Source: Roseateles saccharophilus (GTDB lineage: Bacteria; Pseudomonadota; Gammaproteobacteria; Burkholderiales; Burkholderiaceae_C). Taken from it: a stretch of 64,000 bases of DNA. The notes beneath the pieces were generated by a model, which was not told the DNA's origin, searched no databases, and saw only the letters and a list, made by a program, of their open reading frames with translations. This document shows, in pieces, positions 1 through 64,000 of the stretch; position 1 is the stretch's first letter; each line of letters starts with the position of its first letter. The stretch covers positions 62,001 through 126,000 of the forward strand of contig NZ_SMBU01000005.1 in assembly GCF_004342485.1 (NCBI RefSeq). Reading direction: 5' to 3'. The translations under genes were made by a program, and so were the position numbers.

Positions 1-1050
1 GCGATCCCTGACCTCAGCTTCGGCGACCTGACGCCGGAGTTCATGCTCGATGCGCTCGACGCCGCCGGCCTGCGCGCCGACGGCCGCATGCTGCAGCTCA
101 ACTCCTTCGAGAACCGCGTGCTGATGGTGCACCTGGAGGACGCTCAATTCGGCAGCTCGGCGGCCGTGGCCAAGTTCTACCGCCCGGGGCGCTGGAGCGA
201 CGCGCAGATCCTGGAGGAGCACGGCTTTGCCGCCGAACTGGCCGCCGCCGAGGTGCCGGTGGCCGCGCCGTGGACGCTGGCGGGCGGCTGCACCCTCTTC
301 CACTACCAGGGCCAGCGTCTGGCCGTCACGCCGCGCCAGGGCGGGCGCGGACCGGAGCTGGAAGACCCCGAGGTGCTGCGCTGGATAGGCCGGCTGCTGG
401 CCCGGCTGCACGGCGTCGGGCGGCAGAAGCCCTTCGCCGAACGCCTCGCCTGGGCCAGCGCCGCGCCGGCCCGGACGGCGCGCGACTGGCTGATCGGGCA
501 CGAGGCCATCCCGCCCGAGATCGCTCCCGCCTGGGACGACGCCGCCCAGCGCTGCATCGACGCCATCCAGGCCGCCTTCGGCAGCCTGCCCGGCCTGCAG
601 CTCACGCGCCTGCACGGCGACTGCCATCCCGGCAACATCCTGTGGACGCCCGATCGCGGCCCGCATTTCGTCGACCTCGACGACGCCGTCACCGGCCCTA
701 CGGTGCAGGACCTGTGGATGCTGCTGCCCGGCGATCCGGACGCTGCGCGCCTGCAGCTCAATGCCGTCCTCGACGGCTACGAGCAGATCGCCGAGTTCGA
801 CGACCGCGAGCTGCGACTCATCGAGCCGCTGCGCACGATGCGCATGATCCACCACAGCGCCTGGCTGGCGCGCCGCTGGGGCGACCCGGCCTTCCCCATC
901 GCCTTCCCCTGGTTCGGCACGCCCAGCTACTGGCTGGACCAGGTGGCCAAGCTCAGGGAGCAGCTGGAAGCGATGAAACCCAGGGAAGCACCGCCGCTTC
1001 TGGCGCGGGACGAGGACGCCGTGGACTTCGACGGCGACGGGTTTGCCTGA
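1..1050 (+). CDS. srkA: Stress response kinase A (SrkA/YihE), 5' end outside window
   Basis: Cytoplasmic Ser/Thr protein kinase of the APH/choline-kinase fold, known in E. coli to counter stress-induced cell death. The frame is open from base 1, and the residues before the first Met (near base 43) still match the family, so the true start lies upstream. 349 residues are visible; the family has about 330-350. Recognisable blocks are 'FENRVLMV', 'KFYRPGRW', the catalytic loop 'LHGDCHPGNILW' and the metal-binding 'FVDLDDA' (the family's Brenner and DFG-like motifs), followed by 'GPTVQDLWMLL'. All key residues are present. Nothing about its promoter can be seen here. Identification is confident from the motif order. 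Confidence 0.93.
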   Translation, partial: AIPDLSFGDLTPEFMLDALDAAGLRADGRMLQLNSFENRVLMVHLEDAQFGSSAAVAKFYRPGRWSDAQILEEHGFAAELAAAEVPVAAPWTLAGGCTLFHYQGQRLAVTPRQGGRGPELEDPEVLRWIGRLLARLHGVGRQKPFAERLAWASAAPARTARDWLIGHEAIPPEIAPAWDDAAQRCIDAIQAAFGSLPGLQLTRLHGDCHPGNILWTPDRGPHFVDLDDAVTGPTVQDLWMLLPGDPDAARLQLNAVLDGYEQIAEFDDRELRLIEPLRTMRMIHHSAWLARRWGDPAFPIAFPWFGTPSYWLDQVAKLREQLEAMKPREAPPLLARDEDAVDFDGDGFA

Positions 1051-1074
1051 ACTCGGCTGACCGGCTCGGGGCCT

Positions 1075-1365
1075 TCAGAGGTCCAGCACGTAGACGACGG
1101 CGCTCGCGCGCTCGTCGGCGCTGTGCCCCACCAGCCCACGATCCCACTCCGGCCCCATGGCGCCCGTCGTGGCCGCCGCGCCCGCGGTCATCACCGCAAC
1201 CTCTTCGGTACCGGCATCGATCTCGGCCACCGGCTCACGGCTGTGCGTGAAGAGGCGGGCGACGGGAACGGCTCCCGCCGAGATGACGATCAGATACCGC
1301 GTGACCTGCCGGAGTTCCCGAGGCGCATGCCGCGCCGGCACCTCATGACCGAAACCGTGGTTCAT
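1075..1365 (-). CDS. Small conserved-looking hypothetical protein
   Basis: 96-residue protein of unknown function, read convergently toward srkA, 24 bp from its stop. The support for a real gene is its ribosome site: AGGAGG lies 4-5 bases before the ATG at 1365, an almost ideal Shine-Dalgarno. The protein starts 'MNHGFGHEVPARH' and contains a short central hydrophobic stretch ('RYLIVISAGAVPVARLF') and an Ala/Thr/Gly stretch, but I see no signal peptide and no catalytic motif. 'RYLIVISAG' resembles a beta strand of a small soluble domain, which is only an impression. I do not recognise the family. Confidence 0.6.
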   Translation of the reverse strand: MNHGFGHEVPARHAPRELRQVTRYLIVISAGAVPVARLFTHSREPVAEIDAGTEEVAVMTAGAAATTGAMGPEWDRGLVGHSADERASAVVYVLDL

Positions 1366-1511
1366 CTCGCCTCCTCGCCTTCCTCAGGCCGCAGGCTGCG
1401 CTAACGGTAGCCTGCGCAAGCCAAGCCATTGTGCGCCTGCGCGGGCGGGCAAAACCGGGGCTGGCCACGCCCCTGAGGCCCGGCGCGGCCAGCCGCGAAA
1501 CATTTGCAAAA

Positions 1512-1531
1512 TACTGGATATAACAACAGTA
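1512..1531. promoter_or_regulatory. LexA (SOS) box upstream of imuA
   Basis: The motif is CTG-N10-CAG (1514-1529) with symmetric TA/TA flanks, inside a locally AT-rich patch in otherwise very GC-rich DNA. It lies 57 bp before the imuA start codon. It fits the LexA consensus of gamma- and betaproteobacteria. imuA-imuB-dnaE2 cassettes are known LexA-controlled operons, so DNA-damage induction is expected. Confidence 0.88.
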
Positions 1532-1588
1532 TTGTGGTCTCATCCAAGCTCCCGCCACTTCCTCTGCCGCCACCTGCGTTGACCGGCC

Positions 1589-2440
1589 ATGTTGCCCGCC
1601 CCCGTCGCCCCACCCGCAACCGCCCTGCCTCCTGCCAACCCCGTGCCGCCAGCCCGGCACGGGCGACTGATGCTGGAGGACGCCGCTGGCCTGCAAGGCC
1701 GGCTGTGGCGCGGCAGCAGCCTGGGCCAGACGGCAGACCCGACGCTGCCCAGCGGCTTTGCCGCGCTGGATGCCCAGCTGCCGGGCGGCGGCTGGCCGCT
1801 GCGCGCCGTCACCGAGCTGCTGACGCCCCAGCCCGGCGTGCTGGAGTGGCGGCTGCTCGCGCCGGCCCTGGGCGGCGGGTGGGCCGGCCACCGCCAGCGG
1901 ATCGCCGCGCCGGCCGCCCGCACGCTGCTGCTTATCAACCCGCCCCACACCCCCCATCTGCCCGGCCTCCAGGCCCTGGGCCTGCCGCCGTCGGCACTGG
2001 TCTGGGTGGCCACGACGACGCCCGCCGAAACGCTCTGGGCCACCGAGCAGGCCATCAAGTCGCACGTGGCCGTGCTGGCCTGGCTGCCCGAGGCGCGGCC
2101 GGAGCAGGTTCGGCGCCTGCAGGTCAACGCGCTGGGCTCGGAAGCCCCCGTCTTCCTGGTGCGCCCGGAGCATGCCCGCCGGCAATCCTCGGCCGCGCCG
2201 CTGCGCCTCGTCGTGCAACCGGGCGAAGGCTGGACGTTGGCCGTGCACCTGCTCAAGCGCCGCGGCCCCGCCCACGAAGGCTGGCTGGCGCTGCCGGCCA
2301 CACCCGGCGCGGTCGAGCCCCTGCTGACCGCGGCCAAGCGCAGGGGGCAGCCCGCACCCGCACCGGCGCCCGCCCCCACGCCGGCCAGCCCTCCGACGGA
2401 GCGCCACGATGCGCTGGCTCGCCCTGTGCTGCAGGCCTGA
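1589..2440 (+). CDS. imuA: ImuA, SOS mutagenesis RecA-like accessory protein
   Basis: 283-residue member of the ImuA (SulA/RecA-like) family, which works with ImuB and DnaE2 in damage-induced translesion synthesis. The N-terminal part contains the family's 'LPSGFAALDAQLPGGGWP' block, which resembles the region before the RecA core. No Walker A motif is visible, as expected for ImuA. It is the first gene behind the LexA box, and its 3' end overlaps the imuB start by 32 bp, so the two are probably translationally coupled. The identification rests on this motif plus the diagnostic gene order. Confidence 0.9.
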   Translation: MLPAPVAPPATALPPANPVPPARHGRLMLEDAAGLQGRLWRGSSLGQTADPTLPSGFAALDAQLPGGGWPLRAVTELLTPQPGVLEWRLLAPALGGGWAGHRQRIAAPAARTLLLINPPHTPHLPGLQALGLPPSALVWVATTTPAETLWATEQAIKSHVAVLAWLPEARPEQVRRLQVNALGSEAPVFLVRPEHARRQSSAAPLRLVVQPGEGWTLAVHLLKRRGPAHEGWLALPATPGAVEPLLTAAKRRGQPAPAPAPAPTPASPPTERHDALARPVLQA

Positions 2441-3713
2441 TGCGCCCGCCGGCGACAGCGACGCCCTGGCCTGGCTGGCGCTGAGCTTTACGCCGCGCGT
2501 CGCCCGGCTGGAGGAGGCCGTCGTCGCCGAGGTGGCGGCCAGCCTGCGCCTGTTCGGCGGCGCGCGGGCGCTGCGCCAGCGCCTGCAGGCCGAGGCGGCG
2601 CGGGTTGGCCTCGGCCTGGGCGCGCAGGCCTGGGGCCCCACCGCACTGGCCGCGCTGGCGCTGGCGCGCTGCCCGGAGCCAGCGCGCCAGGGCCGGCTCG
2701 CCGAACGACTGGATGCGCTGCCCCTCGCAGCCCTGAGCGCCGCCCAGGCCCACCACGCGATGCTGGCCCGCCTGGGCTGCCGCCAGCTCGGCGAACTGCG
2801 CCGCCTGCCGCGTGCCGCGCTGGCCAGGCGCTTCGGCCCTGCACTGCTGAGCGCGCTGGACCAGGCCTATGGCGACCTGCCCGAGGCCCACGACTGGCTG
2901 ACCCTGCCCGAGCGCTTCGACGCGCGGCTGGAGCTGCCCTACCGTGTGGAGCACGCCCCCGTGCTGCTGCATTTCGCCGAAACGCTGCTGCGCCAGCTCT
3001 GCGCCTTCCTGGCTGCCCGCCACGCGGGCGTGCGCACGCTGCGTCTGGCCTGGCAGCACGATGCGATGCGCCCGCGCGACGTGGCCGGCAGCGGCGCGCT
3101 GACCGTGGCCACGGCCGACACGACGCGCGACCTGCAACGCCTGTCGCGCCTGCTGGCCGAGCACCTGGCCCGCACGACTCTGGCCGCGCCGGCCGGCGAG
3201 ATCCAACTCGGCGCCGACACGCTGCTGCCGCTGGAGGAGCAGAGTGCCGGCCTGCTGCCCGGCCGCACCGCCCCGCAGGAGCGCACGACGACCAACGCGC
3301 TGCTGGAGCGCCTGTCCGTGCGCCTGGGTGCCGGCCGGGTGCGCGAGGGTCGGCTGCACGAGGACCACCGGCTGGCCGAGATGCAGCGCTGGCAGCCCTG
3401 GCCCGCACCGCCGATGCCCCCCAACTCGGCGCCCGTGCGCCGGCCGCCCGGGCCACAGCCCACCTGGCTCGTCGAGCCGCCCCAGCCGCTGCGCTGCGAT
3501 GCGCAGGAGCAGCCCCTCTACGCCGGGCCGCTCGTACGCGTCAGCGGCCCGCACCGCATCGAGGCCGGCTGGTGGCAGAGCGGCGGCCTGCAGGCGCGCG
3601 ACTACTTCGTCTACCGCAGCCCCGCGCGCGGGCTGCTGTGGGTCTATCACGAGCGATTTCCAGACGCGGCATCAACGGCATCGGGCTGGTTTCTTCACGG
3701 GGTGTTCGCATGA
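2409..3713 (+). CDS. imuB: ImuB, inactive Y-family polymerase-like protein
   Basis: 434-residue DNA polymerase Y-family protein. ImuB bridges DnaE2 and the beta clamp in the mutasome but does not polymerise. The N-terminus 'MRWLALCC' replaces the usual Y-family acidic motif, as in known ImuB proteins. 'GCRQLGELRRLPRAAL..RFG' is the helix-hairpin-helix region of the thumb, and the C-terminus 'HGVFA' is the typical family end. It overlaps imuA by 32 bp upstream, and its stop overlaps the dnaE2 start by 4 bp (ATGA). Confidence 0.92.
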   Translation: MRWLALCCRPDAPAGDSDALAWLALSFTPRVARLEEAVVAEVAASLRLFGGARALRQRLQAEAARVGLGLGAQAWGPTALAALALARCPEPARQGRLAERLDALPLAALSAAQAHHAMLARLGCRQLGELRRLPRAALARRFGPALLSALDQAYGDLPEAHDWLTLPERFDARLELPYRVEHAPVLLHFAETLLRQLCAFLAARHAGVRTLRLAWQHDAMRPRDVAGSGALTVATADTTRDLQRLSRLLAEHLARTTLAAPAGEIQLGADTLLPLEEQSAGLLPGRTAPQERTTTNALLERLSVRLGAGRVREGRLHEDHRLAEMQRWQPWPAPPMPPNSAPVRRPPGPQPTWLVEPPQPLRCDAQEQPLYAGPLVRVSGPHRIEAGWWQSGGLQARDYFVYRSPARGLLWVYHERFPDAASTASGWFLHGVFA

Positions 3714-6700
3714 GGCGCGAACCGCCACCCCGGGGCGAGGGGCTTCGTTATGCCGAGCTGCACTGCCTCAGCGCATTCAGCTTCCTGCGCGGCGCCTCGG
3801 AACCGGCCGAGCTGGTGGAGCGGGCCTGCACGCTGGGCTACACGGCGCTGGCCATCACCGACGAATGCTCGCTGGCCGGGGTCGTGCGCGCACACAAGCA
3901 GCTGCGCGAGATGCGCGAAGCGGCTCATCACGAAGCCCGGCAGGCCGCGCGGCTGGCCGGCGAACCCGAAGCCAACGTCGAGCAGCCCCGGCTGATGCAG
4001 CTGCTGATCGGCAGCGAGTTCCTCGTCCGCGACGACGCCGGCACGCCGCGCTTCAAGCTCGTGCTGATCGCGCAGAACCTCAACGGCTACGGCAACCTCA
4101 GCCAGTTCATCACGCGGCTGCGCCGCGCCAGCCCGGTCAAGGGCGAGTACACACTGCACTGGCGCAGCATCGCGCCCGAGAAGCTCACCGACTGCCTGGC
4201 CCTGCTCGTGCTGCCGCGCGAGGCCGGCCAGGCCGATGGCAGCGAACTGGCCGCACCCGCGCACTGGGCGCTGCGCCACTTCGCCGGCCGCGCATGGGTC
4301 GCCGTCGAACTGCTGCGCGAAGCCGGCGACGCGCTGTGGCTGCAACGCCTGCAGCAGCTGTCCGAAGACACTGCCCTGCCCCTCGTCGCCGCGGGCGATG
4401 TGCACTTCCACGTGCGCTCGCGCAAGGCCCTGCAGGACGTGATGACCGCCACGCGGCTCGGCCGCACGGTGGCCGGCTGCGGCTTCGACCTGCAGCCCAA
4501 CGCCGAGCGGCATCTGCGCAGCCGCCAGCGCATCGCCCAGATCTGCCCGGCCGAGCTGCTGGCCGAGACGCTGAACGTGGCGGCGCGCTGCACGTTCAGC
4601 CTCGACGAGATCAGCTACCGCTACCCGAGTGAGGTCGTGCCCGCCGGCCGCACCCCACGCCAGCACCTGCGCGACCTCACCTATGCCGGGGCCTGCAAGC
4701 GCTGGCCTCAGCACGAAGGCGGCGTACCGGACAAGTTCAAGCGTCGCATCGAGGACGAACTCGAACTCATCGAGGAGCTGGGCTATGAGCACTACTTCCT
4801 CACCGTCGCCGACGTCGTGGAGTTCGCCCGCAGCATCAAGATCCTCTGCCAGGGCCGTGGCTCGGCGGCCAACAGCGTCGTCTGCTACTGCCTGCACGTC
4901 ACGTCCGTGGACCCGGACCGCAGCACGCTGCTGTTCGAACGCTTCATCAGCCGCGAGCGCGGCGAGCCGCCGGACATCGACGTCGACTTCGAGCACGAGC
5001 GCCGCGAAGAGGTCATCCAGCACCTGTACAAGAAATACGGCCGCGACCGCGCCGCGCTGACCGCCGTCGTCATCTGCTACCGCCCCAAGAGCGCCATCCG
5101 CGACGTCGGCAAGGCCCTGGGCTTCAGCGAAGAACAGCTGGTCATCATGAGCAAGGACCACAGTGGCTGGCCCGGCCAGGTGCTGCCCGAGAACCACCGC
5201 GCCGCACTGCTGCAGCAGCTGGGCATGGCCGACGACGACCCGCGCCTGCAGCAGCTCATCACGCTCGCGCGCCAGCTCAACGGCCTGCCGCGCCACCTCT
5301 CCCAGCACGTCGGCGGCTTTGTGCTGACCGAAGGCGTGCTGGAACGCCTGGTGCCCATCGAAAACGCGACGATGAAGGACCGCAGCGTCATCGAATGGGA
5401 CAAGGACGACATCGACGAGCTGAAGATGATGAAGGTCGACGTGCTGGCCCTGGGCATGCTCAGCGCGATCCGGCGCTGCTTCGACCTCGTCAACCCGATG
5501 CGCGGCACGGCCATCGACCTGACCATCCCCGACGACGACTGCGCCACCTACGACATGATCTGCAAGGCCGACACCATCGGCGTCTTCCAGATCGAATCGC
5601 GCGCGCAGATGTCGATGCTGCCGCGGCTGCAGCCGCGCACGTATTACGACCTGGTGGTCGAGGTCGCCATCGTGCGGCCGGGGCCCATCGAGGGCGGCAT
5701 GGTGCACCCCTACCTGAAGAACCGCGCGCTGCCGGAAGATCAGGTGGAGTACCCCAGCGAAGCGCTGAAGGAAGCACTCTGGCGCACCCGTGGCGTGCCG
5801 ATCTTCCAGGAGCAAGTCATGCAGGTAGCCATGATCGCGGCAGGCTTCTCGGCCGGAGAGGCCGACGAATTGCGCCGCGCCATGGCCGCCTGGAAACGCC
5901 CTGGCGTACTGGAAAAATACTATGACAAGGTCGTCGACGGCATGCGTGATCGGGGTTATACCGACGACTTCGCCAAGCGCATCTTCGACCAGATCAAGGG
6001 CTTCTCCAGCTACGGCTTCCCCGAGTCACACGCCGCCAGCTTCGCGCTGCTGACCTACGTCAGCGCCTGGCTCAAATGCCACGAGCCCGCGGCCTTCCTG
6101 TGCGCGCTGCTGAACTCCCAGCCGCTGGGCTTCTACACGCCCAGCCAACTGGTGCAGGACGCGCGGCGGCACCAGGTCGAGGTGCGGTCCATCGACGTCA
6201 ACCACAGTGGTTACAACAGCACGCTAGAACCCCGTGACGGCGAACATCAACCCGCCGTGCGCCTGGGCCTGCGCCTCGTCAGCGGACTGGGCAAGGAGGC
6301 TGCACAGCGCATCGAGGCTGCCCACGCCCAGAGCCCTTTCGATCACCCGCAAGACCTCGCTGCGCGCGCCCGCCTCACGCAAGCCGACATGCAGCACCTC
6401 GCCGCCGCCGATGCGCTGACCTCACTCGCCGGCCACCGCCGCCAGCAGGTCTGGCAGGCCTCGGCCCTGCACGCGATGCCGGCCTTATTGCAGGGCAGCC
6501 TGCTGCCCGAGGACGAACTCGAACTGCCCGCCGCCGCCGAAGGCGAGGAGGTGCTGTGGGACTACGCCGCCACCGGCCTCACGCTGCGCCGCCACCCGCT
6601 CGCGCTGCTGCGCCCGCGCCTGGCCCGCGAGGGCTGGCTGACGGCGCGCCAGCTCGACGCCATGAAGAGCGGCCGCCGCGCCCGCGCCTGCGGCATCGTC

Positions 6701-6958
6701 ACCGGCCGCCAGAAGCCGCAGACGGCCAAGGGCACGCTCTTCGTCACTCTGGAAGACGAGACCGGCAACGTGCAGGTCATCGTCTGGAACCAGGTCTACG
6801 AAGAACACCGCAGCACCATCCTCGGCGCGCGGCTGCTGGCGGTCGAGGGCGTCTGGCAGCGTGGCGACGGCGACGTGCGGCATCTGCTGGCCAAGGGCTT
6901 CAGGAACCTGAACCCGCTGCTGGGGAGGCTGCCGACGGAGAGCCGGGATTTCCGCTGA
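3710..6958 (+). CDS. dnaE2: Error-prone DNA polymerase III alpha subunit DnaE2
   Basis: 1082-residue C-family polymerase, the catalytic subunit of the SOS mutasome. The frame is open further upstream to 3572, but the ATG at 3710 is chosen because it sits in an ATGA overlap with the imuB stop and begins the family's N-terminal PHP domain ('YAELHCLSAFSFLRGAS' near residue 12). The polymerase metal-binding motif 'PDIDVDFEHERR' is intact. 'YGFPESHAASFALLTY' and a C-terminal OB fold ('GTLFVTLEDETGNVQVIVW') complete the DnaE2 architecture at its usual length. Last gene of the SOS operon, followed by a hairpin terminator candidate. Confidence 0.95.
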   Translation: MRREPPPRGEGLRYAELHCLSAFSFLRGASEPAELVERACTLGYTALAITDECSLAGVVRAHKQLREMREAAHHEARQAARLAGEPEANVEQPRLMQLLIGSEFLVRDDAGTPRFKLVLIAQNLNGYGNLSQFITRLRRASPVKGEYTLHWRSIAPEKLTDCLALLVLPREAGQADGSELAAPAHWALRHFAGRAWVAVELLREAGDALWLQRLQQLSEDTALPLVAAGDVHFHVRSRKALQDVMTATRLGRTVAGCGFDLQPNAERHLRSRQRIAQICPAELLAETLNVAARCTFSLDEISYRYPSEVVPAGRTPRQHLRDLTYAGACKRWPQHEGGVPDKFKRRIEDELELIEELGYEHYFLTVADVVEFARSIKILCQGRGSAANSVVCYCLHVTSVDPDRSTLLFERFISRERGEPPDIDVDFEHERREEVIQHLYKKYGRDRAALTAVVICYRPKSAIRDVGKALGFSEEQLVIMSKDHSGWPGQVLPENHRAALLQQLGMADDDPRLQQLITLARQLNGLPRHLSQHVGGFVLTEGVLERLVPIENATMKDRSVIEWDKDDIDELKMMKVDVLALGMLSAIRRCFDLVNPMRGTAIDLTIPDDDCATYDMICKADTIGVFQIESRAQMSMLPRLQPRTYYDLVVEVAIVRPGPIEGGMVHPYLKNRALPEDQVEYPSEALKEALWRTRGVPIFQEQVMQVAMIAAGFSAGEADELRRAMAAWKRPGVLEKYYDKVVDGMRDRGYTDDFAKRIFDQIKGFSSYGFPESHAASFALLTYVSAWLKCHEPAAFLCALLNSQPLGFYTPSQLVQDARRHQVEVRSIDVNHSGYNSTLEPRDGEHQPAVRLGLRLVSGLGKEAAQRIEAAHAQSPFDHPQDLAARARLTQADMQHLAAADALTSLAGHRRQQVWQASALHAMPALLQGSLLPEDELELPAAAEGEEVLWDYAATGLTLRRHPLALLRPRLAREGWLTARQLDAMKSGRRARACGIVTGRQKPQTAKGTLFVTLEDETGNVQVIVWNQVYEEHRSTILGARLLAVEGVWQRGDGDVRHLLAKGFRNLNPLLGRLPTESRDFR

Positions 6959-6987
6959 GGCTGCTGCAGCCGAGCTGCCGGAAAGAC

Positions 6988-7024
6988 GAAGGCCGCGCGT
7001 CTTGCGACTTCGCGGCCTTCCATT
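6988..7024 (+). terminator. Hairpin terminator candidate after dnaE2
   Basis: A perfect 10-bp inverted repeat (GAAGGCCGCG / CGCGGCCTTC, 13-base loop) starts 30 bp after the dnaE2 stop and is followed by a short CATTT stretch. The U-tract is weak, so efficiency is uncertain. Confidence 0.6.
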
Positions 7025-7270
7025 TGGTGCATCTTTCAGCTTGTTGGCGTCCAAAACGTCCTGGTCTTGTAAAGCTCCATGAAGCGCTTGCGCAGTCCGC
7101 CGGCCCGGCCCCACCGCCGGCAGTGTGAAAACCCATGCACGGCGCCCACTTGGGCGCATCGACGACGCGGGTCGGGATTTCCGGTGACCTCGGGCATGTC
7201 CCCCGCCGAGGGTGTAAGTTGCCGCCATCCCCGGCCGACCGACAGCCCAGCCCCGACCCCGAAAGCCCCC
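7025..7270. other. Intergenic region, dnaE2 to msrP
   Basis: About 310 bases separate dnaE2 and msrP, and the first part is the terminator hairpin. The rest presumably carries the msrP promoter. I cannot point to convincing -35/-10 boxes, an operator, or a small gene with its own ribosome site. Confidence 0.4.
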
Positions 7271-8242
7271 ATGCTGATCCGAACCCCCACCACCCACGAG
7301 CCCCTGCCCAGCGAGATCACGCCCCGCTCGGCCTATCTGAACCGTCGCGCCGCACTGGCCGGCCTGGGCCTTGCGGCCACGTCGCCGCTGGCCCTGGCCC
7401 AGCCTGCTGCCCCCGGCGGCGGCAAACTGGCTAAGCTGCCCGGCGTGCGCTCGGCCTTGGCCGGCGCCTCCGTGATGGACAAGCCGACGAGCTATGCCGA
7501 CGCGACCTCGTACAACAACTTCTACGAGTTCGGCACCGACAAGGCCGACCCCGCGCAATACGCCCACACGCTGAAGACTCGGCCCTGGACGGTTGCCATC
7601 GAGGGCGAATGCGCTAGGCCCGGCCGCTTCGACATCGAGGCCCTGCTCAAGCTCAGCACCGTGGAGGAGCGCCTCTACCGGCTGCGCTGCGTGGAAGGCT
7701 GGAGCATGGTCATCCCATGGACCGGCTATTCGCTGTCCGAGCTGCTCAAGCAGGCCCAGCCGACATCGAAGGCGAAATACGTCGAGTTCACCAGCCTCGC
7801 CGACAAGGCCCAGATGCCCGGCGTGCGCTCGGGCGTGCTGGACTGGCCCTATGTCGAGGGCCTGCGCATCGACGAGGCCATGCACCCGCTGGCGCTGCTG
7901 GTGTTCGGCATGTACGGCGAGATCCTGCCCAACCAGAACGGCGCGCCGCTGCGCCTGGCCCTGCCCTGGAAGTACGGCTTCAAATCGGCCAAGAGCATCG
8001 TCAGGATCCGCTTCACCGAAAAGGAGCCCCTGTCCAGCTGGACCAAGGCGGCCCAGCAGGAGTACGGCTTCTATTCCAACGTGAACCCCGGCGTGCCCCA
8101 CCCGCGCTGGAGCCAGGCGGCCGAGCGCCGCATTGGCGAGGACGGCCTGTTCTCGAAGAAGCGCCCGACGCTGATGTTCAACGGCTACGAGGCCCAGGTC
8201 GGCCAGCTCTATGCCGGCATGGACCTGAAGAAGTTCTACTGA
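7271..8242 (+). CDS. msrP: MsrP, periplasmic methionine sulfoxide reductase catalytic subunit
   Basis: 323-residue molybdopterin enzyme that repairs oxidised methionines in periplasmic proteins, taking electrons from MsrQ. The ATG at 7271 is chosen because it places a twin-arginine signal near the N-terminus ('[15 protein letters not shown]', cleavage probably near 'ALAQ'). The Moco-binding block '[13 protein letters not shown]' contains the Cys that ligates molybdenum, and the family's '[18 protein letters not shown]' follows. Length is normal. msrQ begins 2 bp after the stop, so they form an operon. Confidence 0.95.
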
Positions 8243-8244
8243 CG

Positions 8245-8937
8245 ATGAAACCGCTGCTCTCGACGGCTCCTCAGGGCCAGCCCCAGGGCGCCTCCGGCCG
8301 ATCTGCCCCCCTCGGCGGGCGGACGGCGCGAAGCGCCATCCAGGGCGCGCTGCTGAATGGCACCGCCAAGCCCATGCTGTTCCTGCTCTGCCTGCTGCCC
8401 CTGGCCTGGCTGGTCTATGGCGCCGCCACCGACCAGCTCGGCGCCAACCCGGCCGAGGCGCTGATCCGCCGCCTGGGCGACTGGACGCTGCGCGGCCTGT
8501 GGCTGACGCTGGCGATCACGCCGCTGCGCGAGCTGGCGGGCCTGGCGGCGCTGGTCCGCTTTCGCCGCATGCTGGGCGTGTTCACGTTCAGCTATGCCTG
8601 CCTGCACCTGCTGGCCTACGGCTGGCTGGACATGGGCCTGGACTTTGGCGACATCGGCCGCGACATCGCCAAGCGCCCCTTCATCCTGATGGGCTTCACG
8701 GCCTGGGCGCTACTGCTGCCTCTGGCCGCCACCAGCTTCAACAAGGCCATCAAGGCCCTCGGCGCCCCGCGCTGGCGGGCTCTGCACAAGGCCGTCTACG
8801 CGATCTCGGTCATCGCGCTGCTGCACTTCATCTGGATGCGCGCCGGCAAGCACAACTTCGCCGAGCCAGCCGTCTACGGCGTGATCCTTGCCGCGCTGCT
8901 GGGGTGGCGGCTCTGGAAGCGGGCCACCCGGAAATAG
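8245..8937 (+). CDS. msrQ: MsrQ, heme membrane subunit for MsrP
   Basis: 230-residue inner-membrane b-type cytochrome that passes electrons from the quinone pool or flavin to MsrP. About five to six hydrophobic segments are visible from residue 35 on, with candidate heme-ligand histidines in 'YACLHLLAYGW' and 'LHKAVYAISVIALLHFIW'. The first 35 residues are odd: 'APQGQPQGASGRSAPLGGRTARSA' is polar and low in complexity, and its DNA (8262-8340) carries a REP-like palindrome. No later ATG with a good ribosome site was seen before the first membrane segment, apart from Met44 in 'KPMLFLL', so a shorter protein is possible. Confidence 0.9.
   Translation: MKPLLSTAPQGQPQGASGRSAPLGGRTARSAIQGALLNGTAKPMLFLLCLLPLAWLVYGAATDQLGANPAEALIRRLGDWTLRGLWLTLAITPLRELAGLAALVRFRRMLGVFTFSYACLHLLAYGWLDMGLDFGDIGRDIAKRPFILMGFTAWALLLPLAATSFNKAIKALGAPRWRALHKAVYAISVIALLHFIWMRAGKHNFAEPAVYGVILAALLGWRLWKRATRK
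8298..8340. repeat. REP-like palindromic sequence inside the msrQ 5' coding region
   Basis: The DNA reads C-run/CTCGGCGGGCGG followed by the small hairpin GGCGCGAAGCGCC. The same architecture (CCCCCT-short spacer-GGGGG followed by CGCGAAGCGCG) occurs in reverse at 48051-48077 between genes. I infer a dispersed repeat family. In this copy it is translated as part of MsrQ. Confidence 0.45.
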
Positions 8938-8978
8938 CCCCGGCTGGGATAATCCGCGGCTTTGCCCCGGCCGCGCCC

Positions 8979-10241
8979 ATGCCCGACTCCACCTCCATCG
9001 ACGTTGCCATCCTCGGCGGCGGCCCCGCGGGCTGCAGCGCCGCGTCGTGGCTGGCGCAGCTGGGGCTGTCGACGCTGCTGGTCGAGCGCGAGCCGCAGCT
9101 GTGCGCCGCGCTGCGCGGGCTGGAATTCCGCCAGGACTGGGTGCTGGGCCAGCCCGCCAGCGCGCTGGCCGACCTGGCCCTGCATTACGCCCGCCAGGTT
9201 GAGACCACGCCCGGCCTGGCGCTGCGCCTGGGCACGCGGGCCGAGTCGGCCCGCCACTCGGCCCACGACTCGGCCGGCGCCTGGACGCTGCAGCTGGCCA
9301 CCGGCGAGCATGTGCACGCCCGCGCGCTGCTGATCGCCACGGGCCTGCGGCTGCTGCGGCCGGCACGCTATTTCGCCGTGCCCCACCCGCGCGTGCTGGA
9401 CGCCACCGCGCTGACCGCCCGCCGCGAGGCCCTGCCGCCCGGCCGCGTGCTGCTGCTGGGCGCGGGCGACAACGCGGCCGAGAACGCGCTCTTCCTGGCC
9501 GACCGCGGCTGCGACGTGACGCTGTGGGCCCGGGGCAGCTGGCGCGCCCAGGCCCATCTTGCGTCACGCGCCGAGTCGCACCCGCGCATCCAGCTACGCC
9601 TGGCCACGCCGCTGCCCGACACGCTGCGGCCCGATGCCAGCGGCGTGAGCGTCGGCGGCGAGCGTTTCGACCTCGTCGCGGCCCTGCTGGGCTTCGAGCC
9701 CGAACCCTCGGCCTTCGCCCTGCTCAGCGAGCATGACCGGCCGCATGCCTTCGTCGCGGGCGACGCCAGCGGCCGCTGGCACCCCTGCGTGCAGACAGCG
9801 CTGGCCGACGGCGTGCAGGCCGCCAAGCTCATCGAGCAGGCGCTGCGCCCCGAGGCGGCCGCGGCCGCGCCGCAGCGCTTCAACAACCGTCAGGTCATCC
9901 ATCTGCAGGGCCTGCGCTTCAAGGCCAACCTGGGCATCCTGGACTTAGAGCGCAGCGGCCCGCAGCCCATCCAGGTGGATGCCGAGGTCAACCTCGGTGC
10001 CCTGCCCATCGTCGCCCGCGACGCCGACATCGGCCGCGTGCTGGACTACCGCCGCATTCGCGCGGCCATCATCGACGAGTGCACGGTCGAGCACACCGAC
10101 CTCGTCGAGGCCCTGGTGGGCAAACTCAGCAACCGCCTGATGAGCCTGACCGGCGTCGTCGGCGTGCGTGTGAAGCTGACCAAGCTCGAAATCTTCCCGG
10201 ACTGCGAAGTCGCAGTCAGCTCCGAAACTGGAATCTGGTGA
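8979..10241 (+). CDS. Fusion: FAD-dependent oxidoreductase + dihydroneopterin aldolase (FolB)
   Basis: 420-residue protein with two recognisable parts. Residues 1-290 look like a thioredoxin-reductase-type flavoprotein: FAD-binding 'ILGGGPAGCSAA' near residue 11, NAD(P)-binding 'LLLGAGDNAAENA' near 158, and C-terminal FAD motif 'FVAGDA' near 258. The redox CxxC of true thioredoxin reductases is not seen. Residues 303-420 are a FolB domain that forms 6-hydroxymethyl-dihydropterin for folate synthesis. It has the catalytic-site candidates Tyr357 ('VLDYRRI'), Glu371/Glu377 and Lys399/Lys402 ('VKLTKL'). No stop or start codon with a ribosome site lies between them. ttcA follows 6 bp later, the usual neighbour of folB in Burkholderiales. 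The substrate of the flavoprotein half is unknown. Confidence 0.85.
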   Translation: MPDSTSIDVAILGGGPAGCSAASWLAQLGLSTLLVEREPQLCAALRGLEFRQDWVLGQPASALADLALHYARQVETTPGLALRLGTRAESARHSAHDSAGAWTLQLATGEHVHARALLIATGLRLLRPARYFAVPHPRVLDATALTARREALPPGRVLLLGAGDNAAENALFLADRGCDVTLWARGSWRAQAHLASRAESHPRIQLRLATPLPDTLRPDASGVSVGGERFDLVAALLGFEPEPSAFALLSEHDRPHAFVAGDASGRWHPCVQTALADGVQAAKLIEQALRPEAAAAAPQRFNNRQVIHLQGLRFKANLGILDLERSGPQPIQVDAEVNLGALPIVARDADIGRVLDYRRIRAAIIDECTVEHTDLVEALVGKLSNRLMSLTGVVGVRVKLTKLEIFPDCEVAVSSETGIW

Positions 10242-10247
10242 CCAACG

Positions 10248-11165
10248 ATGTCCGACGTCCTCGACCTCGAAGAACAAGCCGCCGCCGAAAAGAAGGCCGC
10301 GTTTGAGATCAACAAGCTGTCCAAGCGCCTGCACCGTCAGGTCGGCCAGGCCATCACCGACTTCAACATGATCGAAGACGGTGACAAGGTCATGGTCTGC
10401 CTGTCCGGCGGCAAGGACAGCTACGCGATGCTGGACATCCTGCTGAACCTGCAGCAGCGTGCGCCCATCAAGTTCAGCCTCGTCGCCGTCAATCTCGACC
10501 AGAAGCAGCCCGGCTTCCCCGCGGACGTGCTGCCCAACTACCTGCGTTCGCGCGGCGTGGACTTCCACATCGAGAACCAGGACACCTACTCCATCGTCAA
10601 GAAGCTCATCCCCGAGGGCAAGACGACCTGCAGCCTGTGCTCGCGCCTGCGCCGCGGCATCCTCTACCGCGTGGCCGGCGACCTGGGCGCCACCAAGATC
10701 GCGCTGGGCCATCACCGCGACGACATCGTCACGACGCTGTTCCTGAACATGTTCTTCGGCAGCCGCATCAAGGGCATGCCGCCCAAGCTGGTCAGCGACG
10801 ACGGCAGGAACGTCGTCATCCGCCCGCTGGCCTATGTGAAGGAGCCCGACCTCGTGCGCTGGGCCGAGCACCGCGAGTTCCCCATCATCCCGTGCAACCT
10901 CTGCGGCAGCCAGGAGAACCTGCAGCGCGTGCAGGTCAAGGCCATGATCAACGAGTGGGAGAAGCACTACCCCGGCCGCATCGACAACATCTTCACGGCC
11001 ATGGGCAGCATCGTGCCCTCGCACATGATGGACAAGAAGCTCTTCCCCTTCGAGACCATCAAGGCCACGGGCGTCGCCGACGCGGGCGGCGACATCGCCT
11101 TCGACGACGACGAGTCCTGCGCGACACCGTCGTCAACGAGCTCGGTGATCACGCTGCAACGCTGA
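10248..11165 (+). CDS. ttcA: tRNA 2-thiocytidine(32) synthetase TtcA
   Basis: 305-residue PP-loop ATPase that thiolates C32 of tRNAs using an iron-sulfur cluster. The PP-loop 'CLSGGKDS' is at about residues 51-58. The two CxxC motifs that hold the 4Fe-4S cluster are present ('[12 protein letters not shown]' and 'PCNLCGS'). Length and motif spacing are standard. The ATG lies 6 bp after the FolB fusion gene, so co-transcription is likely, and a rho-independent terminator follows 12 bp after the stop. Confidence 0.96.
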
Positions 11166-11177
11166 GGCGGCGCCAGG

Positions 11178-11208
11178 CAGGCCGCTCACGCGACGGCCTG
11201 TTTTGCTT
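11178..11208 (+). terminator. Rho-independent terminator after ttcA
   Basis: Inverted repeat CAGGCCG / CGGCCTG (7 bp, 9-base loop) is immediately followed by TTTTGCTT. This is a conventional intrinsic terminator closing the folB-fusion/ttcA unit. Confidence 0.85.
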
Positions 11209-11273
11209 CACCTTTACACAGGGGCAATCTGGCGCGTTCAAAATCCCTCCATCGCAACGATGAAGGTGCCGTC

Positions 11274-11894
11274 ATGAACCGCCGCCTGATCCTCTCCACT
11301 GCCACGGCCCTGGCCGTGGCCGCTCTGTCGGCCTGCACCGGCCCCTATATGGTCTCCGCCGACGTGTCCAGTTATGGCAACTGGCCGGCCGAGCGCAAGC
11401 CGGGCAGCTATGCCTTCGAGCGCCTGCCCTCCCAGCAGCACAACGAGGAGGCCAGCAAGCGCGAGACCACGCTGGAAGACGCCGCCAGGGCCGCGCTCGA
11501 AAAGGCCGGCTTCAAGCCCGCGGCCGATGCCAAGAACGCCGACGTGCTGGTCACGCTGGGCGCCCGCATCACCGCCTACGACCCCGTGCCCTGGGACGAC
11601 CCGCTGTGGTGGCGCTGGCGCGGCCGCCTGGTCTCGCCGCGCTACGGCTATGCCGGCTGGGGTGGCTGGGGCTGGCGCAACGACCCCTTCTTCGACCGCC
11701 GCTACGACCGCGCCGTGGCCGTGCTGATGCGCGACCGCGCCAGCGGCGAGCCGCTGTTCGAGGCGCATGCCAGCAATGAAGGCAGCACCGCGGGCGGCGA
11801 GCCCATGATCGGCGCCCTGTTCGACGCCGCGCTGGCGGACTTCCCCAAGGTGGACGCCAAATCCCATCGCGTGAGCGTGCAAGTGGCCCGCTGA
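11274..11894 (+). CDS. DUF4136 domain lipoprotein
   Basis: 206-residue exported lipoprotein. The signal peptide ends in the lipobox 'LSAC' (Cys22), so the mature protein is lipid-anchored in the envelope. The body matches the DUF4136 pattern: 'YAFERLP', a central segment with basic and aromatic residues, and 'ADVLVTLGARI'. A Trp/Gly/Tyr-rich stretch ('RYGYAGWGGWGWRNDPFF') is visible around residues 124-141. Function is unknown; family members are envelope proteins of gram-negative bacteria. It is a single gene between terminators, with glmU 61 bp downstream. Confidence 0.85.
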   Translation: MNRRLILSTATALAVAALSACTGPYMVSADVSSYGNWPAERKPGSYAFERLPSQQHNEEASKRETTLEDAARAALEKAGFKPAADAKNADVLVTLGARITAYDPVPWDDPLWWRWRGRLVSPRYGYAGWGGWGWRNDPFFDRRYDRAVAVLMRDRASGEPLFEAHASNEGSTAGGEPMIGALFDAALADFPKVDAKSHRVSVQVAR

Positions 11895-11955
11895 CGACAG
11901 TCACACCGGCCTGCCCATAATCGCGACTTCGTTAAAACGCAGTCGCAAGGCAGGC

Positions 11956-13338
11956 ATGGCGCTCAATATCGTGATCATGGCGGCGGGCAAGGGCACCCGC
12001 ATGAAGTCCGCAACGCCCAAGGTGCTGCACAAGCTCGCCGGGCGCTCGCTGCTGGCCCATGTGCTGAAGAGCTGCGAGCCGCTGGACGCCGCCGCCCGCA
12101 TCGTCATCACCGGCCATGGCGCCGAGCAGGTCGAGGCCGCCGTCGCCACGCCGGCGCTGAGCTTCGTGCGCCAGATACCCCAGCTCGGCACCGGCCACGC
12201 CATCCAGCAGGTCGTGCCGGCCCTGCTGGGCGAAGGCACGACGCTGATCCTGAACGGCGACGTGCCGCTGATCGAGACGGCCACGGCCAAGGCTCTGGTC
12301 GACGCCTGCGCCGGCGCCGCACTGGTGCTGCTGACCGTCGACCTCTTCGACCCCACCGGCTACGGCCGCATCATCCGCGACGCGGACGACGACGGCGTGC
12401 TCGCCATCGTCGAACACAAGGACGCCACGCCCGAGCAGCGCCTCATCCACGAAGGCTACAGCGGCATGATGGCCGCGCCCACGGCCGCGCTGAAGCGCTG
12501 GGTCGGCCAGCTCAGCAACAACAACGCCCAGGGCGAGTACTACCTGACCGACATCGTCGCGATGGCCGTGGCCGAAGGCCTGCCCGTGCTGGGCATCAAG
12601 GCCTCCAGCGAGACCGAGGTGCTGGGCGTCAACGACCCGGTGCAGCTCGCGCAGCTGGAGCGCGCCTTCCAGGTCAGCCAGGCCGAGGACCTGATGCGCG
12701 CCGGCGTGCGCCTGGCCGACCCGGCCCGCTTCGACCTGCGCGGCACGTTGAGCCACGGCCAGGATGTCGAGATCGACGTGAACTGCGTGTTCGAGGGCGA
12801 GGTCGAGCTGGGCGACGGTGTGCGCATCGGCGCCAACTGCGTGATCCGCAACGCGAAGATCGCCGCCGGGGCGCGCATCCACGAGTTCAGCCACATCGAC
12901 GGCGAGAAGGCCGGCGGTGCCAGCGTCGGCGAAGGCGCGCTGATCGGCCCCTTCGCCCGCCTGCGCCCCGGCGCCCAGCTCGGTGCCGAGGTCCACATCG
13001 GCAACTTCGTCGAGGTCAAGAACTCGACGCTGGCCAGGGGCGCCAAGGCCAACCACCTGGCCTACCTCGGCGACGCGACCGTGGGCGAGCGCGTCAACTA
13101 CGGCGCCGGCTCAATCACGGCCAACTACGACGGCGCCAACAAGCACCGCACCACGATCGGCAACGACGTGCATGTGGGCTCCAACTGCGTGCTGGTGGCC
13201 CCCGTCACGCTGGGCGATGGCGCGACGATCGGCGGCGGATCGACGATCACCAAGGACGTCAAGCCCGGCGAGCTCGCCGTGGCGCGCGGCAAACAGGTCG
13301 CACTGAGCGGCTGGACCCGCCCTGTCAAGAAGCGTTGA
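11956..13338 (+). CDS. glmU: Bifunctional GlmU (GlcN-1-P acetyltransferase / GlcNAc-1-P uridyltransferase)
   Basis: 460-residue cytoplasmic enzyme making UDP-GlcNAc for peptidoglycan and LPS. The N-terminal pyrophosphorylase domain has the nucleotide-binding signature 'MAAGKGTRMKSATPKVLHKL' near residues 8-27. After the linker, the C-terminal left-handed beta helix shows hexapeptide repeats and the acetyltransferase active-site region 'NFVEVKNSTL..G.KANHLAYLGDA'. Full length, no oddities. Monocistronic by context. Confidence 0.97.
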   Translation: MALNIVIMAAGKGTRMKSATPKVLHKLAGRSLLAHVLKSCEPLDAAARIVITGHGAEQVEAAVATPALSFVRQIPQLGTGHAIQQVVPALLGEGTTLILNGDVPLIETATAKALVDACAGAALVLLTVDLFDPTGYGRIIRDADDDGVLAIVEHKDATPEQRLIHEGYSGMMAAPTAALKRWVGQLSNNNAQGEYYLTDIVAMAVAEGLPVLGIKASSETEVLGVNDPVQLAQLERAFQVSQAEDLMRAGVRLADPARFDLRGTLSHGQDVEIDVNCVFEGEVELGDGVRIGANCVIRNAKIAAGARIHEFSHIDGEKAGGASVGEGALIGPFARLRPGAQLGAEVHIGNFVEVKNSTLARGAKANHLAYLGDATVGERVNYGAGSITANYDGANKHRTTIGNDVHVGSNCVLVAPVTLGDGATIGGGSTITKDVKPGELAVARGKQVALSGWTRPVKKR

Positions 13339-13395
13339 ATAGGCCTCCTCGCGTGACTTTGTTCCGGCGTTTGCGTCGCGACGCCCGGGATGTGG

Positions 13396-13415
13396 GGCCG
13401 GTCACCCGACCGGCC
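13396..13415 (+). terminator. Hairpin after glmU, terminator-like
   Basis: Perfect 8-bp inverted repeat GGCCGGTC / GACCGGCC with a 4-base loop, 58 bp after the glmU stop and 39 bp before the next start. No T-run follows, so it may be an attenuator, a rho-dependent site or a structured leader instead. Confidence 0.4.
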
Positions 13416-13453
13416 AACCGTTAGGATGGCCCTGCCCACGAACCGCTGTACCC

Positions 13454-13882
13454 ATGGCCCACGAACTCGACTTTGCCGCGCTCTCGCTTGACGATGCCGT
13501 CCCGGCCGACCTTGGCGCCTACGAGGCCGCCCAGGCACGCCGCCAGTATGAAGAGGCCGACGCCCGCAACCGCGCCCTGGAGTTCAAGGCCCAGGCCTGC
13601 GACAACGCCGCCGAGGCCTGCTGGTATCTGGCCCGCAGCCTGGGTGCCGCGCGCGACCTGCCCCAGGACGGCGAAGCTAGCCTGGAACTGCTGTTCCAGC
13701 TGATCGGCGCCCTGGCCGACCTGCCCGCCGACATCGCCACCGCGCCCCTGCCCGAGGTCGTCGGCGGCCGTAACGACGGCATCACCGAACTCTGCCAGCA
13801 GCTCGAGGCCGCCCGCGAGGTGACCGAGGAGGTGCTGATCGGCGCCGAGCTGGCACCGGCCCGCGCCCAGTTCTGCCACTGA
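13454..13882 (+). CDS. Conserved-type hypothetical protein, helical
   Basis: 142-residue acidic, Ala-rich soluble protein, predicted mostly alpha-helical, with no signal peptide, membrane segment or catalytic motif that I recognise. It begins 'MAHELDFAALSLDDAV' and has a Cys/Trp patch ('CDNAAEACWYLARSLG') mid-protein. A bidirectional terminator 24 bp after the stop supports it as a real transcription unit. No function can be assigned. Confidence 0.72.
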   Translation: MAHELDFAALSLDDAVPADLGAYEAAQARRQYEEADARNRALEFKAQACDNAAEACWYLARSLGAARDLPQDGEASLELLFQLIGALADLPADIATAPLPEVVGGRNDGITELCQQLEAAREVTEEVLIGAELAPARAQFCH

Positions 13883-13905
13883 GTCGAGCCTGCCCCAGCA
13901 ATAAG

Positions 13906-13928
13906 AAAGGCGCCCGACGGGCGCCTTT
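13906..13928. terminator. Bidirectional terminator
   Basis: Perfect palindrome AAAGGCGCCC / GGGCGCCTTT with a 3-base loop, giving A-run and T-run on the two sides. It sits between two convergent genes (ends 13882 and 13946) and can serve both. Confidence 0.88.
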
Positions 13929-13945
13929 GTCGTTTCGGGCCGGCC

Positions 13946-14860
13946 TCAGCCGCCGTTGCCGGCCAGCCCCAAGCTGGCAACGGGCGGCAGCGTCAGGCGG
14001 TTGTCCACGCCCTTGACGCCCAGGGTTGCCGCAGCCACGACGGTGGCGCGCTCGCGCGCCTGCGCGTCGGGGGCCTGGCCTTCGAGCTTGACGACGCCAT
14101 GCTCGGTGCTGACGGCGATGGGCACGGCGGCCAGCACCGCATCGGTGGCCAAGGCCATCCTGACCTTGGCCGTGATGCCGCTGTCCTCCGGCTCGGCCGG
14201 CGCCTGCGCGAGAGCCGGCGCAGAGGGCGTCGGCGTGGCGGCCGGCTGGACCGGCTGCGCCGACTCCAGCGGCATGGCCGGCGCCGGGGCGGCCTGGGCC
14301 AGGGTCTCGGATGCCGGGTTCGGCGTCCGGGCGGCGGGCAGCCCGGCAGGCTTGGGCGTCTCGGTCGCGGTGGCCTTGGTCGCCTTGGCGACGGGCGCCG
14401 CGGCCACGCTCAGGGCCGGCTGGGCGGCGGGTGCCATGGCCGGCGCGGGCTGGGCTTCGTCGGGGCCGGGCGCGGCCGGGCCGGCGGCGGCAGGTGCGGC
14501 TGCCAGCTGCGCGTCCTCGGGCGAAGCCGGCGACGGCGCCGCGGGCTGCACCTGGCCGGTCACCGTGGGCGGCAGGGCTGGCTCGTCGGTGGGCAAGAGG
14601 TTGCGCGACATCGACACCGCCAGCACGATCAGCGCAGCACCGGCGCCTGCGCCGATCAGCCAGGGGCTGACCGTGGGGCGGGACTGCACCGCCGCGATGG
14701 CCACTGCCTCGCCCGCCACCTCGGGTACGGAGACACCGAGGCGGTCATCCGGCCGCGTGCGGTTGTCGGCACGGGCCGGCGCAGTCGCTTGCTGGTCAGG
14801 CGCGGCCGCCTCGATGTGATCGAGCCAGCCCTCGGCATGCACGGACTTGGGGAACTTCAT
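13946..14860 (-). CDS. BON-domain membrane-anchored protein
   Basis: 304-residue protein. A short cytoplasmic N-terminus is followed by one transmembrane helix around residues 66-85 ('[19 protein letters not shown]'), then a long Ala/Pro-rich linker of about 140 residues. A single C-terminal BON domain follows ('[16 protein letters not shown]...[12 protein letters not shown]'). BON domains bind membranes or envelope partners. The ATG at 14860 is preferred over the GTG three bases upstream because AGGAGG lies 5 bases before it. Divergent from the TonB receptor gene; no operon partner. Confidence 0.82.
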
Positions 14861-15149
14861 CACGGCCTCCTGTCGTCGGAATCGACGGTTGCGATGAAGT
14901 CATTCTTGGGACCGGCCCGCGCCGGCGGTGCCGGCCAAGGCTTTTTCCTCCTGTAGGACAAGAGGCCGGGGGCGTGAGCAGCTGTGAGCGCCGTGAGAAG
15001 ACCTTCAGCCCCCGCCGCGCCCCGGGTTGACCCGCAGGCGCGGCGGCACTGTGCCGAAATCGGCGCGCGCGGCGGCGGCCGCCATCAATACGGACCGACG
15101 CCCAATTCCTACGCTCGCGGCTCCCATAACCAAAGAGCCGAGGAGACCC
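14861..15149. promoter_or_regulatory. Divergent intergenic region with a 10-bp inverted repeat
   Basis: 289 bp between the BON gene and the TonB receptor, which must hold both promoters. The clearest structure is the inverted repeat CCGCCGCGCC (15012-15021) / GGCGCGGCGG (15037-15046), about 100 bases before the receptor start. A GAGGAG ribosome site (15140-15145) precedes the receptor's GTG. No iron-box or other known operator was recognised. Confidence 0.45.
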
Positions 15150-17917
<2,768 letters not shown>

Positions 17918-17918
<1 letters not shown>

Positions 17919-20065
17919 TGCGGGGGCCACTGCTGCAGAGGCTGCTGGTGGCCGCGGCCGCCGGCATGCTGGCCGGCCTGGCGCCGGCGGCCGAAACCAA
18001 CGACGCCGCCGACCCCTACCGCTGGCTGGAAGACGTCACCGGCGAACGCGCCCTCGCCTGGGTGAGTGCCCAGCAGCCCACGCTCGACCCGGTACTGAAG
18101 GCGCCGGGCTTCGGCAAGCTGGAGGCCGGCATCGCCGAGGTGCTGGCCTCGCCCGCGCGGCTGGCGCCCGCCGAGCAGCTGGGCGAAGGCGCGGCCGGCC
18201 AGGTCTACAACTTCTGGCGCGACGCCGAGCACCCGCGCGGCATCTGGCGCCGCAGCGCGCCCGAGGCCTATCTGCAGGGCAAACCGCGTTGGGAGACCGT
18301 GCTGGACCTGGACCGGCTTGCCCAGGACGAAGGCGAACGCTGGGTCTGGGCCGGGGCGACCTGCCTGGAGCCCGCCGCCCGTCGCTGCCTCGTCTCCCTG
18401 AGCCGCGGCGGCGGCGATGCCCATGTGCTGCGCGAGTTCGACACGGTCGACCGCCGCTTCGTGCCCGCCGCCGAGGGCGGCTTCGCGCTGCCCGAGGCCA
18501 AGGGCGGCGCGGCCTGGATGGATGCGAACACGCTGGGCGTCTACACCGACTTCGGCTCCGACAGCATGACCCGCTCCGGCTACCCGCGCCAGCTGAAGCT
18601 GTGGCGGCGCGGCACGCCGCTGGCCGACGCGCGGCTGCTGCTGGAAGGCGGCGCCGACGAGGTGGGCCTGTGGGCCTGGAGCGAGCGCCTGCAGGGGCAG
18701 CAGCAGTTCGTGCTCGAGCGCAGCACCAGCTTCTTCGCCGGCAAGCAATACCTGTGGCGCGATGGCCGCCTCGTCGAGCTGCCCAAGCCCGACGATGCGC
18801 GGGCCAGCCTGTTCGGCGCCCAGGCGCTGATCGAGCTGCGCTCCGACTGGGGCCAGGGCGACCAGGTCTATCCGGCCGGCGCCGTGATCGCCACGCCGCT
18901 GCAGGCCTGGCTGGGCGGCAAGCCGCAGTTCACGCTGCTGCACGACCCGGCCCGCGACGGCGCGCTGCAGAGCCTGACGCCGCTGCGCGATGCGCTGCTC
19001 GTCGTCAGCATGCGGGACGTGCGCCAGCACCTGAGCGAATGGCGCCAGCGGGGCAATGCCTGGCAGCGCCGCGCCGTGCCGACCGGCACACTGGAGAGCC
19101 TCTGGGTTGGCGCGCTGGCCGGCCAGGGCTCCAACCGTTATCTGCTGACGCGCAGCGGCTTCCTGCAGCCGCCCAAGCTGGAGGCGGCCGAGGCCGGCCA
19201 GGCGCGGCGGCGCACGCTGCAGCAGATGCCCGCCTTCTTCGACGCGAGCGGCCTGGATGTGCGCCAGCTGCATGCCACTTCAGCCGACGGCACGCAGGTG
19301 CCCTACTTCATCGTCACGCCGCGCGGGCCGGTGCCCGAGGGCGGCCGGCCCACGCTGCTCTACGGCTATGGCGGCTTCGAGATCTCGATGCGGCCGGGCT
19401 ACAACGCCATCCTCGGCCGCGCCTGGCTGGCGCGCGGCGGCGTCTATGTGCTGGCCAATCTGCGCGGCGGCGGCGAGTTCGGCCCGCGCTGGCACCAGGC
19501 CGCGCTGCGCGAAAACCGCCAGCGCAGCTTCGACGACTTCATCGCCGTCGCCGAGGACCTGCAGCGCCGCGGCATCACGCGGCCCGACAGGCTCGGCATC
19601 ATGGGCGGCAGCCTGGGCGGGCTGCTGACCTCGGTGGCCCTGGTGCAACGGCCCGAGCTGTTCGGCGCCGTCGTCAGCCAGGTGCCGCTGACCGACATGC
19701 GCCGCTACCACGAGCTGCTGGCCGGCGCGTCGTGGATCGAGGAGTACGGCAACCCCGACATCCCCGAGCAGTGGAACTACATCGGCAAATACTCGCCCTA
19801 CCAGAACGCGAGCGCCGACAGGCCCTACCCGCCGGTGCTCTACACCAGCTCCACGCGCGACGACCGCGTCCATCCCGGCCATGCGCGCAAGATGGTGGCC
19901 CGGCTGCAGGCCCAGGGCCACGAGGTGCTGTATTGGGAGAACACCGAGGGCGGCCATGCCGGCGCCGCAACGCCGCAGCAGCAGGCAAGGCTGTGGTCGC
20001 TCAGCTACGGCTTCCTGCAGCAGCGCCTGATGGGCGGGCTGACGGCGGGCGAGCCGGCGCGCTGA
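17918..20065 (+). CDS. Prolyl oligopeptidase family serine peptidase (S9)
   Basis: 715-residue exported peptidase that should cleave short, often proline-containing peptides. The ATG overlaps the receptor stop by one base (TGATG), showing translational coupling. A signal peptide ending near 'LAPAAE' places it in the periplasm. The N-terminal part starts '[18 protein letters not shown]' like prolyl oligopeptidases, with the beta-propeller after it. The catalytic triad is visible: Ser565 in 'GGSLGG', Asp648/649 in '[11 protein letters not shown]' and His680 in 'EGGHAG'. The usual POP motif is GGSNGG, so the Leu after the serine is a family variant. Confidence 0.92.
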
Positions 20066-20071
20066 ACCCGC

Positions 20072-20926
20072 TCAGAAGCCGCGCACCGGCAGCGCTGCGC
20101 CACGCTGCAGCCAGTTGCGCGGCGAGTAGGCGCTCGCGGCGTCGGTGACGTGCAGCGTGTAGGCGTGGCGGGACTTGTCCGAGCGGTTGGCGGCCGAGTA
20201 GTGCGGCAGCAGGCCATGGAAGACGACCAGCGAGCCGGCCTCGACCTCCAGCGGGATGGCCTGCTGCGAGTCGGCCGCCGGCCAGGGCGTTGCGTCGACC
20301 TGCTCCATCCAGGCCTGGCGGCCATGGCGCACGAAGCGCTCGCGCAGCACGCCGCGCGCACCGCGGTGGCCGCCGGGCTCGGCCCACAGGCAGCCGTTGC
20401 GCAGCGTGGCATCTTCCAGCGCGAACCAGAAGGTCGTCACGGTGATGGGGTCGCTGTCGAAAAAGCTGGCGTCCTGGTGCCAGCGCACCTCGCCGCCGAT
20501 GCCGGGCTGCTTGAAGATGAACATGCTCTGCCAGACCTGGGGCCGCGCCAGCCCCAGCGCCGCGGCCACGCCGCGCAGTGCCTCGCCCTTGGAGAAGGCG
20601 CTGAACACGGGGTCGAGGTCGTGCATCGCATGGCCGATCTTGTTGATGGCCAGTTCCTTGGGCACGCACAGCTGCCCCTCGGCGTCGAAGGCCTCCTCCT
20701 CGAAGAAGCAGCGCACCTGGTCGCCGCTGTCGAGGAAGTAGTCGTCGACATGGCGCTGCTGCTCCTCGGTCGTGAAGACGGGGCGCTGCTCGCCGGGGTC
20801 GAAAGCATCGACGATCCGCAGCGCGCGCTCGCGCAGCGCCGCGATGTCGGCGGCCGGCTTGAAGCCGGGGATGACGAGGAAGCCCTCGTCGGCATAGCGG
20901 TCCTGCTGAGCGGATGAGAGCTTCAT
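20072..20926 (-). CDS. Phytanoyl-CoA dioxygenase (PhyH) family protein
   Basis: 284-residue Fe(II)/2-oxoglutarate oxygenase. The metal-binding 'HQDASFF' (His150, Asp152) and the distal His in 'GLLPHYSAANRSDKSR', with the following Arg for 2-oxoglutarate, are all present, so it should be active. The ATG at 20926 is chosen over an upstream in-frame Met because 'MKLSSAQQDRYADEGFLVIPGF' is the normal family N-terminus. The gene faces the peptidase gene convergently with 6 bp between stops. PhyH enzymes hydroxylate many substrates (phytanoyl-CoA, ectoine, secondary metabolites), and this one's substrate cannot be told. Confidence 0.88.
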   Translation of the reverse strand: MKLSSAQQDRYADEGFLVIPGFKPAADIAALRERALRIVDAFDPGEQRPVFTTEEQQRHVDDYFLDSGDQVRCFFEEEAFDAEGQLCVPKELAINKIGHAMHDLDPVFSAFSKGEALRGVAAALGLARPQVWQSMFIFKQPGIGGEVRWHQDASFFDSDPITVTTFWFALEDATLRNGCLWAEPGGHRGARGVLRERFVRHGRQAWMEQVDATPWPAADSQQAIPLEVEAGSLVVFHGLLPHYSAANRSDKSRHAYTLHVTDAASAYSPRNWLQRGAALPVRGF

Positions 20927-20942
20927 CCGCCCGATTCTGGCT

Positions 20943-21782
20943 TCACCGCCAGGCGTCGGCGTGCTCGGCCACAAAAGTAGCGAACGTGCGCGGCGCATGG
21001 CCCGTCAGACGCTGCACGTCGGGGCTGATGCCGGACGCCCAGCCCTGCTTGTAGATATGGTTCAGGCTCATGAAGTAGCCCACCATCACGTCGGGCAGGC
21101 CCCAGCTCTTCAGCTGCGCCTGGGCCTCGGCTTCGGGGATGTCCTCGTAGCGGATGGCCCTGCCGGCAGCCTCGGCGATGGCCGCCACCTGGGCACCGGT
21201 GGACAGCGCCTCGCCGCCGGTCAGCGTGTAGGCCTGGCCGGCATGGGCGGCCGGGTCCAGCAGCACGGTGGCGGCAGCTTCGGCGATATCGCGCACGTCC
21301 ACGACGCTGACGCCCGCCGTGCCGTGCGGCGCGGCGTAGACGCCGGCCTTCAGCTGCGCGGCGTAGAAGTTCACCCAGTTCTGCATGAAGCCGGCCGGGC
21401 GCAGCAGCGTGAACGGGATACCGCTCTGCTCGATCAGCGCGTCGATGCGGCCCTGGAGGTCGGCCAGCGCCACGGAGCTGCCGGTCTGGGCTCCGGCGCC
21501 GCTGCTGCGCACGATGTGTTTCACGCCTGCCGCCTTGGCAGCCTCGACGGCGTTGCGCGCCAGCTCGAAGCTGTCGGGCGTCAGCGGGAACAGCAGGAAC
21601 AGCGTCTGCACGCCGGCAAAGGCCTCGCGCAGGCTGGCCGGGTTGGCGAAATCGCCGAGCAGCTTGCCCGACGCGGGCCTGCTGCTCATGACGGCGAATT
21701 CCGCGCCGCGTGCCTTCAGCACCTTGACGAGTTCGCTGCCGATGGTGCCGCTGGCACCGGTGACGAGGATGGGGGTGGCCAT
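20943..21782 (-). CDS. NmrA-like NAD(P)-binding protein (QOR2/SDR type)
   Basis: 279-residue atypical short-chain dehydrogenase. The dinucleotide-binding motif 'VTGASGTIGSELVK' is at residues 7-20. No canonical YxxxK catalytic pair is obvious; 'HIVRSSGAGA' and 'RPAGFMQNW' match the NmrA / YtfG quinone-reductase-like subgroup, which includes redox sensors and reductases. It diverges from a LysR gene with 102 bp between starts, the classic arrangement for a LysR target gene. Confidence 0.87.
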   Translation of the reverse strand: MATPILVTGASGTIGSELVKVLKARGAEFAVMSSRPASGKLLGDFANPASLREAFAGVQTLFLLFPLTPDSFELARNAVEAAKAAGVKHIVRSSGAGAQTGSSVALADLQGRIDALIEQSGIPFTLLRPAGFMQNWVNFYAAQLKAGVYAAPHGTAGVSVVDVRDIAEAAATVLLDPAAHAGQAYTLTGGEALSTGAQVAAIAEAAGRAIRYEDIPEAEAQAQLKSWGLPDVMVGYFMSLNHIYKQGWASGISPDVQRLTGHAPRTFATFVAEHADAWR

Positions 21783-21884
21783 GATGATTTGCTCCGTTGG
21801 GGTGACGATGGGAGGAACTTTAGGAATCGATCGACATTCATTGAAGGCATAGGATCTACAAAGATTCACAACCATCGGTTGAAG
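21783..21884. promoter_or_regulatory. Divergent promoter region, NmrA gene / LysR gene
   Basis: 102 bp, clearly less GC-rich than its surroundings. It contains the small palindrome TCGATCGA (21826-21835 region) and A/T-rich stretches on either side, suitable for LysR-type binding. Exact operator and promoter boxes cannot be fixed by eye. Confidence 0.5.
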
Positions 21885-22823
21885 ATGCGCAACCTCCAGG
21901 GCCTGACGTCCTTCCTCGAAGCTGCCAGCGCCGGCAGCTTCACGGCCGCCGCGGCCCGGCTGGACCTGAGCCCGGCGGCGGTCAGCAAGAACGTCATGAA
22001 ACTGGAGGCCGAGCTGGGCGTGCGGCTGTTCAACCGCCACACGCGGCGCATCCATCTGACGCCCGAGGGCCAGGCATTCGCCGAACAGGCCCGCGCCGCG
22101 CTGCGCGCGCTGGACGACGCGCTGGCCGGCGTGCGCGAGTCCCAGGCCGAGCCTTCGGGCCGGGTGCGCATCTCCGTGGGCGTCAGCTTCGGCCGGCTGC
22201 ACGTGATGCCGGCCCTGCCGGGACTGCTGGCGCGCTTCCCCAGGCTGGAGATCGAGCTGACGCTGGACAACCGCAACATCGACCTCGTCGCCGAGGGCTA
22301 CGACATCGGTATCCGCGGTGGCCGCGTGCGCGACTCGTCGCTGGTGTCGCGCCGCGTCTGTGCGCTGCCGCTGCTGCTCGTGGCCTCGCCCGACTATCTG
22401 GCACGCCGCGGCACACCGCGCGCGGCCGCCGACCTCGCAGCGCACGACTGCATCGGCGTGCGTTTCGCCAGCGGCCAGGCCGCGAGCTGGAAGCTGCGCC
22501 CCGCACCGGGCGAGCCGGCCCAGGAGTGGCTGCCGCCCGCGCGGCTGTGGGTCAGCGACCCCGAGGCCCCGCTGGGCCTGGTCCGGGCCGGGGCCGGCAT
22601 CCTGCAGGTGGGCCTCCACCATGCCGCGGCCGACCTCCAGGCCGGCCGCCTCGTGCCCGTGCTGCCCGGGCTGCTGGCCCCCGACACGCGCGAGATCCAT
22701 CTGCATTACCCGCACCGGCAGTTCCTGAGCCCGCGTGTGCGGGTCGTCGTCGATGAACTGCTGGCCCACTTCGCCACCATCGAGGCCCTGCACTGGCGCC
22801 CTGCCGGCTGGGCCGAGGGTTGA
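21885..22823 (+). CDS. LysR-family transcriptional regulator
   Basis: 312-residue regulator. Residues 1-60 form the winged helix-turn-helix ('LTSFLEAASAGSFTAAAARLDLSPAAVSKNVMKLE'), followed by the linker helix and the substrate-binding co-inducer domain. The sequence ('YDIGIRGGRVRDSSLVSRRVC') belongs to the DsdA/PecT-like clade often regulating a divergent NmrA or oxidoreductase gene. The likely target is the divergent NmrA gene. The C-terminal 20 residues are extended but unremarkable. Confidence 0.93.
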   Translation: MRNLQGLTSFLEAASAGSFTAAAARLDLSPAAVSKNVMKLEAELGVRLFNRHTRRIHLTPEGQAFAEQARAALRALDDALAGVRESQAEPSGRVRISVGVSFGRLHVMPALPGLLARFPRLEIELTLDNRNIDLVAEGYDIGIRGGRVRDSSLVSRRVCALPLLLVASPDYLARRGTPRAAADLAAHDCIGVRFASGQAASWKLRPAPGEPAQEWLPPARLWVSDPEAPLGLVRAGAGILQVGLHHAAADLQAGRLVPVLPGLLAPDTREIHLHYPHRQFLSPRVRVVVDELLAHFATIEALHWRPAGWAEG

Positions 22824-22886
22824 GCCGATTGCGCTGCTCCCGCGCCAAGCCCACAGTGCGGCCACCTCAACCTCGGGAGACTCCCG

Positions 22887-23417
22887 ATGAAAGCGCTCAA
22901 GATCCTGCTGATCGCCGTCATCGCGCTGATCGTGCTGCTGTGCGCGGGCGGCCTGCTGCTGTCGCCGAAGTTCTCGGTCAGCCGCACGACGACCATCAAC
23001 GCCACGCCCGACAAGGTCTACGCCCTCATCGCCGACCCGCAGGCCTGGAAGCAGTGGAGTGCCTGGAACCGGCGCGACCCGGCCATGGCCATCGAGTACA
23101 GCGGCGCAACCTCTGGCGCCGGCGCCGTCTGGGCCTGGAAGAGCAAGAGCCAGGGCGACGGCCGCATGACGTTCACGACGGCCGAGGCGCCCAGGCGCCT
23201 CGGCTACGAGCTCTATTTCCCGGACTTCGGCACCACGTCGACCGGCGAGTTCCGCCTCGACCCCAATGGCGGCCGCACCCAGCTCACCTGGACCATGGAC
23301 GGCAACATGGGCCGCAACCCGATGTACCGCTGGATGGGCCTGTTCATGGACAAGATGGTCGGCCCCGACTTCGACGCCGGCCTGGCCAGCCTGAAGGCGC
23401 TGGCCGAGAAGGGCTGA
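22887..23417 (+). CDS. SRPBCC family protein (polyketide cyclase/START-like)
   Basis: 176-residue protein with one N-terminal membrane helix ('ILLIAVIALIVLLCAGGLLL') and a helix-grip SRPBCC domain from about residue 33 ('FSVSRTTTINATPDKVYALIADPQAWKQW'). Such domains bind hydrophobic ligands. Anchoring in the membrane with the domain outside is inferred. Ribosome site GGGAG precedes the ATG. It ends exactly where the convergent lipoprotein gene ends (adjacent stops, no gap). Confidence 0.87.
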   Translation: MKALKILLIAVIALIVLLCAGGLLLSPKFSVSRTTTINATPDKVYALIADPQAWKQWSAWNRRDPAMAIEYSGATSGAGAVWAWKSKSQGDGRMTFTTAEAPRRLGYELYFPDFGTTSTGEFRLDPNGGRTQLTWTMDGNMGRNPMYRWMGLFMDKMVGPDFDAGLASLKALAEKG

Positions 23418-24095
23418 TCAGCGGCTCGGCTCCCAAGCGAGGGCCAGCGCCAGCGCCGCCTCGGTAACCGCACGGCCCAGCGGCGTGGCCGGATCGGGCC
23501 GGCGCAGGCGCGGCTGCGCGCCGCCCAGGTCCAGGCTGCCGACGACGGTGCCCTGGTACAGCATCTCGTAGCCCACCGCCGCGGCCTGGGGCTGGACGCT
23601 GCCTTCGCGCAGATGGACGGAGCGCAGCCCCACCGTCAGCTCGCCGCGGCGGTAGGCACCCTCGCGGCCGAGCCGGCCGCGGCGCATCTGGCCCTCGCCG
23701 ATCTGCAGCATGGCCGCCGGCGCGCTGCCCCAGCGGCAGCTCAGCACCCAGGGCCTGCTGTCGGTCAGGCGGCCGTTCGCGCTTTGCTCGGGCGTCCAGG
23801 CCTCGCAGACGGCCGCACTGTCGCCGGCCGGGCCGGCCCAGCTGAAGCGCAGCGGCGTGCGCAGCGCGGCCGGCAGCGGCTCGAACAGCGCCAGCCGCTC
23901 CGCGCCGCGCTCGTAGCGCACACGCTGGCCGTTCAGCAGGAACTCGCCCTGCCGCCCCCAGGCGGGCTTGCCGAAGGACTCCTGCGCGACGCCGGCCACC
24001 GACGCGGCCTGGGCCATGCGCGTCTCGTGCAGGCTGGCACAGCCGGCCGCGAGCAGGGCGGTCAGTGCGAGGACGATGGCTGAAGATCGCGACAT
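23418..24095 (-). CDS. Hypothetical lipoprotein
   Basis: 225-residue protein with a clear lipoprotein signal if started at the ATG at 24095: 'SAIVLALTALLAAGCAS' with lipobox LAAGC. An upstream ATG at 24116 is possible but would put seven extra residues before the signal. Neither has a strong ribosome site. The mature part has repeated Gly/Arg/Leu beta-strand-like segments; I recognise no domain. Convergent with the SRPBCC gene with no intergenic base. Confidence 0.72.
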   Translation of the reverse strand: MSRSSAIVLALTALLAAGCASLHETRMAQAASVAGVAQESFGKPAWGRQGEFLLNGQRVRYERGAERLALFEPLPAALRTPLRFSWAGPAGDSAAVCEAWTPEQSANGRLTDSRPWVLSCRWGSAPAAMLQIGEGQMRRGRLGREGAYRRGELTVGLRSVHLREGSVQPQAAAVGYEMLYQGTVVGSLDLGGAQPRLRRPDPATPLGRAVTEAALALALAWEPSR

Positions 24096-24321
24096 GGCGG
24101 GCTTGGGCAGTGGCATGCAGGCGCACTCTAGGACCGGCCGCCGGCGCAATTGCAAGCGGTGGCGACGGGCGAGGCGCTGGCCAACAGGCTGTTACCTTGA
24201 CGGCCCGTCGCCAGCCACCGCAGCTCATCCCGGCCATGCCGCCGGCAGTCGCGTCCACCTCGCGCGCGGGCCGGTGCCGCAGGCATGCTGCGGCCCTGAT
24301 CGCAGCACACCGACTCCTGCC

Positions 24322-24828
24322 ATGCCGACATCTCCACCCCGCCTGCAACTCGCCGCCTTCGCACTGCTGGCCGAATGCCTGCACCTCGGCTGGGAGGCGC
24401 TGCACGGCGGCATCGCCACCCACCACCTGCTGCAGCGCGCCGACCTGCCGGGCCTGTCCAACCTCTGGGGCCTGCTCGTGCTGCCGGCGCTGGCCGCCTG
24501 GGCCGCCGGCCGGCTGCCGCCCGCCACGGCAGGCGACGGCCGGCGCATCGCCGTCGGCTTCGCGCTGCCGCTGCTGCTCGGCGCCGCGCTGTCGCTGGCC
24601 TTCACGCTGCAGTTGCAGGCGCTGACCGAGGCCGTCTTCTTCGGCTCGATGCTGCTGGCCCTGCTGCTGCCGGCACATCGCCCGGAGAGCCTGTTCGGCT
24701 TCGTGCTGGGCATGAGCTGGACCTTCGGCGCCCTGCTCCCGACGCTGATCGGCGCCGTCATCGCCGGCCTCTCCTGGCTCGTGCGCGGCATCGCCCGCCG
24801 CGCCTGGCGGGTCGTGAGGCCTGCATGA
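24322..24828 (+). CDS. Small integral membrane protein, unknown
   Basis: 168-residue protein with about four hydrophobic helices ('LAAFALLAECLHLGWEAL', 'LWGLLVLPALAAWAAG', 'IAVGFALPLLLGAALSLAFTL', 'LFGFVLGMSWTFGALLPTLIGAVIAG'), hence an inner-membrane protein. A frame extends upstream, but the ATG at 24322 is the last one before the first helix. No transport or catalytic motif is visible. The upstream 226 bp show no other gene. Confidence 0.68.
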   Translation: MPTSPPRLQLAAFALLAECLHLGWEALHGGIATHHLLQRADLPGLSNLWGLLVLPALAAWAAGRLPPATAGDGRRIAVGFALPLLLGAALSLAFTLQLQALTEAVFFGSMLLALLLPAHRPESLFGFVLGMSWTFGALLPTLIGAVIAGLSWLVRGIARRAWRVVRPA

Positions 24829-24877
24829 CTGCGGCCGGCCCGCGCGTGCTGAAATCGCCGCCTCAACAGGAGGCTCC

Positions 24878-25243
24878 ATGGAACGCGTGATCGGCTTCGG
24901 CGGCATCTTCTTCAAGTCCCGTGACCCCAAGGCCCTGTCCGAGTGGTACCGCGTACACCTCGGCCTGGACGTCAAGCCCTGGGGCGGTGCCAAGATCCCC
25001 GGTAGCGCGGGCATGACGGCGTGGACACCCTTCAAGGCCGACACGGGTTACTTCGCACCGAGCGAGGCCCCCTTCATGGTGAACTTCCGCGTCGCCGACC
25101 TGCATGGCCTGCTCGCCGCGCTGCGTGCCGAGGGCTGCCAGGTCGTCGGCGAGCCGCAGGATTCCGAGTACGGCAAGTTCGGCTGGGTGCTGGACCCCGA
25201 GGGCAACAAGGTGGAGCTCTGGGAGCCCCCAGCAGGGCAGTAG
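24878..25243 (+). CDS. VOC (glyoxalase/bleomycin resistance-like) family protein
   Basis: 121-residue single-domain vicinal oxygen chelate protein with the beta-alpha-beta-beta-beta pattern twice ('GFGGIFFKSRDPKALSEWYRVHLGL' and 'FMVNFRVADLHGLLAALRAEGC'). It ends with 'VLDPEGNKVELWEP', which carries the terminal metal-ligand Glu. An AGGAGG ribosome site precedes the ATG. Members bind metals and isomerise, cleave or sequester small molecules; the substrate is unknown. Confidence 0.92.
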   Translation: MERVIGFGGIFFKSRDPKALSEWYRVHLGLDVKPWGGAKIPGSAGMTAWTPFKADTGYFAPSEAPFMVNFRVADLHGLLAALRAEGCQVVGEPQDSEYGKFGWVLDPEGNKVELWEPPAGQ

Positions 25244-25301
25244 CGCCAGGCCCGCGGCGTTGATGCACAGTCCGGTGCGTCGCGTTCTCCCTTTCTTCAT
25301 C

Positions 25302-26573
25302 ATGAACCTCCGAATTCGCGCGCTGCTCAGCGGCGCTGCGCTGCTCGCCGCCGCGCTGGCGACGGCCGCCCCGTCATCCCCGCAGCTGCATCAACTGGCG
25401 CAGCAGGAACAACCCGCACTGCTCGACACGCTGCGCGCGCTGGTGGAGGTCGAGTCGGGAAGCAAGGACCTGGACGGCCTGGCCCAGTTGGCCGGCCTGA
25501 TTGCCGGGAAGCTGAAGGCCCTCGGCGGCGAGGTCTCGGTGATCGAGCCGACCGACCTCTATCGAATGGACGACACGCCGGCACGCGTGGGTTCGATGGT
25601 GAAGGCACAGTTCAAGGGCCGTGGCAGCAAGAAAGTGCTGTTCATCGCCCACATGGACACGGTGTACCTGAAGGGCATGCTGAAAGGCCAGCCGTTTCGC
25701 ATCGACGGCAACAAGGCCTATGGGCTGGCCATCGCCGACGACAAGCAGGGCGTGGCGACCATCCTGCATGCCGTCGCCCTGCTGCAGAAGGCCGGCATCG
25801 ACGACTACGGCACGCTGACGGTGCTGATCAACGGCGACGAGGAAATCAGCTCGCCCGGTGCGCGCGCCACGATCTCGAGCACCGCCGCAGACCAGGACCT
25901 GACGCTGTCCTTCGAAGCCGGCGGCGTGCAGGGCGGCGTGCGCCTGGCCACCAGCGGCATCGGCGCCGCCTATCTGTCGGTGGAAGGCCGGGCCTCGCAT
26001 GCCGGTGCGCGGCCGGAGGCCGGCATCAATGCGCTGACCGAACTCGCCCACCAGCTGCTCCAGATGCAGGACCTGTCGGCACCGGATGCCGGCGTCAAGC
26101 TGAACTGGACGCTGGCACAGGCAGGCACGAACCGGAACGTGATCCCGGCCCAGGCCACGGCCCAGGCGGACGTGCGCGCGCTGCGCGTGGCCGATTTCGA
26201 GCGCCTGGAGCAGGAGATGCAGAGGCGCATCCAGCAGCGGCGCCTGCCGGACGCCAAGGTGCAGCTCAAGTTCGAGGTGCGCCGGCCGCCGCTGGAAGCC
26301 GCCGCAGCGTCGCGCGCCCTGGCCCGGCGCGCCCAGCAGATCTATGCCGAGATCGGCCTGCCGATGAAGGTGGCCGAGGTGGCCACGGGCGGTGGCACGG
26401 ACGCCGCCTTCGCAGCCCTGCATGCGCGCGGGCCGGTGATCGAAGGCCTGGGCCTCACCGGCTTCGGCGCGCATTCGAACGATGCCGAATATGTGGACAC
26501 CGGGACGATCGCCCCGCGGCTCTACCTGATTGCGCGGCTGGTCATGGAATTGAGCGCCGCCACGGCGGATTAG
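25302..26573 (+). CDS. M20 family metallopeptidase, glutamate carboxypeptidase type
   Basis: 423-residue exported zinc peptidase. Signal peptide 'ALLSGAALLAAALATAAP' follows the ATG at 25302; an upstream in-frame ATG at 25263 would only lengthen the leader. Zinc and catalytic residues of the M20/carboxypeptidase G2 group are visible: His and Asp in 'FIAHMDTVY', Asp in 'AIADDKQG', the catalytic Glu pair in 'NGDEEISS', Glu in 'SFEAGG' and His in 'GAHSNDAEYVDTGTIAPRLYL'. It likely releases C-terminal glutamate or hydrolyses N-acyl amino acids in the periplasm. Its stop overlaps the convergent PBP gene by 4 bases. Confidence 0.92.
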   Translation: MNLRIRALLSGAALLAAALATAAPSSPQLHQLAQQEQPALLDTLRALVEVESGSKDLDGLAQLAGLIAGKLKALGGEVSVIEPTDLYRMDDTPARVGSMVKAQFKGRGSKKVLFIAHMDTVYLKGMLKGQPFRIDGNKAYGLAIADDKQGVATILHAVALLQKAGIDDYGTLTVLINGDEEISSPGARATISSTAADQDLTLSFEAGGVQGGVRLATSGIGAAYLSVEGRASHAGARPEAGINALTELAHQLLQMQDLSAPDAGVKLNWTLAQAGTNRNVIPAQATAQADVRALRVADFERLEQEMQRRIQQRRLPDAKVQLKFEVRRPPLEAAAASRALARRAQQIYAEIGLPMKVAEVATGGGTDAAFAALHARGPVIEGLGLTGFGAHSNDAEYVDTGTIAPRLYLIARLVMELSAATAD

Positions 26574-28798
26574 TCCACTGCGTCGGACGCGGCCGAGGCC
26601 GCCGGGGCCGCCGCCGGCAGGCCGATGCGCGCGATGGCCAGGTCGCCCGCGAACTCCTCGTAGAACCACTCGCCGTCGCGCTGCACCAGGCCTTCGCTCG
26701 GCGGCGTCAGCGTCGCATTGGGCTGGCCGCGCAGCGCCACCGCCATCGTCGCGGCCCAGACCGGCAGGGCCAGGCCGCCACCGCTCTCGCGCTCGCCGAG
26801 GGACTTGGGGTTGGGGTAGCCGATCCAGACCGCGCCGGCGCGCGTGGCCTGGAAGCCGCAGAACCAGGCGTCCACCGCGTCATTGGTCGTGCCCGTCTTG
26901 CCGTAGAGGTCCCAGCGCCCGAGCATGGCGCTGGCCCGCGCGCCGGTGCCCTCGCGCGTGACGGCGGCCAGCAGCTGCGAGGTCATGAAGGCATTGCGCG
27001 CGTTGACGGCCGTGCGCGGCTTGGGCGGATCGGCTTTCCACAGCACGATGCCCTGGGCGTCCTGCACATGGTCGATGAGCCAGGCGGTGGGCAGCTGGCC
27101 GGCGTTGGCGAAGGCCGCATAGCCCTGGGCCATCTGCAGCGGCGTGACCGAGCCGGTGCCCAGCGCCAGTGTCAGGTTCAGCGGCTGCTTGGCCTCGTCG
27201 AAGCCGAAACGCGACGTCCAGGCGCGGGCGCGCTGCGGGCCGATGGCCTGCACGAGGCGGATGGTGACCATGTTCTTGGACTTGGCCAGGGCCTGGCGCA
27301 GCGTCAGCGCCTCCTCGTACTGGCCGTCGGAGTTGCGCGGCGCCCAGTCGCCCTGCTCGAAGGGCTGGTCGCTGACCAGGGTGCCGGCCCAGGCGCCCTG
27401 GTCGATCAGCGCCGAGTAGATGAAGGGCTTGAAGGCCGAGCCCGGCTGGCGCCAGGCCTGGGTGGCCGAGTTGAACTGGTTGCGCGCGAAGTCGAAGCCA
27501 CCCACCAGCGCACGGATCGCGCCGCTGGCCGGGTCCAGCGTGACGACGGCGCCTTCGGCCTGCGGCACCTGGCTCAACGCCCAGTTGCCGGCGCCGGATT
27601 CCAGCACGCGCAGCACCGCGCCGCGCCGGGCGTTCTGCAGCGCACGCAGCGCGCTGCCCTTGAGCGTGATCTTCTGGCCATCGGCCAGCACCAGCTCGGC
27701 GGCGCTCTTGTTCATGTCGAGCAGCACGGCCGTCTTCAGCTCGCCCAGGTCGGGTTGGGCGTCGAAGGCGGCGTCCAGTGCGTCGTCGAGCTCGTCGCCC
27801 CCGTCGGGCAAGGTCAGCGTGGTCTCGGGGCCGCGCCAGGGCTGGCGGCGCTCGAGCTCGAAGAGGGCATGGCGCAGCGCCTCCTGGGCCGCGGCCTGCT
27901 CGGCGTAATGCAGCGTGGTGTAGACCGTCAGGCCGCGGGTGTAGGCCTCCTCGCCATAACGCGTGACCATCTCGGCGCGCACCTGCTCGGCCGCATGGTC
28001 GGCGACGCCGGACAGGCGCTTGGGCCGACGCACCTCCAGCGGCTTGTCGTGCGCCGCCTTGGCCTGCTCGGGGCTGATCAGCCCCACGGCCTGCAACCGC
28101 CCCAGCACCACATGCTGGCGCCGCGTGGCGCGCTCCGGGTAGAGCACGGGGTTGAGCTTGATCGGATCCTTGGGCAGGCCGACGAGCATCGCGATCTCGC
28201 CAACGTCCAGCTTGTCCAGCGGCTTGCCGAAGTAGCGCTCGGCCGCAGCGCCAAAGCCGTAGGCCTTGTTGCCCAGCGCGATCTGGTTCATGTAGATCTC
28301 GAGGATCTGCTCCTTACCGAGGTTCTTCTCGATCTTGATCGCCAGCAGCGCCTCCTGGGCCTTGCGCCACAGGGTCTGCCGGTTCGTCAGATAGATGTTG
28401 CGGGCCAGCTGCTGCGTGATGGTGGATGCGCCCTGCAGCCGCGTCGGGTGCAGCAGGTTGTGGCCGAAGGCGCGCAGGATGCCGCCGAAGTCGATGCCCG
28501 AGTGGTTGTAGAAGTCGCTGTCCTCGACGGCCAGCAACGCGTCCTGCAGGGGCTTGGGGATGTCCTTCAGCGGCACGAAGCGGCGCCGCTCGGCGCCGAA
28601 CTCGCCGATGAGCTGGCCGTCCTCGCTGAGCACGCGCAGCGGCTGGTGCGGCTGGTAGTCGGTCAGTGCGTCGAGCTCGGGCAGCTGGGCCCAGACGAAG
28701 GTCGCGACGATGGCGCCCAGCAGCAGCGCCACCAGGGGCAGCGCGACGAGGGCGCCCAGCCAGGGGCGTTGGGCGAAGAGCTTCAGCATGGCGCGCAT
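26570..28798 (-). CDS. Bifunctional penicillin-binding protein 1A family
   Basis: 742-residue cell-wall synthase. One membrane anchor (residues about 15-35) is followed by a GT51 glycosyltransferase domain with 'EDSDFYNHSGID' (catalytic Glu), 'GASTITQQLARN' and 'RKAQEALLAIKIEKN'. A transpeptidase domain follows with the three penicillin-binding motifs: SxxK in 'PGSAFKPFIYS', SxN in 'AKSKNMV' and 'KTGTTND'. All active-site motifs are present. It is shorter than the roughly 800-residue housekeeping PBP1A, with a reduced inter-domain region, so it may be a second class A PBP. No Shine-Dalgarno is obvious. Confidence 0.94.
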   Translation of the reverse strand: MRAMLKLFAQRPWLGALVALPLVALLLGAIVATFVWAQLPELDALTDYQPHQPLRVLSEDGQLIGEFGAERRRFVPLKDIPKPLQDALLAVEDSDFYNHSGIDFGGILRAFGHNLLHPTRLQGASTITQQLARNIYLTNRQTLWRKAQEALLAIKIEKNLGKEQILEIYMNQIALGNKAYGFGAAAERYFGKPLDKLDVGEIAMLVGLPKDPIKLNPVLYPERATRRQHVVLGRLQAVGLISPEQAKAAHDKPLEVRRPKRLSGVADHAAEQVRAEMVTRYGEEAYTRGLTVYTTLHYAEQAAAQEALRHALFELERRQPWRGPETTLTLPDGGDELDDALDAAFDAQPDLGELKTAVLLDMNKSAAELVLADGQKITLKGSALRALQNARRGAVLRVLESGAGNWALSQVPQAEGAVVTLDPASGAIRALVGGFDFARNQFNSATQAWRQPGSAFKPFIYSALIDQGAWAGTLVSDQPFEQGDWAPRNSDGQYEEALTLRQALAKSKNMVTIRLVQAIGPQRARAWTSRFGFDEAKQPLNLTLALGTGSVTPLQMAQGYAAFANAGQLPTAWLIDHVQDAQGIVLWKADPPKPRTAVNARNAFMTSQLLAAVTREGTGARASAMLGRWDLYGKTGTTNDAVDAWFCGFQATRAGAVWIGYPNPKSLGERESGGGLALPVWAATMAVALRGQPNATLTPPSEGLVQRDGEWFYEEFAGDLAIARIGLPAAAPAASAASDAVD

Positions 28799-28853
28799 GG
28801 TAGGTGCAGTGGCGCGACAGCTCGGCGCAAGCCCCGCGCTACACCTTGAGGAT

Positions 28854-28875
28854 GCGCCCCAAAGCCTAGGGGCGC
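28854..28875. repeat. Short inverted repeat in the PBP / M4 peptidase divergent region
   Basis: GCGCCCC / GGGGCGC, 7 bp with an 8-base loop, 57 bp before the M4 peptidase start. Could be an operator or part of a 5' leader hairpin for the peptidase operon; no protein can be named. Confidence 0.35.
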
Positions 28876-28931
28876 CCAGGCGCGGCGAGGCTGTCTAAGC
28901 TGCGGGCACCGCCTTCGCCAAGGAGCCCGCC

Positions 28932-29969
28932 ATGCGGATGACCTGCACCTGCCACATCGTGCCCAAGGACGTGCTCGAACGCCTTGCCAGCGACAAGAAG
29001 CTGTCCGCCGAGCTGCGCAAGGCCGCGCGCGACAGCGCCCGCATGAGCGACGGCCTGCGCGCCCTGCGCACCCAGGCCGCCGCGCTGACGCAGCTGGCCC
29101 ACGAGGCCGGCTCCCATCTCGTGCAGCTGGCCATCGCGCCCAAGATCACCGTCTACGACTGCAAGCACACGCAGACGCTGCCGGGAGCGCCTATCGCCAG
29201 CCCCGGTGCCTCCAAGGACGCGACCGCCAAGCGCTGCTTCGCCGAGACGACCGACGTCGCCAAGTTCTACAAGACCGTGTTCGGCCGCAATTCCATCGAC
29301 GATGCCGGCATGACGATGATGTCCAGCATCCACTACGGCCGGAACTACAACAACGCGATGTGGAACGGCTCGCAGATGCTCTATGGCGATGGCGACGGCA
29401 AGCTCTTCACCGACTTCACCGGCGGCAACGACGTCATCGGACACGAGCTCACCCATGGCGTCACCCAGCACAGCCTGCAGCTGGCCTACAGCGGCGACGC
29501 CGGCGGCCTCAACGAAAGCCTGTCGGACTGCTTCGGATCGATGTTCCGGCAGTGGGAGGCCGGCCAGGACGTCACCGCGGCCGACTGGTTGATCGGCGCC
29601 GACATCATGGGACCGGCCGCCAAGGCCAAGGGCTACAAGGCGCTGCGCAACATGGCCAAGCCCGACGACAAGGCCGCGCTGGCGGCCCAGCCCACGCGGT
29701 ATTCGCAGATCACGCCCGGCATGGACCCGCACTACAGCAGCGGGCCGCCCAACCTCGCCTTCTGCACCGCCTGCAAGACCCTGGGCGGCAAGAGCTGGGA
29801 GAAGATAGGCCAGGTCTGGTATGCCGCGCTGACCACCTCGGGCGCCCAGCCCAACATGACCATGCCTCAGTTCGCCGCCCGCACCCGCCAGCTCGCCGCC
29901 CAGAACTACGCCGCCCAGCCCACCGTGGCCGCGGCCGTCGATGCCGGCTGGAAGACGGTCGGCCTGTGA
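28932..29969 (+). CDS. M4 family zinc metallopeptidase, protealysin-like
   Basis: 345-residue thermolysin-family protease. The zinc motif HELTH is at 171-175, the third ligand Glu195 lies in 'GGLNESLSD', and catalytic Glu172 is present. The N-terminus has no signal peptide but a short protealysin-type propeptide with 'CHIVPKDVLERLA', as in intracellular or unconventionally exported protealysins. Ribosome site AAGGAG is 7 bases before the ATG. The next gene, 6 bp away, is an emfourin-like inhibitor, the partner known for protealysin. Confidence 0.94.
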   Translation: MRMTCTCHIVPKDVLERLASDKKLSAELRKAARDSARMSDGLRALRTQAAALTQLAHEAGSHLVQLAIAPKITVYDCKHTQTLPGAPIASPGASKDATAKRCFAETTDVAKFYKTVFGRNSIDDAGMTMMSSIHYGRNYNNAMWNGSQMLYGDGDGKLFTDFTGGNDVIGHELTHGVTQHSLQLAYSGDAGGLNESLSDCFGSMFRQWEAGQDVTAADWLIGADIMGPAAKAKGYKALRNMAKPDDKAALAAQPTRYSQITPGMDPHYSSGPPNLAFCTACKTLGGKSWEKIGQVWYAALTTSGAQPNMTMPQFAARTRQLAAQNYAAQPTVAAAVDAGWKTVGL

Positions 29970-29975
29970 GGCGCC

Positions 29976-30284
29976 ATGCAGGCTGAGGACAGGCTCGAGG
30001 TCGAGCGCCTGGGCGGCTTCGCCGGCATGGGCGGGCCGGGCTCGCACATCCGCAGCATCGGCAGCCTGCAGGGGCATCAGCTCAGCGCCGCCGAGCGCGG
30101 GCACCTGGCCGCGCTGTTCAGCGGCAGCGTCCGGCCCGCGCCGGAGCAACCCGGTGCGGCCGACGGCTTCCGCTACCGCCTCACGCTGCACCGCGCCGGG
30201 GTTGCCGCGCCAGCCGTCGTCGAGCTGCCCGAAGCGGCCGTGCCCGAGCGCGTGCGCGCCAGCGTCCACGACGAACTGGCCTAA
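29976..30284 (+). CDS. Emfourin-like inhibitor of the M4 peptidase
   Basis: 102-residue protein resembling emfourin, the proteinaceous inhibitor encoded with protealysin in Serratia. It opens with 'LEVERLGGFAGMGG', the typical GGFAG block, and later has 'GFRYRLTLHRAG', a beta-hairpin motif of the family. It follows the M4 gene after 6 bp, so protease and inhibitor are co-produced, presumably to keep the enzyme inactive in the cell. Assignment rests on motif and context; no inhibition data are implied. Confidence 0.8.
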   Translation: MQAEDRLEVERLGGFAGMGGPGSHIRSIGSLQGHQLSAAERGHLAALFSGSVRPAPEQPGAADGFRYRLTLHRAGVAAPAVVELPEAAVPERVRASVHDELA

Positions 30285-30452
30285 TGACCTGATGCCGCGT
30301 CGGCCCCGGGAGGGCCGGAACTCATGGCGCCCTCCGACCGTCGGCCGCAACGTGCGCTTCATCGGATGAATCCCGAGCTTCGTCAGGCGGCGGCTGACCC
30401 GGCTCCGTGTGATCTCTAACGTGGCGCCACCGACACACCGATGGAGCCCGCC

Positions 30453-30830
30453 ATGAAGGCCCTTCTGCTGCCTCTCCTGCCTCTGCTGCTGACCACCGCC
30501 CGGCCCGCCTTCGCAGCCGACGCCGGGCCCGCCATCTGCCCGCAGATCGGCGAACAACTCACCGAAGACCTCGCCAGCGCCCGCCAGCGCATCGGCCGAG
30601 ACGGCCATGTGCGCGTCGAGTTCGAGGTCGATGCCCGCGGCCGCGCCCGCCTCGTCGACATGGACGGCACGCGCTCCTACCGCACCCCGGTGCGCATCGC
30701 CCTGGACACCCTGGACTGCCGCGCCGGCACGCCGCAGCGCTATGTCCTTGACATCCGCTTCGCCGACCCCGTGCCCCTGGCCGTCGCGGCGGCAGCCTCC
30801 GCCACCGTCGCCCGGGCCGAGCCACGCTGA
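30453..30830 (+). CDS. Periplasmic protein, TonB C-terminus-like
   Basis: 125-residue exported protein. The ATG at 30453 is preferred over the one at 30441 because GGAG lies 6 bases upstream and the signal peptide starts directly ('LLLPLLPLLLTTARPAFA'). The mature part has the pattern 'RDGHVRVEFEVDARGRARLVDM...IALDTLDC', similar to TonB C-terminal/energy-transducer domains, but without a membrane anchor or Pro-rich spacer. Two cysteines could form a disulfide. The histidine kinase gene begins 9 bp after the stop, suggesting a sensory accessory role (inference). Confidence 0.65.
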   Translation: MKALLLPLLPLLLTTARPAFAADAGPAICPQIGEQLTEDLASARQRIGRDGHVRVEFEVDARGRARLVDMDGTRSYRTPVRIALDTLDCRAGTPQRYVLDIRFADPVPLAVAAAASATVARAEPR

Positions 30831-30839
30831 CCCCACACG

Positions 30840-31931
30840 ATGCCCCCGACGCCCGACCGCCGCCCTGGCCTGCTGCACTGGCACAGCCTGCTCGAGGCCG
30901 GCGGCATCAGCCTGGCGCTGGCCCTCGCGCTGATGCTGCCCGCGGCCATGCGCTGCGCCATCCACGCGCCGGGCGACGGCGGCGAACTAGGCTGCCATCT
31001 GCGCGACACCCTGGGCGGCGGCCTGGCCCTGGCCATATTGCTGTGGCTGATGTGGCTGGCGGCGGCCGCAACCCAGCCGCTGCTGCCGCGCGAGCCCTCC
31101 GTGCGCAGCGCTGCCCTGGCGCTGCAGATCCTGCTGCTGGCCCTGCTGTTCGCGCTGCTGAACGTCGGCCTGCACTTCATCGGCGGCGACGGCGGGGCTC
31201 GGAGCGCCTACACGCTGCAAGGGCTGGCGACCTTTGCCAGCTGCGTCTGCCTGGGCCTGGAATACCGCCAGCGCGGCCGCCGCGGCGAGGCCGATGCCGA
31301 GCGCCTGCGCCGCAGTGAGCAGGACCAGGCCCGCCAGCTCGACGCCGCCCGCGCGGCGCTGCTGCAGGCCCAGGTGGAGCCGCATTTCCTGTTCAACACC
31401 CTGGCCCACCTGCGCCGCCTGGCCCGCACCGATGCCCGCGCCGCCCACGTCATGATGGGCGAGCTGCGCCGCTACCTGGCGGCGGCCCTGCCCGAGTTGC
31501 GCCAGGCCGAGACACCGCTGGCGCGCGAGCTGGAGCTGGTGGCAGCCTTCCTCGCCCTGCATCAGCGCCGCATCGGCCCCGAACGGCTGACGCTGCGCTT
31601 CGAGGTCGCGCCGGGGCTGGATGAGGTCGTCGTGCCCTCCACCTGCCTGTTGACGCTGGCCGAGAACGCGGTCAAGCACGGCATCGGCCCGCAGGTCGAG
31701 GGTGGCGAGATCTGTGTGCGGGCGGTCCATGACCCCGACGAGGAGGGCCTGCTGCGCATGGAAGTGGCCGACACCGGCACCGGCATGGGCACCAGCAGCG
31801 GCAGCGGCACCGGCCTGGCCACGCTGCGCGCCCGTCTCGCCGCGGCCCACGGCGCGCGGGCGCGATTGAGCCTGCACCTGAACCAGCCGCGCGGCCTCGT
31901 CGCGCGCGTGCAGCTGCCCTGTCCCGGATGA
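30840..31931 (+). CDS. LytS/AlgZ-type sensor histidine kinase
   Basis: 363-residue inner-membrane kinase with about four N-terminal helices (residues 22-140). A cytoplasmic His_kinase domain follows with the phosphoacceptor in 'QAQVEPHFLFNTL' (His182). The ATPase part has an N box 'LAENAVKHG' (about 273-281) and a glycine-rich G box 'GTGMGTSSGSGTGLATLRARL' split over residues 319-340. All catalytic elements are present. It overlaps the following gene by 4 bp. With the LytTR regulator two genes later it forms a two-component system. Confidence 0.92.
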   Translation: MPPTPDRRPGLLHWHSLLEAGGISLALALALMLPAAMRCAIHAPGDGGELGCHLRDTLGGGLALAILLWLMWLAAAATQPLLPREPSVRSAALALQILLLALLFALLNVGLHFIGGDGGARSAYTLQGLATFASCVCLGLEYRQRGRRGEADAERLRRSEQDQARQLDAARAALLQAQVEPHFLFNTLAHLRRLARTDARAAHVMMGELRRYLAAALPELRQAETPLARELELVAAFLALHQRRIGPERLTLRFEVAPGLDEVVVPSTCLLTLAENAVKHGIGPQVEGGEICVRAVHDPDEEGLLRMEVADTGTGMGTSSGSGTGLATLRARLAAAHGARARLSLHLNQPRGLVARVQLPCPG

Positions 31932-32938
31932 AAGCCCTGCACTTCAGGCCTTCAGACCCGGGCTGGATGCTGCTCGCCGGCGCCGCCACGCTGGTGGCCA
32001 ACGGCACGCCGCTGGGCAACACCCTGTCGCCGGGCGAAGCACTGAACGCGCTCGCCTACAACGTCATCCAGTTCGGCATCCCGGCCGTGCTGCTGCTGCG
32101 TGTGGCCGACGAGCTCGTCGACGCCGACCGCCTGCCGGCCTGGGCGGCCTATGCCGGCGTCGTGCTGCTGACCGTCATCGGCGGCATCTGGTTCATTGCG
32201 CCGCGGCTCTACCCACTGCTCGGCAAGGCCGACTGGTGGACCTGGGAGAACGACTACCGCCTCGCCAGCACGACACTGATCTGGCATGGCCTGGGCGTGG
32301 CCGTCTACGCCCAGTTGCGCTTCTCGCGGCGCGCGCAGGCGCGACTGGCGGCGCTGCAGGATGCCGCCGCCCGGCGCGAGCGCCAGCTCGCCGCCGCCCA
32401 GTTGCTGGCCCTGCAGGCACGCGTGGACCCAAGCCTGCTGTCCGAGCGCCTGGCCGCCATCGACGACGAGCTGCTGCACCGGCCGCACCGCGCCCAGCTG
32501 CGGCTGGCGGCCCTGATCGAGCTGCTGCGCGCGCTGCAGCCCCACATCGAGGCCGAGGTGTCGACGCTGGCGCGCGAGATCGCCGCGCTGCACGCCTATG
32601 CCCGCCTCGTCAGCAGCGATGCCGAGCACACCGAGCGCCTGCACCTCGCGGGCCTCGCCGACCCACCCGACTGGCCGCTCGCGCCCATGGTCCTGCTACC
32701 GCTGGTTCGCCCGCTGCTGGACGAGGGCGGCGCGCTGTGGAGCCTGTCGCTGCACGCCGGCGACGGCATGGCCGAGCTGCGCCTGCAGGCGCTCGGGCCC
32801 GCGCCGCGCGCGGCCGGGATCGTGCCGCTGGCCGAACTGGCCCAGCGCCTGCGCGCGGTGCATGGCGACGCCGCGGGCCTGGTGCTGGTGGCCGGACATC
32901 TGCCACTGTTCCGGCTGATCTGGCCGGCCCCGACATGA
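31928..32938 (+). CDS. Membrane protein resembling a degenerate LytS-type kinase
   Basis: 336-residue protein with about four membrane helices (residues 12-130) and a coiled linker. Then 'LALQARVDPSLLSERL' (about 161-175) lines up with the kinase signature 'LLQAQVEPHFLFNTL' of the preceding gene. The phospho-His is replaced by Ser169 and the conserved Asn by Glu173. The C-terminal half has the size of an ATPase domain, but no N box or glycine-rich G box is found. I infer a non-catalytic paralogue, probably a heteromeric partner of the real kinase. Overlaps of 4 bp on both sides indicate strict co-translation. Confidence 0.72.
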   Translation: MKALHFRPSDPGWMLLAGAATLVANGTPLGNTLSPGEALNALAYNVIQFGIPAVLLLRVADELVDADRLPAWAAYAGVVLLTVIGGIWFIAPRLYPLLGKADWWTWENDYRLASTTLIWHGLGVAVYAQLRFSRRAQARLAALQDAAARRERQLAAAQLLALQARVDPSLLSERLAAIDDELLHRPHRAQLRLAALIELLRALQPHIEAEVSTLAREIAALHAYARLVSSDAEHTERLHLAGLADPPDWPLAPMVLLPLVRPLLDEGGALWSLSLHAGDGMAELRLQALGPAPRAAGIVPLAELAQRLRAVHGDAAGLVLVAGHLPLFRLIWPAPT

Positions 32939-33675
32939 ACCGCATCCTCATTGCCGAAGACGAAGCCCTGCTCGCCGCCGAGGTCCGCGAGGAGCTGCTG
33001 CGCCAGTGGCCCGAAGCCCAGGTCGTGGGCATGGCGCGCGACGGCCACGAGGCGCTGCGCCTGGTTGAGCAGCTGGCGCCGCAGGTCTGTTTCCTGGACG
33101 TGCAGATGCCGGGGCTCTCCGGCCTGGAGGTGGCCCAGCTGATCGGCCGCCGCGCCCATGTCGTCTTCATCACCGCCCACGAGCGCTACGCGGTGCAGGC
33201 CTTCGACGAGGGCGCCGTGGGCTATCTGCTCAAGCCGCTGGACCCGGTACGCATGGCCAAGACGCTGCTGCGCCTGAAGGAGCGCCTGAGCCAGCCCCCG
33301 GCCGACCTGGGCGGCCTGACCGCGCGCACGGCCGCCGCCAACGCGGCCGAGCCACTGCGCTGGATCACCGTGCAGCGCGGCCGCGAGCTGCAGCTCATCA
33401 CCGTCGAGGACGTGGCCTATTTCCGTGCCGACCACAAATACATCGCCGTCGTCACGGCCGACAGCGAGGCCTTGATCTCCGTGCCGCTGAAGGAGCTGGT
33501 GCAGCGCCTGGACGGCGAGCATTTCTGGCAGGTGCACCGCTCCACCATCGTCAACGCGCGGGCCATCAAGTCGGTCAGCCGGTCCTTGAGCGGCAAGCTC
33601 AGCATCGCGCTGAAGAACCGGGCGGAGACGCTGGAGGTCAGCCCCGCCTATGCGCACAGATTCAAGCAGTTGTAG
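32935..33675 (+). CDS. LytTR-family response regulator
   Basis: 246-residue cytoplasmic regulator. The receiver domain (1-120) has acidic Glu8/Asp9, phosphoacceptor Asp55 in 'CFLDVQMPG', and Lys100 in 'YLLKPLDP'. A LytTR DNA-binding domain follows from about residue 145 ('ITVQRGRELQLITVEDVAYFRADHKYI') to the end ('WQVHRSTIVNARAI'). Such regulators bind paired 9-10 bp direct repeats and often autoregulate. The ATG overlaps the pseudokinase stop (ATGA). Likely targets include its own operon promoter before 30453. Confidence 0.95.
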   Translation: MNRILIAEDEALLAAEVREELLRQWPEAQVVGMARDGHEALRLVEQLAPQVCFLDVQMPGLSGLEVAQLIGRRAHVVFITAHERYAVQAFDEGAVGYLLKPLDPVRMAKTLLRLKERLSQPPADLGGLTARTAAANAAEPLRWITVQRGRELQLITVEDVAYFRADHKYIAVVTADSEALISVPLKELVQRLDGEHFWQVHRSTIVNARAIKSVSRSLSGKLSIALKNRAETLEVSPAYAHRFKQL

Positions 33676-34521
33676 TCAGACCGCCCGTTCGGCCGCAGCG
33701 ATCAGGCGGCTGACCCGCGACACGGACAGGCCGAGCTGGCCGGCCAGGGCCGTCATCGCGACGCCGCCCTCGGTATGGGCCAGCCACAGCGCCTGCTCGC
33801 GGATGCCGCTGGCGCGCTTCAGCCATTCGGCCCAGCTCCTGCGCGCGGTGCGACGGGGCGCCACGGCGAGCGCGCGCATGCGTGCCGCGAAGCCCGCGTC
33901 GCCGAGGAAGATCTGCTCGCGCAGCCGCCCCGGCCAGAGCTCGAAGCCCGGCTCCGATGCGACCAGGCGCGCGTAGCGTTCGCCGGCCTGGCGGCGCTGG
34001 GCCGCCGTGCTGGCCTGGCGGCCCAGCAGGTGGGCATGCAGGCCGTCCACCTCCAGCCACTCGGGCGCCGCTTCCAGGCCGGCCAGCGCCCGGAAGCTCG
34101 ACCCCGCCCAGTCCGCCGCGCCGCGCGCCAGGCCCAGGCGCACCGGCTCGAGATCGACAAAGCGGCAGGCATCCAGCAGATGGCGCTCGCGGTCGACGAG
34201 CACCGCATGGAAGCGGCCCTGGAACAGCGGCCCGCTGCAGGCCCAGCGGCGCTGGTGATGCTGGGTGTAGACGCCGTTCACATGCCGCATCAGCTGCGAC
34301 AGGTTGGCGCGCCGCGTGAACAGCAGCAACCGGTAATGCTCGGGCAGCAGCGCATAGGCCAGGGCCTGGGCATCGAAGCGGTGCAGGGCCTGGGCCAGCA
34401 GTCCGCGCATCTCGGCGCGATCTGCCTCGTCGGCAAAGGCCGGCCGCCTGCTCTCGAACGGGCAGTGGGCGCTGATCAGATAGACCGCGCCGGCGATCTC
34501 GAGTCGAGCAGGCCGGGCCAT
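33676..34521 (-). CDS. REP-associated transposase-like protein (RayT family), catalytic residues lost
   Basis: 281-residue protein with the overall RayT/Y1 pattern: 'MARPARLEIAGAVYLIS', 'LSQLMRHVNGVYTQHHQRR', 'GPLFQGRFHAVLVD'. The HUH motif, normally HxH in 'NHYHL', reads 'EHYRL' here (His62, Arg64). The Tyr of the 'RYVERNPV' block is Phe121 ('RFVDLEPV'). The C-terminal 35 residues form a helix-turn-helix ('VAMTALAGQLGLSVSRVSRL'). It is probably a domesticated DNA-binding protein rather than an active transposase. The ATG at 34521 gives the normal family N-terminus. It ends head-on against the LytTR gene, with stops adjacent. Confidence 0.82.
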   Translation of the reverse strand: MARPARLEIAGAVYLISAHCPFESRRPAFADEADRAEMRGLLAQALHRFDAQALAYALLPEHYRLLLFTRRANLSQLMRHVNGVYTQHHQRRWACSGPLFQGRFHAVLVDRERHLLDACRFVDLEPVRLGLARGAADWAGSSFRALAGLEAAPEWLEVDGLHAHLLGRQASTAAQRRQAGERYARLVASEPGFELWPGRLREQIFLGDAGFAARMRALAVAPRRTARRSWAEWLKRASGIREQALWLAHTEGGVAMTALAGQLGLSVSRVSRLIAAAERAV

Positions 34522-34558
34522 GTGCCACCTTAAGGCGCACCGCCCGGAATGGCAAGAT

Positions 34559-34584
34559 GGCGATCTGCCGGCCACCAGATCGCC
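34559..34584. repeat. Inverted repeat between the RayT gene and the divergent small gene
   Basis: Perfect 8-bp repeat GGCGATCT / AGATCGCC with a 10-base spacer, ending 2 bases before the ATG at 34587 and 38 bases upstream of the RayT start. It may be an operator or an RNA hairpin hiding the start codon; no ribosome site is visible at that start. Confidence 0.5.
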
Positions 34585-34586
34585 CC

Positions 34587-34826
34587 ATGAAGACCCATCA
34601 AATCGAAATCCAGAAGTTCAAGGCCGCCGCCAACAACCTGCACGGCCAGGTCGTGTTCAAGGTCGATGCCCTCGTGTCGAACCGCGAACCCATCGACGGC
34701 ATCGAGCCCAGCAGCCTGCTTGTCATGACCGAGCAGAACGCGCGCGTGCTGATGGCCCTGCTGAAGACCCAGATCGCCGAGTTCGACAGCAAGAAACCCA
34801 AGAGCCGCCACGGCCGCCACGGCTGA
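34587..34826 (+). CDS. Small hypothetical protein
   Basis: 79-residue soluble protein, beta strands then helix, ending in a basic tail ('KKPKSRHGRHG'). It begins 'MKTHQIEIQKFKAAANNLHG'. An in-frame ATG at 34557 exists but would place the start within the RayT promoter region; 34587 is preferred. No domain recognised. Followed after 15 bp by the UPF0149 gene, with which it may be co-transcribed. Confidence 0.72.
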   Translation: MKTHQIEIQKFKAAANNLHGQVVFKVDALVSNREPIDGIEPSSLLVMTEQNARVLMALLKTQIAEFDSKKPKSRHGRHG

Positions 34827-34841
34827 ACCCAGGAGTCGCCC

Positions 34842-35477
34842 ATGCAGTACCCCCACTACAACCCCGCCTCCGACAACCGCCCGCTGTCAGACGAGGAGCT
34901 CAACGACCTCGACGAGTTGCTGGCCGCCCTGCCCACCGATGCGGCCATGAACGTCGAGGCGCTGGACGGCTACCTCGCCGGCCTGCTGCTGACGCCCGGC
35001 CGCCAGCTCGCCGAGCTGCCCGGCGAGGCCTGGCTGCCCCTGGTCTGGGGCGGTGACGGCCAACCCGACCCGGCCCCCTTCGCCAGCGGCAAGCAGCGCA
35101 AGAAGGTCGTCATGGGCGTGCTGCGCCATCTGCAGTCCATCGCGCTGGCCTGGACTCACCAGCCCAAGGCCTGGGAGCCCATCTTCAGCTTCGCCGACGG
35201 CGAGGACGAGGACGAGGGCGCCGAATACGCCGACGCCGAGGACTGGGCCGCCGGCTTCCTGATGGCGGTGGACCTGGCGCCCGAGGCCTGGGCGCCGCTG
35301 TTCGACGGCGCCGACACGGCCGCCCTGCTGGCGCCCATCGCAGCCCTGGGCGGCGAGGACGGCGCGCTGGCCGAAGCCACGGCCGAGGCCCGCGATGCGG
35401 CAAGCCGGACCATCCCTGACGCCATGCTGGCGTTGTGGGAACGGCAGCGCCAGGCCCGACCCCCTCAAATCGGCTGA
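34842..35477 (+). CDS. UPF0149 (YecA/YgfB-like) family protein
   Basis: 211-residue acidic cytoplasmic protein of the UPF0149 family. Diagnostic blocks are 'LDELLAALPTDAAMNVEALDGYLAGLLLTP', 'WLPLVWGGD' and the acidic stretch 'EDEDEGAEYADAEDWAAGFLMAV'. The C-terminal SEC-C zinc motif found in some YecA proteins is absent. Function in the family is poorly known. Good ribosome site (CAGGAG) before the ATG. Confidence 0.88.
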   Translation: MQYPHYNPASDNRPLSDEELNDLDELLAALPTDAAMNVEALDGYLAGLLLTPGRQLAELPGEAWLPLVWGGDGQPDPAPFASGKQRKKVVMGVLRHLQSIALAWTHQPKAWEPIFSFADGEDEDEGAEYADAEDWAAGFLMAVDLAPEAWAPLFDGADTAALLAPIAALGGEDGALAEATAEARDAASRTIPDAMLALWERQRQARPPQIG

Positions 35478-35510
35478 CCGCCGCGCGGCGGTTTGCGTCA
35501 AACTCAGGCC

Positions 35511-35831
35511 ATGCTCCACGACCTGCTCGCCGCCGCCGGCCTGGCCCTGTGCATCGCGCTGGCGATCCACATGGCCCTGCCCTACCGCGCCCAGGCCCGC
35601 GTGGATGCCGGGCTGCGCCGCCTGGGCGGCTGGCTGCAGTCGCAGATGGACCGTCTGACCGGCTGGCGCCGTCGCCAGCGCCAGACCCGCGCCGCCGCGC
35701 TGGAGGCCGAACGCGTCATCCGCCGCGCCCGCGAGACCGCGTTGCGCGAGCAGGGGGCGCGGCCCGAGGGCGAGTGGGACGGCAATGTCTACCGGCCCAA
35801 GAGCTTCGAAAAGCCCAAGAAGCCCCACTAG
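35511..35831 (+). CDS. Small membrane-anchored hypothetical protein
   Basis: 106 residues: one N-terminal membrane helix ('LLAAAGLALCIALAIHMALPY'), then a long charged helix rich in Arg/Gln/Ala ('RRQRQTRAAALEAERVIRRAR'), probably coiled coil, and a basic Lys/Pro tail. The ATG at 35511 starts just before the helix; an in-frame ATG at 35493 is possible. Function unknown. It is convergent with the ABC exporter gene. Confidence 0.7.
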   Translation: MLHDLLAAAGLALCIALAIHMALPYRAQARVDAGLRRLGGWLQSQMDRLTGWRRRQRQTRAAALEAERVIRRARETALREQGARPEGEWDGNVYRPKSFEKPKKPH

Positions 35832-35843
35832 GGGCTTGAGCGC

Positions 35844-37625
35844 TCAGTCCGCGGCCTGCTGCAGCCGCCACATCTCCGCATAGCGCCCATCACGGGCCAG
35901 CAACTCGTCATGCCGGCCGCGCTCGACGATGCGGCCCTGCTCCAGCACGATGATCTCGTGCGCGTCCACCACCGTGGACAGCCGGTGCGCGATGACGAGC
36001 ACGGTCTTGTTCTGGCCGACCGATTCCAGCTCGGCCTGGATGGCGCGCTCGTTGGTCGAGTCCAGCGCCGAGGTGGCCTCGTCGAAGATCAGCAGCGGCG
36101 GGTTCTTCAGCAGCGTGCGCGCGATGGCCACGCGCTGCTTCTCGCCGCCCGACAGCTTCAGACCGCGCTCGCCGACCATGGTCTCGTAGCCGCCCGGCGT
36201 GGCCGCGATGAAGGCGTGGATGTGGGCAGCGCGCGCGGCGGCCTCGACCTCGGCCTGGCTCGCGCCGGGGCGGCCGTAGGCGATGTTGTAGGCCACCGTG
36301 TCGTTGAACAGCACCGTGTCCTGCGGCACGATGCCGATGGCCCGGCGCAGGCTGGCCTGCGTGACGGTGCGGATGTCCTGGCCGTCGATGCGGATCGCGC
36401 CGGCATCGATGTCGTAGAAGCGATAGAGCAGCCGCGCCAGCGTGCTCTTGCCCGAGCCGCTCGGGCCGACGACTGCCACCTTCTTGCCGGCCGGGATCTC
36501 GAAGCTGACGCCGTGCAGGATGGGCCGCGCCGGGTCGTAGGCGAAGCGCACGTTGTCGAACACCACCTGCGCCCCATGCACCTGCAGCCCGGGCGCACCG
36601 GGCGTGTCGGCCACCTCGCGTTCGCGATCCAGCAGCCGGAACATCTTCTCGATGTCGGTCAGGCTCTGCTTGATCTCGCGGTAGATCACGCCGAGGAAGT
36701 TCAGCGGAATGTAGAGCTGGATCATGAAGGCGTTGACCATCACGAGGTCGCCCAGGCTCATGCGGCCGGCGACGACGCCCTGCGTGGCCCGCCACAGCAT
36801 CAGCACCAGGGCCGCCGCGATGATGAGCTGCTGGCCGCTGTTCAGCAGCGACAGCGTGGTCTGGCTCTTCAGCTGGGCGCGGCGCAGCTTCTCCAGGCTG
36901 TCGTCGTAGCGGCGGGCCTCGAAGTCCTCGTTGTTGAAGTACTTGACCGTCTCGTAGTTCAGCAGCGAGTCGATGGCCTTCGAATGCGCCACCGAGTCCA
37001 GCTCGTTGAGCATGCGGCGGAACTTGGTGCGCCATTCGGTGACGACGACGGTGAAGGCGATGTAGACGACCAGGGCCGCGACGGTGATGCCGGCGAACCA
37101 GACGTCGAACTTCACGCCCAGCAGCGTCAGCACCAGCACCACCTCGATCAGCGTCGGCACGATGCTGTAGAGCGAGTAGCTGATGAGGGAGTGCACGGCC
37201 CGCGTGCCGCGCTCGATGTCGCGCGTCATGCCGCCGGTCTGGCGCTCCAGATGGAAGCGCAGCGACAGATCGTGCAGATGCCGGAACACCTGCAGCGAGA
37301 TGCTGCGCGCCGTGCCCTCGGTGGCCTTGGCGAAGATCAGTTCGCGCAACTCGGTGAACAGCGACGTGGACAGCCGCAGCGCACCATAGGCCAGCAGCAG
37401 TCCCAGCGGCACGACGAGCAGGGTCTGCGGCGAGCCCGGCTTCAGGTCGAGCGCGTCGATCAGGTGCTTGAGCAGGATGGGCACGCCGACATTGCACAGC
37501 TTGGCCCCGACCATGAAGGCCAGGGCCAGGCCGACGCGCCAGCGGTAGCGCCAGAGATAGGGCAGCAGGCGGCCGACGGTGCCCCAGTCGCCGCGTGGCG
37601 CAGGCGTCGCGGTGGCCGATGGCAT
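35844..37625 (-). CDS. ABC exporter, Atm1/ABCB7-like (membrane + ATPase fused)
   Basis: 593-residue half transporter with a six-helix membrane domain (residues about 20-310) and one ATPase domain. Walker A is 'GPSGSGKST', the signature 'LSGGEKQRVAIART', and Walker B 'LLIFDEATSALDS', all canonical, so a homodimer with two active sites is expected. The membrane part ('FHLERQTGGMTRDIERGTRAVHSLI', 'GVPILLKHLIDAL') matches Atm1-type exporters of glutathione-linked metal, sulfur or heme species. Start at 37625; the upstream in-frame extension to 37706 runs into the divergent thioesterase promoter. Confidence 0.9.
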   Translation of the reverse strand: MPSATATPAPRGDWGTVGRLLPYLWRYRWRVGLALAFMVGAKLCNVGVPILLKHLIDALDLKPGSPQTLLVVPLGLLLAYGALRLSTSLFTELRELIFAKATEGTARSISLQVFRHLHDLSLRFHLERQTGGMTRDIERGTRAVHSLISYSLYSIVPTLIEVVLVLTLLGVKFDVWFAGITVAALVVYIAFTVVVTEWRTKFRRMLNELDSVAHSKAIDSLLNYETVKYFNNEDFEARRYDDSLEKLRRAQLKSQTTLSLLNSGQQLIIAAALVLMLWRATQGVVAGRMSLGDLVMVNAFMIQLYIPLNFLGVIYREIKQSLTDIEKMFRLLDREREVADTPGAPGLQVHGAQVVFDNVRFAYDPARPILHGVSFEIPAGKKVAVVGPSGSGKSTLARLLYRFYDIDAGAIRIDGQDIRTVTQASLRRAIGIVPQDTVLFNDTVAYNIAYGRPGASQAEVEAAARAAHIHAFIAATPGGYETMVGERGLKLSGGEKQRVAIARTLLKNPPLLIFDEATSALDSTNERAIQAELESVGQNKTVLVIAHRLSTVVDAHEIIVLEQGRIVERGRHDELLARDGRYAEMWRLQQAAD

Positions 37626-37704
37626 GGATGATGCAAAAGAAGAGGATCGCAACGCTGCAGGCCCGAAAATGGTGTTCGACGACCCATTGTCACAAGTGAC
37701 CGCC

Positions 37705-38109
37705 ATGACCCAGGAATCAAGCCCCGTTCAACCCCACGCCGGCCAGCGCGAGCTGGTGCTGCGGGTGATGCCCATGCCCGCCGATTCCAACCACAACGGC
37801 GATGTTTTCGGCGGCTGGATCATGGCCCAGGTGGACATCGCCGGCTCCATCCTGCCGGCGCGCCTGTCCCGCGGCCGGATCGCGACGGTGGCCGTCAACG
37901 AGTTCGTCTTCAAGCAGCCGGTGTCCGTCGGCGACCTGCTGAGCTTCTACGCGACGGTCACGCGCGTCGGCCGCACGTCCGTCACGGTGCATGTCGAGGT
38001 GATGGCCGAGCGCGACCCGGAGAACCTGCACGTGGTCAAGGTGACCGAGGCCAACCTGACCTATGTCGCCATCGACCGCGAGGGCAAGCCCAGGCCGATC
38101 ACGATCTGA
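37705..38109 (+). CDS. yciA: Acyl-CoA thioesterase, YciA-like hotdog
   Basis: 134-residue hotdog-fold enzyme hydrolysing acyl-CoA to free acid and CoA. Family motifs are visible: 'LVLRVMPMPADSNHNGDVFGGWIMAQVDIAG' (with the catalytic Asn/Asp region), 'VAVNEFVFKQPVSVGDLL' and 'VTEANLTYVAID'. Divergent from the Atm1-like exporter with 79 bp between starts. Its last 49 bp overlap, tail to tail, the SGNH hydrolase gene on the other strand. Confidence 0.92.
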   Translation: MTQESSPVQPHAGQRELVLRVMPMPADSNHNGDVFGGWIMAQVDIAGSILPARLSRGRIATVAVNEFVFKQPVSVGDLLSFYATVTRVGRTSVTVHVEVMAERDPENLHVVKVTEANLTYVAIDREGKPRPITI

Positions 38110-38786
38110 TCGGCAAGCGCGTCCGCCCACAGCGCATAGCCGCGCGGGCCGGGGTGGAAGCCATCCTCGGCCATCAATTCGGCCGCATTGCTCTGCATGG
38201 CCTCGGGCAGCTGCAGCACGCAGCGCGAAGCCTGGCCCGACACGGCCGCGCTGAGGGCCGCATTGAAGCGCGCCGCCTGGCGGCCGAAGAACCAGCGCAG
38301 CGGCTGGGGCAGCAGCGGGAACTGCTGCATGGGCGGCGCGGCGCAGTGCACGCTCAGGCGCACGCCGGCACGCTCGGTAGCGAGCGCATGAATGCGGTCC
38401 AGCGCCGCCAAGGCCTTTGACGGCGCGACCTGGTCCACCACGTCGTTCACGCCCAGGGATGTGATCAGCACGTCGGCCGGCGCCAGTTCGGCAGCGGCCA
38501 GCGATGCGAGCGCCTGCTCGCTGCGGTGGCCGCTGGTCGCGACGAGCTGCCAGCCGACCGGCTGGCCCAGCCGCACGGCCAGCGCCTGCGCGAGGCGGCC
38601 GGCAAGTGCCTCGCCCTGGTGCGCCGCGCCGACGCCGGCGGCGGAGGAATCCCCCACGATGAGCAGCCTCAGCGCCGAGCCCTCGGCCGCACGCGGGCCG
38701 GCCGCCTCGGGCAGGCGCAGCGCCGTCGCGCGCACGCGCCGCCCCTGCCAGAGCAGCAGCGGCCCCAGCAGGATCTTGGCGATCAC
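38061..38786 (-). CDS. SGNH/GDSL-family hydrolase
   Basis: 241-residue esterase/lipase-type hydrolase. Start is the GTG at 38786, which overlaps the stop of the upstream isomerase gene by 4 bases (GTGA) and opens with a hydrophobic 'IAKILLGPLLLWQG', a probable membrane anchor. SGNH blocks: I 'LIVGDSSAAGVGA' (nucleophile Ser), III 'SLGVNDVV' and V 'DGFHPGPRGYALWA' (catalytic Asp/His). Last gene of the fatty-acid operon; it could hydrolyse lipid or acyl esters. The 3' end overlaps yciA convergently by 49 bp. Confidence 0.87.
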   Translation of the reverse strand: MIAKILLGPLLLWQGRRVRATALRLPEAAGPRAAEGSALRLLIVGDSSAAGVGAAHQGEALAGRLAQALAVRLGQPVGWQLVATSGHRSEQALASLAAAELAPADVLITSLGVNDVVDQVAPSKALAALDRIHALATERAGVRLSVHCAAPPMQQFPLLPQPLRWFFGRQAARFNAALSAAVSGQASRCVLQLPEAMQSNAAELMAEDGFHPGPRGYALWADALADQIVIGLGLPSRSMAT

Positions 38787-39547
38787 TGGAACTTGGAGAA
38801 GTCCGGCGCGCGCTTCTGGAAGAAGGCCTGGAAGGCTTCCATCGCCTCTGGGCTGCGCAGGCGGGCACCGAAGACCCCGGCCTCGCGCGTGATGGCGGCC
38901 TTGACGGCCTCGCGCTGCGCGCCGCGGATCAGCTGCTTGCTGTCGCGCACGGCGCCCGGGGCCAGCGTGTTGAAGCGCTCGGCGATGCGGCGGGCATGGT
39001 TCAGCACCTCGCTGCCCGGCAGCACGCGGTTGGCGATGCCGCATTCCACGGCCTGTTCGCCGGTGAAGGGGTCGCCCAGCAGCAGCTTCTCGGCCGCGCG
39101 GCGATTGCCCATCAGCTGGGGCAGCACGACGCTGGACGCGAACTCGGGCACCAGGCCCAGGGCCACGAAGGGCATGGCCAGGCGGGCCTCGTCGGCGACG
39201 AAGACGAAATCGCAGTGCAGCAGCATCGTCGTGCCGATGCCGATGGCCGCGCCGGTGACGGCCGCGACCACGGGCTTGCCGCAGTCCACCAGCGCATGCA
39301 TGAACTGGAAGGTCGGCGCGTCTTCGCCGCGCACCGGGCCAGCCATGAAGTCCTCGAGGTCGTTGCCCGACGTGAAGATGCCGGGCTGACCGGTGATCAG
39401 CACGGCGCGCACGGCCGGATCGGCATCGGCCGCGCGCAGCGCGTCGGCCATGGCCTGGTACATCGCCTGGGTGATGGCGTTCTTTTTCTCGGGGCGGGCG
39501 ATCTCGATCGTCGCGACGCCGTTGAGCGTGTAGCTCTTGATGGTCAT
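38783..39547 (-). CDS. Enoyl-CoA hydratase/isomerase family, probably delta3,delta2-enoyl-CoA isomerase
   Basis: 254-residue crotonase-fold protein. The oxyanion-hole region 'ITGQPGIFTSGNDLEDF' is normal. The two catalytic glutamates of true hydratases are missing: the 'GGGCELA' position reads 'GIGTTML' and the 'QPEI' position reads 'MPFV'. Instead a Glu stands at position 135 in 'LGLVPEFASS', the place of the single acid in PECI-type isomerases. I therefore infer a role in handling unsaturated fatty acids. In the operon it follows the DUF1569 gene by 13 bp and overlaps the SGNH hydrolase by 4. Confidence 0.86.
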   Translation of the reverse strand: MTIKSYTLNGVATIEIARPEKKNAITQAMYQAMADALRAADADPAVRAVLITGQPGIFTSGNDLEDFMAGPVRGEDAPTFQFMHALVDCGKPVVAAVTGAAIGIGTTMLLHCDFVFVADEARLAMPFVALGLVPEFASSVVLPQLMGNRRAAEKLLLGDPFTGEQAVECGIANRVLPGSEVLNHARRIAERFNTLAPGAVRDSKQLIRGAQREAVKAAITREAGVFGARLRSPEAMEAFQAFFQKRAPDFSKFQ

Positions 39548-39560
39548 CGGGGTCTCCGGT

Positions 39561-40091
39561 TCAGGCCGTGGCCGTCTTAGCCTGGAACTGGGTCCAGTGG
39601 TTGGCCAGGTGCATCAGATGGGCTCGCTCGTACTGCGGCTTGGTCAGCTCACCGTAGGCGAAGTGGGGTCGCAGTGTGCCCTGGAAATTCGCAAAGGCGT
39701 CCATCGCGTCCAGCAGGCGCTGGACCGAGGTCTTCAGCGTCTGCGACGCATCGAGCGCCGGCGCGCCGGGGATGGGCTCGTCCAGGCTGTGGCTCATCGC
39801 GCCACGTGCATTGAAGACGGCGAAGGCCGCCGAGCCGAGGGTGGAGCGAAACCAGGTGCCCTTGAGCACCGGAAAGCCCTGCATCGAGAACTCGATGCTC
39901 TGGGCCAGATGCTGCAGCACCTGGCTGAGGTTCCAGGGGCTGCCCTGCACGAGCTTCTCCGAGAACAGCAGCTCCAGCACGGCCTGCTGGCCGGCCTTCC
40001 AGCTCGAGAAGGTCTGCAGCTCGCCGGAACAACCGGCGAGAGGCGCCGCGAGCAACACCGAGGAAGCCTGGAGCACGCGACGCCTGTTCAT
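39561..40091 (-). CDS. DUF1569 (DinB-like) exported protein
   Basis: 176-residue protein with an N-terminal signal starting 'MNRRRVLQASSVLLAAPLAGC': twin arginines and a lipobox LAGC, so possibly a Tat-exported lipoprotein. The body matches DUF1569, a member of the DinB four-helix superfamily ('NLSQVLQHLAQSIEFSMQG', 'HFAYGELTKPQYERAHLMHLANH'), which often has metal-binding histidines. It starts 2 bp after the thiolase stop, so it is surely in the operon, but its link to fatty-acid breakdown is unknown. Confidence 0.82.
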   Translation of the reverse strand: MNRRRVLQASSVLLAAPLAGCSGELQTFSSWKAGQQAVLELLFSEKLVQGSPWNLSQVLQHLAQSIEFSMQGFPVLKGTWFRSTLGSAAFAVFNARGAMSHSLDEPIPGAPALDASQTLKTSVQRLLDAMDAFANFQGTLRPHFAYGELTKPQYERAHLMHLANHWTQFQAKTATA

Positions 40092-40093
40092 GG

Positions 40094-41308
40094 TCAGAGC
40101 CTTTCGAAGATGCCCGCGGCACCCTGGCCGGCGCCGACGCACATCGTGACCATGCCATATTTCCCGCCGGTGCGACGCAGGCCATGGATGACCGAGGCCG
40201 ATCGGATGGCGCCGGTGGCGCCCAGCGGGTGACCCAGCGCGATCGCACCGCCGTTGGGGTTGACCTTGGCGCGGTCCAGCTCGAAGCCCTTGCTGTCCAG
40301 GTCGTTCAGCACGGCCAGCGACTGCGCGGCGAAGGCTTCGTTCAGCTCGACCCAGTCCATGTCCTTGGCGCTCAGGCCGGCGGCCTTCAGCGCGGCCGGG
40401 ATGGCTTCGATCGGGCCGATGCCCATGATCTCGGGCGGCACGCCGCGCACGGCGAAGGACACGAAGCGAGCCAGCGGCGTCAGGTTGTAGCGCTTCAGCG
40501 CGGCTTCGCTGACGAGCAGCAGGCCACCGCAGCCATCGGAGGTCTGGGAGCTGTTGCCGGCGGTCACGCTGCCCTTGGCGGCGAACACGGGCTTGAGCCT
40601 GGCCAGACCTTCCAGCGACGTGTCGGGGCGGGCGCCTTCGTCGAGCCTGACGGTGCGGGTCTTGGTGTTGATCGTGCCGTCGGCCAGGTTGGGCGTGCGC
40701 TCGACGATGTCGAAGGGCGTCATCTCGGCATCGAACCAGCCCGCCCGCATGGCGGCCACGGCGCGACGGTGCGATTCCAGCGAGAAGACGTCCTGGGCCT
40801 CGCGGCCGATCTTCCACTGCGCGGCGACCTTCTCGGCCGTCAGGCCCATGCCGTAGGCGATGCCGATGTTCTCGTCCTTCTCGAAGATCAGCGGGCTCAG
40901 GCTGGGCTTGTTGCCGCCCATCGGGATCATGGACATGGACTCGACGCCGCCGGCGAACATCACGTCGGCCTCGCCGACGCGGATGCGGTCCGCGGCCATC
41001 TGCACGGCGGTGACGCCGGAGGCGCAGTAGCGGTTGATCGTCACGCCGCCTACCGTCGGGCCGAAGCCGGCCAGCACCGAGGCCACGCGGGCGATGTTCA
41101 TGCCCTGCTCACCCTCGGGGAAGGAGCAGCCGACGATGGCGTCTTCAATCGCCTTGGCTTCCAGGCCGGGGGCCTGCGCCAGCGCGGCCTGCATGACCTT
41201 GACGAGCATCTCGTCGGGGCGGGTGTTCTTGAAGTAGCCACGGCCGCTCTTGCCGATGGGCAGACGGGTGGCGGCAACGACGTAGGCGTCCTGGACTTGC
41301 TTGCTCAT
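40094..41308 (-). CDS. Acetyl-CoA C-acyltransferase (thiolase)
   Basis: 404-residue thiolase for the last step of beta-oxidation. Nucleophile Cys95 in 'INRYCASGVTAV', active-site His in 'GGAIALGHPLGATGAI' and second Cys in 'TMCVGAGQGA' are all present. Start at 41308 because an in-frame upstream Met lacks similarity and an AGGAAAC ribosome site precedes this ATG. Sequence type is the FadA-like partner of FadN/FadJ-type proteins. Operon neighbours: DUF4442 protein 13 bp before, DUF1569 2 bp after. Confidence 0.94.
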   Translation of the reverse strand: MSKQVQDAYVVAATRLPIGKSGRGYFKNTRPDEMLVKVMQAALAQAPGLEAKAIEDAIVGCSFPEGEQGMNIARVASVLAGFGPTVGGVTINRYCASGVTAVQMAADRIRVGEADVMFAGGVESMSMIPMGGNKPSLSPLIFEKDENIGIAYGMGLTAEKVAAQWKIGREAQDVFSLESHRRAVAAMRAGWFDAEMTPFDIVERTPNLADGTINTKTRTVRLDEGARPDTSLEGLARLKPVFAAKGSVTAGNSSQTSDGCGGLLLVSEAALKRYNLTPLARFVSFAVRGVPPEIMGIGPIEAIPAALKAAGLSAKDMDWVELNEAFAAQSLAVLNDLDSKGFELDRAKVNPNGGAIALGHPLGATGAIRSASVIHGLRRTGGKYGMVTMCVGAGQGAAGIFERL

Positions 41309-41321
41309 GATGTTTCCTTTC

Positions 41322-41816
41322 TTAAGCCTGGGGCTTTTTCTCTTTGGGCACCCAGGCCCAGACAAATTCACACTCGATCGGCTCGATGCCGGCTTCGTCG
41401 GTCACGGTCACGGCGACCTTGACCTCACCCTTGGTTTCGTTCGCCATCGCATGGCGCTGCGCGGCGGTCAGGTGCGCCTTGGCGACGAGGCCGCCGGTGG
41501 CGCGCTTCCTGAAGTTCACCTGCAGCGACTTGCACAGCGGCAGGCAGTCGTCACGCACATTCATGCCCACCACCATGCCGGTGGCGGTCTCGGCGAGCAG
41601 CGACATCGCGGCCGCATGCACACCCTTGATGTGGTTCTGCACCGGGCGCTTGTTGGCGACGCGGATCTCGCTGCGCTCGGGGGTGAGCGCCACGAAATCG
41701 AGCGACGCCGTGCCCGTGAAAGGCACGGCGCGGCGCAGCGCGAAGTTGCGCGCTGCACCCCGCAACGGCCCGGGCAGACCGTCCAGCTTGGCGAGGGTGC
41801 GTTGAAGCCGGTTCAC
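41322..41816 (-). CDS. DUF4442 hotdog protein, probable acyl-CoA thioesterase
   Basis: 164-residue hotdog-fold protein of the DUF4442 group (thioesterase superfamily). The long helix and strands ('HIKGVHAAAMSLLAETATGMVVGMNV') and 'KSLQVNFRKRATGGLVAKAHL' are typical. It lies in the beta-oxidation operon between the multifunctional enzyme (8 bp) and the thiolase (13 bp), suggesting it removes CoA from stalled intermediates. Catalytic acid not assigned with certainty. Confidence 0.85.
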   Translation of the reverse strand: MNRLQRTLAKLDGLPGPLRGAARNFALRRAVPFTGTASLDFVALTPERSEIRVANKRPVQNHIKGVHAAAMSLLAETATGMVVGMNVRDDCLPLCKSLQVNFRKRATGGLVAKAHLTAAQRHAMANETKGEVKVAVTVTDEAGIEPIECEFVWAWVPKEKKPQA

Positions 41817-41824
41817 GGTGGACC

Positions 41825-44221
41825 TTAGTTGCGGACGGGCTTGCCGGTCTGCAGCATGCCCATGATGCGTTCCTGCGTCTTGGGGTTGTCGAGCAGCGCG
41901 CAGAAGTGCTTGCGCTCCAGCGCCATCAGGTATTCCTCGCTGACGAGGGAACCCGCCTCGACCTCGCCGCCGCAGACCACGTCGGCAATCGCTGCGGCCA
42001 GGTCGAAGTCGTGCTGGCTGACGAAGCCGCCGTCGCGCATGTTGGCAACCTGGCCCTTGATCGTCGCGATGCCACTGCGGCCGGCGACCGGGAACAGGGC
42101 CTTGTGCGGCGGACGGTAGCCGGCCTCGCTCATGCCGAGCGCGGTGGCGGTGGCCACGTGCAGCAGCTCGTCCTTGTGCGGCACGATGATGTCGCTGTCG
42201 AGCAGGAAGCCGTTCTTCTTCGCCTCGTGCGCCGAGGTCGCGACCTTGGCCGTCGCGGCGGTCAGGAAGCCGTCCTTCAGGAAGGCCAGGATGTCGGCAC
42301 CGGCATTGCCGGCGGCGGCCATCTCGGCGGCGCGGCGGGCGACATAGGTCAGGCCGCCGCCGCCGGGCACCAGGCCCACGCCGACTTCCACGAGGCCCAC
42401 ATAGCTCTCGACATGGGCGACGCGGCGCGCGCAGTGCACGGCCAGCTCGGCGCCGCCGCCCAGGGCCAGGCCGCGCATCGCGGCGACGACCGGCACATTG
42501 GCGTAGCGCAGGCGCAGCATCATGTCCTGCAGCTTCTTCTCTTCCGGCGCGATGCCCTTGCTGCCCATCTTCATGAAGACGGGCATCAGGCTTTCGAGGT
42601 TGGCGCCGGCCGAGAACACGTCGTCCGGGCTCCAGATGACCAGGCCCTTGTAGTCGGCCTCGGCGATCTCGACCGCCTTGAGCAGGCCCTCGGTGACGGC
42701 CGGGCTGATCAGGTGCAGCTTGGCGGTGATGGAGGCGACGACGACCTCGCCGTCCAACGTCCAGACGCGCACTTCCTCGTTCCTGAACAGCTCGGTGCCC
42801 GACTTCAGCGGGTCGGCAGCGCCGGTACCCAGCAGCGATTCGCGGAAGGCTTGGCGCTTGTAGACAGGCAGCTCGCTGCGCGGCTTGAACTTGGCCTCAA
42901 GAGCGCTCCACGAGCCCGCGGGCGTGTGCACGCCACCGGCTTCGGCCACGGGGCCTTCGGTGACCCAGGCGGGCAGCGGCGCGCTGGACAGGGTCTTGCC
43001 TTCGGCGATGTCAGCCGAGATCCACTCGGCGACCTGCTTCCAGCCGGCGGCCTGCCACAGCTCGAACGGACCTTGCTGGCTGCCGAAGCCCCAGCGCATC
43101 GCGAAGTCGATCTCGCGCGCCGTGTCGGCCACGGTGTCGAGGTGCACGGCGGCGTAGTGGAAGCTGTCGCGCAGGATGGCCCACAGGAACTGGGCCTGAG
43201 GGTTGGTCGATTCGCGCAGCAGCTTCAGGCGGTCGGCCGGTGCTTTCTTCAGCATGCGGGCGACGATCTCGTCGGCCTTCTTGCCGCCGGCGACGTATTC
43301 ACCGGTCGCGAAGTCCAGGCGCTGGATGTCCTTGCCGACCTTCTTGTAAAAGCCGGCACCGGTCTTCTGGCCCAGCGCGCCCTTCTCGATCAGGCCGGCC
43401 AGCACCTTGGGCGTGGCGTACGTCGAGTAGAAGGGGTCGTCCTTCAGGTTGTCCTGCATCGTCTTGACGACGTGGGCCATGGTGTCCAGGCCGACGACGT
43501 CCGCGGTGCGGAAGGTGCCCGACGACGCGCGGCCCAGCTTCTTGCCGGTCAGGTCGTCGACGACGTCCACCGACAGGCCGAACTTCTCTGCCTCGATCAT
43601 CGTGGCCATCATGCCGGCGATGCCGACGCGGTTGGCGACGAAGTTGGGCGTGTCGTGGGCGCGCACGACGCTCTTGCCCAGCGACGTGGTCACGAAGGCT
43701 TCGAGCTGGTCGAGGATTTCCGGCCGGGTGGTCGGCGTGTTGATCAGCTCCACCAGGGCCATATAGCGCGGCGGGTTGAAGAAGTGGATGCCGCAGAAGC
43801 GCGGCTTGATTTCTTCGGGCAGCACTTCGCTGAGCTTGGTGATCGACAGGCCCGAGGTGTTCGAGGCCACGATGGCGTGCGCGGCGACGAAGGGCGCGAT
43901 CTTGGTATAGAGGTCGAGCTTCCAGTCCATGCGCTCGGCGATGGCCTCGATGATGAGGTCGCAGCCGCGCAGCACCTCCAGGTGCTCCTCGTAGTTGGCC
44001 TGCTGGATCAGCGCGGCCTCGGCGCTGTCGCCCAGCGGCGCCGGCTTGAGCTTCTTCAGGCCGTCGACGGCCTTGGTAACGATGCCGTTCTTGGCACCTT
44101 CCTTGGCGGGCAGGTCGAACAGCACGACCGGCACCTTGCAGTTGACGAGGTGGGCCGCGATCTGCGCGCCCATCACGCCGGCGCCGAGCACGGCGACCTT
44201 GCGGACTTGGAATCGACTCAT
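41825..44221 (-). CDS. 3-hydroxyacyl-CoA dehydrogenase / enoyl-CoA hydratase (FadN/FadB-like)
   Basis: 798-residue bifunctional beta-oxidation enzyme with the dehydrogenase first. NAD-binding 'AVLGAGVMGAQIAAHLV' is near residues 10-26 and the catalytic His is in 'CGIHFFNPPRYM'. A hydratase domain forms the C-terminal third. Its two catalytic glutamates are present in 'LGGGAELAVHCARR' and 'LVEVGVGLVPGGGG'. This order (dehydrogenase-hydratase) is FadN-type rather than E. coli FadB. Ribosome site GGAG before the start. Central gene of the TetR-controlled operon. Confidence 0.94.
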   Translation of the reverse strand: MSRFQVRKVAVLGAGVMGAQIAAHLVNCKVPVVLFDLPAKEGAKNGIVTKAVDGLKKLKPAPLGDSAEAALIQQANYEEHLEVLRGCDLIIEAIAERMDWKLDLYTKIAPFVAAHAIVASNTSGLSITKLSEVLPEEIKPRFCGIHFFNPPRYMALVELINTPTTRPEILDQLEAFVTTSLGKSVVRAHDTPNFVANRVGIAGMMATMIEAEKFGLSVDVVDDLTGKKLGRASSGTFRTADVVGLDTMAHVVKTMQDNLKDDPFYSTYATPKVLAGLIEKGALGQKTGAGFYKKVGKDIQRLDFATGEYVAGGKKADEIVARMLKKAPADRLKLLRESTNPQAQFLWAILRDSFHYAAVHLDTVADTAREIDFAMRWGFGSQQGPFELWQAAGWKQVAEWISADIAEGKTLSSAPLPAWVTEGPVAEAGGVHTPAGSWSALEAKFKPRSELPVYKRQAFRESLLGTGAADPLKSGTELFRNEEVRVWTLDGEVVVASITAKLHLISPAVTEGLLKAVEIAEADYKGLVIWSPDDVFSAGANLESLMPVFMKMGSKGIAPEEKKLQDMMLRLRYANVPVVAAMRGLALGGGAELAVHCARRVAHVESYVGLVEVGVGLVPGGGGLTYVARRAAEMAAAGNAGADILAFLKDGFLTAATAKVATSAHEAKKNGFLLDSDIIVPHKDELLHVATATALGMSEAGYRPPHKALFPVAGRSGIATIKGQVANMRDGGFVSQHDFDLAAAIADVVCGGEVEAGSLVSEEYLMALERKHFCALLDNPKTQERIMGMLQTGKPVRN

Positions 44222-44254
44222 GGGTTTATCTCCTGGGAATCTTGAAAGGGCCGG

Positions 44255-44686
44255 TCACTCGACGCGAATCCACGTCTGCGTGCGGCCGAACAGAGGGGCA
44301 CCGATGTAGCCGCGCACCTCCAGCTTCTTGCCCCCGTCCACCGGCTTCAGCCGGGTGCGGTAGGTCTTGCCGTTGTTGGGGTCGAGGATCTCGCCGTGGC
44401 CCCAGACGCCTTCGCCGTCGGCCTTCACGCCGCGGATGATCTGCAGGCCGACGACGGGCTTGTCCTTGCGGTCGTCACTGCACTTGTCGCACTTGCCGTC
44501 GGCAGGGTCCTTGGGGTCGAGCAGCTTGTCGATGCTGCCGACCAGGGTGCCCGCCTGTTCGCTGATGCGGACCAGCGACTTCGCGGTTTTGCCGTCGTCG
44601 TCGATGGTCTTCCACAGGCCCACGGGTGTGGTTTGCGCGAACGCAAACACGGGCAGCAGCAGGGCAGCAGCGAACAGGGATTTCAT
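44255..44686 (-). CDS. DUF2147 periplasmic protein
   Basis: 143-residue exported protein with signal peptide 'SLFAAALLLPVFAFAQ'. The DUF2147 beta-barrel-like domain is recognised by 'PVGLWKTIDDDGKTAKSLVRI', a CxxC ('DGKCDKCSDD') and 'RTRLKPVDGGKKLEVRGYIGAPLFGRTQTW'. Family members are periplasmic and of uncertain function, possibly binding lipophilic ligands. Placed inside the beta-oxidation operon (32-33 bp gaps on both sides), which suggests a role in fatty-acid uptake or sensing (inference). Confidence 0.9.
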   Translation of the reverse strand: MKSLFAAALLLPVFAFAQTTPVGLWKTIDDDGKTAKSLVRISEQAGTLVGSIDKLLDPKDPADGKCDKCSDDRKDKPVVGLQIIRGVKADGEGVWGHGEILDPNNGKTYRTRLKPVDGGKKLEVRGYIGAPLFGRTQTWIRVE

Positions 44687-44718
44687 CGGGCGTAGTCCTT
44701 GTCAGTGAGCAGGTCGGG

Positions 44719-46509
44719 TTAGAAGAGAGCTTCTTCCATTTCCATCAGCGGCGCCAGGCCCGCACGGCAGGTGCGGATCAGGCTGGCCGTCTCGGGCAGC
44801 AGCTTGGCGAAGTAGAAGCGCGCCGTGGCCAGCTTGGCGGTGTAGAACGGGTCGCCGCTGTCCTTCTTGGCCAGCGCGATCTTGGCGGCCCGGGCGAAGA
44901 AATAGGCGAAGGTCATGTGGCCGACCACGCGCAGATAGTCCACGGCCGCGGCGCCGACTTCGTCGGCATTGCCCATGGCCTTCATGCCGATTTCCTGCGT
45001 CAGCTTGTTGACCTTGTCGCCCAGGTCGGCCAGCGGGTTCACGAACTCCTGCATGGCTTCGTTGGTGCCCTCTTCCTCGATGAAGGCGGCGATCTTCTTG
45101 CCGAACTTCTTCAGCGTGGCGCCGTTGTTGCCCAGCACCTTGCGGCCGAGCAGGTCCAGCGACTGGATGGTGTTGGTGCCCTCGTAGATCATGTTGATGC
45201 GCGCATCGCGCACGAACTGCTCCATGCCCCATTCATGGATGAAGCCGTGGCCACCGTAGACCTGCATGCAGTGCGAGGTGGCGAGCCAGCCGTTGTCGGT
45301 GATGAAGGCCTTGATGATGGGCGTCAGCAGCGCGACTTCGGCGTCGGCCTCCTTGCGCTCGTCCTCGTCGTCGCTTTTCAGCGCCTTGTCGAGCTGCAGC
45401 ACGGTGTAGCCCTGCAGCATGCGGCCGCCTTCGGCGAAGGCGCGGGCCGTCAGCAGCATCTTGCGCACGTCGGGGTGGACGATGATGGGGTCGGCCGGCT
45501 TGTCCGGAGCCTTGGGGCCGGAAAGGGCGCGCATCTGGATGCGGTCCTTCGCATAGGCCACGGCGTTCTGGTAGGCCACTTCGGTCAGGCCGAGGGACTG
45601 GTTGCCCACGCCCAGGCGGGCGGCGTTCATCATGACGAACATCGCGGCCAGGCCCTTGTTGGGCTCGCCGACCAGCGTGCCGACGGCGCCTTCCAGCACG
45701 ATCTGCGCGGTGGCGTTGCCGTGGATGCCCATCTTGTGCTCCAGGCCGGCGCAGAAGATGTCGTTGCGCGAGCCCAGCGAGCCGTCGGCGTTCACGTTGA
45801 ACTTGGGCACCAGGAAGAGCGAGATGCCCTTGCTGCCCTGCGGCGCGTCCGGCAGGCGGGCCAGCACCAGGTGGACGATGTTCTCGGCCATGTCGTGCTC
45901 GCCGGCCGAGATGAAGATCTTGGCGCCGGTGATCTTGTACGTGCCGTCGGCCTGCGGTTCGGCCTTGGTGCGCAGCAAGCCCAGGTCCGTGCCGCAGTGC
46001 GGCTCGGTCAGGCACATCGTGCCGGTCCACTCGCCGCTGGTCAGCTTGGGCAGGTAGGTGGCCTGCTGCTCGGGCGTGCCGTGGGCGTGCAGGGCCTCGT
46101 AGGCGCCGTGGCTCAGGCCGGGGTACATCGTCCAGGCCTGGTTGGCCGAGTTCAGCATCTCGTAGAAGAACTGGTTCACCAGATGCGGCAGGCCCTGGCC
46201 GCCGAAAGCGGGGTCGCAGCTCAGAGCCGGCCAGCCGCCTTCGACGTACTGCTTGTAGGCCTCCTTGAAGCCCTTGGGCGCAGTCACCTCGTGGCTGGCC
46301 TTGTCGAGGGTGCAGCCCTCGGCATCGCCGCTGAGGTTGATCGGGGCGATGACCTCGGCGGCGAACTTGCCGCCCTCCTCGAGCACCGCGTTGATCGTGT
46401 CGGCATCGATGTCCTCGTGGCCGGGCAGCATCTTCAGCTCGTCGACGACGTTCAGCAGCTCGTGCATGACGAACTGCATGTCACGCATGGGCGGGGTGTA
46501 CTGGGGCAT
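44719..46509 (-). CDS. Acyl-CoA dehydrogenase (C-terminally extended FadE-like type)
   Basis: 596-residue FAD enzyme for the first step of beta-oxidation. Family blocks: 'WTGTMCLTEPHCGTDLGLLRTKA' (FAD/substrate loop, split in text), 'GSKGISLFLVPKF', and the catalytic Glu in 'MIYEGTNTIQSLDLLGRK'. The extra C-terminal 130 residues are typical of the roughly 600-residue DmdC/AcdA-type enzymes. Start at 46509, with AGGAG 6 bases before; the frame is open upstream into tetR but without support. First structural gene after the regulator, 37 bp away. Confidence 0.94.
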   Translation of the reverse strand: MPQYTPPMRDMQFVMHELLNVVDELKMLPGHEDIDADTINAVLEEGGKFAAEVIAPINLSGDAEGCTLDKASHEVTAPKGFKEAYKQYVEGGWPALSCDPAFGGQGLPHLVNQFFYEMLNSANQAWTMYPGLSHGAYEALHAHGTPEQQATYLPKLTSGEWTGTMCLTEPHCGTDLGLLRTKAEPQADGTYKITGAKIFISAGEHDMAENIVHLVLARLPDAPQGSKGISLFLVPKFNVNADGSLGSRNDIFCAGLEHKMGIHGNATAQIVLEGAVGTLVGEPNKGLAAMFVMMNAARLGVGNQSLGLTEVAYQNAVAYAKDRIQMRALSGPKAPDKPADPIIVHPDVRKMLLTARAFAEGGRMLQGYTVLQLDKALKSDDEDERKEADAEVALLTPIIKAFITDNGWLATSHCMQVYGGHGFIHEWGMEQFVRDARINMIYEGTNTIQSLDLLGRKVLGNNGATLKKFGKKIAAFIEEEGTNEAMQEFVNPLADLGDKVNKLTQEIGMKAMGNADEVGAAAVDYLRVVGHMTFAYFFARAAKIALAKKDSGDPFYTAKLATARFYFAKLLPETASLIRTCRAGLAPLMEMEEALF

Positions 46510-46546
46510 CGGATACTCCTGGAACAGTCTGGGGTGGTGATTCGGT

Positions 46547-47284
46547 TCAGCGCCGCGCGGCGCCGATCTTGGGGGACTTGCGCGCGCCGTCGACCTGCAG
46601 GCCGGCGGGCGTGGCGTAGAACTGGATGGCCCGGTCGAAACCGCGGCCGGCACGCTCGAGCGCGCCGGGGATGCACATGAAGCGCGCATCGTGGTGCAGG
46701 GACAGGATCAGGCCGTGCAGCTCGAAGACGATCTGGTCGACATCGGCATCGGCCTGCAGGTGGCCTTCGTCGCGCGCCAGCACGATGGCCTTGTGCAGCG
46801 CCGCATGCCAGGCCTTGACCATGCCCACCAGCGCGTCGCGCACCGGGCCGGGCCGGTCGTCGAACTCGACGGCGCCGGAGATGTAGATGCAACCCGAGTC
46901 CATCTCGACCGACACGCGGCGCACCCAGCGCTCGAACATCGCGCGCAGGCGCGGCAGGCCGCGCGGCTCGCGGATGGCGGTGAAGAAGACTTCCTCTTCG
47001 AATTTCGCGTGATACTCGGTGACGACCGCGATCTGCAGCTCCTCGCGCGAGCCGAAGTGGGCGAAGACGCCCGACTTGCTCATCTGCGTCACGTCCGCCA
47101 GCGCACCGATGGACAGGCCTTCCAGGCCCATGTGGGACGCCAGGCCCAGCGCGGCCTCGAGGATGGCGGCACGGGTCTGCTGGCCCTTCTGCAGCGAGCG
47201 CGCGACGCGCACGGGCTTGGCCACGCGGAGCGGGGCGGCTTTCTTGGCGGGGGCGGGCAGCGTGGACACGGCGCGGACGGGCAA
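46547..47284 (-). CDS. TetR-family regulator of the fatty-acid operon
   Basis: 245-residue repressor. A basic, Ala/Val-rich N-terminal extension (about 30 residues) precedes the helix-turn-helix ('RAAILEAALGLASHMGLEGLSIGALADVTQMSKSGVFAHFGSREEL' spans residues 38-83, given here as the family pattern). The C-terminal ligand domain is of the TetR_C_6/FadR-PsrA-like kind. A perfect palindrome lies 11 bp upstream of its start, so autorepression and control of the downstream operon, with acyl-CoA as likely inducer, are inferred from family knowledge. Confidence 0.92.
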   Translation of the reverse strand: MPVRAVSTLPAPAKKAAPLRVAKPVRVARSLQKGQQTRAAILEAALGLASHMGLEGLSIGALADVTQMSKSGVFAHFGSREELQIAVVTEYHAKFEEEVFFTAIREPRGLPRLRAMFERWVRRVSVEMDSGCIYISGAVEFDDRPGPVRDALVGMVKAWHAALHKAIVLARDEGHLQADADVDQIVFELHGLILSLHHDARFMCIPGALERAGRGFDRAIQFYATPAGLQVDGARKSPKIGAARR

Positions 47285-47294
47285 GGAATAAAAC

Positions 47295-47306
47295 GAACGA
47301 TCGTTC
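47295..47306. promoter_or_regulatory. Palindromic operator for the TetR regulator
   Basis: GAACGATCGTTC is a perfect 12-bp palindrome flanked by A/T tracts (AAAAC before, TATTTT after). It is the only AT-rich patch near the operon head. Position and symmetry fit a TetR-family operator overlapping the operon promoter. Confidence 0.82.
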
Positions 47307-47476
47307 TATTTTGCAGGTCACACGCGTAACGGCGCCAGCTTGCCCCGGCGATTTCTAGGGTGATGCGCCTAATACTGCGGCAAACCTAGGGATGACCCTG
47401 GGGCCCCGGCTGTCACGGTGCCGCGCTTGAGCGCTGGCGCAGTTCTCGCTAGGCTCGCGGTCGGAGGTGAAGCCCA

Positions 47477-48034
47477 GTGGATGTTCTCCAGCTCGATGTC
47501 TCTGGCCGACCGCAAGCCTGGATCACGACGCGCGAAGCGGCCGTGATCTACGCCAGCGATGGCATCGCCTGGACGCTGGGCGACCCCTGCCAGGTGCTGC
47601 GCGGCGGCTGGCAGCGCGTCAGCGGGCGGCAGTCGCGCATCGAGGTCCATCCCATCATCGCCGTGCGCGGCGCGGTGCCCAGCCGGGCCTGGCGCCAGGC
47701 GCCGGCGCTGACGAACAGCAAGCTCTTCGTGCGCGACCGCTTCGTCTGCGCCTATTGCGGCCACCATGGCCTGCCCGAGGACCTGACGCGCGAGCACATC
47801 CAGCCCACGTCGCGCGGCGGCCAGGACAGCTGGATGAATTGCATCACCGCCTGCCGCCCCTGCAACGGCCGCAAGGGCAGCCGCCTGCCGGAGGAGGCGC
47901 ATATGAGCCTGCTCTACCTGCCCTATGTGCCCAGCCTGCACGAGGACATGATCCTGCGCGGGCGCCGCATCCTGGCCGACCAGATGGAGTTCCTGCTCGC
48001 CAGCGTGCCCCGCTCCAGCCGCCTGCACGGCTGA
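47477..48034 (+). CDS. HNH endonuclease family protein
   Basis: 185-residue protein. The start is a GTG at 47477 with a strong GGAGGTGA ribosome site 6 bases upstream. The HNH domain is in the middle: first CxxC 'FVCAYCGHHG', then 'LTREHIQPTSRGGQDSWMNCITAC' with the HNH His and Asn, and second CxxC 'CRPCNGRKG'. The N-terminal 80 residues precede the nuclease as in the common stand-alone HNH family of proteobacteria. Its physiological target is unknown; there is no restriction methylase, phage or defence gene nearby. Confidence 0.92.
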   Translation: MDVLQLDVSGRPQAWITTREAAVIYASDGIAWTLGDPCQVLRGGWQRVSGRQSRIEVHPIIAVRGAVPSRAWRQAPALTNSKLFVRDRFVCAYCGHHGLPEDLTREHIQPTSRGGQDSWMNCITACRPCNGRKGSRLPEEAHMSLLYLPYVPSLHEDMILRGRRILADQMEFLLASVPRSSRLHG

Positions 48035-48043
48035 CAAGCCCTC

Positions 48044-48145
48044 CCCCTACGCGCTTCGCGCGCCCCCTCAAGGGGGCTGAGCCCGGACACAAACAGTCCT
48101 GAGGACTGTCTGTGCCTGGCGAAGGACAAGGCCTCCGGCCTTGGC
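48044..48145. repeat. Palindrome-rich REP/BIME-like element
   Basis: Within 100 bases four perfect palindromes follow one another: GCGCTTCGCGC (48051-48061), GCCCCCT/AGGGGGC (48062-48077), ACAGTCCT-G-AGGACTGT (48093-48109) and CAAGGCC/GGCCTTG (48127-48143). They lie between the HNH gene and the lipoprotein gene. The first two resemble, in reverse, the repeat in msrQ. This is typical of REP clusters acted on by RayT proteins, and a RayT-like gene occurs at 33676. Confidence 0.7.
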
Positions 48146-48303
48146 AACTGCCAATGCCCTGGCAAAGCCAGATCCATGGCAGTCGCTGGGCAACACACCA
48201 CACCATGCTGACGGCGTAAAGAGTTGTAGCTCGCAGCCTCGGTCAGTCAACGGCGGGACAATGGCCTGCGTTGGGCTGCTGTTGTGCCCAAGGAGTCTCC
48301 CAA

Positions 48304-48798
48304 ATGTCCAAACTCATCACTTCCCTCTCCGTCGTCGCCGCGCTCGTGCTGTCGGCCTGCTCGACGACCAGCCCCGACGTCGTGCAGCGCGGTGACGCGC
48401 AACGCCTGTCCCAGGTCCAGGACGCCACCGTGCTGAACGTGCGCCCCGTCACCGTGGACGGCTCGCAGAGCGGCGTCGGCGGCGTGGCCGGCGGCGTCAC
48501 CGGCGCCATCGCGGGCAGCACGGTCGGCGGCAGGCGTGAAGGCCAGGTGGCCGGCGTGCTGGGTGCGGTGGCCGGCGCCGTCATCGGCAACGCCATCGAG
48601 CGCTCGGCCACGCGCGAGGACGCGCTGGAAATCATCGTCCAGTTGCGCAACGGCGAGCGCCGCTCCGTCATCCAGGCCAAGGGCGCCGAGACCTTCAACG
48701 CCGGTGACCCGGTCATCCTCGTGACGACCGGCGGCAAGACCCGCGTGACGCGCGCCCCCGCCGTCGCGCCGGCCGCGGCCCCGGGCAGCAACAGCTGA
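48304..48798 (+). CDS. Glycine-zipper outer membrane lipoprotein (SlyB/Pcp-like)
   Basis: 164-residue lipoprotein. Signal peptide with lipobox 'LSAC' (Cys19). A glycine-zipper region of about 40 residues ('GVGGVAGGVTGAIAGSTVGG', 'VLGAVAGAVIGNAIE') should insert in the outer membrane as in SlyB/Pcp (17 kDa antigen) proteins. The C-terminal part is a small beta domain ('EIIVQLRNGERRSVIQAKG'). A terminator hairpin 20 bp after the stop closes the unit. Confidence 0.9.
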   Translation: MSKLITSLSVVAALVLSACSTTSPDVVQRGDAQRLSQVQDATVLNVRPVTVDGSQSGVGGVAGGVTGAIAGSTVGGRREGQVAGVLGAVAGAVIGNAIERSATREDALEIIVQLRNGERRSVIQAKGAETFNAGDPVILVTTGGKTRVTRAPAVAPAAAPGSNS

Positions 48799-48818
48799 CG
48801 CCAGGCGCCGCAAAGGAC

Positions 48819-48845
48819 AATGGCGGGCTTTGGCCCGCCATTTTT
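48819..48845 (+). terminator. Rho-independent terminator
   Basis: AATGGCGGGC / GCCCGCCATT with a 4-base loop, followed by a T-run, ends the lipoprotein transcript. It lies only about 12 bp before the next ATG, so the next gene must have its own promoter or read through. Confidence 0.85.
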
Positions 48846-48856
48846 CTTTCCCGCCC

Positions 48857-49348
48857 ATGCCCGACATCATCGATACCGACGAACCCGTCCACGAGCCGCG
48901 CCTGTGGCGCGACAACGGCTGGACTGCCCAGGTCATCAAGAACGAGGACGACGAGGGCTGGGCCGTCGCGATGTTCAAGGCCGGCGAAAGCGAGCCGGCC
49001 CTGGTCGGCCCCTGGACCATGGGCCGCGACAAGAAGAATCCCAAGCCGCTGGACGGCAACGCCTTCAACACGCTGGTGAAGACGGCCTCCGAGGTGATCC
49101 GCCGCCACGAGCAGCAGCTGCACGCCCAGCTCAACAAGACGCTCTACGTCGCCCGCGACGGCGCCTGGCTGAAGATCACGCTGGAGATCGTGCCCGCCGA
49201 GGACGATCCCTATGCCTGGCTGCGCGCCTTCGACGCGGCCGGCGAGCAACTGGCCCAGGTCAAGGTGGCGGCCGGCTTCCGGCTCAGCCAGTCGGCCGCC
49301 GAGGCCTGGGTGGACGCCGGTTTCGAGCGGCCCGCAGGCAGGGACTGA
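48857..49348 (+). CDS. Conserved-type hypothetical protein
   Basis: 163-residue soluble protein with acidic N-terminus ('MPDIIDTDEPVHEPRLWRDNGW'), a beta-rich first half ('WTAQVIKNEDDEGWAVAMFKAG') and a helix. It has no signal peptide, metal or catalytic motif. An upstream in-frame ATG lies inside the terminator, so 48857 is chosen. Family unknown to me. Confidence 0.78.
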   Translation: MPDIIDTDEPVHEPRLWRDNGWTAQVIKNEDDEGWAVAMFKAGESEPALVGPWTMGRDKKNPKPLDGNAFNTLVKTASEVIRRHEQQLHAQLNKTLYVARDGAWLKITLEIVPAEDDPYAWLRAFDAAGEQLAQVKVAAGFRLSQSAAEAWVDAGFERPAGRD

Positions 49349-49431
49349 GGGCAATTCGGGGTCCGATTGCGGCCAGACGCGCCGCACCCGCCTCTGAAGA
49401 ATCGCGTGCATCCCATCTCACGGAGCACGCC

Positions 49432-49899
49432 ATGTCGTTTCGCATCACCGGGCTGCCGGCCCAGCCCTTCGCCCATCTATTCGGCCTGAGCGACGCCGAG
49501 CTCGCCCGCCACGGCGCCATCCGCCTGCCGACCCGGGAGGGCGACGCCCACCCCGACCGCATCGAACTCACCGACGCCAGGCCCGGAGAATCGGTGCTGC
49601 TCGTCAACCACGAGCACCAGCCGGCCGACACACCCTACCGCTCGCGCCACGCCGTCTTCGTCCGCGAGCACGCCGGCACGCCCTTCGACGCCGTCGACGA
49701 GGTGCCCGGCATGCTGAGCCGCCGCCTGCTGTCGCTGCGTGCCTTCGACGCCGCCGGCATGATGGTCGATGCCGACATCGCCGACGGCACGGCCCTCGAG
49801 CCCCTCATCGAGCGCCTGCTCGCGCGGCCCGACACCGCCTACATCCATGCCCACTTCGCGCGCCGCGGCTGCTATGCCGCGCTGATCCGGCGCGCCTGA
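49432..49899 (+). CDS. DUF1203 protein
   Basis: 155-residue protein that matches DUF1203: starts 'FRITGLPAQPFAHLFGLSDAELARHGA', with 'GESVLLVNHEHQPADTPYRSRHAVFV' in the middle and 'YIHAHFARRGCYAALIRR' at the end. The conserved His/Cys/Tyr residues hint at a cofactor or catalytic site, but no function is established for the family. GGAGCACGCC precedes the ATG. It is convergent with the acetyltransferase gene. Confidence 0.88.
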   Translation: MSFRITGLPAQPFAHLFGLSDAELARHGAIRLPTREGDAHPDRIELTDARPGESVLLVNHEHQPADTPYRSRHAVFVREHAGTPFDAVDEVPGMLSRRLLSLRAFDAAGMMVDADIADGTALEPLIERLLARPDTAYIHAHFARRGCYAALIRRA

Positions 49900-49911
49900 G
49901 GCAGCGGCTTC

Positions 49912-50454
49912 TCAGGCCCGGCCCTTCATCGCCAGCCAGTCGCTGCGCAGCAGCGACAGCGAATGGCAGTCCACATACTCGCCCGCGACGAAGACGATGC
50001 CGCGCTGGATGCCCTCGTGCTTGAAGCCGCACTTCTCGGCCACGCGCCGCGACGCATGGTTGTGCACCGACATGCCGCAGGACAACCGGTTCACCGGCCA
50101 GTTCTCGAACAGATAGTCCACCAGCAGCGCGGCGGCCTCGCTGGCCAGGCCCTGGCCGCGCATCGCGATGTCGGCCATGGTCCAGCCGATCTCGCGCGCC
50201 GTCGTGTAGCGGGCCGCGGCGAAGTGCACCACGTCCCCGATGACGCTGCCGTCGATCAGGTGGCAGATCAGCAGGCGCTCGGCGTCCTCGCCCGAGAAAC
50301 CGTTGTCCTTCCAGCGCTGGTCCACCGTGTGCGGTGTCATCATGCGCGAACCCATGAAGGGGCCGCGGATCTGTGGGTCGCTGCTGGTCCGTTTGAGCCA
50401 GGGCAGGTCGTCCTCGGTGACGTGGCGCAGGCCGACGCGTTGTCCTCTCAGCAT
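49912..50454 (-). CDS. GNAT-family N-acetyltransferase (RimJ/RimL-like)
   Basis: 180-residue acetyltransferase. The acetyl-CoA pyrophosphate-binding loop is 'MRGQGLASEAAALL' (R/QxxGxG/A), and the C-terminal 'NHASRRVAEKCGFKHEGI' is the characteristic motif B of RimJ/L enzymes. Its N-terminal 'LRGQRVGLRHVTEDDLPWL' fits the same group. The target (protein N-terminus or small molecule) is unknown. Confidence 0.92.
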   Translation of the reverse strand: MLRGQRVGLRHVTEDDLPWLKRTSSDPQIRGPFMGSRMMTPHTVDQRWKDNGFSGEDAERLLICHLIDGSVIGDVVHFAAARYTTAREIGWTMADIAMRGQGLASEAAALLVDYLFENWPVNRLSCGMSVHNHASRRVAEKCGFKHEGIQRGIVFVAGEYVDCHSLSLLRSDWLAMKGRA

Positions 50455-50468
50455 GGATTCCGTCCTTC

Positions 50469-50497
50469 AAAAAAAGAGGCCCGACCGGAGTCGGGCC
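50469..50497 (-). terminator. Rho-independent terminator of the acyl-CoA reductase gene
   Basis: Read on the minus strand: GGCCCGAC / GTCGGGCC with a 4-base loop, then CTCTTTTTTT. Lies 19 bp after the reductase stop and before the acetyltransferase start. Confidence 0.9.
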
Positions 50498-50515
50498 AGC
50501 GCAGAGTGTCCCTGT

Positions 50516-52510
50516 TTAGAAATGAATCCCGCGCATCATCTGCTGCAACGCAATCGCCTCGGGTGACAGGCCGCCGCCCTTGCTCTTGTCGCCCTTGGCC
50601 GCGTCGCTGTCCGGGAACATGCGGAAGCTCGTGTTCATGACGATCTGCGCGATGCGCGGCGCCGCGGCGTGCAGCATCTCGCCGGAGATGCCGAGCTTGG
50701 TCGCGATGCGCACCGGCTTGGCCACGCAGGCCTGGGCGATCATGTCGGCGGCCTCCTCGGGTGACAGCGTCGGCACGTTGTTGTAGATCTTGGTGGGCGC
50801 GATCATCGGCGTGCGCACCAGCGGCATGTTGATGGTCGTGAAGGTCACGCCGGTGTCGGCGAACTCGCTGGAGGCGCAGCGCGTCCAGGCATCCAGCGCG
50901 GCCTTGGAGGCGACATAGGCCGAGAAGCGCGGCGCATTCGTCAGCACGCCGATGGAGCTGATGTTGACGACATGGCCCTTGCGCTTGGCCACCATGCCCG
51001 GCAGCAGGCCCATGGTCACGCGCAGGCAGCCGAAGTAGTTCAGGTCCATCGTCCGCTGGAAGTCGTGGAAGCGGTCGTAGCTGGACTCGATGGCGCGGCG
51101 GATGGAGCGGCCGGCGTTGTTGATGAGGAAGTCGACGCCGCCGAAATTGCCGTTGCACCACTCGATCAGGTCGGCGCAGCCGGACTCGTCGGCGATGTCG
51201 CAGGCGAAGGCGTGGATCTGCGCCTCCTTGCCCGCCTTGTCCTTGATCTCGGCGACGGCCTCCTTCAGCTTGGCCTCGTCGCGGGCGCAGATCAGCGTGA
51301 TGGCGCCCGCCTCGGCGAACTTGATGGCCGCGGCCAGGCCGATGCCCGACGAGCCGCCGGTGACCAGCACCACCTTGCCGGCGGTCGCGCCGCGCAGGCT
51401 GCGGTCGATGAAGAGGTCGGGGTCGAGATGGCGCTCCCAGTAATCCCACAGCCGCCAGGCGTAGTCGTTCAGGTCGGGGCAGGTGATGCCGCTGCCCTTC
51501 AGCACGGCCTCGGTGTCGCGGCAGTCGAAGCGGGTCGGGTAGTTGATGAAGGTGAACATGTCCTCGGGCAGGCCGAGGTCCTTCATCACCGCGTTGCGGA
51601 TGCGACGCACCGGCGCCAGCGCCATCAGGCCCTTCTTCACGCTCTTGGGGATGAAGCCCATCAGCGCGGCGTTGATGAAGAGGTTCATCTTGGGCGCGTG
51701 CGCGGCCTTGCTGAAGATGTCCAGCACGTCGCCGACGCGGTAGCCCTTGGGGTCCACGAGGTGGTAGCAGCCCTGGCCCTTCGTGACCTTGTGCGAGATG
51801 TGGTCCAGCGCGTCGACGACGAAGTCCACCGGCACGATGTTCATGCGACCGCCCTCCAGGCCCACGCTCGGCATCCAGGGCGGCAGGATCTGGCGCATGC
51901 GCTGGATCAGCTTGAACACGTAGTAAGGCCCGTCGATCTTGTCCATCTCGCCGGTCCTGGAATCACCGACGACCATCGCGGGGCGGTAGACCGTCCAGGG
52001 GCGCTTGCACTCCTTGCGCACGAGCTTCTCGCTCTCGTGCTTGGTCATGAAATAGGGGTGATCGAGGTTCTCGGCCTCGTCGAACATGTCCTCGCGGAAC
52101 ACGCCTTCGTAAAGGCCCGCGGCGGCGATGGAGGAGACGTGGTGCACATGGCCGGCCTCGATGGCCTGCGCGAACTCCACCATGCTGCGCGTGCCCTCGA
52201 TGTTGACGGCGACCTGCGACTCCTCGTCCGCGCTCAGGTCGTAGACGGCGGCGAGGTGGTAGAGGTGGTCGATCTGGCCCTTCAGGCTCTTGATGACGTC
52301 GCTGGCCACGCCGAGCTTCTTGCTCGTCAGGTCACCGTAGACGGGAATGGCGCGTGTCTTGGACACGCCCCAGTAGGCGAGCAGGTCGGGCAGCTTGGCC
52401 GCGCTCTCCTCGCGCATCAGGAAGTGGACCGTGCTGCCCCGGCGGGCCAGCAGCTTCTTGACGAGTCGCTTGCCGATGAAGCCGGTGGCACCGGTGACGA
52501 AATACTGCAT
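50516..52510 (-). CDS. Two-domain fatty acyl-CoA reductase (alcohol-forming)
   Basis: 664-residue NADPH enzyme. The N-terminal NAD_binding_4 domain (1 to about 370) has 'TGATGFIG' and a YxxxK active site in 'PYFMTKHESEK'. The C-terminal classical SDR domain has 'VTGGSSGIG', 'NNAGRSIRR' and 'FSAYVASK'. Architecture, length and many blocks ('GEMDKIDGPYYVFKLIQ', 'NIVPVDFVVDALDHI', 'MNTSFRMFPDS') match the Marinobacter fatty acyl-CoA reductase that turns acyl-CoA into fatty alcohol for wax esters. That product is inference from similarity recalled without a search. Start at 52510 with GGAG upstream. Divergent from the phasin gene. Confidence 0.9.
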   Translation of the reverse strand: MQYFVTGATGFIGKRLVKKLLARRGSTVHFLMREESAAKLPDLLAYWGVSKTRAIPVYGDLTSKKLGVASDVIKSLKGQIDHLYHLAAVYDLSADEESQVAVNIEGTRSMVEFAQAIEAGHVHHVSSIAAAGLYEGVFREDMFDEAENLDHPYFMTKHESEKLVRKECKRPWTVYRPAMVVGDSRTGEMDKIDGPYYVFKLIQRMRQILPPWMPSVGLEGGRMNIVPVDFVVDALDHISHKVTKGQGCYHLVDPKGYRVGDVLDIFSKAAHAPKMNLFINAALMGFIPKSVKKGLMALAPVRRIRNAVMKDLGLPEDMFTFINYPTRFDCRDTEAVLKGSGITCPDLNDYAWRLWDYWERHLDPDLFIDRSLRGATAGKVVLVTGGSSGIGLAAAIKFAEAGAITLICARDEAKLKEAVAEIKDKAGKEAQIHAFACDIADESGCADLIEWCNGNFGGVDFLINNAGRSIRRAIESSYDRFHDFQRTMDLNYFGCLRVTMGLLPGMVAKRKGHVVNISSIGVLTNAPRFSAYVASKAALDAWTRCASSEFADTGVTFTTINMPLVRTPMIAPTKIYNNVPTLSPEEAADMIAQACVAKPVRIATKLGISGEMLHAAAPRIAQIVMNTSFRMFPDSDAAKGDKSKGGGLSPEAIALQQMMRGIHF

Positions 52511-52703
52511 GCGGGTCTCCTGCTTGTGGATTCGGACAATGTCGCATTGATTCTTCACCATCGCCGAAACCGGCCCGGTGGGCACTTTCCCGAGGAATCG
52601 GCGCAGCGCCACGGTAGAGCGCACTCACTAGGAATCCCCGTGCCGATGCGGGATCCGGCCGCTACAGTCTCGTCAGCAACTCGCTCACTCGAAAGGACGA
52701 CCC

Positions 52704-53438
52704 ATGGTCAAGAAGCTCCAGAAGATGGCTGACAAGAAGAAGGCTGCGGCCGCCACCGGCCTGCCCAAGGGCCTGCTCGACGGCGCGATGGCACAGAACG
52801 TCAAGGACAGCGCCCAGCAGATCTGGGCCGCCGGCCTCGCCTCCTTCGCCAAGGCCCAGGGCGAAGGCTCCAAGGTCTTCGAGGCCCTCGTCTCCGAAGG
52901 ACTGAAATTGCAGAAGAAGACCCAATCCGCCGCCGAGGAAAAGCTCAGCGCCGTGGCCACCAAGGTCAGCGGCATGGCCGGTGACGTCGGCGCCAAGGCC
53001 GGCCAGCACTGGGACAAGCTGGAAAGCATCTTCGAGGCCCGCGTCGCCAAGGCACTGAAGACGCTGAACGTGCCCTCCGCCGGCGACGTGCAGAGCCTCA
53101 TCAAGCGCATCGACGAGCTGGCCGTGTCGGCTGGCCTGAAGAAGGCCGCACCGGCCAAGGCCGCGAAGACAGCCCGCAAGGCCGTCGTCAAGAAGGCTGC
53201 AGTCGCGAAGAAGGCCGTCGCCGCCAAGGCCGAGCCGGTCAAGAAGGCCGCCGCCAAGAGGGCTGCGCCCGTGAAGGCCGCCGCCAAGGCCGTGGCCAAG
53301 AAGGCTGCTGCCACCCCGGCGAAGAAGGCCGCCGCGCCCGCCAAGAAGGCCGCCCCGGCCAAGCGCGCCCCGGCCGCCAGGAAAGCTGCCGCAGCGCCCG
53401 CCGTCGAGGTGAAGGCCGAGCAGGCCACCCAGGCCTGA
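52704..53438 (+). CDS. Phasin with histone-H1-like tail (PhaF/PhaI-like)
   Basis: 244-residue polyhydroxyalkanoate granule-associated protein. Residues 25-140 form the amphipathic phasin helix bundle ('AQNVKDSAQQIWAAGLASFAKAQGEGSKVFEALV' is the diagnostic region). From about residue 145 to 235 the chain is Ala/Lys/Pro repeats ('KKAA', 'AAPAKK') like the DNA-binding tail of PhaF, which ties granules to the nucleoid for even partition. AAAGGA ribosome site upstream. Followed 25 bp later by a patatin lipase. Confidence 0.9.
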   Translation: MVKKLQKMADKKKAAAATGLPKGLLDGAMAQNVKDSAQQIWAAGLASFAKAQGEGSKVFEALVSEGLKLQKKTQSAAEEKLSAVATKVSGMAGDVGAKAGQHWDKLESIFEARVAKALKTLNVPSAGDVQSLIKRIDELAVSAGLKKAAPAKAAKTARKAVVKKAAVAKKAVAAKAEPVKKAAAKRAAPVKAAAKAVAKKAAATPAKKAAAPAKKAAPAKRAPAARKAAAAPAVEVKAEQATQA

Positions 53439-53463
53439 TACGGCTGACTGACCCTTCTGTCCC

Positions 53464-54711
53464 ATGAGCCAGCCGAAGATCGGTTTGGCCCTGGCAGGCG
53501 GAGGCCCACTGGGCGCCATCTATGAAGTTGGCGCCCTTTGTGCTTTGGAAGAGGCCATCGACGGCCTCGACTTCACCGCCTGCGACGGCTACATCGGCGT
53601 CAGCGCGGGCGGCTTCATCGCAGCAGGCCTGGCCAACGGCATGACGCCGCGCCAGCTCTGCGCCGCCTTCATCGAGAACACCGCCGAGCCGCCGGACCGC
53701 TTCGACCCGGCCGACCTGCTGGAGCCCGCCTGGCGCGAGTTCGGCCAGCGCCTGCGCCAGCTGCCGGCCCTGCTCGCCCATGCCGCCCGCGAGGTGCTGT
53801 TCGAGGGCCGCTCCCTGCTCGGCGCCATCGAGCGCCTGGGCCGCGTGCTGCCCACCGGCCTGCTGTCCAGCGAGCGCTTCGGCGAGGCGCTGACGCGGGT
53901 CTTCGCCGTGCCGGGCCGCAGCAACGACTTCCGCAAGCTGCGCCGGCCCCTCGTGCTCGTCGCCACCGACCTCGACAGCGGCGAGGCCGTGCCCTTCGGC
54001 ACGCCGGGCTGGGACCATGTGCCCATCTCGAGCGCCGTGCAGGCCAGCGCCGCCCTGCCCGGCCTGTTCCCGCCGGTCGAGATCGACGGCCACCACTTCG
54101 TCGACGGCGCGCTGAAGAAGACGCTACACGCCTCGGTGCTGCTGGACCGCGGCCTGGACCTGCTGATCTGCCTCAACCCCCTGGTGCCCTATGCGAGCGA
54201 CCGCCACTCGCCGGCCCGCGAGGACCGCTCGCGCCGTGCCCGCGACCTGGCCCGCAAGCTCGGCCGCCCCGGCGGGCGCTGGCTGCGCCCCGGCATCCCG
54301 CGCCTGGTGGACGGCGGCCTGCCGCTGGTGCTGTCGCAGACCTTCCGCTCGCTGATCCACTCACGCCTGGCCCTCGGGCTCAAGGGCTACGAGCTGACCC
54401 ACCCGCAAACCGACATCCTGCTGTTCGAGCCCGACCCGCACGATGCCGAGTTCTTCATGGCCAACACCTTCAGCTACAGCCAGCGCCGCCACCTGGCCGA
54501 GCACGCCTACCAGGCCACGCGCCAGTTGCTGCGCGAGCGTGCCGTCACGCTCAAGCCCCGGCTCGCAGCCGTCGGCCTGGTCCTGCGCGAAGACCTGCTG
54601 TCCGACCTGGAAGCCCGCCTGCTGCCCGTGCCGGGTGAGACGGGCGTGGACCAGGCGCTGCGCACGCTGCGCCGCAGCCTAACGGTGCTGGAGCGCCGCA
54701 AGCGGCGCTGA
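53464..54711 (+). CDS. Patatin-like phospholipase
   Basis: 415-residue serine hydrolase with the Ser-Asp dyad of patatins: oxyanion loop 'AGGGPLGAIYEVG' (residues 11-23), nucleophile Ser47 in 'GVSAGGFIAAG', and Asp in 'FVDGALKKT' near residue 217. The remaining 200 residues are a helical extension. Its position directly after the phasin suggests action on lipid or PHA at the granule surface, which is inference. No signal peptide, so cytoplasmic. Confidence 0.93.
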   Translation: MSQPKIGLALAGGGPLGAIYEVGALCALEEAIDGLDFTACDGYIGVSAGGFIAAGLANGMTPRQLCAAFIENTAEPPDRFDPADLLEPAWREFGQRLRQLPALLAHAAREVLFEGRSLLGAIERLGRVLPTGLLSSERFGEALTRVFAVPGRSNDFRKLRRPLVLVATDLDSGEAVPFGTPGWDHVPISSAVQASAALPGLFPPVEIDGHHFVDGALKKTLHASVLLDRGLDLLICLNPLVPYASDRHSPAREDRSRRARDLARKLGRPGGRWLRPGIPRLVDGGLPLVLSQTFRSLIHSRLALGLKGYELTHPQTDILLFEPDPHDAEFFMANTFSYSQRRHLAEHAYQATRQLLRERAVTLKPRLAAVGLVLREDLLSDLEARLLPVPGETGVDQALRTLRRSLTVLERRKRR

Positions 54712-54714
54712 GCA

Positions 54715-55878
54715 TCAGACCACCGCGTCCACCAGCTTGCGCGTGATCGCCGCGCGCAGCGGCGGCAGGTGGCGGGCCGCGTCGATGACGGCGCGGCGCA
54801 GGGCCAGCACCGGCGCGCGGTCGTCGGTGAAGAAGCGCACCAGCGCGTTCGTACCCGCATACATCGGCCCGGCGGCGCGGCGGTGCTCGGCCTCGTAGGC
54901 CAATAGCGGGGCCAGCTCGCCGGGGTCGCCCGCGGGGTCGAGCCGGCGCGCCAGCGCGTCGATGCCGTACAGGCCCAGGTTGTAGCCATGGGCCGTGACC
55001 GGGTGCATGCCGACGGCGGCGTCGCCGATCAGCGCAAAGCGCGGCGCCACGAAGCGCTCGGCCCAGACGGCCACCAGCGGGTAGACATGGCGGGCGCCGT
55101 CGACCTGCATCGCGCCCAGCCGGCCCTCGGCAGCGCCCTCGATCTCGGCCGCCAGCGCCGCGTCGTCCAGCGCCTGGATGCGCGGCAGCGCGGCATTGGC
55201 CACCGTCCACACGGCCGAGCTGCGCCCGCCGTTCATCGGCAGCAGCGCGAGGGTGTGGCCTTCGAGGAAGCATTCCTGCGCCAGGCCGCCGTGGTCGCGT
55301 TCGTGGCGCAGCGGCACCAGCAGCGCGCTGCGGCCGAAGTCGCGGTGGCGCGCGCCGATGCCGGCCAGGCGGCGCAGCGCCGAGAAGCGGCTGTCGGCCG
55401 CGACGACGAGGGGCGCGGCATGCGTCTCGCCGCAGCGGGTGCGCAATTGCGCCTCGCCGCCCAAGCGCTCGAAGCCCGCCACCGTGCGCCCGCACAGCAC
55501 CGGCACGCCGCGCTCGCGCGCACCGGCCCAGGCGGCTGCGCGCAGATGGTGGTTGGACACCAGCCAGCCCAGGTCCTGCCCGGCAGCCTCGAAGGGTAAC
55601 GGCTCACGCGAGCCGCTGGAGCGCACGCTGGCGCGGCGCAGCGGCGCGATGTCGGGCAGGCGCCGCCACAGGCCCAGGCCTTCGAGCAGGCGGCGCGAGC
55701 GGTGGGTCAGCGCGATCTCGCGGCCATCGTCGGCCGGCGCGGCCAACATGGCCTCGTCGGCCTGTTCCAGCACGCGCACGGCCAGGCCGCGGTCGTGCAG
55801 CGCGCAGGCCAGCGCGAGGCCGGCCGGCCCGGCGCCGCTGATCAGGATCTGGGGCGAGGAGGCGGCAATTTCATTCAT
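54715..55878 (-). CDS. ubiM: UbiH/UbiM-type FAD-dependent hydroxylase
   Basis: 387-residue flavin monooxygenase of the ubiquinone hydroxylase family. FAD-binding 'LISGAGPAGLALACAL' is near residue 12, the middle motif 'DGREIALTHRSRRLLEGLG' and 'LGWLVSNHHLRAAAW' are typical of UbiM, and 'RFALIGDAAVGMHPVTAHGYNLGLYG' is the second FAD motif. UbiM hydroxylates the ubiquinone ring and replaces UbiF/UbiH in some betaproteobacteria. It may instead be a paralogue of other function. Convergent with the patatin gene, 3 bp apart. Confidence 0.83.
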   Translation of the reverse strand: MNEIAASSPQILISGAGPAGLALACALHDRGLAVRVLEQADEAMLAAPADDGREIALTHRSRRLLEGLGLWRRLPDIAPLRRASVRSSGSREPLPFEAAGQDLGWLVSNHHLRAAAWAGARERGVPVLCGRTVAGFERLGGEAQLRTRCGETHAAPLVVAADSRFSALRRLAGIGARHRDFGRSALLVPLRHERDHGGLAQECFLEGHTLALLPMNGGRSSAVWTVANAALPRIQALDDAALAAEIEGAAEGRLGAMQVDGARHVYPLVAVWAERFVAPRFALIGDAAVGMHPVTAHGYNLGLYGIDALARRLDPAGDPGELAPLLAYEAEHRRAAGPMYAGTNALVRFFTDDRAPVLALRRAVIDAARHLPPLRAAITRKLVDAVV

Positions 55879-55924
55879 GGTCGCGCAGCCTAGGGTGCAC
55901 GACGACGCGCCGCCTTGACCCAGG

Positions 55925-57706
55925 TCAGGCCGGTTCGGGATCGGACTCGGCGCCGGCCTCTTCCAGCGTCCGCAGCTCCACCAGGCGCCGGTACAGCCCG
56001 CCTTCGAGGGCCATCAACGCCTCGTGCCGGCCGCGCTCCTGCAGATGGCCGTGGTTGAGCACGAGGATCTGGTCGGCCGCGCGTATGGTGGACAGCCGGT
56101 GCGCGATGGCCACCACGGTCACGCGCCCGTGCAGCGCCGCCAGCGCCTCGCCGACGCGCTGCTCGGTCGCGCTGTCGATGTTGCTGGTGGCCTCGTCCAG
56201 GAACAGGATGCTCGGCGCGCCGGCCAGCGCCCGGGCCATGGCCAGCAGCTGCTTCTGGCCGGTGGACACGCGGGCGCCGCCCTCGCCCAGCCGGGTGTCG
56301 TAGCCCTGGGGCAGCGCGGCGATGAAGTCGTGCGCGCGCGCGGCCCGGGCGGCGTCCTCGACGTCTTCATCCGTGATGCCGGGCCGGCCCATCGCGATGT
56401 TCTCGTGCACGCTGGCCGACATCAGATAGGGCTCCTGGGGTACCAGGCCCACCGCCGCGCGGAAGGCAGCGTCCGGCACTGAGGCCAGCGGCTGGCCGTC
56501 GACCGTGATGCGCCCGGCCTGCGCCGTGTAGAAGCGCAGCAGCAGCGACAGCAGCGTGCTCTTGCCGCTGCCCGTGTGGCCGACGATGCCGACGAAGCTG
56601 CCGGCCGCGATGTCCACATCGATACCGCGCAGCACCGGCCGCGCCGGGTCGTAGCCGAAGCTCAGGGCCTCGATGCGGATGGCACCCAGGGCGATGCCGT
56701 GCCCGTCCTGGGCCGGCCCGCGGTGCTCGTCCTCCTCCAGCAAAGTACGCACGCGCGACGCGGCCACCATGGACTGCTGCAGCTGGCCGAACTGCATCGT
56801 GATCTGGATCAGCGGCTCGACGACGCGGGCGATATAGCTGAGGAAGGCATAGAGCAGGCCCACCTCCAGGCCGGACAGCTCGCGCCTGCCGAAGCTGTAG
56901 ATGACGGTGACGAGCAGCAGCACGTTCAGCAGGTCCAGCGCCGGGCGCAGCAGCCAGGCATTGGCGCGCAGCTCGGCGATGCGCGACAGCCGATGCTCGG
57001 CATTGGTCGCCTCGAAGCGCGCGCCGAAGCGCGCCGCCGCGCCGCTGGCCTGCAGCACGGCCATGCCGGCCATGCTCTCGGCCATCTGCGCATTGATGTC
57101 GCTGCGCAGCTGGCGCGTGCGCTGCACGGCCGGCGCCGACAGGCGCTGGTAGCCCGCGATGATGATCACCATGGCCGGCACCAGCGTCGCGACGATCAGC
57201 ATCAGCCGCCAGTCCAGCAGCGCCATCGCGATCAGCGAGCCGACGACGACGATGGTCGAATCCAGCATCACATAGAGCACCTGGCGGTAGAGCTGGTTGA
57301 CGGCCTCGGTGTCGTTGGTCACGCGGCTGACGAGCTGGCCGGTGATGGCCTTGTCGAAGAAGCTCATCGGCAGCGCCAGCACATGGGCGTAGACGCGCTC
57401 GCGCAGCCGCAGCACCGAGCGCCGCGCGACGCCGGCCATGCGCGACAGCTGGGCATAGCGGATCCAGGTCGCGGCCCAGCCGGTGAACAGCATCAACCCC
57501 AGCAGCGTGGCCATCTCACCGATGACGTAGCGCCCCGGCAGCAGGTGGTGGTCGATATAGCGCTTGCCGAGAATGGGCCCGAGCGCTTCCAGGCCGGCAG
57601 CGATGACGAGCCAGAGGCCGCCGCGGACCAGCTGCGCCCGCTCGGGCCGGGCCGTGTCCAGCAGCAGGCCGACGCTCTTCCACGGCGAGGCTTGTTGTTG
57701 CTTCAT
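55925..57706 (-). CDS. ABC exporter half (MdlB/SmdB-like)
   Basis: 593-residue half transporter: six-helix membrane domain then ATPase with Walker A 'GHTGSGKSTL', signature 'VSTGQKQLLAMARAL' (S-T-G instead of the usual S-G-G) and Walker B 'ILFLDEATSNID' with a catalytic Glu. The partner upstream has the complementary defect, so they should form an asymmetric heterodimer like E. coli MdlA/MdlB. Start at 57706; an in-frame extension upstream enters the palindromic spacer and has no similarity. Confidence 0.91.
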   Translation of the reverse strand: MKQQQASPWKSVGLLLDTARPERAQLVRGGLWLVIAAGLEALGPILGKRYIDHHLLPGRYVIGEMATLLGLMLFTGWAATWIRYAQLSRMAGVARRSVLRLRERVYAHVLALPMSFFDKAITGQLVSRVTNDTEAVNQLYRQVLYVMLDSTIVVVGSLIAMALLDWRLMLIVATLVPAMVIIIAGYQRLSAPAVQRTRQLRSDINAQMAESMAGMAVLQASGAAARFGARFEATNAEHRLSRIAELRANAWLLRPALDLLNVLLLVTVIYSFGRRELSGLEVGLLYAFLSYIARVVEPLIQITMQFGQLQQSMVAASRVRTLLEEDEHRGPAQDGHGIALGAIRIEALSFGYDPARPVLRGIDVDIAAGSFVGIVGHTGSGKSTLLSLLLRFYTAQAGRITVDGQPLASVPDAAFRAAVGLVPQEPYLMSASVHENIAMGRPGITDEDVEDAARAARAHDFIAALPQGYDTRLGEGGARVSTGQKQLLAMARALAGAPSILFLDEATSNIDSATEQRVGEALAALHGRVTVVAIAHRLSTIRAADQILVLNHGHLQERGRHEALMALEGGLYRRLVELRTLEEAGAESDPEPA

Positions 57707-57797
57707 GTCAGTGATCCATGACGCCGACGCGTTCCCGCGACTGAACCCGACGGTTTGCGGGCCGAGCGCCGGGCCGCTCCCAAGCCGGCCCGCGCTG

Positions 57798-57850
57798 GCG
57801 ATGTGCTTGGCGGTCGAGCCGCCAAGCATCGCCGCCCCCGCGGGGGGCGG
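57798..57850. repeat. Double hairpin between the two ABC half transporters
   Basis: Two adjacent palindromes lie in the 176-bp spacer: GCTTGGCGG / CCGCCAAGC (57805-57827, 5-base loop, outer arms GCGAT / ATCGC) and CCGCCCCC / GGGGGGCGG (57832-57850). They could moderate expression of the second half transporter by attenuation or RNA stability, or be a REP-type repeat. Confidence 0.6.
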
Positions 57851-57882
57851 ACCAGCGTACCCGCTGGGCCGGGGGCTTCACT

Positions 57883-59658
57883 TCAGGCCGCTTCAAGGCT
57901 GGCTTCGATCTGTTGATAGCGCCACTGCGAGGCATACCAGCCGCCCAGTCCCAGCAGCTGCTGATGCGTGCCGCGCTCGATGACATGGCCCTGCTTCAGC
58001 ACGATGACCTCGTCGGCATCCATCACCGCCGACAGCCGGTGCGCGATGACGATGACGCTGCGGTCCGGCCGCGCGGCACGCAGTTCGCGCAGATGGTCGA
58101 GGATGGCCGTCTCGGTGCGGGTGTCGACGGCGGAGAGCGCGTCGTCCAGCACCAGCAGCGGCGCGTCGCTCAGCAGCGCCCGCGCGATAGCCACACGCTG
58201 GCGCTGGCCACCGGACAGCGTCACGCCGCGCTCGCCGACCTCGGTCGCATAGCCCTCGGGCAGGCGCACGATGTCCTCGTGGACGGCGGCCAGGCGGGCG
58301 GCAGCTTCGATGTCGGCCGGCGTCGCGCCGGGCCGGGCCAGCGCGATGTTGTCGGCCACCGAGGCCGAGAACAAAAAGGGCTCCTGCGGCACCCAGGCGA
58401 TGTGGGCGCGCAGCTCGCCGAGCGGCAGTTCGGGCAGCGGCACGCCACCCAGCTTCATGCGGCCCGCGTCGGGTTCGGCCTGGCGCAGCAGCAGGCGCAC
58501 CAGCGTCGACTTGCCCGCACCGGTGGCACCGACGATGCCCAGCGTGCGGCCGGGCGCGAGCACGAAATCCACCTGCTCGACGGCGGGCCGCTTCGCGCCG
58601 GGGAAGCCGAACGTCAGCCCCTCTGCCCGCAGCGGTGCGGGCAAGGGCAGCGCCGCCCTGCCCTCGTCGGCCAGCGTCAGCGGCGCGTCCAGCACCGGCG
58701 CGAGTCGCGCCCAGGCTGCCCGCCCGCGCTCCAGCAGCGCCATCACCCAGCCGGCCGCGAACATCGGCCAGATCAACTGGCCCAGGTACATCGTGAAGGC
58801 GGTCAGCTGGCCGATGCTGATCTCGTGGCGCGCCACCAGCCAGCCGCCCACCGCGAGCGCGATGGCCGTCGCCGCGGTGAGGGTCATGCCCACGGCCGGC
58901 TCGTAGGACGCCTCCCAGCGCTGCGAGCGGAAGCTCGCCTCCGCGGCCCGGTCGGCCAGGCCGCCGAACTGCTGCTCGCTACGAGCGACCAGGCCGAGGG
59001 CCCGCAGCGTGCGCACGCCGGCCAGGCTCTCCTGCACCTGCTGGTTCAGGTCGCCGAAGCGCGTCAGCGAATCCTGGGCCGCCGTGTGCAGATGCTTGCT
59101 GATCCACCAGAAGGCCAGCCCCATCAACGGGAAGGGCACAAGCGCCGCGAGGCCCAGGCGCCAATCGATGCCGATCGTCATCATCGCCAGCACCAGGATC
59201 AGCGTCTGCGAACCGTCGAAGCCGGCCAGCATGGCCTCGCCCGCGGCCTGCTCGACCGTGTCGATGTCGTTGGTCGCCAGCGCCATCAGGTTGCCGGTGC
59301 GCTGCGCCTGGAACCAGGCCGGGCCCTGCAGCGCCAGCCGCGCATACAGGCGCGTGCGAAGCCGCGCGCCGAGCTGGAACGAGGCCTTGAAGAGGGTCAA
59401 GCGCCAGCCGGCCCGCAGCAGATAGATGACGGCACCGGCCGCGACGAGCAGGCCGAGTTGCTGCAGCAGCGCGCCGTCCTGCAACCTGCCCGACACCAAC
59501 GCGTCGACGACATGGCCGACCTGGCGCGGAATCCAGACGGTCAGCACGGCGATGCAGCTCAGCATCGCGCCGGCAGCAGCGTAGGCGCGCCAGTGCTCGC
59601 GCACGAAGGCGGCGAGCATGCGGGAGAGGGTGGTGGGATGGGATGCGGCGGACGACAT
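57883..59658 (-). CDS. ABC exporter half (MdlA/SmdA-like)
   Basis: 591-residue half transporter, first of the pair. Walker A 'GATGAGKST' and signature 'LSGGQRQRVAIARALL' are canonical. Walker B reads 'LLVLDDALSAVD', with Asp where the catalytic Glu should be. This pattern of one degenerate site is normal in heterodimeric multidrug/lipid exporters. The partner gene lies 176 bp downstream, across a double hairpin. The ATG at 59658 is chosen; 59619 (MLAAF) is a possible alternative. Substrate unknown. Confidence 0.91.
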   Translation of the reverse strand: MSSAASHPTTLSRMLAAFVREHWRAYAAAGAMLSCIAVLTVWIPRQVGHVVDALVSGRLQDGALLQQLGLLVAAGAVIYLLRAGWRLTLFKASFQLGARLRTRLYARLALQGPAWFQAQRTGNLMALATNDIDTVEQAAGEAMLAGFDGSQTLILVLAMMTIGIDWRLGLAALVPFPLMGLAFWWISKHLHTAAQDSLTRFGDLNQQVQESLAGVRTLRALGLVARSEQQFGGLADRAAEASFRSQRWEASYEPAVGMTLTAATAIALAVGGWLVARHEISIGQLTAFTMYLGQLIWPMFAAGWVMALLERGRAAWARLAPVLDAPLTLADEGRAALPLPAPLRAEGLTFGFPGAKRPAVEQVDFVLAPGRTLGIVGATGAGKSTLVRLLLRQAEPDAGRMKLGGVPLPELPLGELRAHIAWVPQEPFLFSASVADNIALARPGATPADIEAAARLAAVHEDIVRLPEGYATEVGERGVTLSGGQRQRVAIARALLSDAPLLVLDDALSAVDTRTETAILDHLRELRAARPDRSVIVIAHRLSAVMDADEVIVLKQGHVIERGTHQQLLGLGGWYASQWRYQQIEASLEAA

Positions 59659-59764
59659 GGGAGGACGGAGTGTCGCCGGGGCGGAGCGGCTCGCGGGCGG
59701 GCCGGGCACGCCGATCAGGGTTCAGCCAGCCGGCATGACTCAGCGCGTCCGGCTGATTGATGGG

Positions 59765-60067
59765 TTATCCGTCATTCCGCCGCGCGCGCCAGTAGCCGGG
59801 CTTTCGGCTGTCGGGCGCAAGCGCAAGCACATGGATCTCGTCCTCCCGCTCCACGTACACGACGGAGAAGGGAAACTTCCTGGGGAAGCAACGCCGCGTT
59901 CCGTGCCTGTAGGGCGAACCCATGGCGGGGAACTCTGCTGCAAGTTGGACGGCCTGCTCGACCGCGGCCATGAAGCGCTCGCCAAGTGCTGCGCTGATGC
60001 TCTTGTAGTACAGAACCTCGTGGATCAGTTCGTCCCGAGCGGCCTCGTGAAAGCGGACGCGCTTCAC
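59765..60067 (-). CDS. RelE/ParE-family toxin
   Basis: 100-residue toxin of a type II system: 'RVRFHEAARDELIHEVLYYKSISAALGERFMAAVEQ' is the ParE/RelE start, then 'RKFPFSVVYVEREDEIHVLALAPDSRKPGYW' with the C-terminal beta sheet and His/Arg residues. RelE members cleave mRNA on the ribosome, ParE members poison gyrase; which applies cannot be told. Its ATG overlaps the antitoxin stop by 4 bp. Confidence 0.92.
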   Translation of the reverse strand: MKRVRFHEAARDELIHEVLYYKSISAALGERFMAAVEQAVQLAAEFPAMGSPYRHGTRRCFPRKFPFSVVYVEREDEIHVLALAPDSRKPGYWRARRNDG

Positions 60068-60291
60068 TTGAGGATGCGGCGAACCTCTGCGAAGACTTCT
60101 TCTGCCGGAATCAGCTTGGCGGTCCCGTCATTGATCTCCGCGAGGCGGCGCTCAATCTCTTGATCCCAAGCTGCCTCGACCCCTGCATCAATTTCATGAA
60201 CGGTCGCGAGCAATTGCTCGGCCAGGCGTACGCGCTCTTCGGGGGGCAGTTCCAGAGCCTTCTGGGAGAGTTCGTCGACAAGGGTAGTCAT
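60064..60291 (-). CDS. Antitoxin (addiction module component family)
   Basis: 75-residue helical protein of the 'putative addiction module component' family: 'LSQKALELPPEERVRLAEQLLATV' then a C-terminal 'EEVFAEVRRILK' that wraps the toxin. Ribosome site AGGAG is 7 bases before the ATG. It precedes and overlaps the toxin gene, as required so that antitoxin is made first. Autorepression is usual in such systems but no operator was identified. Confidence 0.9.
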   Translation of the reverse strand: MTTLVDELSQKALELPPEERVRLAEQLLATVHEIDAGVEAAWDQEIERRLAEINDGTAKLIPAEEVFAEVRRILK

Positions 60292-60435
60292 GGCAGGCTC
60301 CTGCGGCAGCGCCTCAGTTTACTGGTCAGCATGGAACGAGGGCGGCGCGCGGGTGTCGACGACGGCTATCGATCCGGTCATGGAAAGGCGCTGCGACGGT
60401 CGGTCGGCTTCGGAGCCAGCCAGCGATTCGTCCCA

Positions 60436-60846
60436 TCATTGCGAACGTGCGCAAACGATCTCGCTACTGAGAACCGACTCGTAATTTTCCGGCCTGCGCT
60501 CGTAGTCCAACTGGAAAGCGCTGAAAAGCACTTGGTCACTGGGAACATGCCGCCCATAGCGTTCGTCGAAATCGTCCTCATGCGAGTCGTCGCCCTCGGC
60601 GAGCGCTCTGTTTGCCTCCTCGATATCCGAGGCAAGCACTTCAAAACCGAAATATTGGAACCCTTTGCACGCATTGATGAGTTCGGCCTGCGTCAAACAT
60701 TCAACTGCATGCAGGACTCCACCGTTCATTGCAAGGCCGTGAAACTTCAACAGCGCATTCAATGCAACGTCACCTGCGCGTTCGCTGCCCTCCCCGCCAA
60801 AGCAGGCGCGATTCCAGATCAAGTCGGCGTTTGTAGAAGTTGGCAT
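60436..60846 (-). CDS. DMP19/DUF4375-like hypothetical protein
   Basis: 136-residue acidic protein. The core 'LLKFHGLAMNGGVLHAVE...GFQYFGFEVLASDIEEANRAL' resembles the DMP19-like (DUF4375) fold, described as DNA-mimic or housekeeping proteins in other bacteria. The local DNA is less GC-rich than its neighbours and uses more A/T-ending codons, hinting at acquisition. The ATG at 60846 is preferred; 60885 is also in frame. No clear ribosome site at either. Confidence 0.62.
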   Translation of the reverse strand: MPTSTNADLIWNRACFGGEGSERAGDVALNALLKFHGLAMNGGVLHAVECLTQAELINACKGFQYFGFEVLASDIEEANRALAEGDDSHEDDFDERYGRHVPSDQVLFSAFQLDYERRPENYESVLSSEIVCARSQ

Positions 60847-60898
60847 AGGGTCATATTGAATGTTGAACGATACAAGCCATGGCAAGCCGGGCGGGCGG

Positions 60899-62296
60899 CT
60901 ACAGCCTCCGGTGCGCGAGCAACAAGCCTGCCCAGGTTAGCAATCCATTCAGCACCAGCAACTCCAATCCGATCTGATACCCACCCCAAGGCTGCCCCAG
61001 GTCCAGCACCGCGCACAGCAAGGGCGCTGCAATGCACACGCCCAGCAAGACCCGCCCCGACACCACCCTCGGCGTGAACAGCGCAAACGCGAACAGCCCG
61101 AGCAGCGGCCCGTAGGTATAGCCGGCCAGCTTCAGGATCAGGTAGATCATGCTGGCGCTGGCTAGCGCCTTGAAGCCCAGCACCATCGCGAGGAAGAGCG
61201 CCGCGAAGGCGAGGTGGACGCGGCGCCGCGTGCGCACGTCCTCGCGCGGGATGCGCAGCAGGTCCAGGCAGGTGCTGGCCGTCAGCGCGGTGAGTGCACC
61301 GTCGGCGCTGGGCAGCAGGGCCGAGACCAGGGCCAGCACGAACACCGCCTGCACCCAGGCCGGCAGATGCTGCATGACGACGGTCGGGAAGAGCGCGTCG
61401 CCGCGGGCCGCGATGCCGTGCTCGCGGGCATAGAGCGTCAGCAGGCCGCCGAGCAGCAGGAAGGCGCCGATGACGACGACCAGCAGGCCGGCCAGCAACA
61501 ACAGGTTCTTCTGCGCGTCGCGCAGCTTCGCGACGGACAGGCTCTTCTGCATCATTTCCTGGTCCAGGCCGGTCATCGCGATGGCGATGAAGGCGCCGGC
61601 CAGCAGGGCCTTGGCGGAGAAGTCGCGGCTAAGCGGGTCGCTCACCCAGACGCGCGTGAGGCCTGCGGCGTCGAGCTGCGCGAAGGCGTCGGGCCGCCAC
61701 AGCAGCGCGGTGCAGACGACGAGGCCGGTCAGCATGCCGGCGGTCTGCAGCGTGTCGGTCCACACCAGGGCCTTCACGCCGCCCTCGACCGTGTAGAGCA
61801 GGATCATCGCCAGCACGACGGCCGCGCCCAGCGCGAAGGGCAGGCCCAGCGGGCCGAGGATGAGGGTGTGCAGCACCTGCACGACAAGGTAGAGCCGCGC
61901 CGTGGCGCCCACGGTGCGCGACAGCACGAAATAGGCCGAACCCAGGCGCCGCGCCGCCGGCCCAAGGCGCTCGCCCAGCAGCTCGTAGATGGAGGCCAGG
62001 CCGAGGCGGTGGTAGTGCGGCAGCAGAACGAAGGCGATGACGACATAGCCGACCACATAGCCCAGCGTGACCTGCAGATAGCCGAAGCCGCCGGCCGCGA
62101 CGGCGCCCGGCACGCTGATGAAGGTGACGCCGGAAAGCGAGGTTCCGATCATGCCGAAGGCGACGACCGGCCAGGGACTTTGCCTGCCGCCGACATAGAA
62201 GCCTTCGGTGCCTGCGCGCCGTGACGCACGATGTGCGACCGCAAGGAGGATCAGGAAGTAGGCAAGGACGCCGGACAGCAGCAGGACGGGCGACAT
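60899..62296 (-). CDS. Sodium/solute symporter (SSS family)
   Basis: 465-residue inner-membrane protein with about 13 hydrophobic helices. Family signatures: 'GFYVGGRQSPWPVVAFGMIGTSLSGVTFISVPG' at residues 32-64 (SSS N-terminal block), 'EGGVKALVWTDTLQ' and 'GLDQEMMQKSLS'. Substrate (sugar, amino acid, pantothenate, etc.) cannot be inferred. Slightly short at the C-terminus relative to typical 500-residue members but complete-looking. Confidence 0.92.
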   Translation of the reverse strand: MSPVLLLSGVLAYFLILLAVAHRASRRAGTEGFYVGGRQSPWPVVAFGMIGTSLSGVTFISVPGAVAAGGFGYLQVTLGYVVGYVVIAFVLLPHYHRLGLASIYELLGERLGPAARRLGSAYFVLSRTVGATARLYLVVQVLHTLILGPLGLPFALGAAVVLAMILLYTVEGGVKALVWTDTLQTAGMLTGLVVCTALLWRPDAFAQLDAAGLTRVWVSDPLSRDFSAKALLAGAFIAIAMTGLDQEMMQKSLSVAKLRDAQKNLLLLAGLLVVVIGAFLLLGGLLTLYAREHGIAARGDALFPTVVMQHLPAWVQAVFVLALVSALLPSADGALTALTASTCLDLLRIPREDVRTRRRVHLAFAALFLAMVLGFKALASASMIYLILKLAGYTYGPLLGLFAFALFTPRVVSGRVLLGVCIAAPLLCAVLDLGQPWGGYQIGLELLVLNGLLTWAGLLLAHRRL

Positions 62297-62300
62297 GGGC

Positions 62301-62359
62301 CGCGATGATGCCCGAGTCCGGCCGGGCCCCGCCCGCCCCGGCAGGCACGAATCATCGCG
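62301..62359. repeat. Inverted repeat upstream of the symporter
   Basis: CGCGATGAT (62301-62309) and ATCATCGCG (62351-62359), 41 bp apart, very GC-rich between. It lies just before the symporter start (62296) and may be an operator pair or a remnant. Confidence 0.4.
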
Positions 62360-62381
62360 GAGGAAGTCGCCAGGGTTATGG

Positions 62382-62538
62382 GCTCAGTAGGTCCGCCCGC
62401 CCTCGAACTGGGCTTGCTGGCGGCTGATGGCCTCGAAGGTGCGATGCGCACGCCTGATGACCAGGCCCAGCGCGGCCGACGATGGTCTTCTTCATCTGCG
62501 CGGCCGTGTACTCGCTGACGGCCAGATCCGTGGACACC
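62382..62538 (-). pseudogene. Degenerate duplicate of the ruvC 3' end
   Basis: This stretch aligns base by base with the intact ruvC 3' part (63270-63539) on the same strand. It keeps the last ten codons almost unchanged (ending 'QFEGGRTY' versus 'QFKGGRTY' and the stop) but has lost about 22 bp after the first block and about 86 bp in the middle. The remaining parts cover 'GLAIM..AH' and the 'SEYTA' region. No start or full frame, so non-functional. It sits 54 bp from the coiled-coil gene that separates it from ruvC. Confidence 0.85.
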
Positions 62539-62551
62539 CGCTGGATGTGGC

Positions 62552-62576
62552 AGCGGCCCGCAACAGGCGGGCCGCT
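62552..62576. terminator. Hairpin after the coiled-coil gene
   Basis: AGCGGCCCGC / GCGGGCCGCT, perfect 10-bp stem with a 5-base loop, 16 bp beyond the stop of the minus-strand coiled-coil gene. No T-run follows, so its role as a terminator is uncertain. Confidence 0.5.
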
Positions 62577-62591
62577 CCGGGGTGCGCCCTG

Positions 62592-63098
62592 TCAGTTCAC
62601 CTTGCCGGCATCGGCATTGCGCTTGTGGACGTCATGCGCCTTCTTGGCCTTGGCTTCGCCGAGTTCCTTGCCCTCCTGGTGGCGGTCGGCGCGGGTGGCG
62701 GCCAGGTCGGACTTGGCATGGGCCTCGTTGCGCTTGAGACCGCCGATGTCGCGGTTCTCCTGCTCACGCGCCTTCTCGTCGCGCTGGGCGGCGGCCATGT
62801 CGCCACGCTTGATGGCCGCGTCTTCGGCACGCTGATCGGCGTTGCGCTCGCTGCGCTCCGCGGCCAGCCTGCGATCGTCGCGGGCCACGCGGGCCTTGTC
62901 AGCGCCGACGCGGGCGTTGTCCTGCGCGATCTCCTTGCGCTGGTACTGGATGTTGCGGTTGTCCTTGTGGATCTGTGCGTTGTCCTGCTTGACCTGGGCC
63001 ACCGGATCGGGGGCCGAGGCCGGAGCAGTCTGGGCCGACGCCGCGCCACCGAGGGCGAGAGCGATCGTGGCAAGCGCGAAGGAAACGGTGGTCTTCAT
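62592..63098 (-). CDS. Secreted charged coiled-coil protein, unknown
   Basis: 168-residue exported protein: signal peptide 'VSFALATIALALGGAASAQ', then an almost continuous, highly charged helix with repeated Asp/Asn-Arg-Lys pattern ('KDNRNIQYQRKEIAQDNARV', 'ADKARVARDDRRLAAERSER'), likely a coiled coil in the periplasm. Ribosome site GGAG lies 7 bases before the ATG. It is flanked by ruvC (intact) and a broken ruvC end, so it appears to be an inserted gene. I do not recognise a family with function. Confidence 0.78.
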   Translation of the reverse strand: MKTTVSFALATIALALGGAASAQTAPASAPDPVAQVKQDNAQIHKDNRNIQYQRKEIAQDNARVGADKARVARDDRRLAAERSERNADQRAEDAAIKRGDMAAAQRDEKAREQENRDIGGLKRNEAHAKSDLAATRADRHQEGKELGEAKAKKAHDVHKRNADAGKVN

Positions 63099-63200
63099 GA
63101 GATGGCTCCGGGAATGAACGGTGGAGGAAGTGTTTTTTGGAAACTCGGCGGGCCCGTGCGATGAACAACGCGCACCCCCCTGTGCCGTTGACCCGAGACG

Positions 63201-63219
63201 GCTTGCAGACAGCTTGCAG
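63201..63219. promoter_or_regulatory. Direct repeat in the coiled-coil gene promoter
   Basis: GCTTGCAG occurs twice with 11-bp spacing (63201-63208 and 63212-63219), about 100 bases before the coiled-coil gene. Spacing of one helical turn suits tandem response-regulator binding; no regulator is identified. Confidence 0.35.
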
Positions 63220-63271
63220 GCTGGCCGCACCGGTGCGAGTCGAGTCAAGGGGAAACACCGGGAGGACGCGC

Positions 63272-63820
63272 TCAGTAGGTCCGCCCGCCCTTGAACTGGG
63301 CGTGCTGGCGGCGAGAGAGCGTCGTGCTGCGGCTCATGGCCTCGAAGCTGACGCGCGCATGCGCATGCATGATGGCCAGGCCCAGCGCGTCCGCCGCGTC
63401 CTTCCCCGGCACGCCGGGCAGGTTCAGCAGGCGCTGCACCATGGCCTGGATCTGTTCCTTCTTCGCGTGGCCATGGCCGACGATGGCCTTCTTCATCTGC
63501 AGGGCCGTGTACTCGCTGACGGCCAGGTCCGCGGACACCAGCGCCGTCAGCGCGGCGCCGCGCGCCTGGCCCAGCAGCAGCGTGGACTGCGGGTTCACGT
63601 TGACGAAGACGATCTCCACCGCCGCGCATTGCGGCTGGTAGCGCGCCGTGACCTCGCGGATGCCGTCGAACAGGATCTTCAGCCGCGCCGGCAGGTCGCC
63701 GGTGGCGACGCTGCTGGTCTTGATGGTGCCGCTGGCGACATAGGCGAGGCGCGGGCCGTCGGCGTCGATGACGCCAAAACCGGTCGTCTGCAAGCCGGGA
63801 TCAATGCCGAGAATTCTCAT
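63272..63820 (-). CDS. ruvC: Holliday junction resolvase RuvC
   Basis: 182-residue endonuclease that cuts Holliday junctions during recombinational repair with RuvAB. Catalytic acids are visible: Asp7 in 'ILGIDPG', Glu69 in 'AAVEIVFV', and the two Asp in '[16 protein letters not shown]'. Start at 63820 because the ATG overlaps the stop of the upstream gene (ATGA) and gives the family's 'MRILGIDPG'. Length is normal. ruvA and ruvB are not next to it in this window. Confidence 0.96.
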
Positions 63821-64000
63821 CGGTGCCCCAGCGGCAACTGGAAGTACCAGCGCACCGAATGAAAGAGCACCGGCGCCGCAAAGCACAGCATGGCGATGCG
63901 GTCCAGCAGGCCGACGGCGCCGGTGATGGAGCTGCGGTTGCCCCAGTACAACACGCCGGCGTCCTTCTTCAGCGCCTTCATGACGAGGCCGCCGAAGCCG
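63817..64000 (-). CDS. CdsA-like phosphatidate cytidylyltransferase, C-terminal fragment
   Basis: The last 60 residues of a membrane protein whose 5' part lies beyond the window. They read '[16 protein letters not shown]', '[23 protein letters not shown]' and '[11 protein letters not shown]'. The pattern K-K/R-D-x-G...G-x-x-G-x-x-D-R matches the CdsA signature that binds CDP-lipid substrates with magnesium, in a divergent (YnbB-like) form. Its stop overlaps ruvC by 4 bp, so they are translationally coupled. Confidence 0.78.

Follow-up and report, generated by a model that had tools for sequence, protein, structure and literature searches.

A frame-broken copy of the ruvC 3′ end in Roseateles saccharophilus that looks like a relic of recombination at ruvC

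Why does the end of ruvC stand twice, in the same orientation, on the two sides of one small gene in Roseateles saccharophilus? The window analysed here, a stretch of 64,000 nucleotides (assembly GCF_004342485.1, contig NZ_SMBU01000005.1, positions 62,001 to 126,000; all coordinates below are those of the window), holds on the minus strand of contig C5, in this order, a complete ruvC of 182 aa (63272..63820; Pfam RuvC, E 4.8e-47; TIGR00228, E 4.9e-48), a gene for a 168-aa protein (62592..63098), a 5′-truncated, frame-broken copy of the ruvC 3′ end (62382..62541), i.e., the fragment, and a symporter-like gene (60899..62296). An earlier note, made from these letters alone, had read the arrangement as the footprint of a duplication or of a gene insertion by duplicative recombination at ruvC. 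This reading is partly supported by the present analysis, in that the anatomy fits and both halves of the alternative are possible. The fragment looks like a non-functional relic of ruvC, produced by recombination at the 3′ end of the gene.

The fragment matches ruvC nt 279-551, a stretch that ends 2 bases past the stop codon, and the former stop codon now lies at 62384-62386. In a minus-strand alignment with the window ruvC (63272-63820), 145 of the 160 aligned bases are identical, which leaves 15 substitutions, and the fragment has three deletions of 86, 6 and 21 bp relative to the intact gene. The local alignment score is 106, and none of 500 dinucleotide-shuffled versions of the fragment scored above 33, which excludes a chance similarity; the presence of two copies of the ruvC end in one orientation, as first noticed, was thereby borne out. 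Since the ungapped blocks (68 bp at 91%, 38 bp at 87%, 34 bp at 79% and 43 bp at 95%) extend well beyond the last ten codons, the match is not one of chance identity outside those codons, which the earlier note had named as a possible outcome. That note had put the deletions at roughly 22 and 86 bp; the longer one was right and the shorter one measures 21 bp, while the 6-bp deletion had been missed. An assembly error was excluded by reasoning, as 15 substitutions and three deletions part the two copies inside a 220-kb contig. When the surroundings of the copies were aligned, no continuing match above shuffles was found on either side of the fragment. An inverted 21-nt pair near the symporter start (62289-62309 and 62351-62371, 81%) was considered as a trace of template switching and given no weight, because other pairs of similar strength are present.

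The fragment is a dead copy, in which both the reading frame and coding constraint are lost. The frame of ruvC is shifted by the 86-bp deletion, in agreement with the earlier description of an outer copy without a reading frame, and a mechanically called 53-aa ORF that starts from GTG (62376-62537) crosses the fragment with only its first ~21 residues in the ruvC frame. The 15 differences from the window ruvC are spread over codon positions 1/2/3 as 5/7/3, whereas the 36 differences between the working ruvC genes of the window and of its nearest relative, G005, are spread as 7/0/29 (Fisher p 8e-5). Of the 15 substituted sites, 11 have the window's base in 15 or more of the 17 remaining ruvC genes, G005 not being counted. 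The fragment is oriented like its neighbour genes and so is possibly transcribed, which would allow for a working element, e.g., a decoy or regulator derived from the end of the ruvC transcript. Such a role is extremely improbable for a sequence which is seen in one of 19 genomes of the genus, which has lost 113 of the 273 bp of the copied stretch to deletions, and whose substitutions ignore codon position and mostly strike conserved bases. The fragment thus resembles the pseudogene fragments that arise by partial duplication in bacteria, i.e., a truncated, frame-broken and unconstrained copy beside an intact gene, from which it shows no notable difference; the window copy ends at the stop codon of the gene. 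Among the papers listed on gene remnants, titles and abstract openings yielded nothing about remnants of ruvC.

The gene between the copies (P0001) encodes a small, charged protein, read from the sequence as secreted and coiled-coil-like. It runs from an ATG at 63098 to a stop at 62592, with a GGAG ribosome site (63106-63109) 7 nt upstream, and its signal-peptide-like start and its coiled coil were both judged by eye; the earlier note had likewise described a secreted, charged coiled-coil gene with its own ribosome site. No Pfam or NCBIfam family was found above noise for the protein. Homologues with 76-92% identity are present in four of the 19 other genomes of the genus, and only in G005 does the homologue adjoin ruvC. 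The spacer between ruvC and this gene (63099..63271, minus strand) contains, in its half on the side of the coiled-coil gene, an 11-bp direct repeat, GCAAGCTGTCT GCAAGCCGTCT (63196-63217), with CTGTC/CCGTC halves, a pattern which we take to be that of OmpR/PhoB-type regulators, together with a CGCACGGGCCCGCCG block (63146-63160). The homologues of G005, G018 and G019, of which the last two are unlinked to ruvC, share both the repeat and the block in their upstream regions; in G003 the two are not clear. Judging from these common upstream parts, the 168-aa gene seems to carry its own promoter region along. With homologues in four genomes, the upstream region kept and a place beside ruvC only in G005, it is an independent gene, placed behind ruvC before the split of the window genome (G000) from G005 or by transfer around that split. 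The synonymous distance dS between G000 and G005 is 0.27 for the coiled-coil gene, compared with 0.25 for ruvC and 0.16-0.19 for the last four fifths of three genes upstream of ruvC, and offers no indication that the gene was recently acquired from G005. The two ruvC copies do bracket the gene by position, as the earlier note put it, but nothing was seen that would indicate a mobile cassette and its ends. Just after the gene, a G+C-rich hairpin with a 10-bp stem and without a T run was found by reading and folding (62552..62576, minus strand); the 71-nt stretch that contains it has a folding z of only −1.65, and 13 of 200 shuffles fold as well.

For the distribution of the fragment, we examined 20 genomes of the genus, one per species and with the window's own genome included, of which 19 have ruvC in the stretch read; G013 was left out of these tallies as its stretch has no full ruvC, and the ruvC of G010 starts at a contig edge. 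The fragment is present only in the window's genome (1/19). In the comparison that the earlier note had proposed, made here between different species, the 17 other genomes without a coiled-coil gene beside ruvC all lack the fragment too, but G005 (putatively Pelomonas aquatica), which is closest among the compared genomes for most neighbouring genes, has ruvC followed by the coiled-coil gene and has neither the fragment nor the symporter. The fragment is thus not a fixed companion of the coiled-coil gene. The symporter gave no match at E 1e-60 anywhere in the G005 genome, and G005 may therefore have had the fragment and lost it together with its symporter.

The stretch past ruvC is a variable, unstable interval whose content differs between species and which holds other scraps. 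With a crude gene caller and names given by eye (L044-L062), ruvC is followed in 10 of the 19 genomes by a PEP-CTERM-like gene and a large nuclease-like gene on the other strand (with a further gene in some), in two by another gene pair, in two (G000 and G005) by the 168-aa gene, in one (G014) by an SMR-like gene without the nuclease-like pair, and in two (G018 and G019) directly by the symporter; what follows ruvC in G010 and G017 was not assigned to a category. The instability is indicated by this differing cargo, by the absence of the symporter from G005 and by a 48-bp scrap in G014, where a match to the symporter start region lies behind ruvC (L056) with no symporter after it. Of the 19 genomes, 13 have the symporter-like gene, which was named from the first reading of the sequence, in the stretch behind ruvC. 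The spacer between fragment and symporter (62297..62381, minus strand) resembles the symporter upstream region of relatives in its last ~25 bp, and no relative was found for the rest of it. On the far side of the symporter, between it and an ABC transporter, two small overlapping minus-strand genes (59765-60291) resemble by eye a toxin of the RelE/ParE type and its antitoxin.

One possible origin of the fragment is a site-specific integration into the 3′ end of ruvC, by which the gene end would have been restored and the displaced end left at the far side of an element that was later lost save for the coiled-coil gene. The element e14 and phage 21 integrate in icd of Escherichia coli, giving a complete gene, then cargo, then the displaced 3′ end of the gene, and the window has the same anatomy, with the displaced end in the same direction. 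The window differs in that it has no integrase, no element and a cargo of one gene: no integrase gene lies in the 0.7-kb interval, in which the 168-aa gene is, by our reading, the only credible gene between the copies. The other cargoes behind ruvC, i.e., the nuclease-like pair (10/19) and the other pair (2/19), also come without a convincing far-side ruvC end. When the window ruvC was used to search as much as 6 kb past the gene (4.0-4.6 kb for G016, G019 and G010), 14 of the 18 other genomes gave no match at E ≤ 1e-3, and G005, G003, G009 and G014 gave only scattered matches of 42-52 bp at 69-76%; with the fragment as the query, G007 gave one 52-bp match (69%, E 2.4e-4), which lies inside a gene and is absent with the window-ruvC query. 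Furthermore, the end of the window ruvC is not foreign relative to that of G005 (8 differences in 160). A site-specific integration is thus disfavoured, and we regard it as very unlikely.

A local duplication in the lineage of the window deserves more credit, and we consider it a possible history, although one with less than an even chance. It would consist either of a tandem copy that began at ruvC nt 279 and took in the coiled-coil gene with its hairpin, after which the second coiled-coil gene was deleted, or of a single copied block of ruvC. A tandem copy would make exactly the observed junction between hairpin and ruvC nt 279, and the occurrence of ruvC and the coiled-coil gene without the fragment in G005 agrees with a duplication confined to the window's lineage. 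The fragment has the window's base at seven of the eight aligned sites at which the ruvC genes of the window and G005 differ, the eighth being private, and this sharing of sites favours a later local duplication. Trees likewise place the fragment beside the window ruvC, with zero length on the window-ruvC branch; support for this grouping is 84 for the fragment's 160 columns (91/93 in a second analysis) and 100 for the whole alignment (99/95 in a second analysis with the partial row of G010 left out). However, the alternative placement is not rejected by p-AU. A constraint that unites the ruvC genes of the window and G005 and keeps the fragment outside costs 3.26 log units for the fragment columns (p-AU 0.28) and 8.59 for the whole alignment (p-AU 0.079), and a single clade of window, G005 and fragment is 4.70 worse for the whole alignment (p-AU 0.21); the whole-alignment test is confounded because the 5′ end of the window ruvC is mosaic. 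Polarised against outgroups from which G010 and G017 were dropped, the 36 differences between the two ruvC genes comprise 10 derived in the window, 4 derived in G005, 21 ambiguous and 1 other, and were not used for dating because most sites are ambiguous. A local duplication also needs a second deletion that happens to begin 2 bases past the ruvC stop codon, and nothing of the spacer that parts ruvC from the coiled-coil gene can be recognised after the fragment (score 29.0, shuffle mean 29.8).

We lean towards another history, ahead of local duplication and with a probability of roughly 0.5, in which the fragment represents the native ruvC end, which kept its place beside the symporter while a segment with another ruvC end and the coiled-coil gene entered by recombination. 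In G018 and G019, where ruvC directly precedes the symporter, the ruvC end occupies the place of the window's fragment, and so the native ruvC end of that gene order sits where the fragment sits. The two copies cease to match 2 bases past the stop codon, which would fit copies with different downstream neighbours, while a random duplication would end there by chance only; this stop at the stop codon favours a displaced native end over a local duplication. As for the direction, mechanism and order of events, we infer that the incoming segment would have been a ruvC end plus the coiled-coil gene, the resident ruvC end staying next to the symporter. One side of the exchange would have run through ruvC homology, and the other would have been a non-homologous join within codon 93 of the resident ruvC. 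The stretch before the junction of hairpin and ruvC nt 279 has no similarity to ruvC upstream of nt 279 (score 28.0, shuffle mean 30.6). The exchange may have taken place in the lineage of the window genome or shortly before its split from G005. The branch of the fragment (0.094 raw, 0.14-0.15 by likelihood) is about half the dS between window and G005 (a half of ~0.08-0.13), so that the event and that split may be of similar age. Against a displaced native end stand the coiled-coil gene of G005, at the same place without the fragment, so that an event before the split would require a loss of the fragment in G005, and the putatively ancestral order of ruvC directly followed by the symporter, which occurs in only two of the 19 genomes.

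Homology-facilitated illegitimate recombination (e.g., PMC3240628) would yield this anatomy in one step, with one end formed by homology (here ruvC) and the other without. In Touzain et al. 2010 (PMC2884548), small variable segments are attributed to illegitimate recombination. Those segments are, like the interval in the window, short variable stretches without a tie to known mobile elements, but they were compared within species (three species), whereas the window's interval was compared between different species. The fragment is a gene remnant such as illegitimate recombination at gene borders (PMC2884548, PMC3240628) would be expected to leave. It is a by-product under either leading history, be it a displaced native end or a local duplicate.

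The other end of ruvC bears on how often the gene is exchanged. The first 61 nt of the window ruvC (63760-63820) have 4 differences to G011, 5 to G002 and 10 to G005, so the start of the gene, closer in sequence to G011 and G002 than to the nearest relative, is a possible recombination mosaic. In G008 (L046) and G012 (L050), the ruvC start is repeated as a stub of 51 or 45 bp directly behind the upstream gene, separated by a spacer of ~100 bp from the complete ruvC, a mirror image of the window's 3′ fragment. The stubs of the two genomes are alike, and so are the spacers (88% over 73 bp); elsewhere in the 20 genomes the spacer has two weak matches only. Between the upstream gene and ruvC of G018 (L057) lies an insert of ~160 bp that resembles by eye a small palindromic mobile repeat; its inverted arms, CCACAGAGGCACAGAGACACAGAG and a near complement, are imperfect. 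A second ruvC in G004 (L068, G004:C16; 73%), on a separate contig in the order yebC-ruvC-ruvA by eye, was set aside as probable contamination (the assembly is rated 4% contaminated).

As one more gene relic, the fragment is of low general interest and has little significance alone, and it is a scrap of a kind that gene finders may leave unlabelled. It can serve to flag a rearrangement at a gene border where the species of the genus differ in content. The stubs in G008 and G012, together with the mosaic start of the window ruvC, suggest that ruvC and its borders often recombine in these bacteria. A wider, rather doubtful reading is that ruvC in Roseateles-like bacteria would be a recurrent recombination border, at which cargo is swapped behind the 3′ end, the 5′ end is exchanged and scraps are left (of the 3′ end in the window, of the 5′ end in G008 and G012), and at which the conserved gene ends would serve as landing homology for small cargo.
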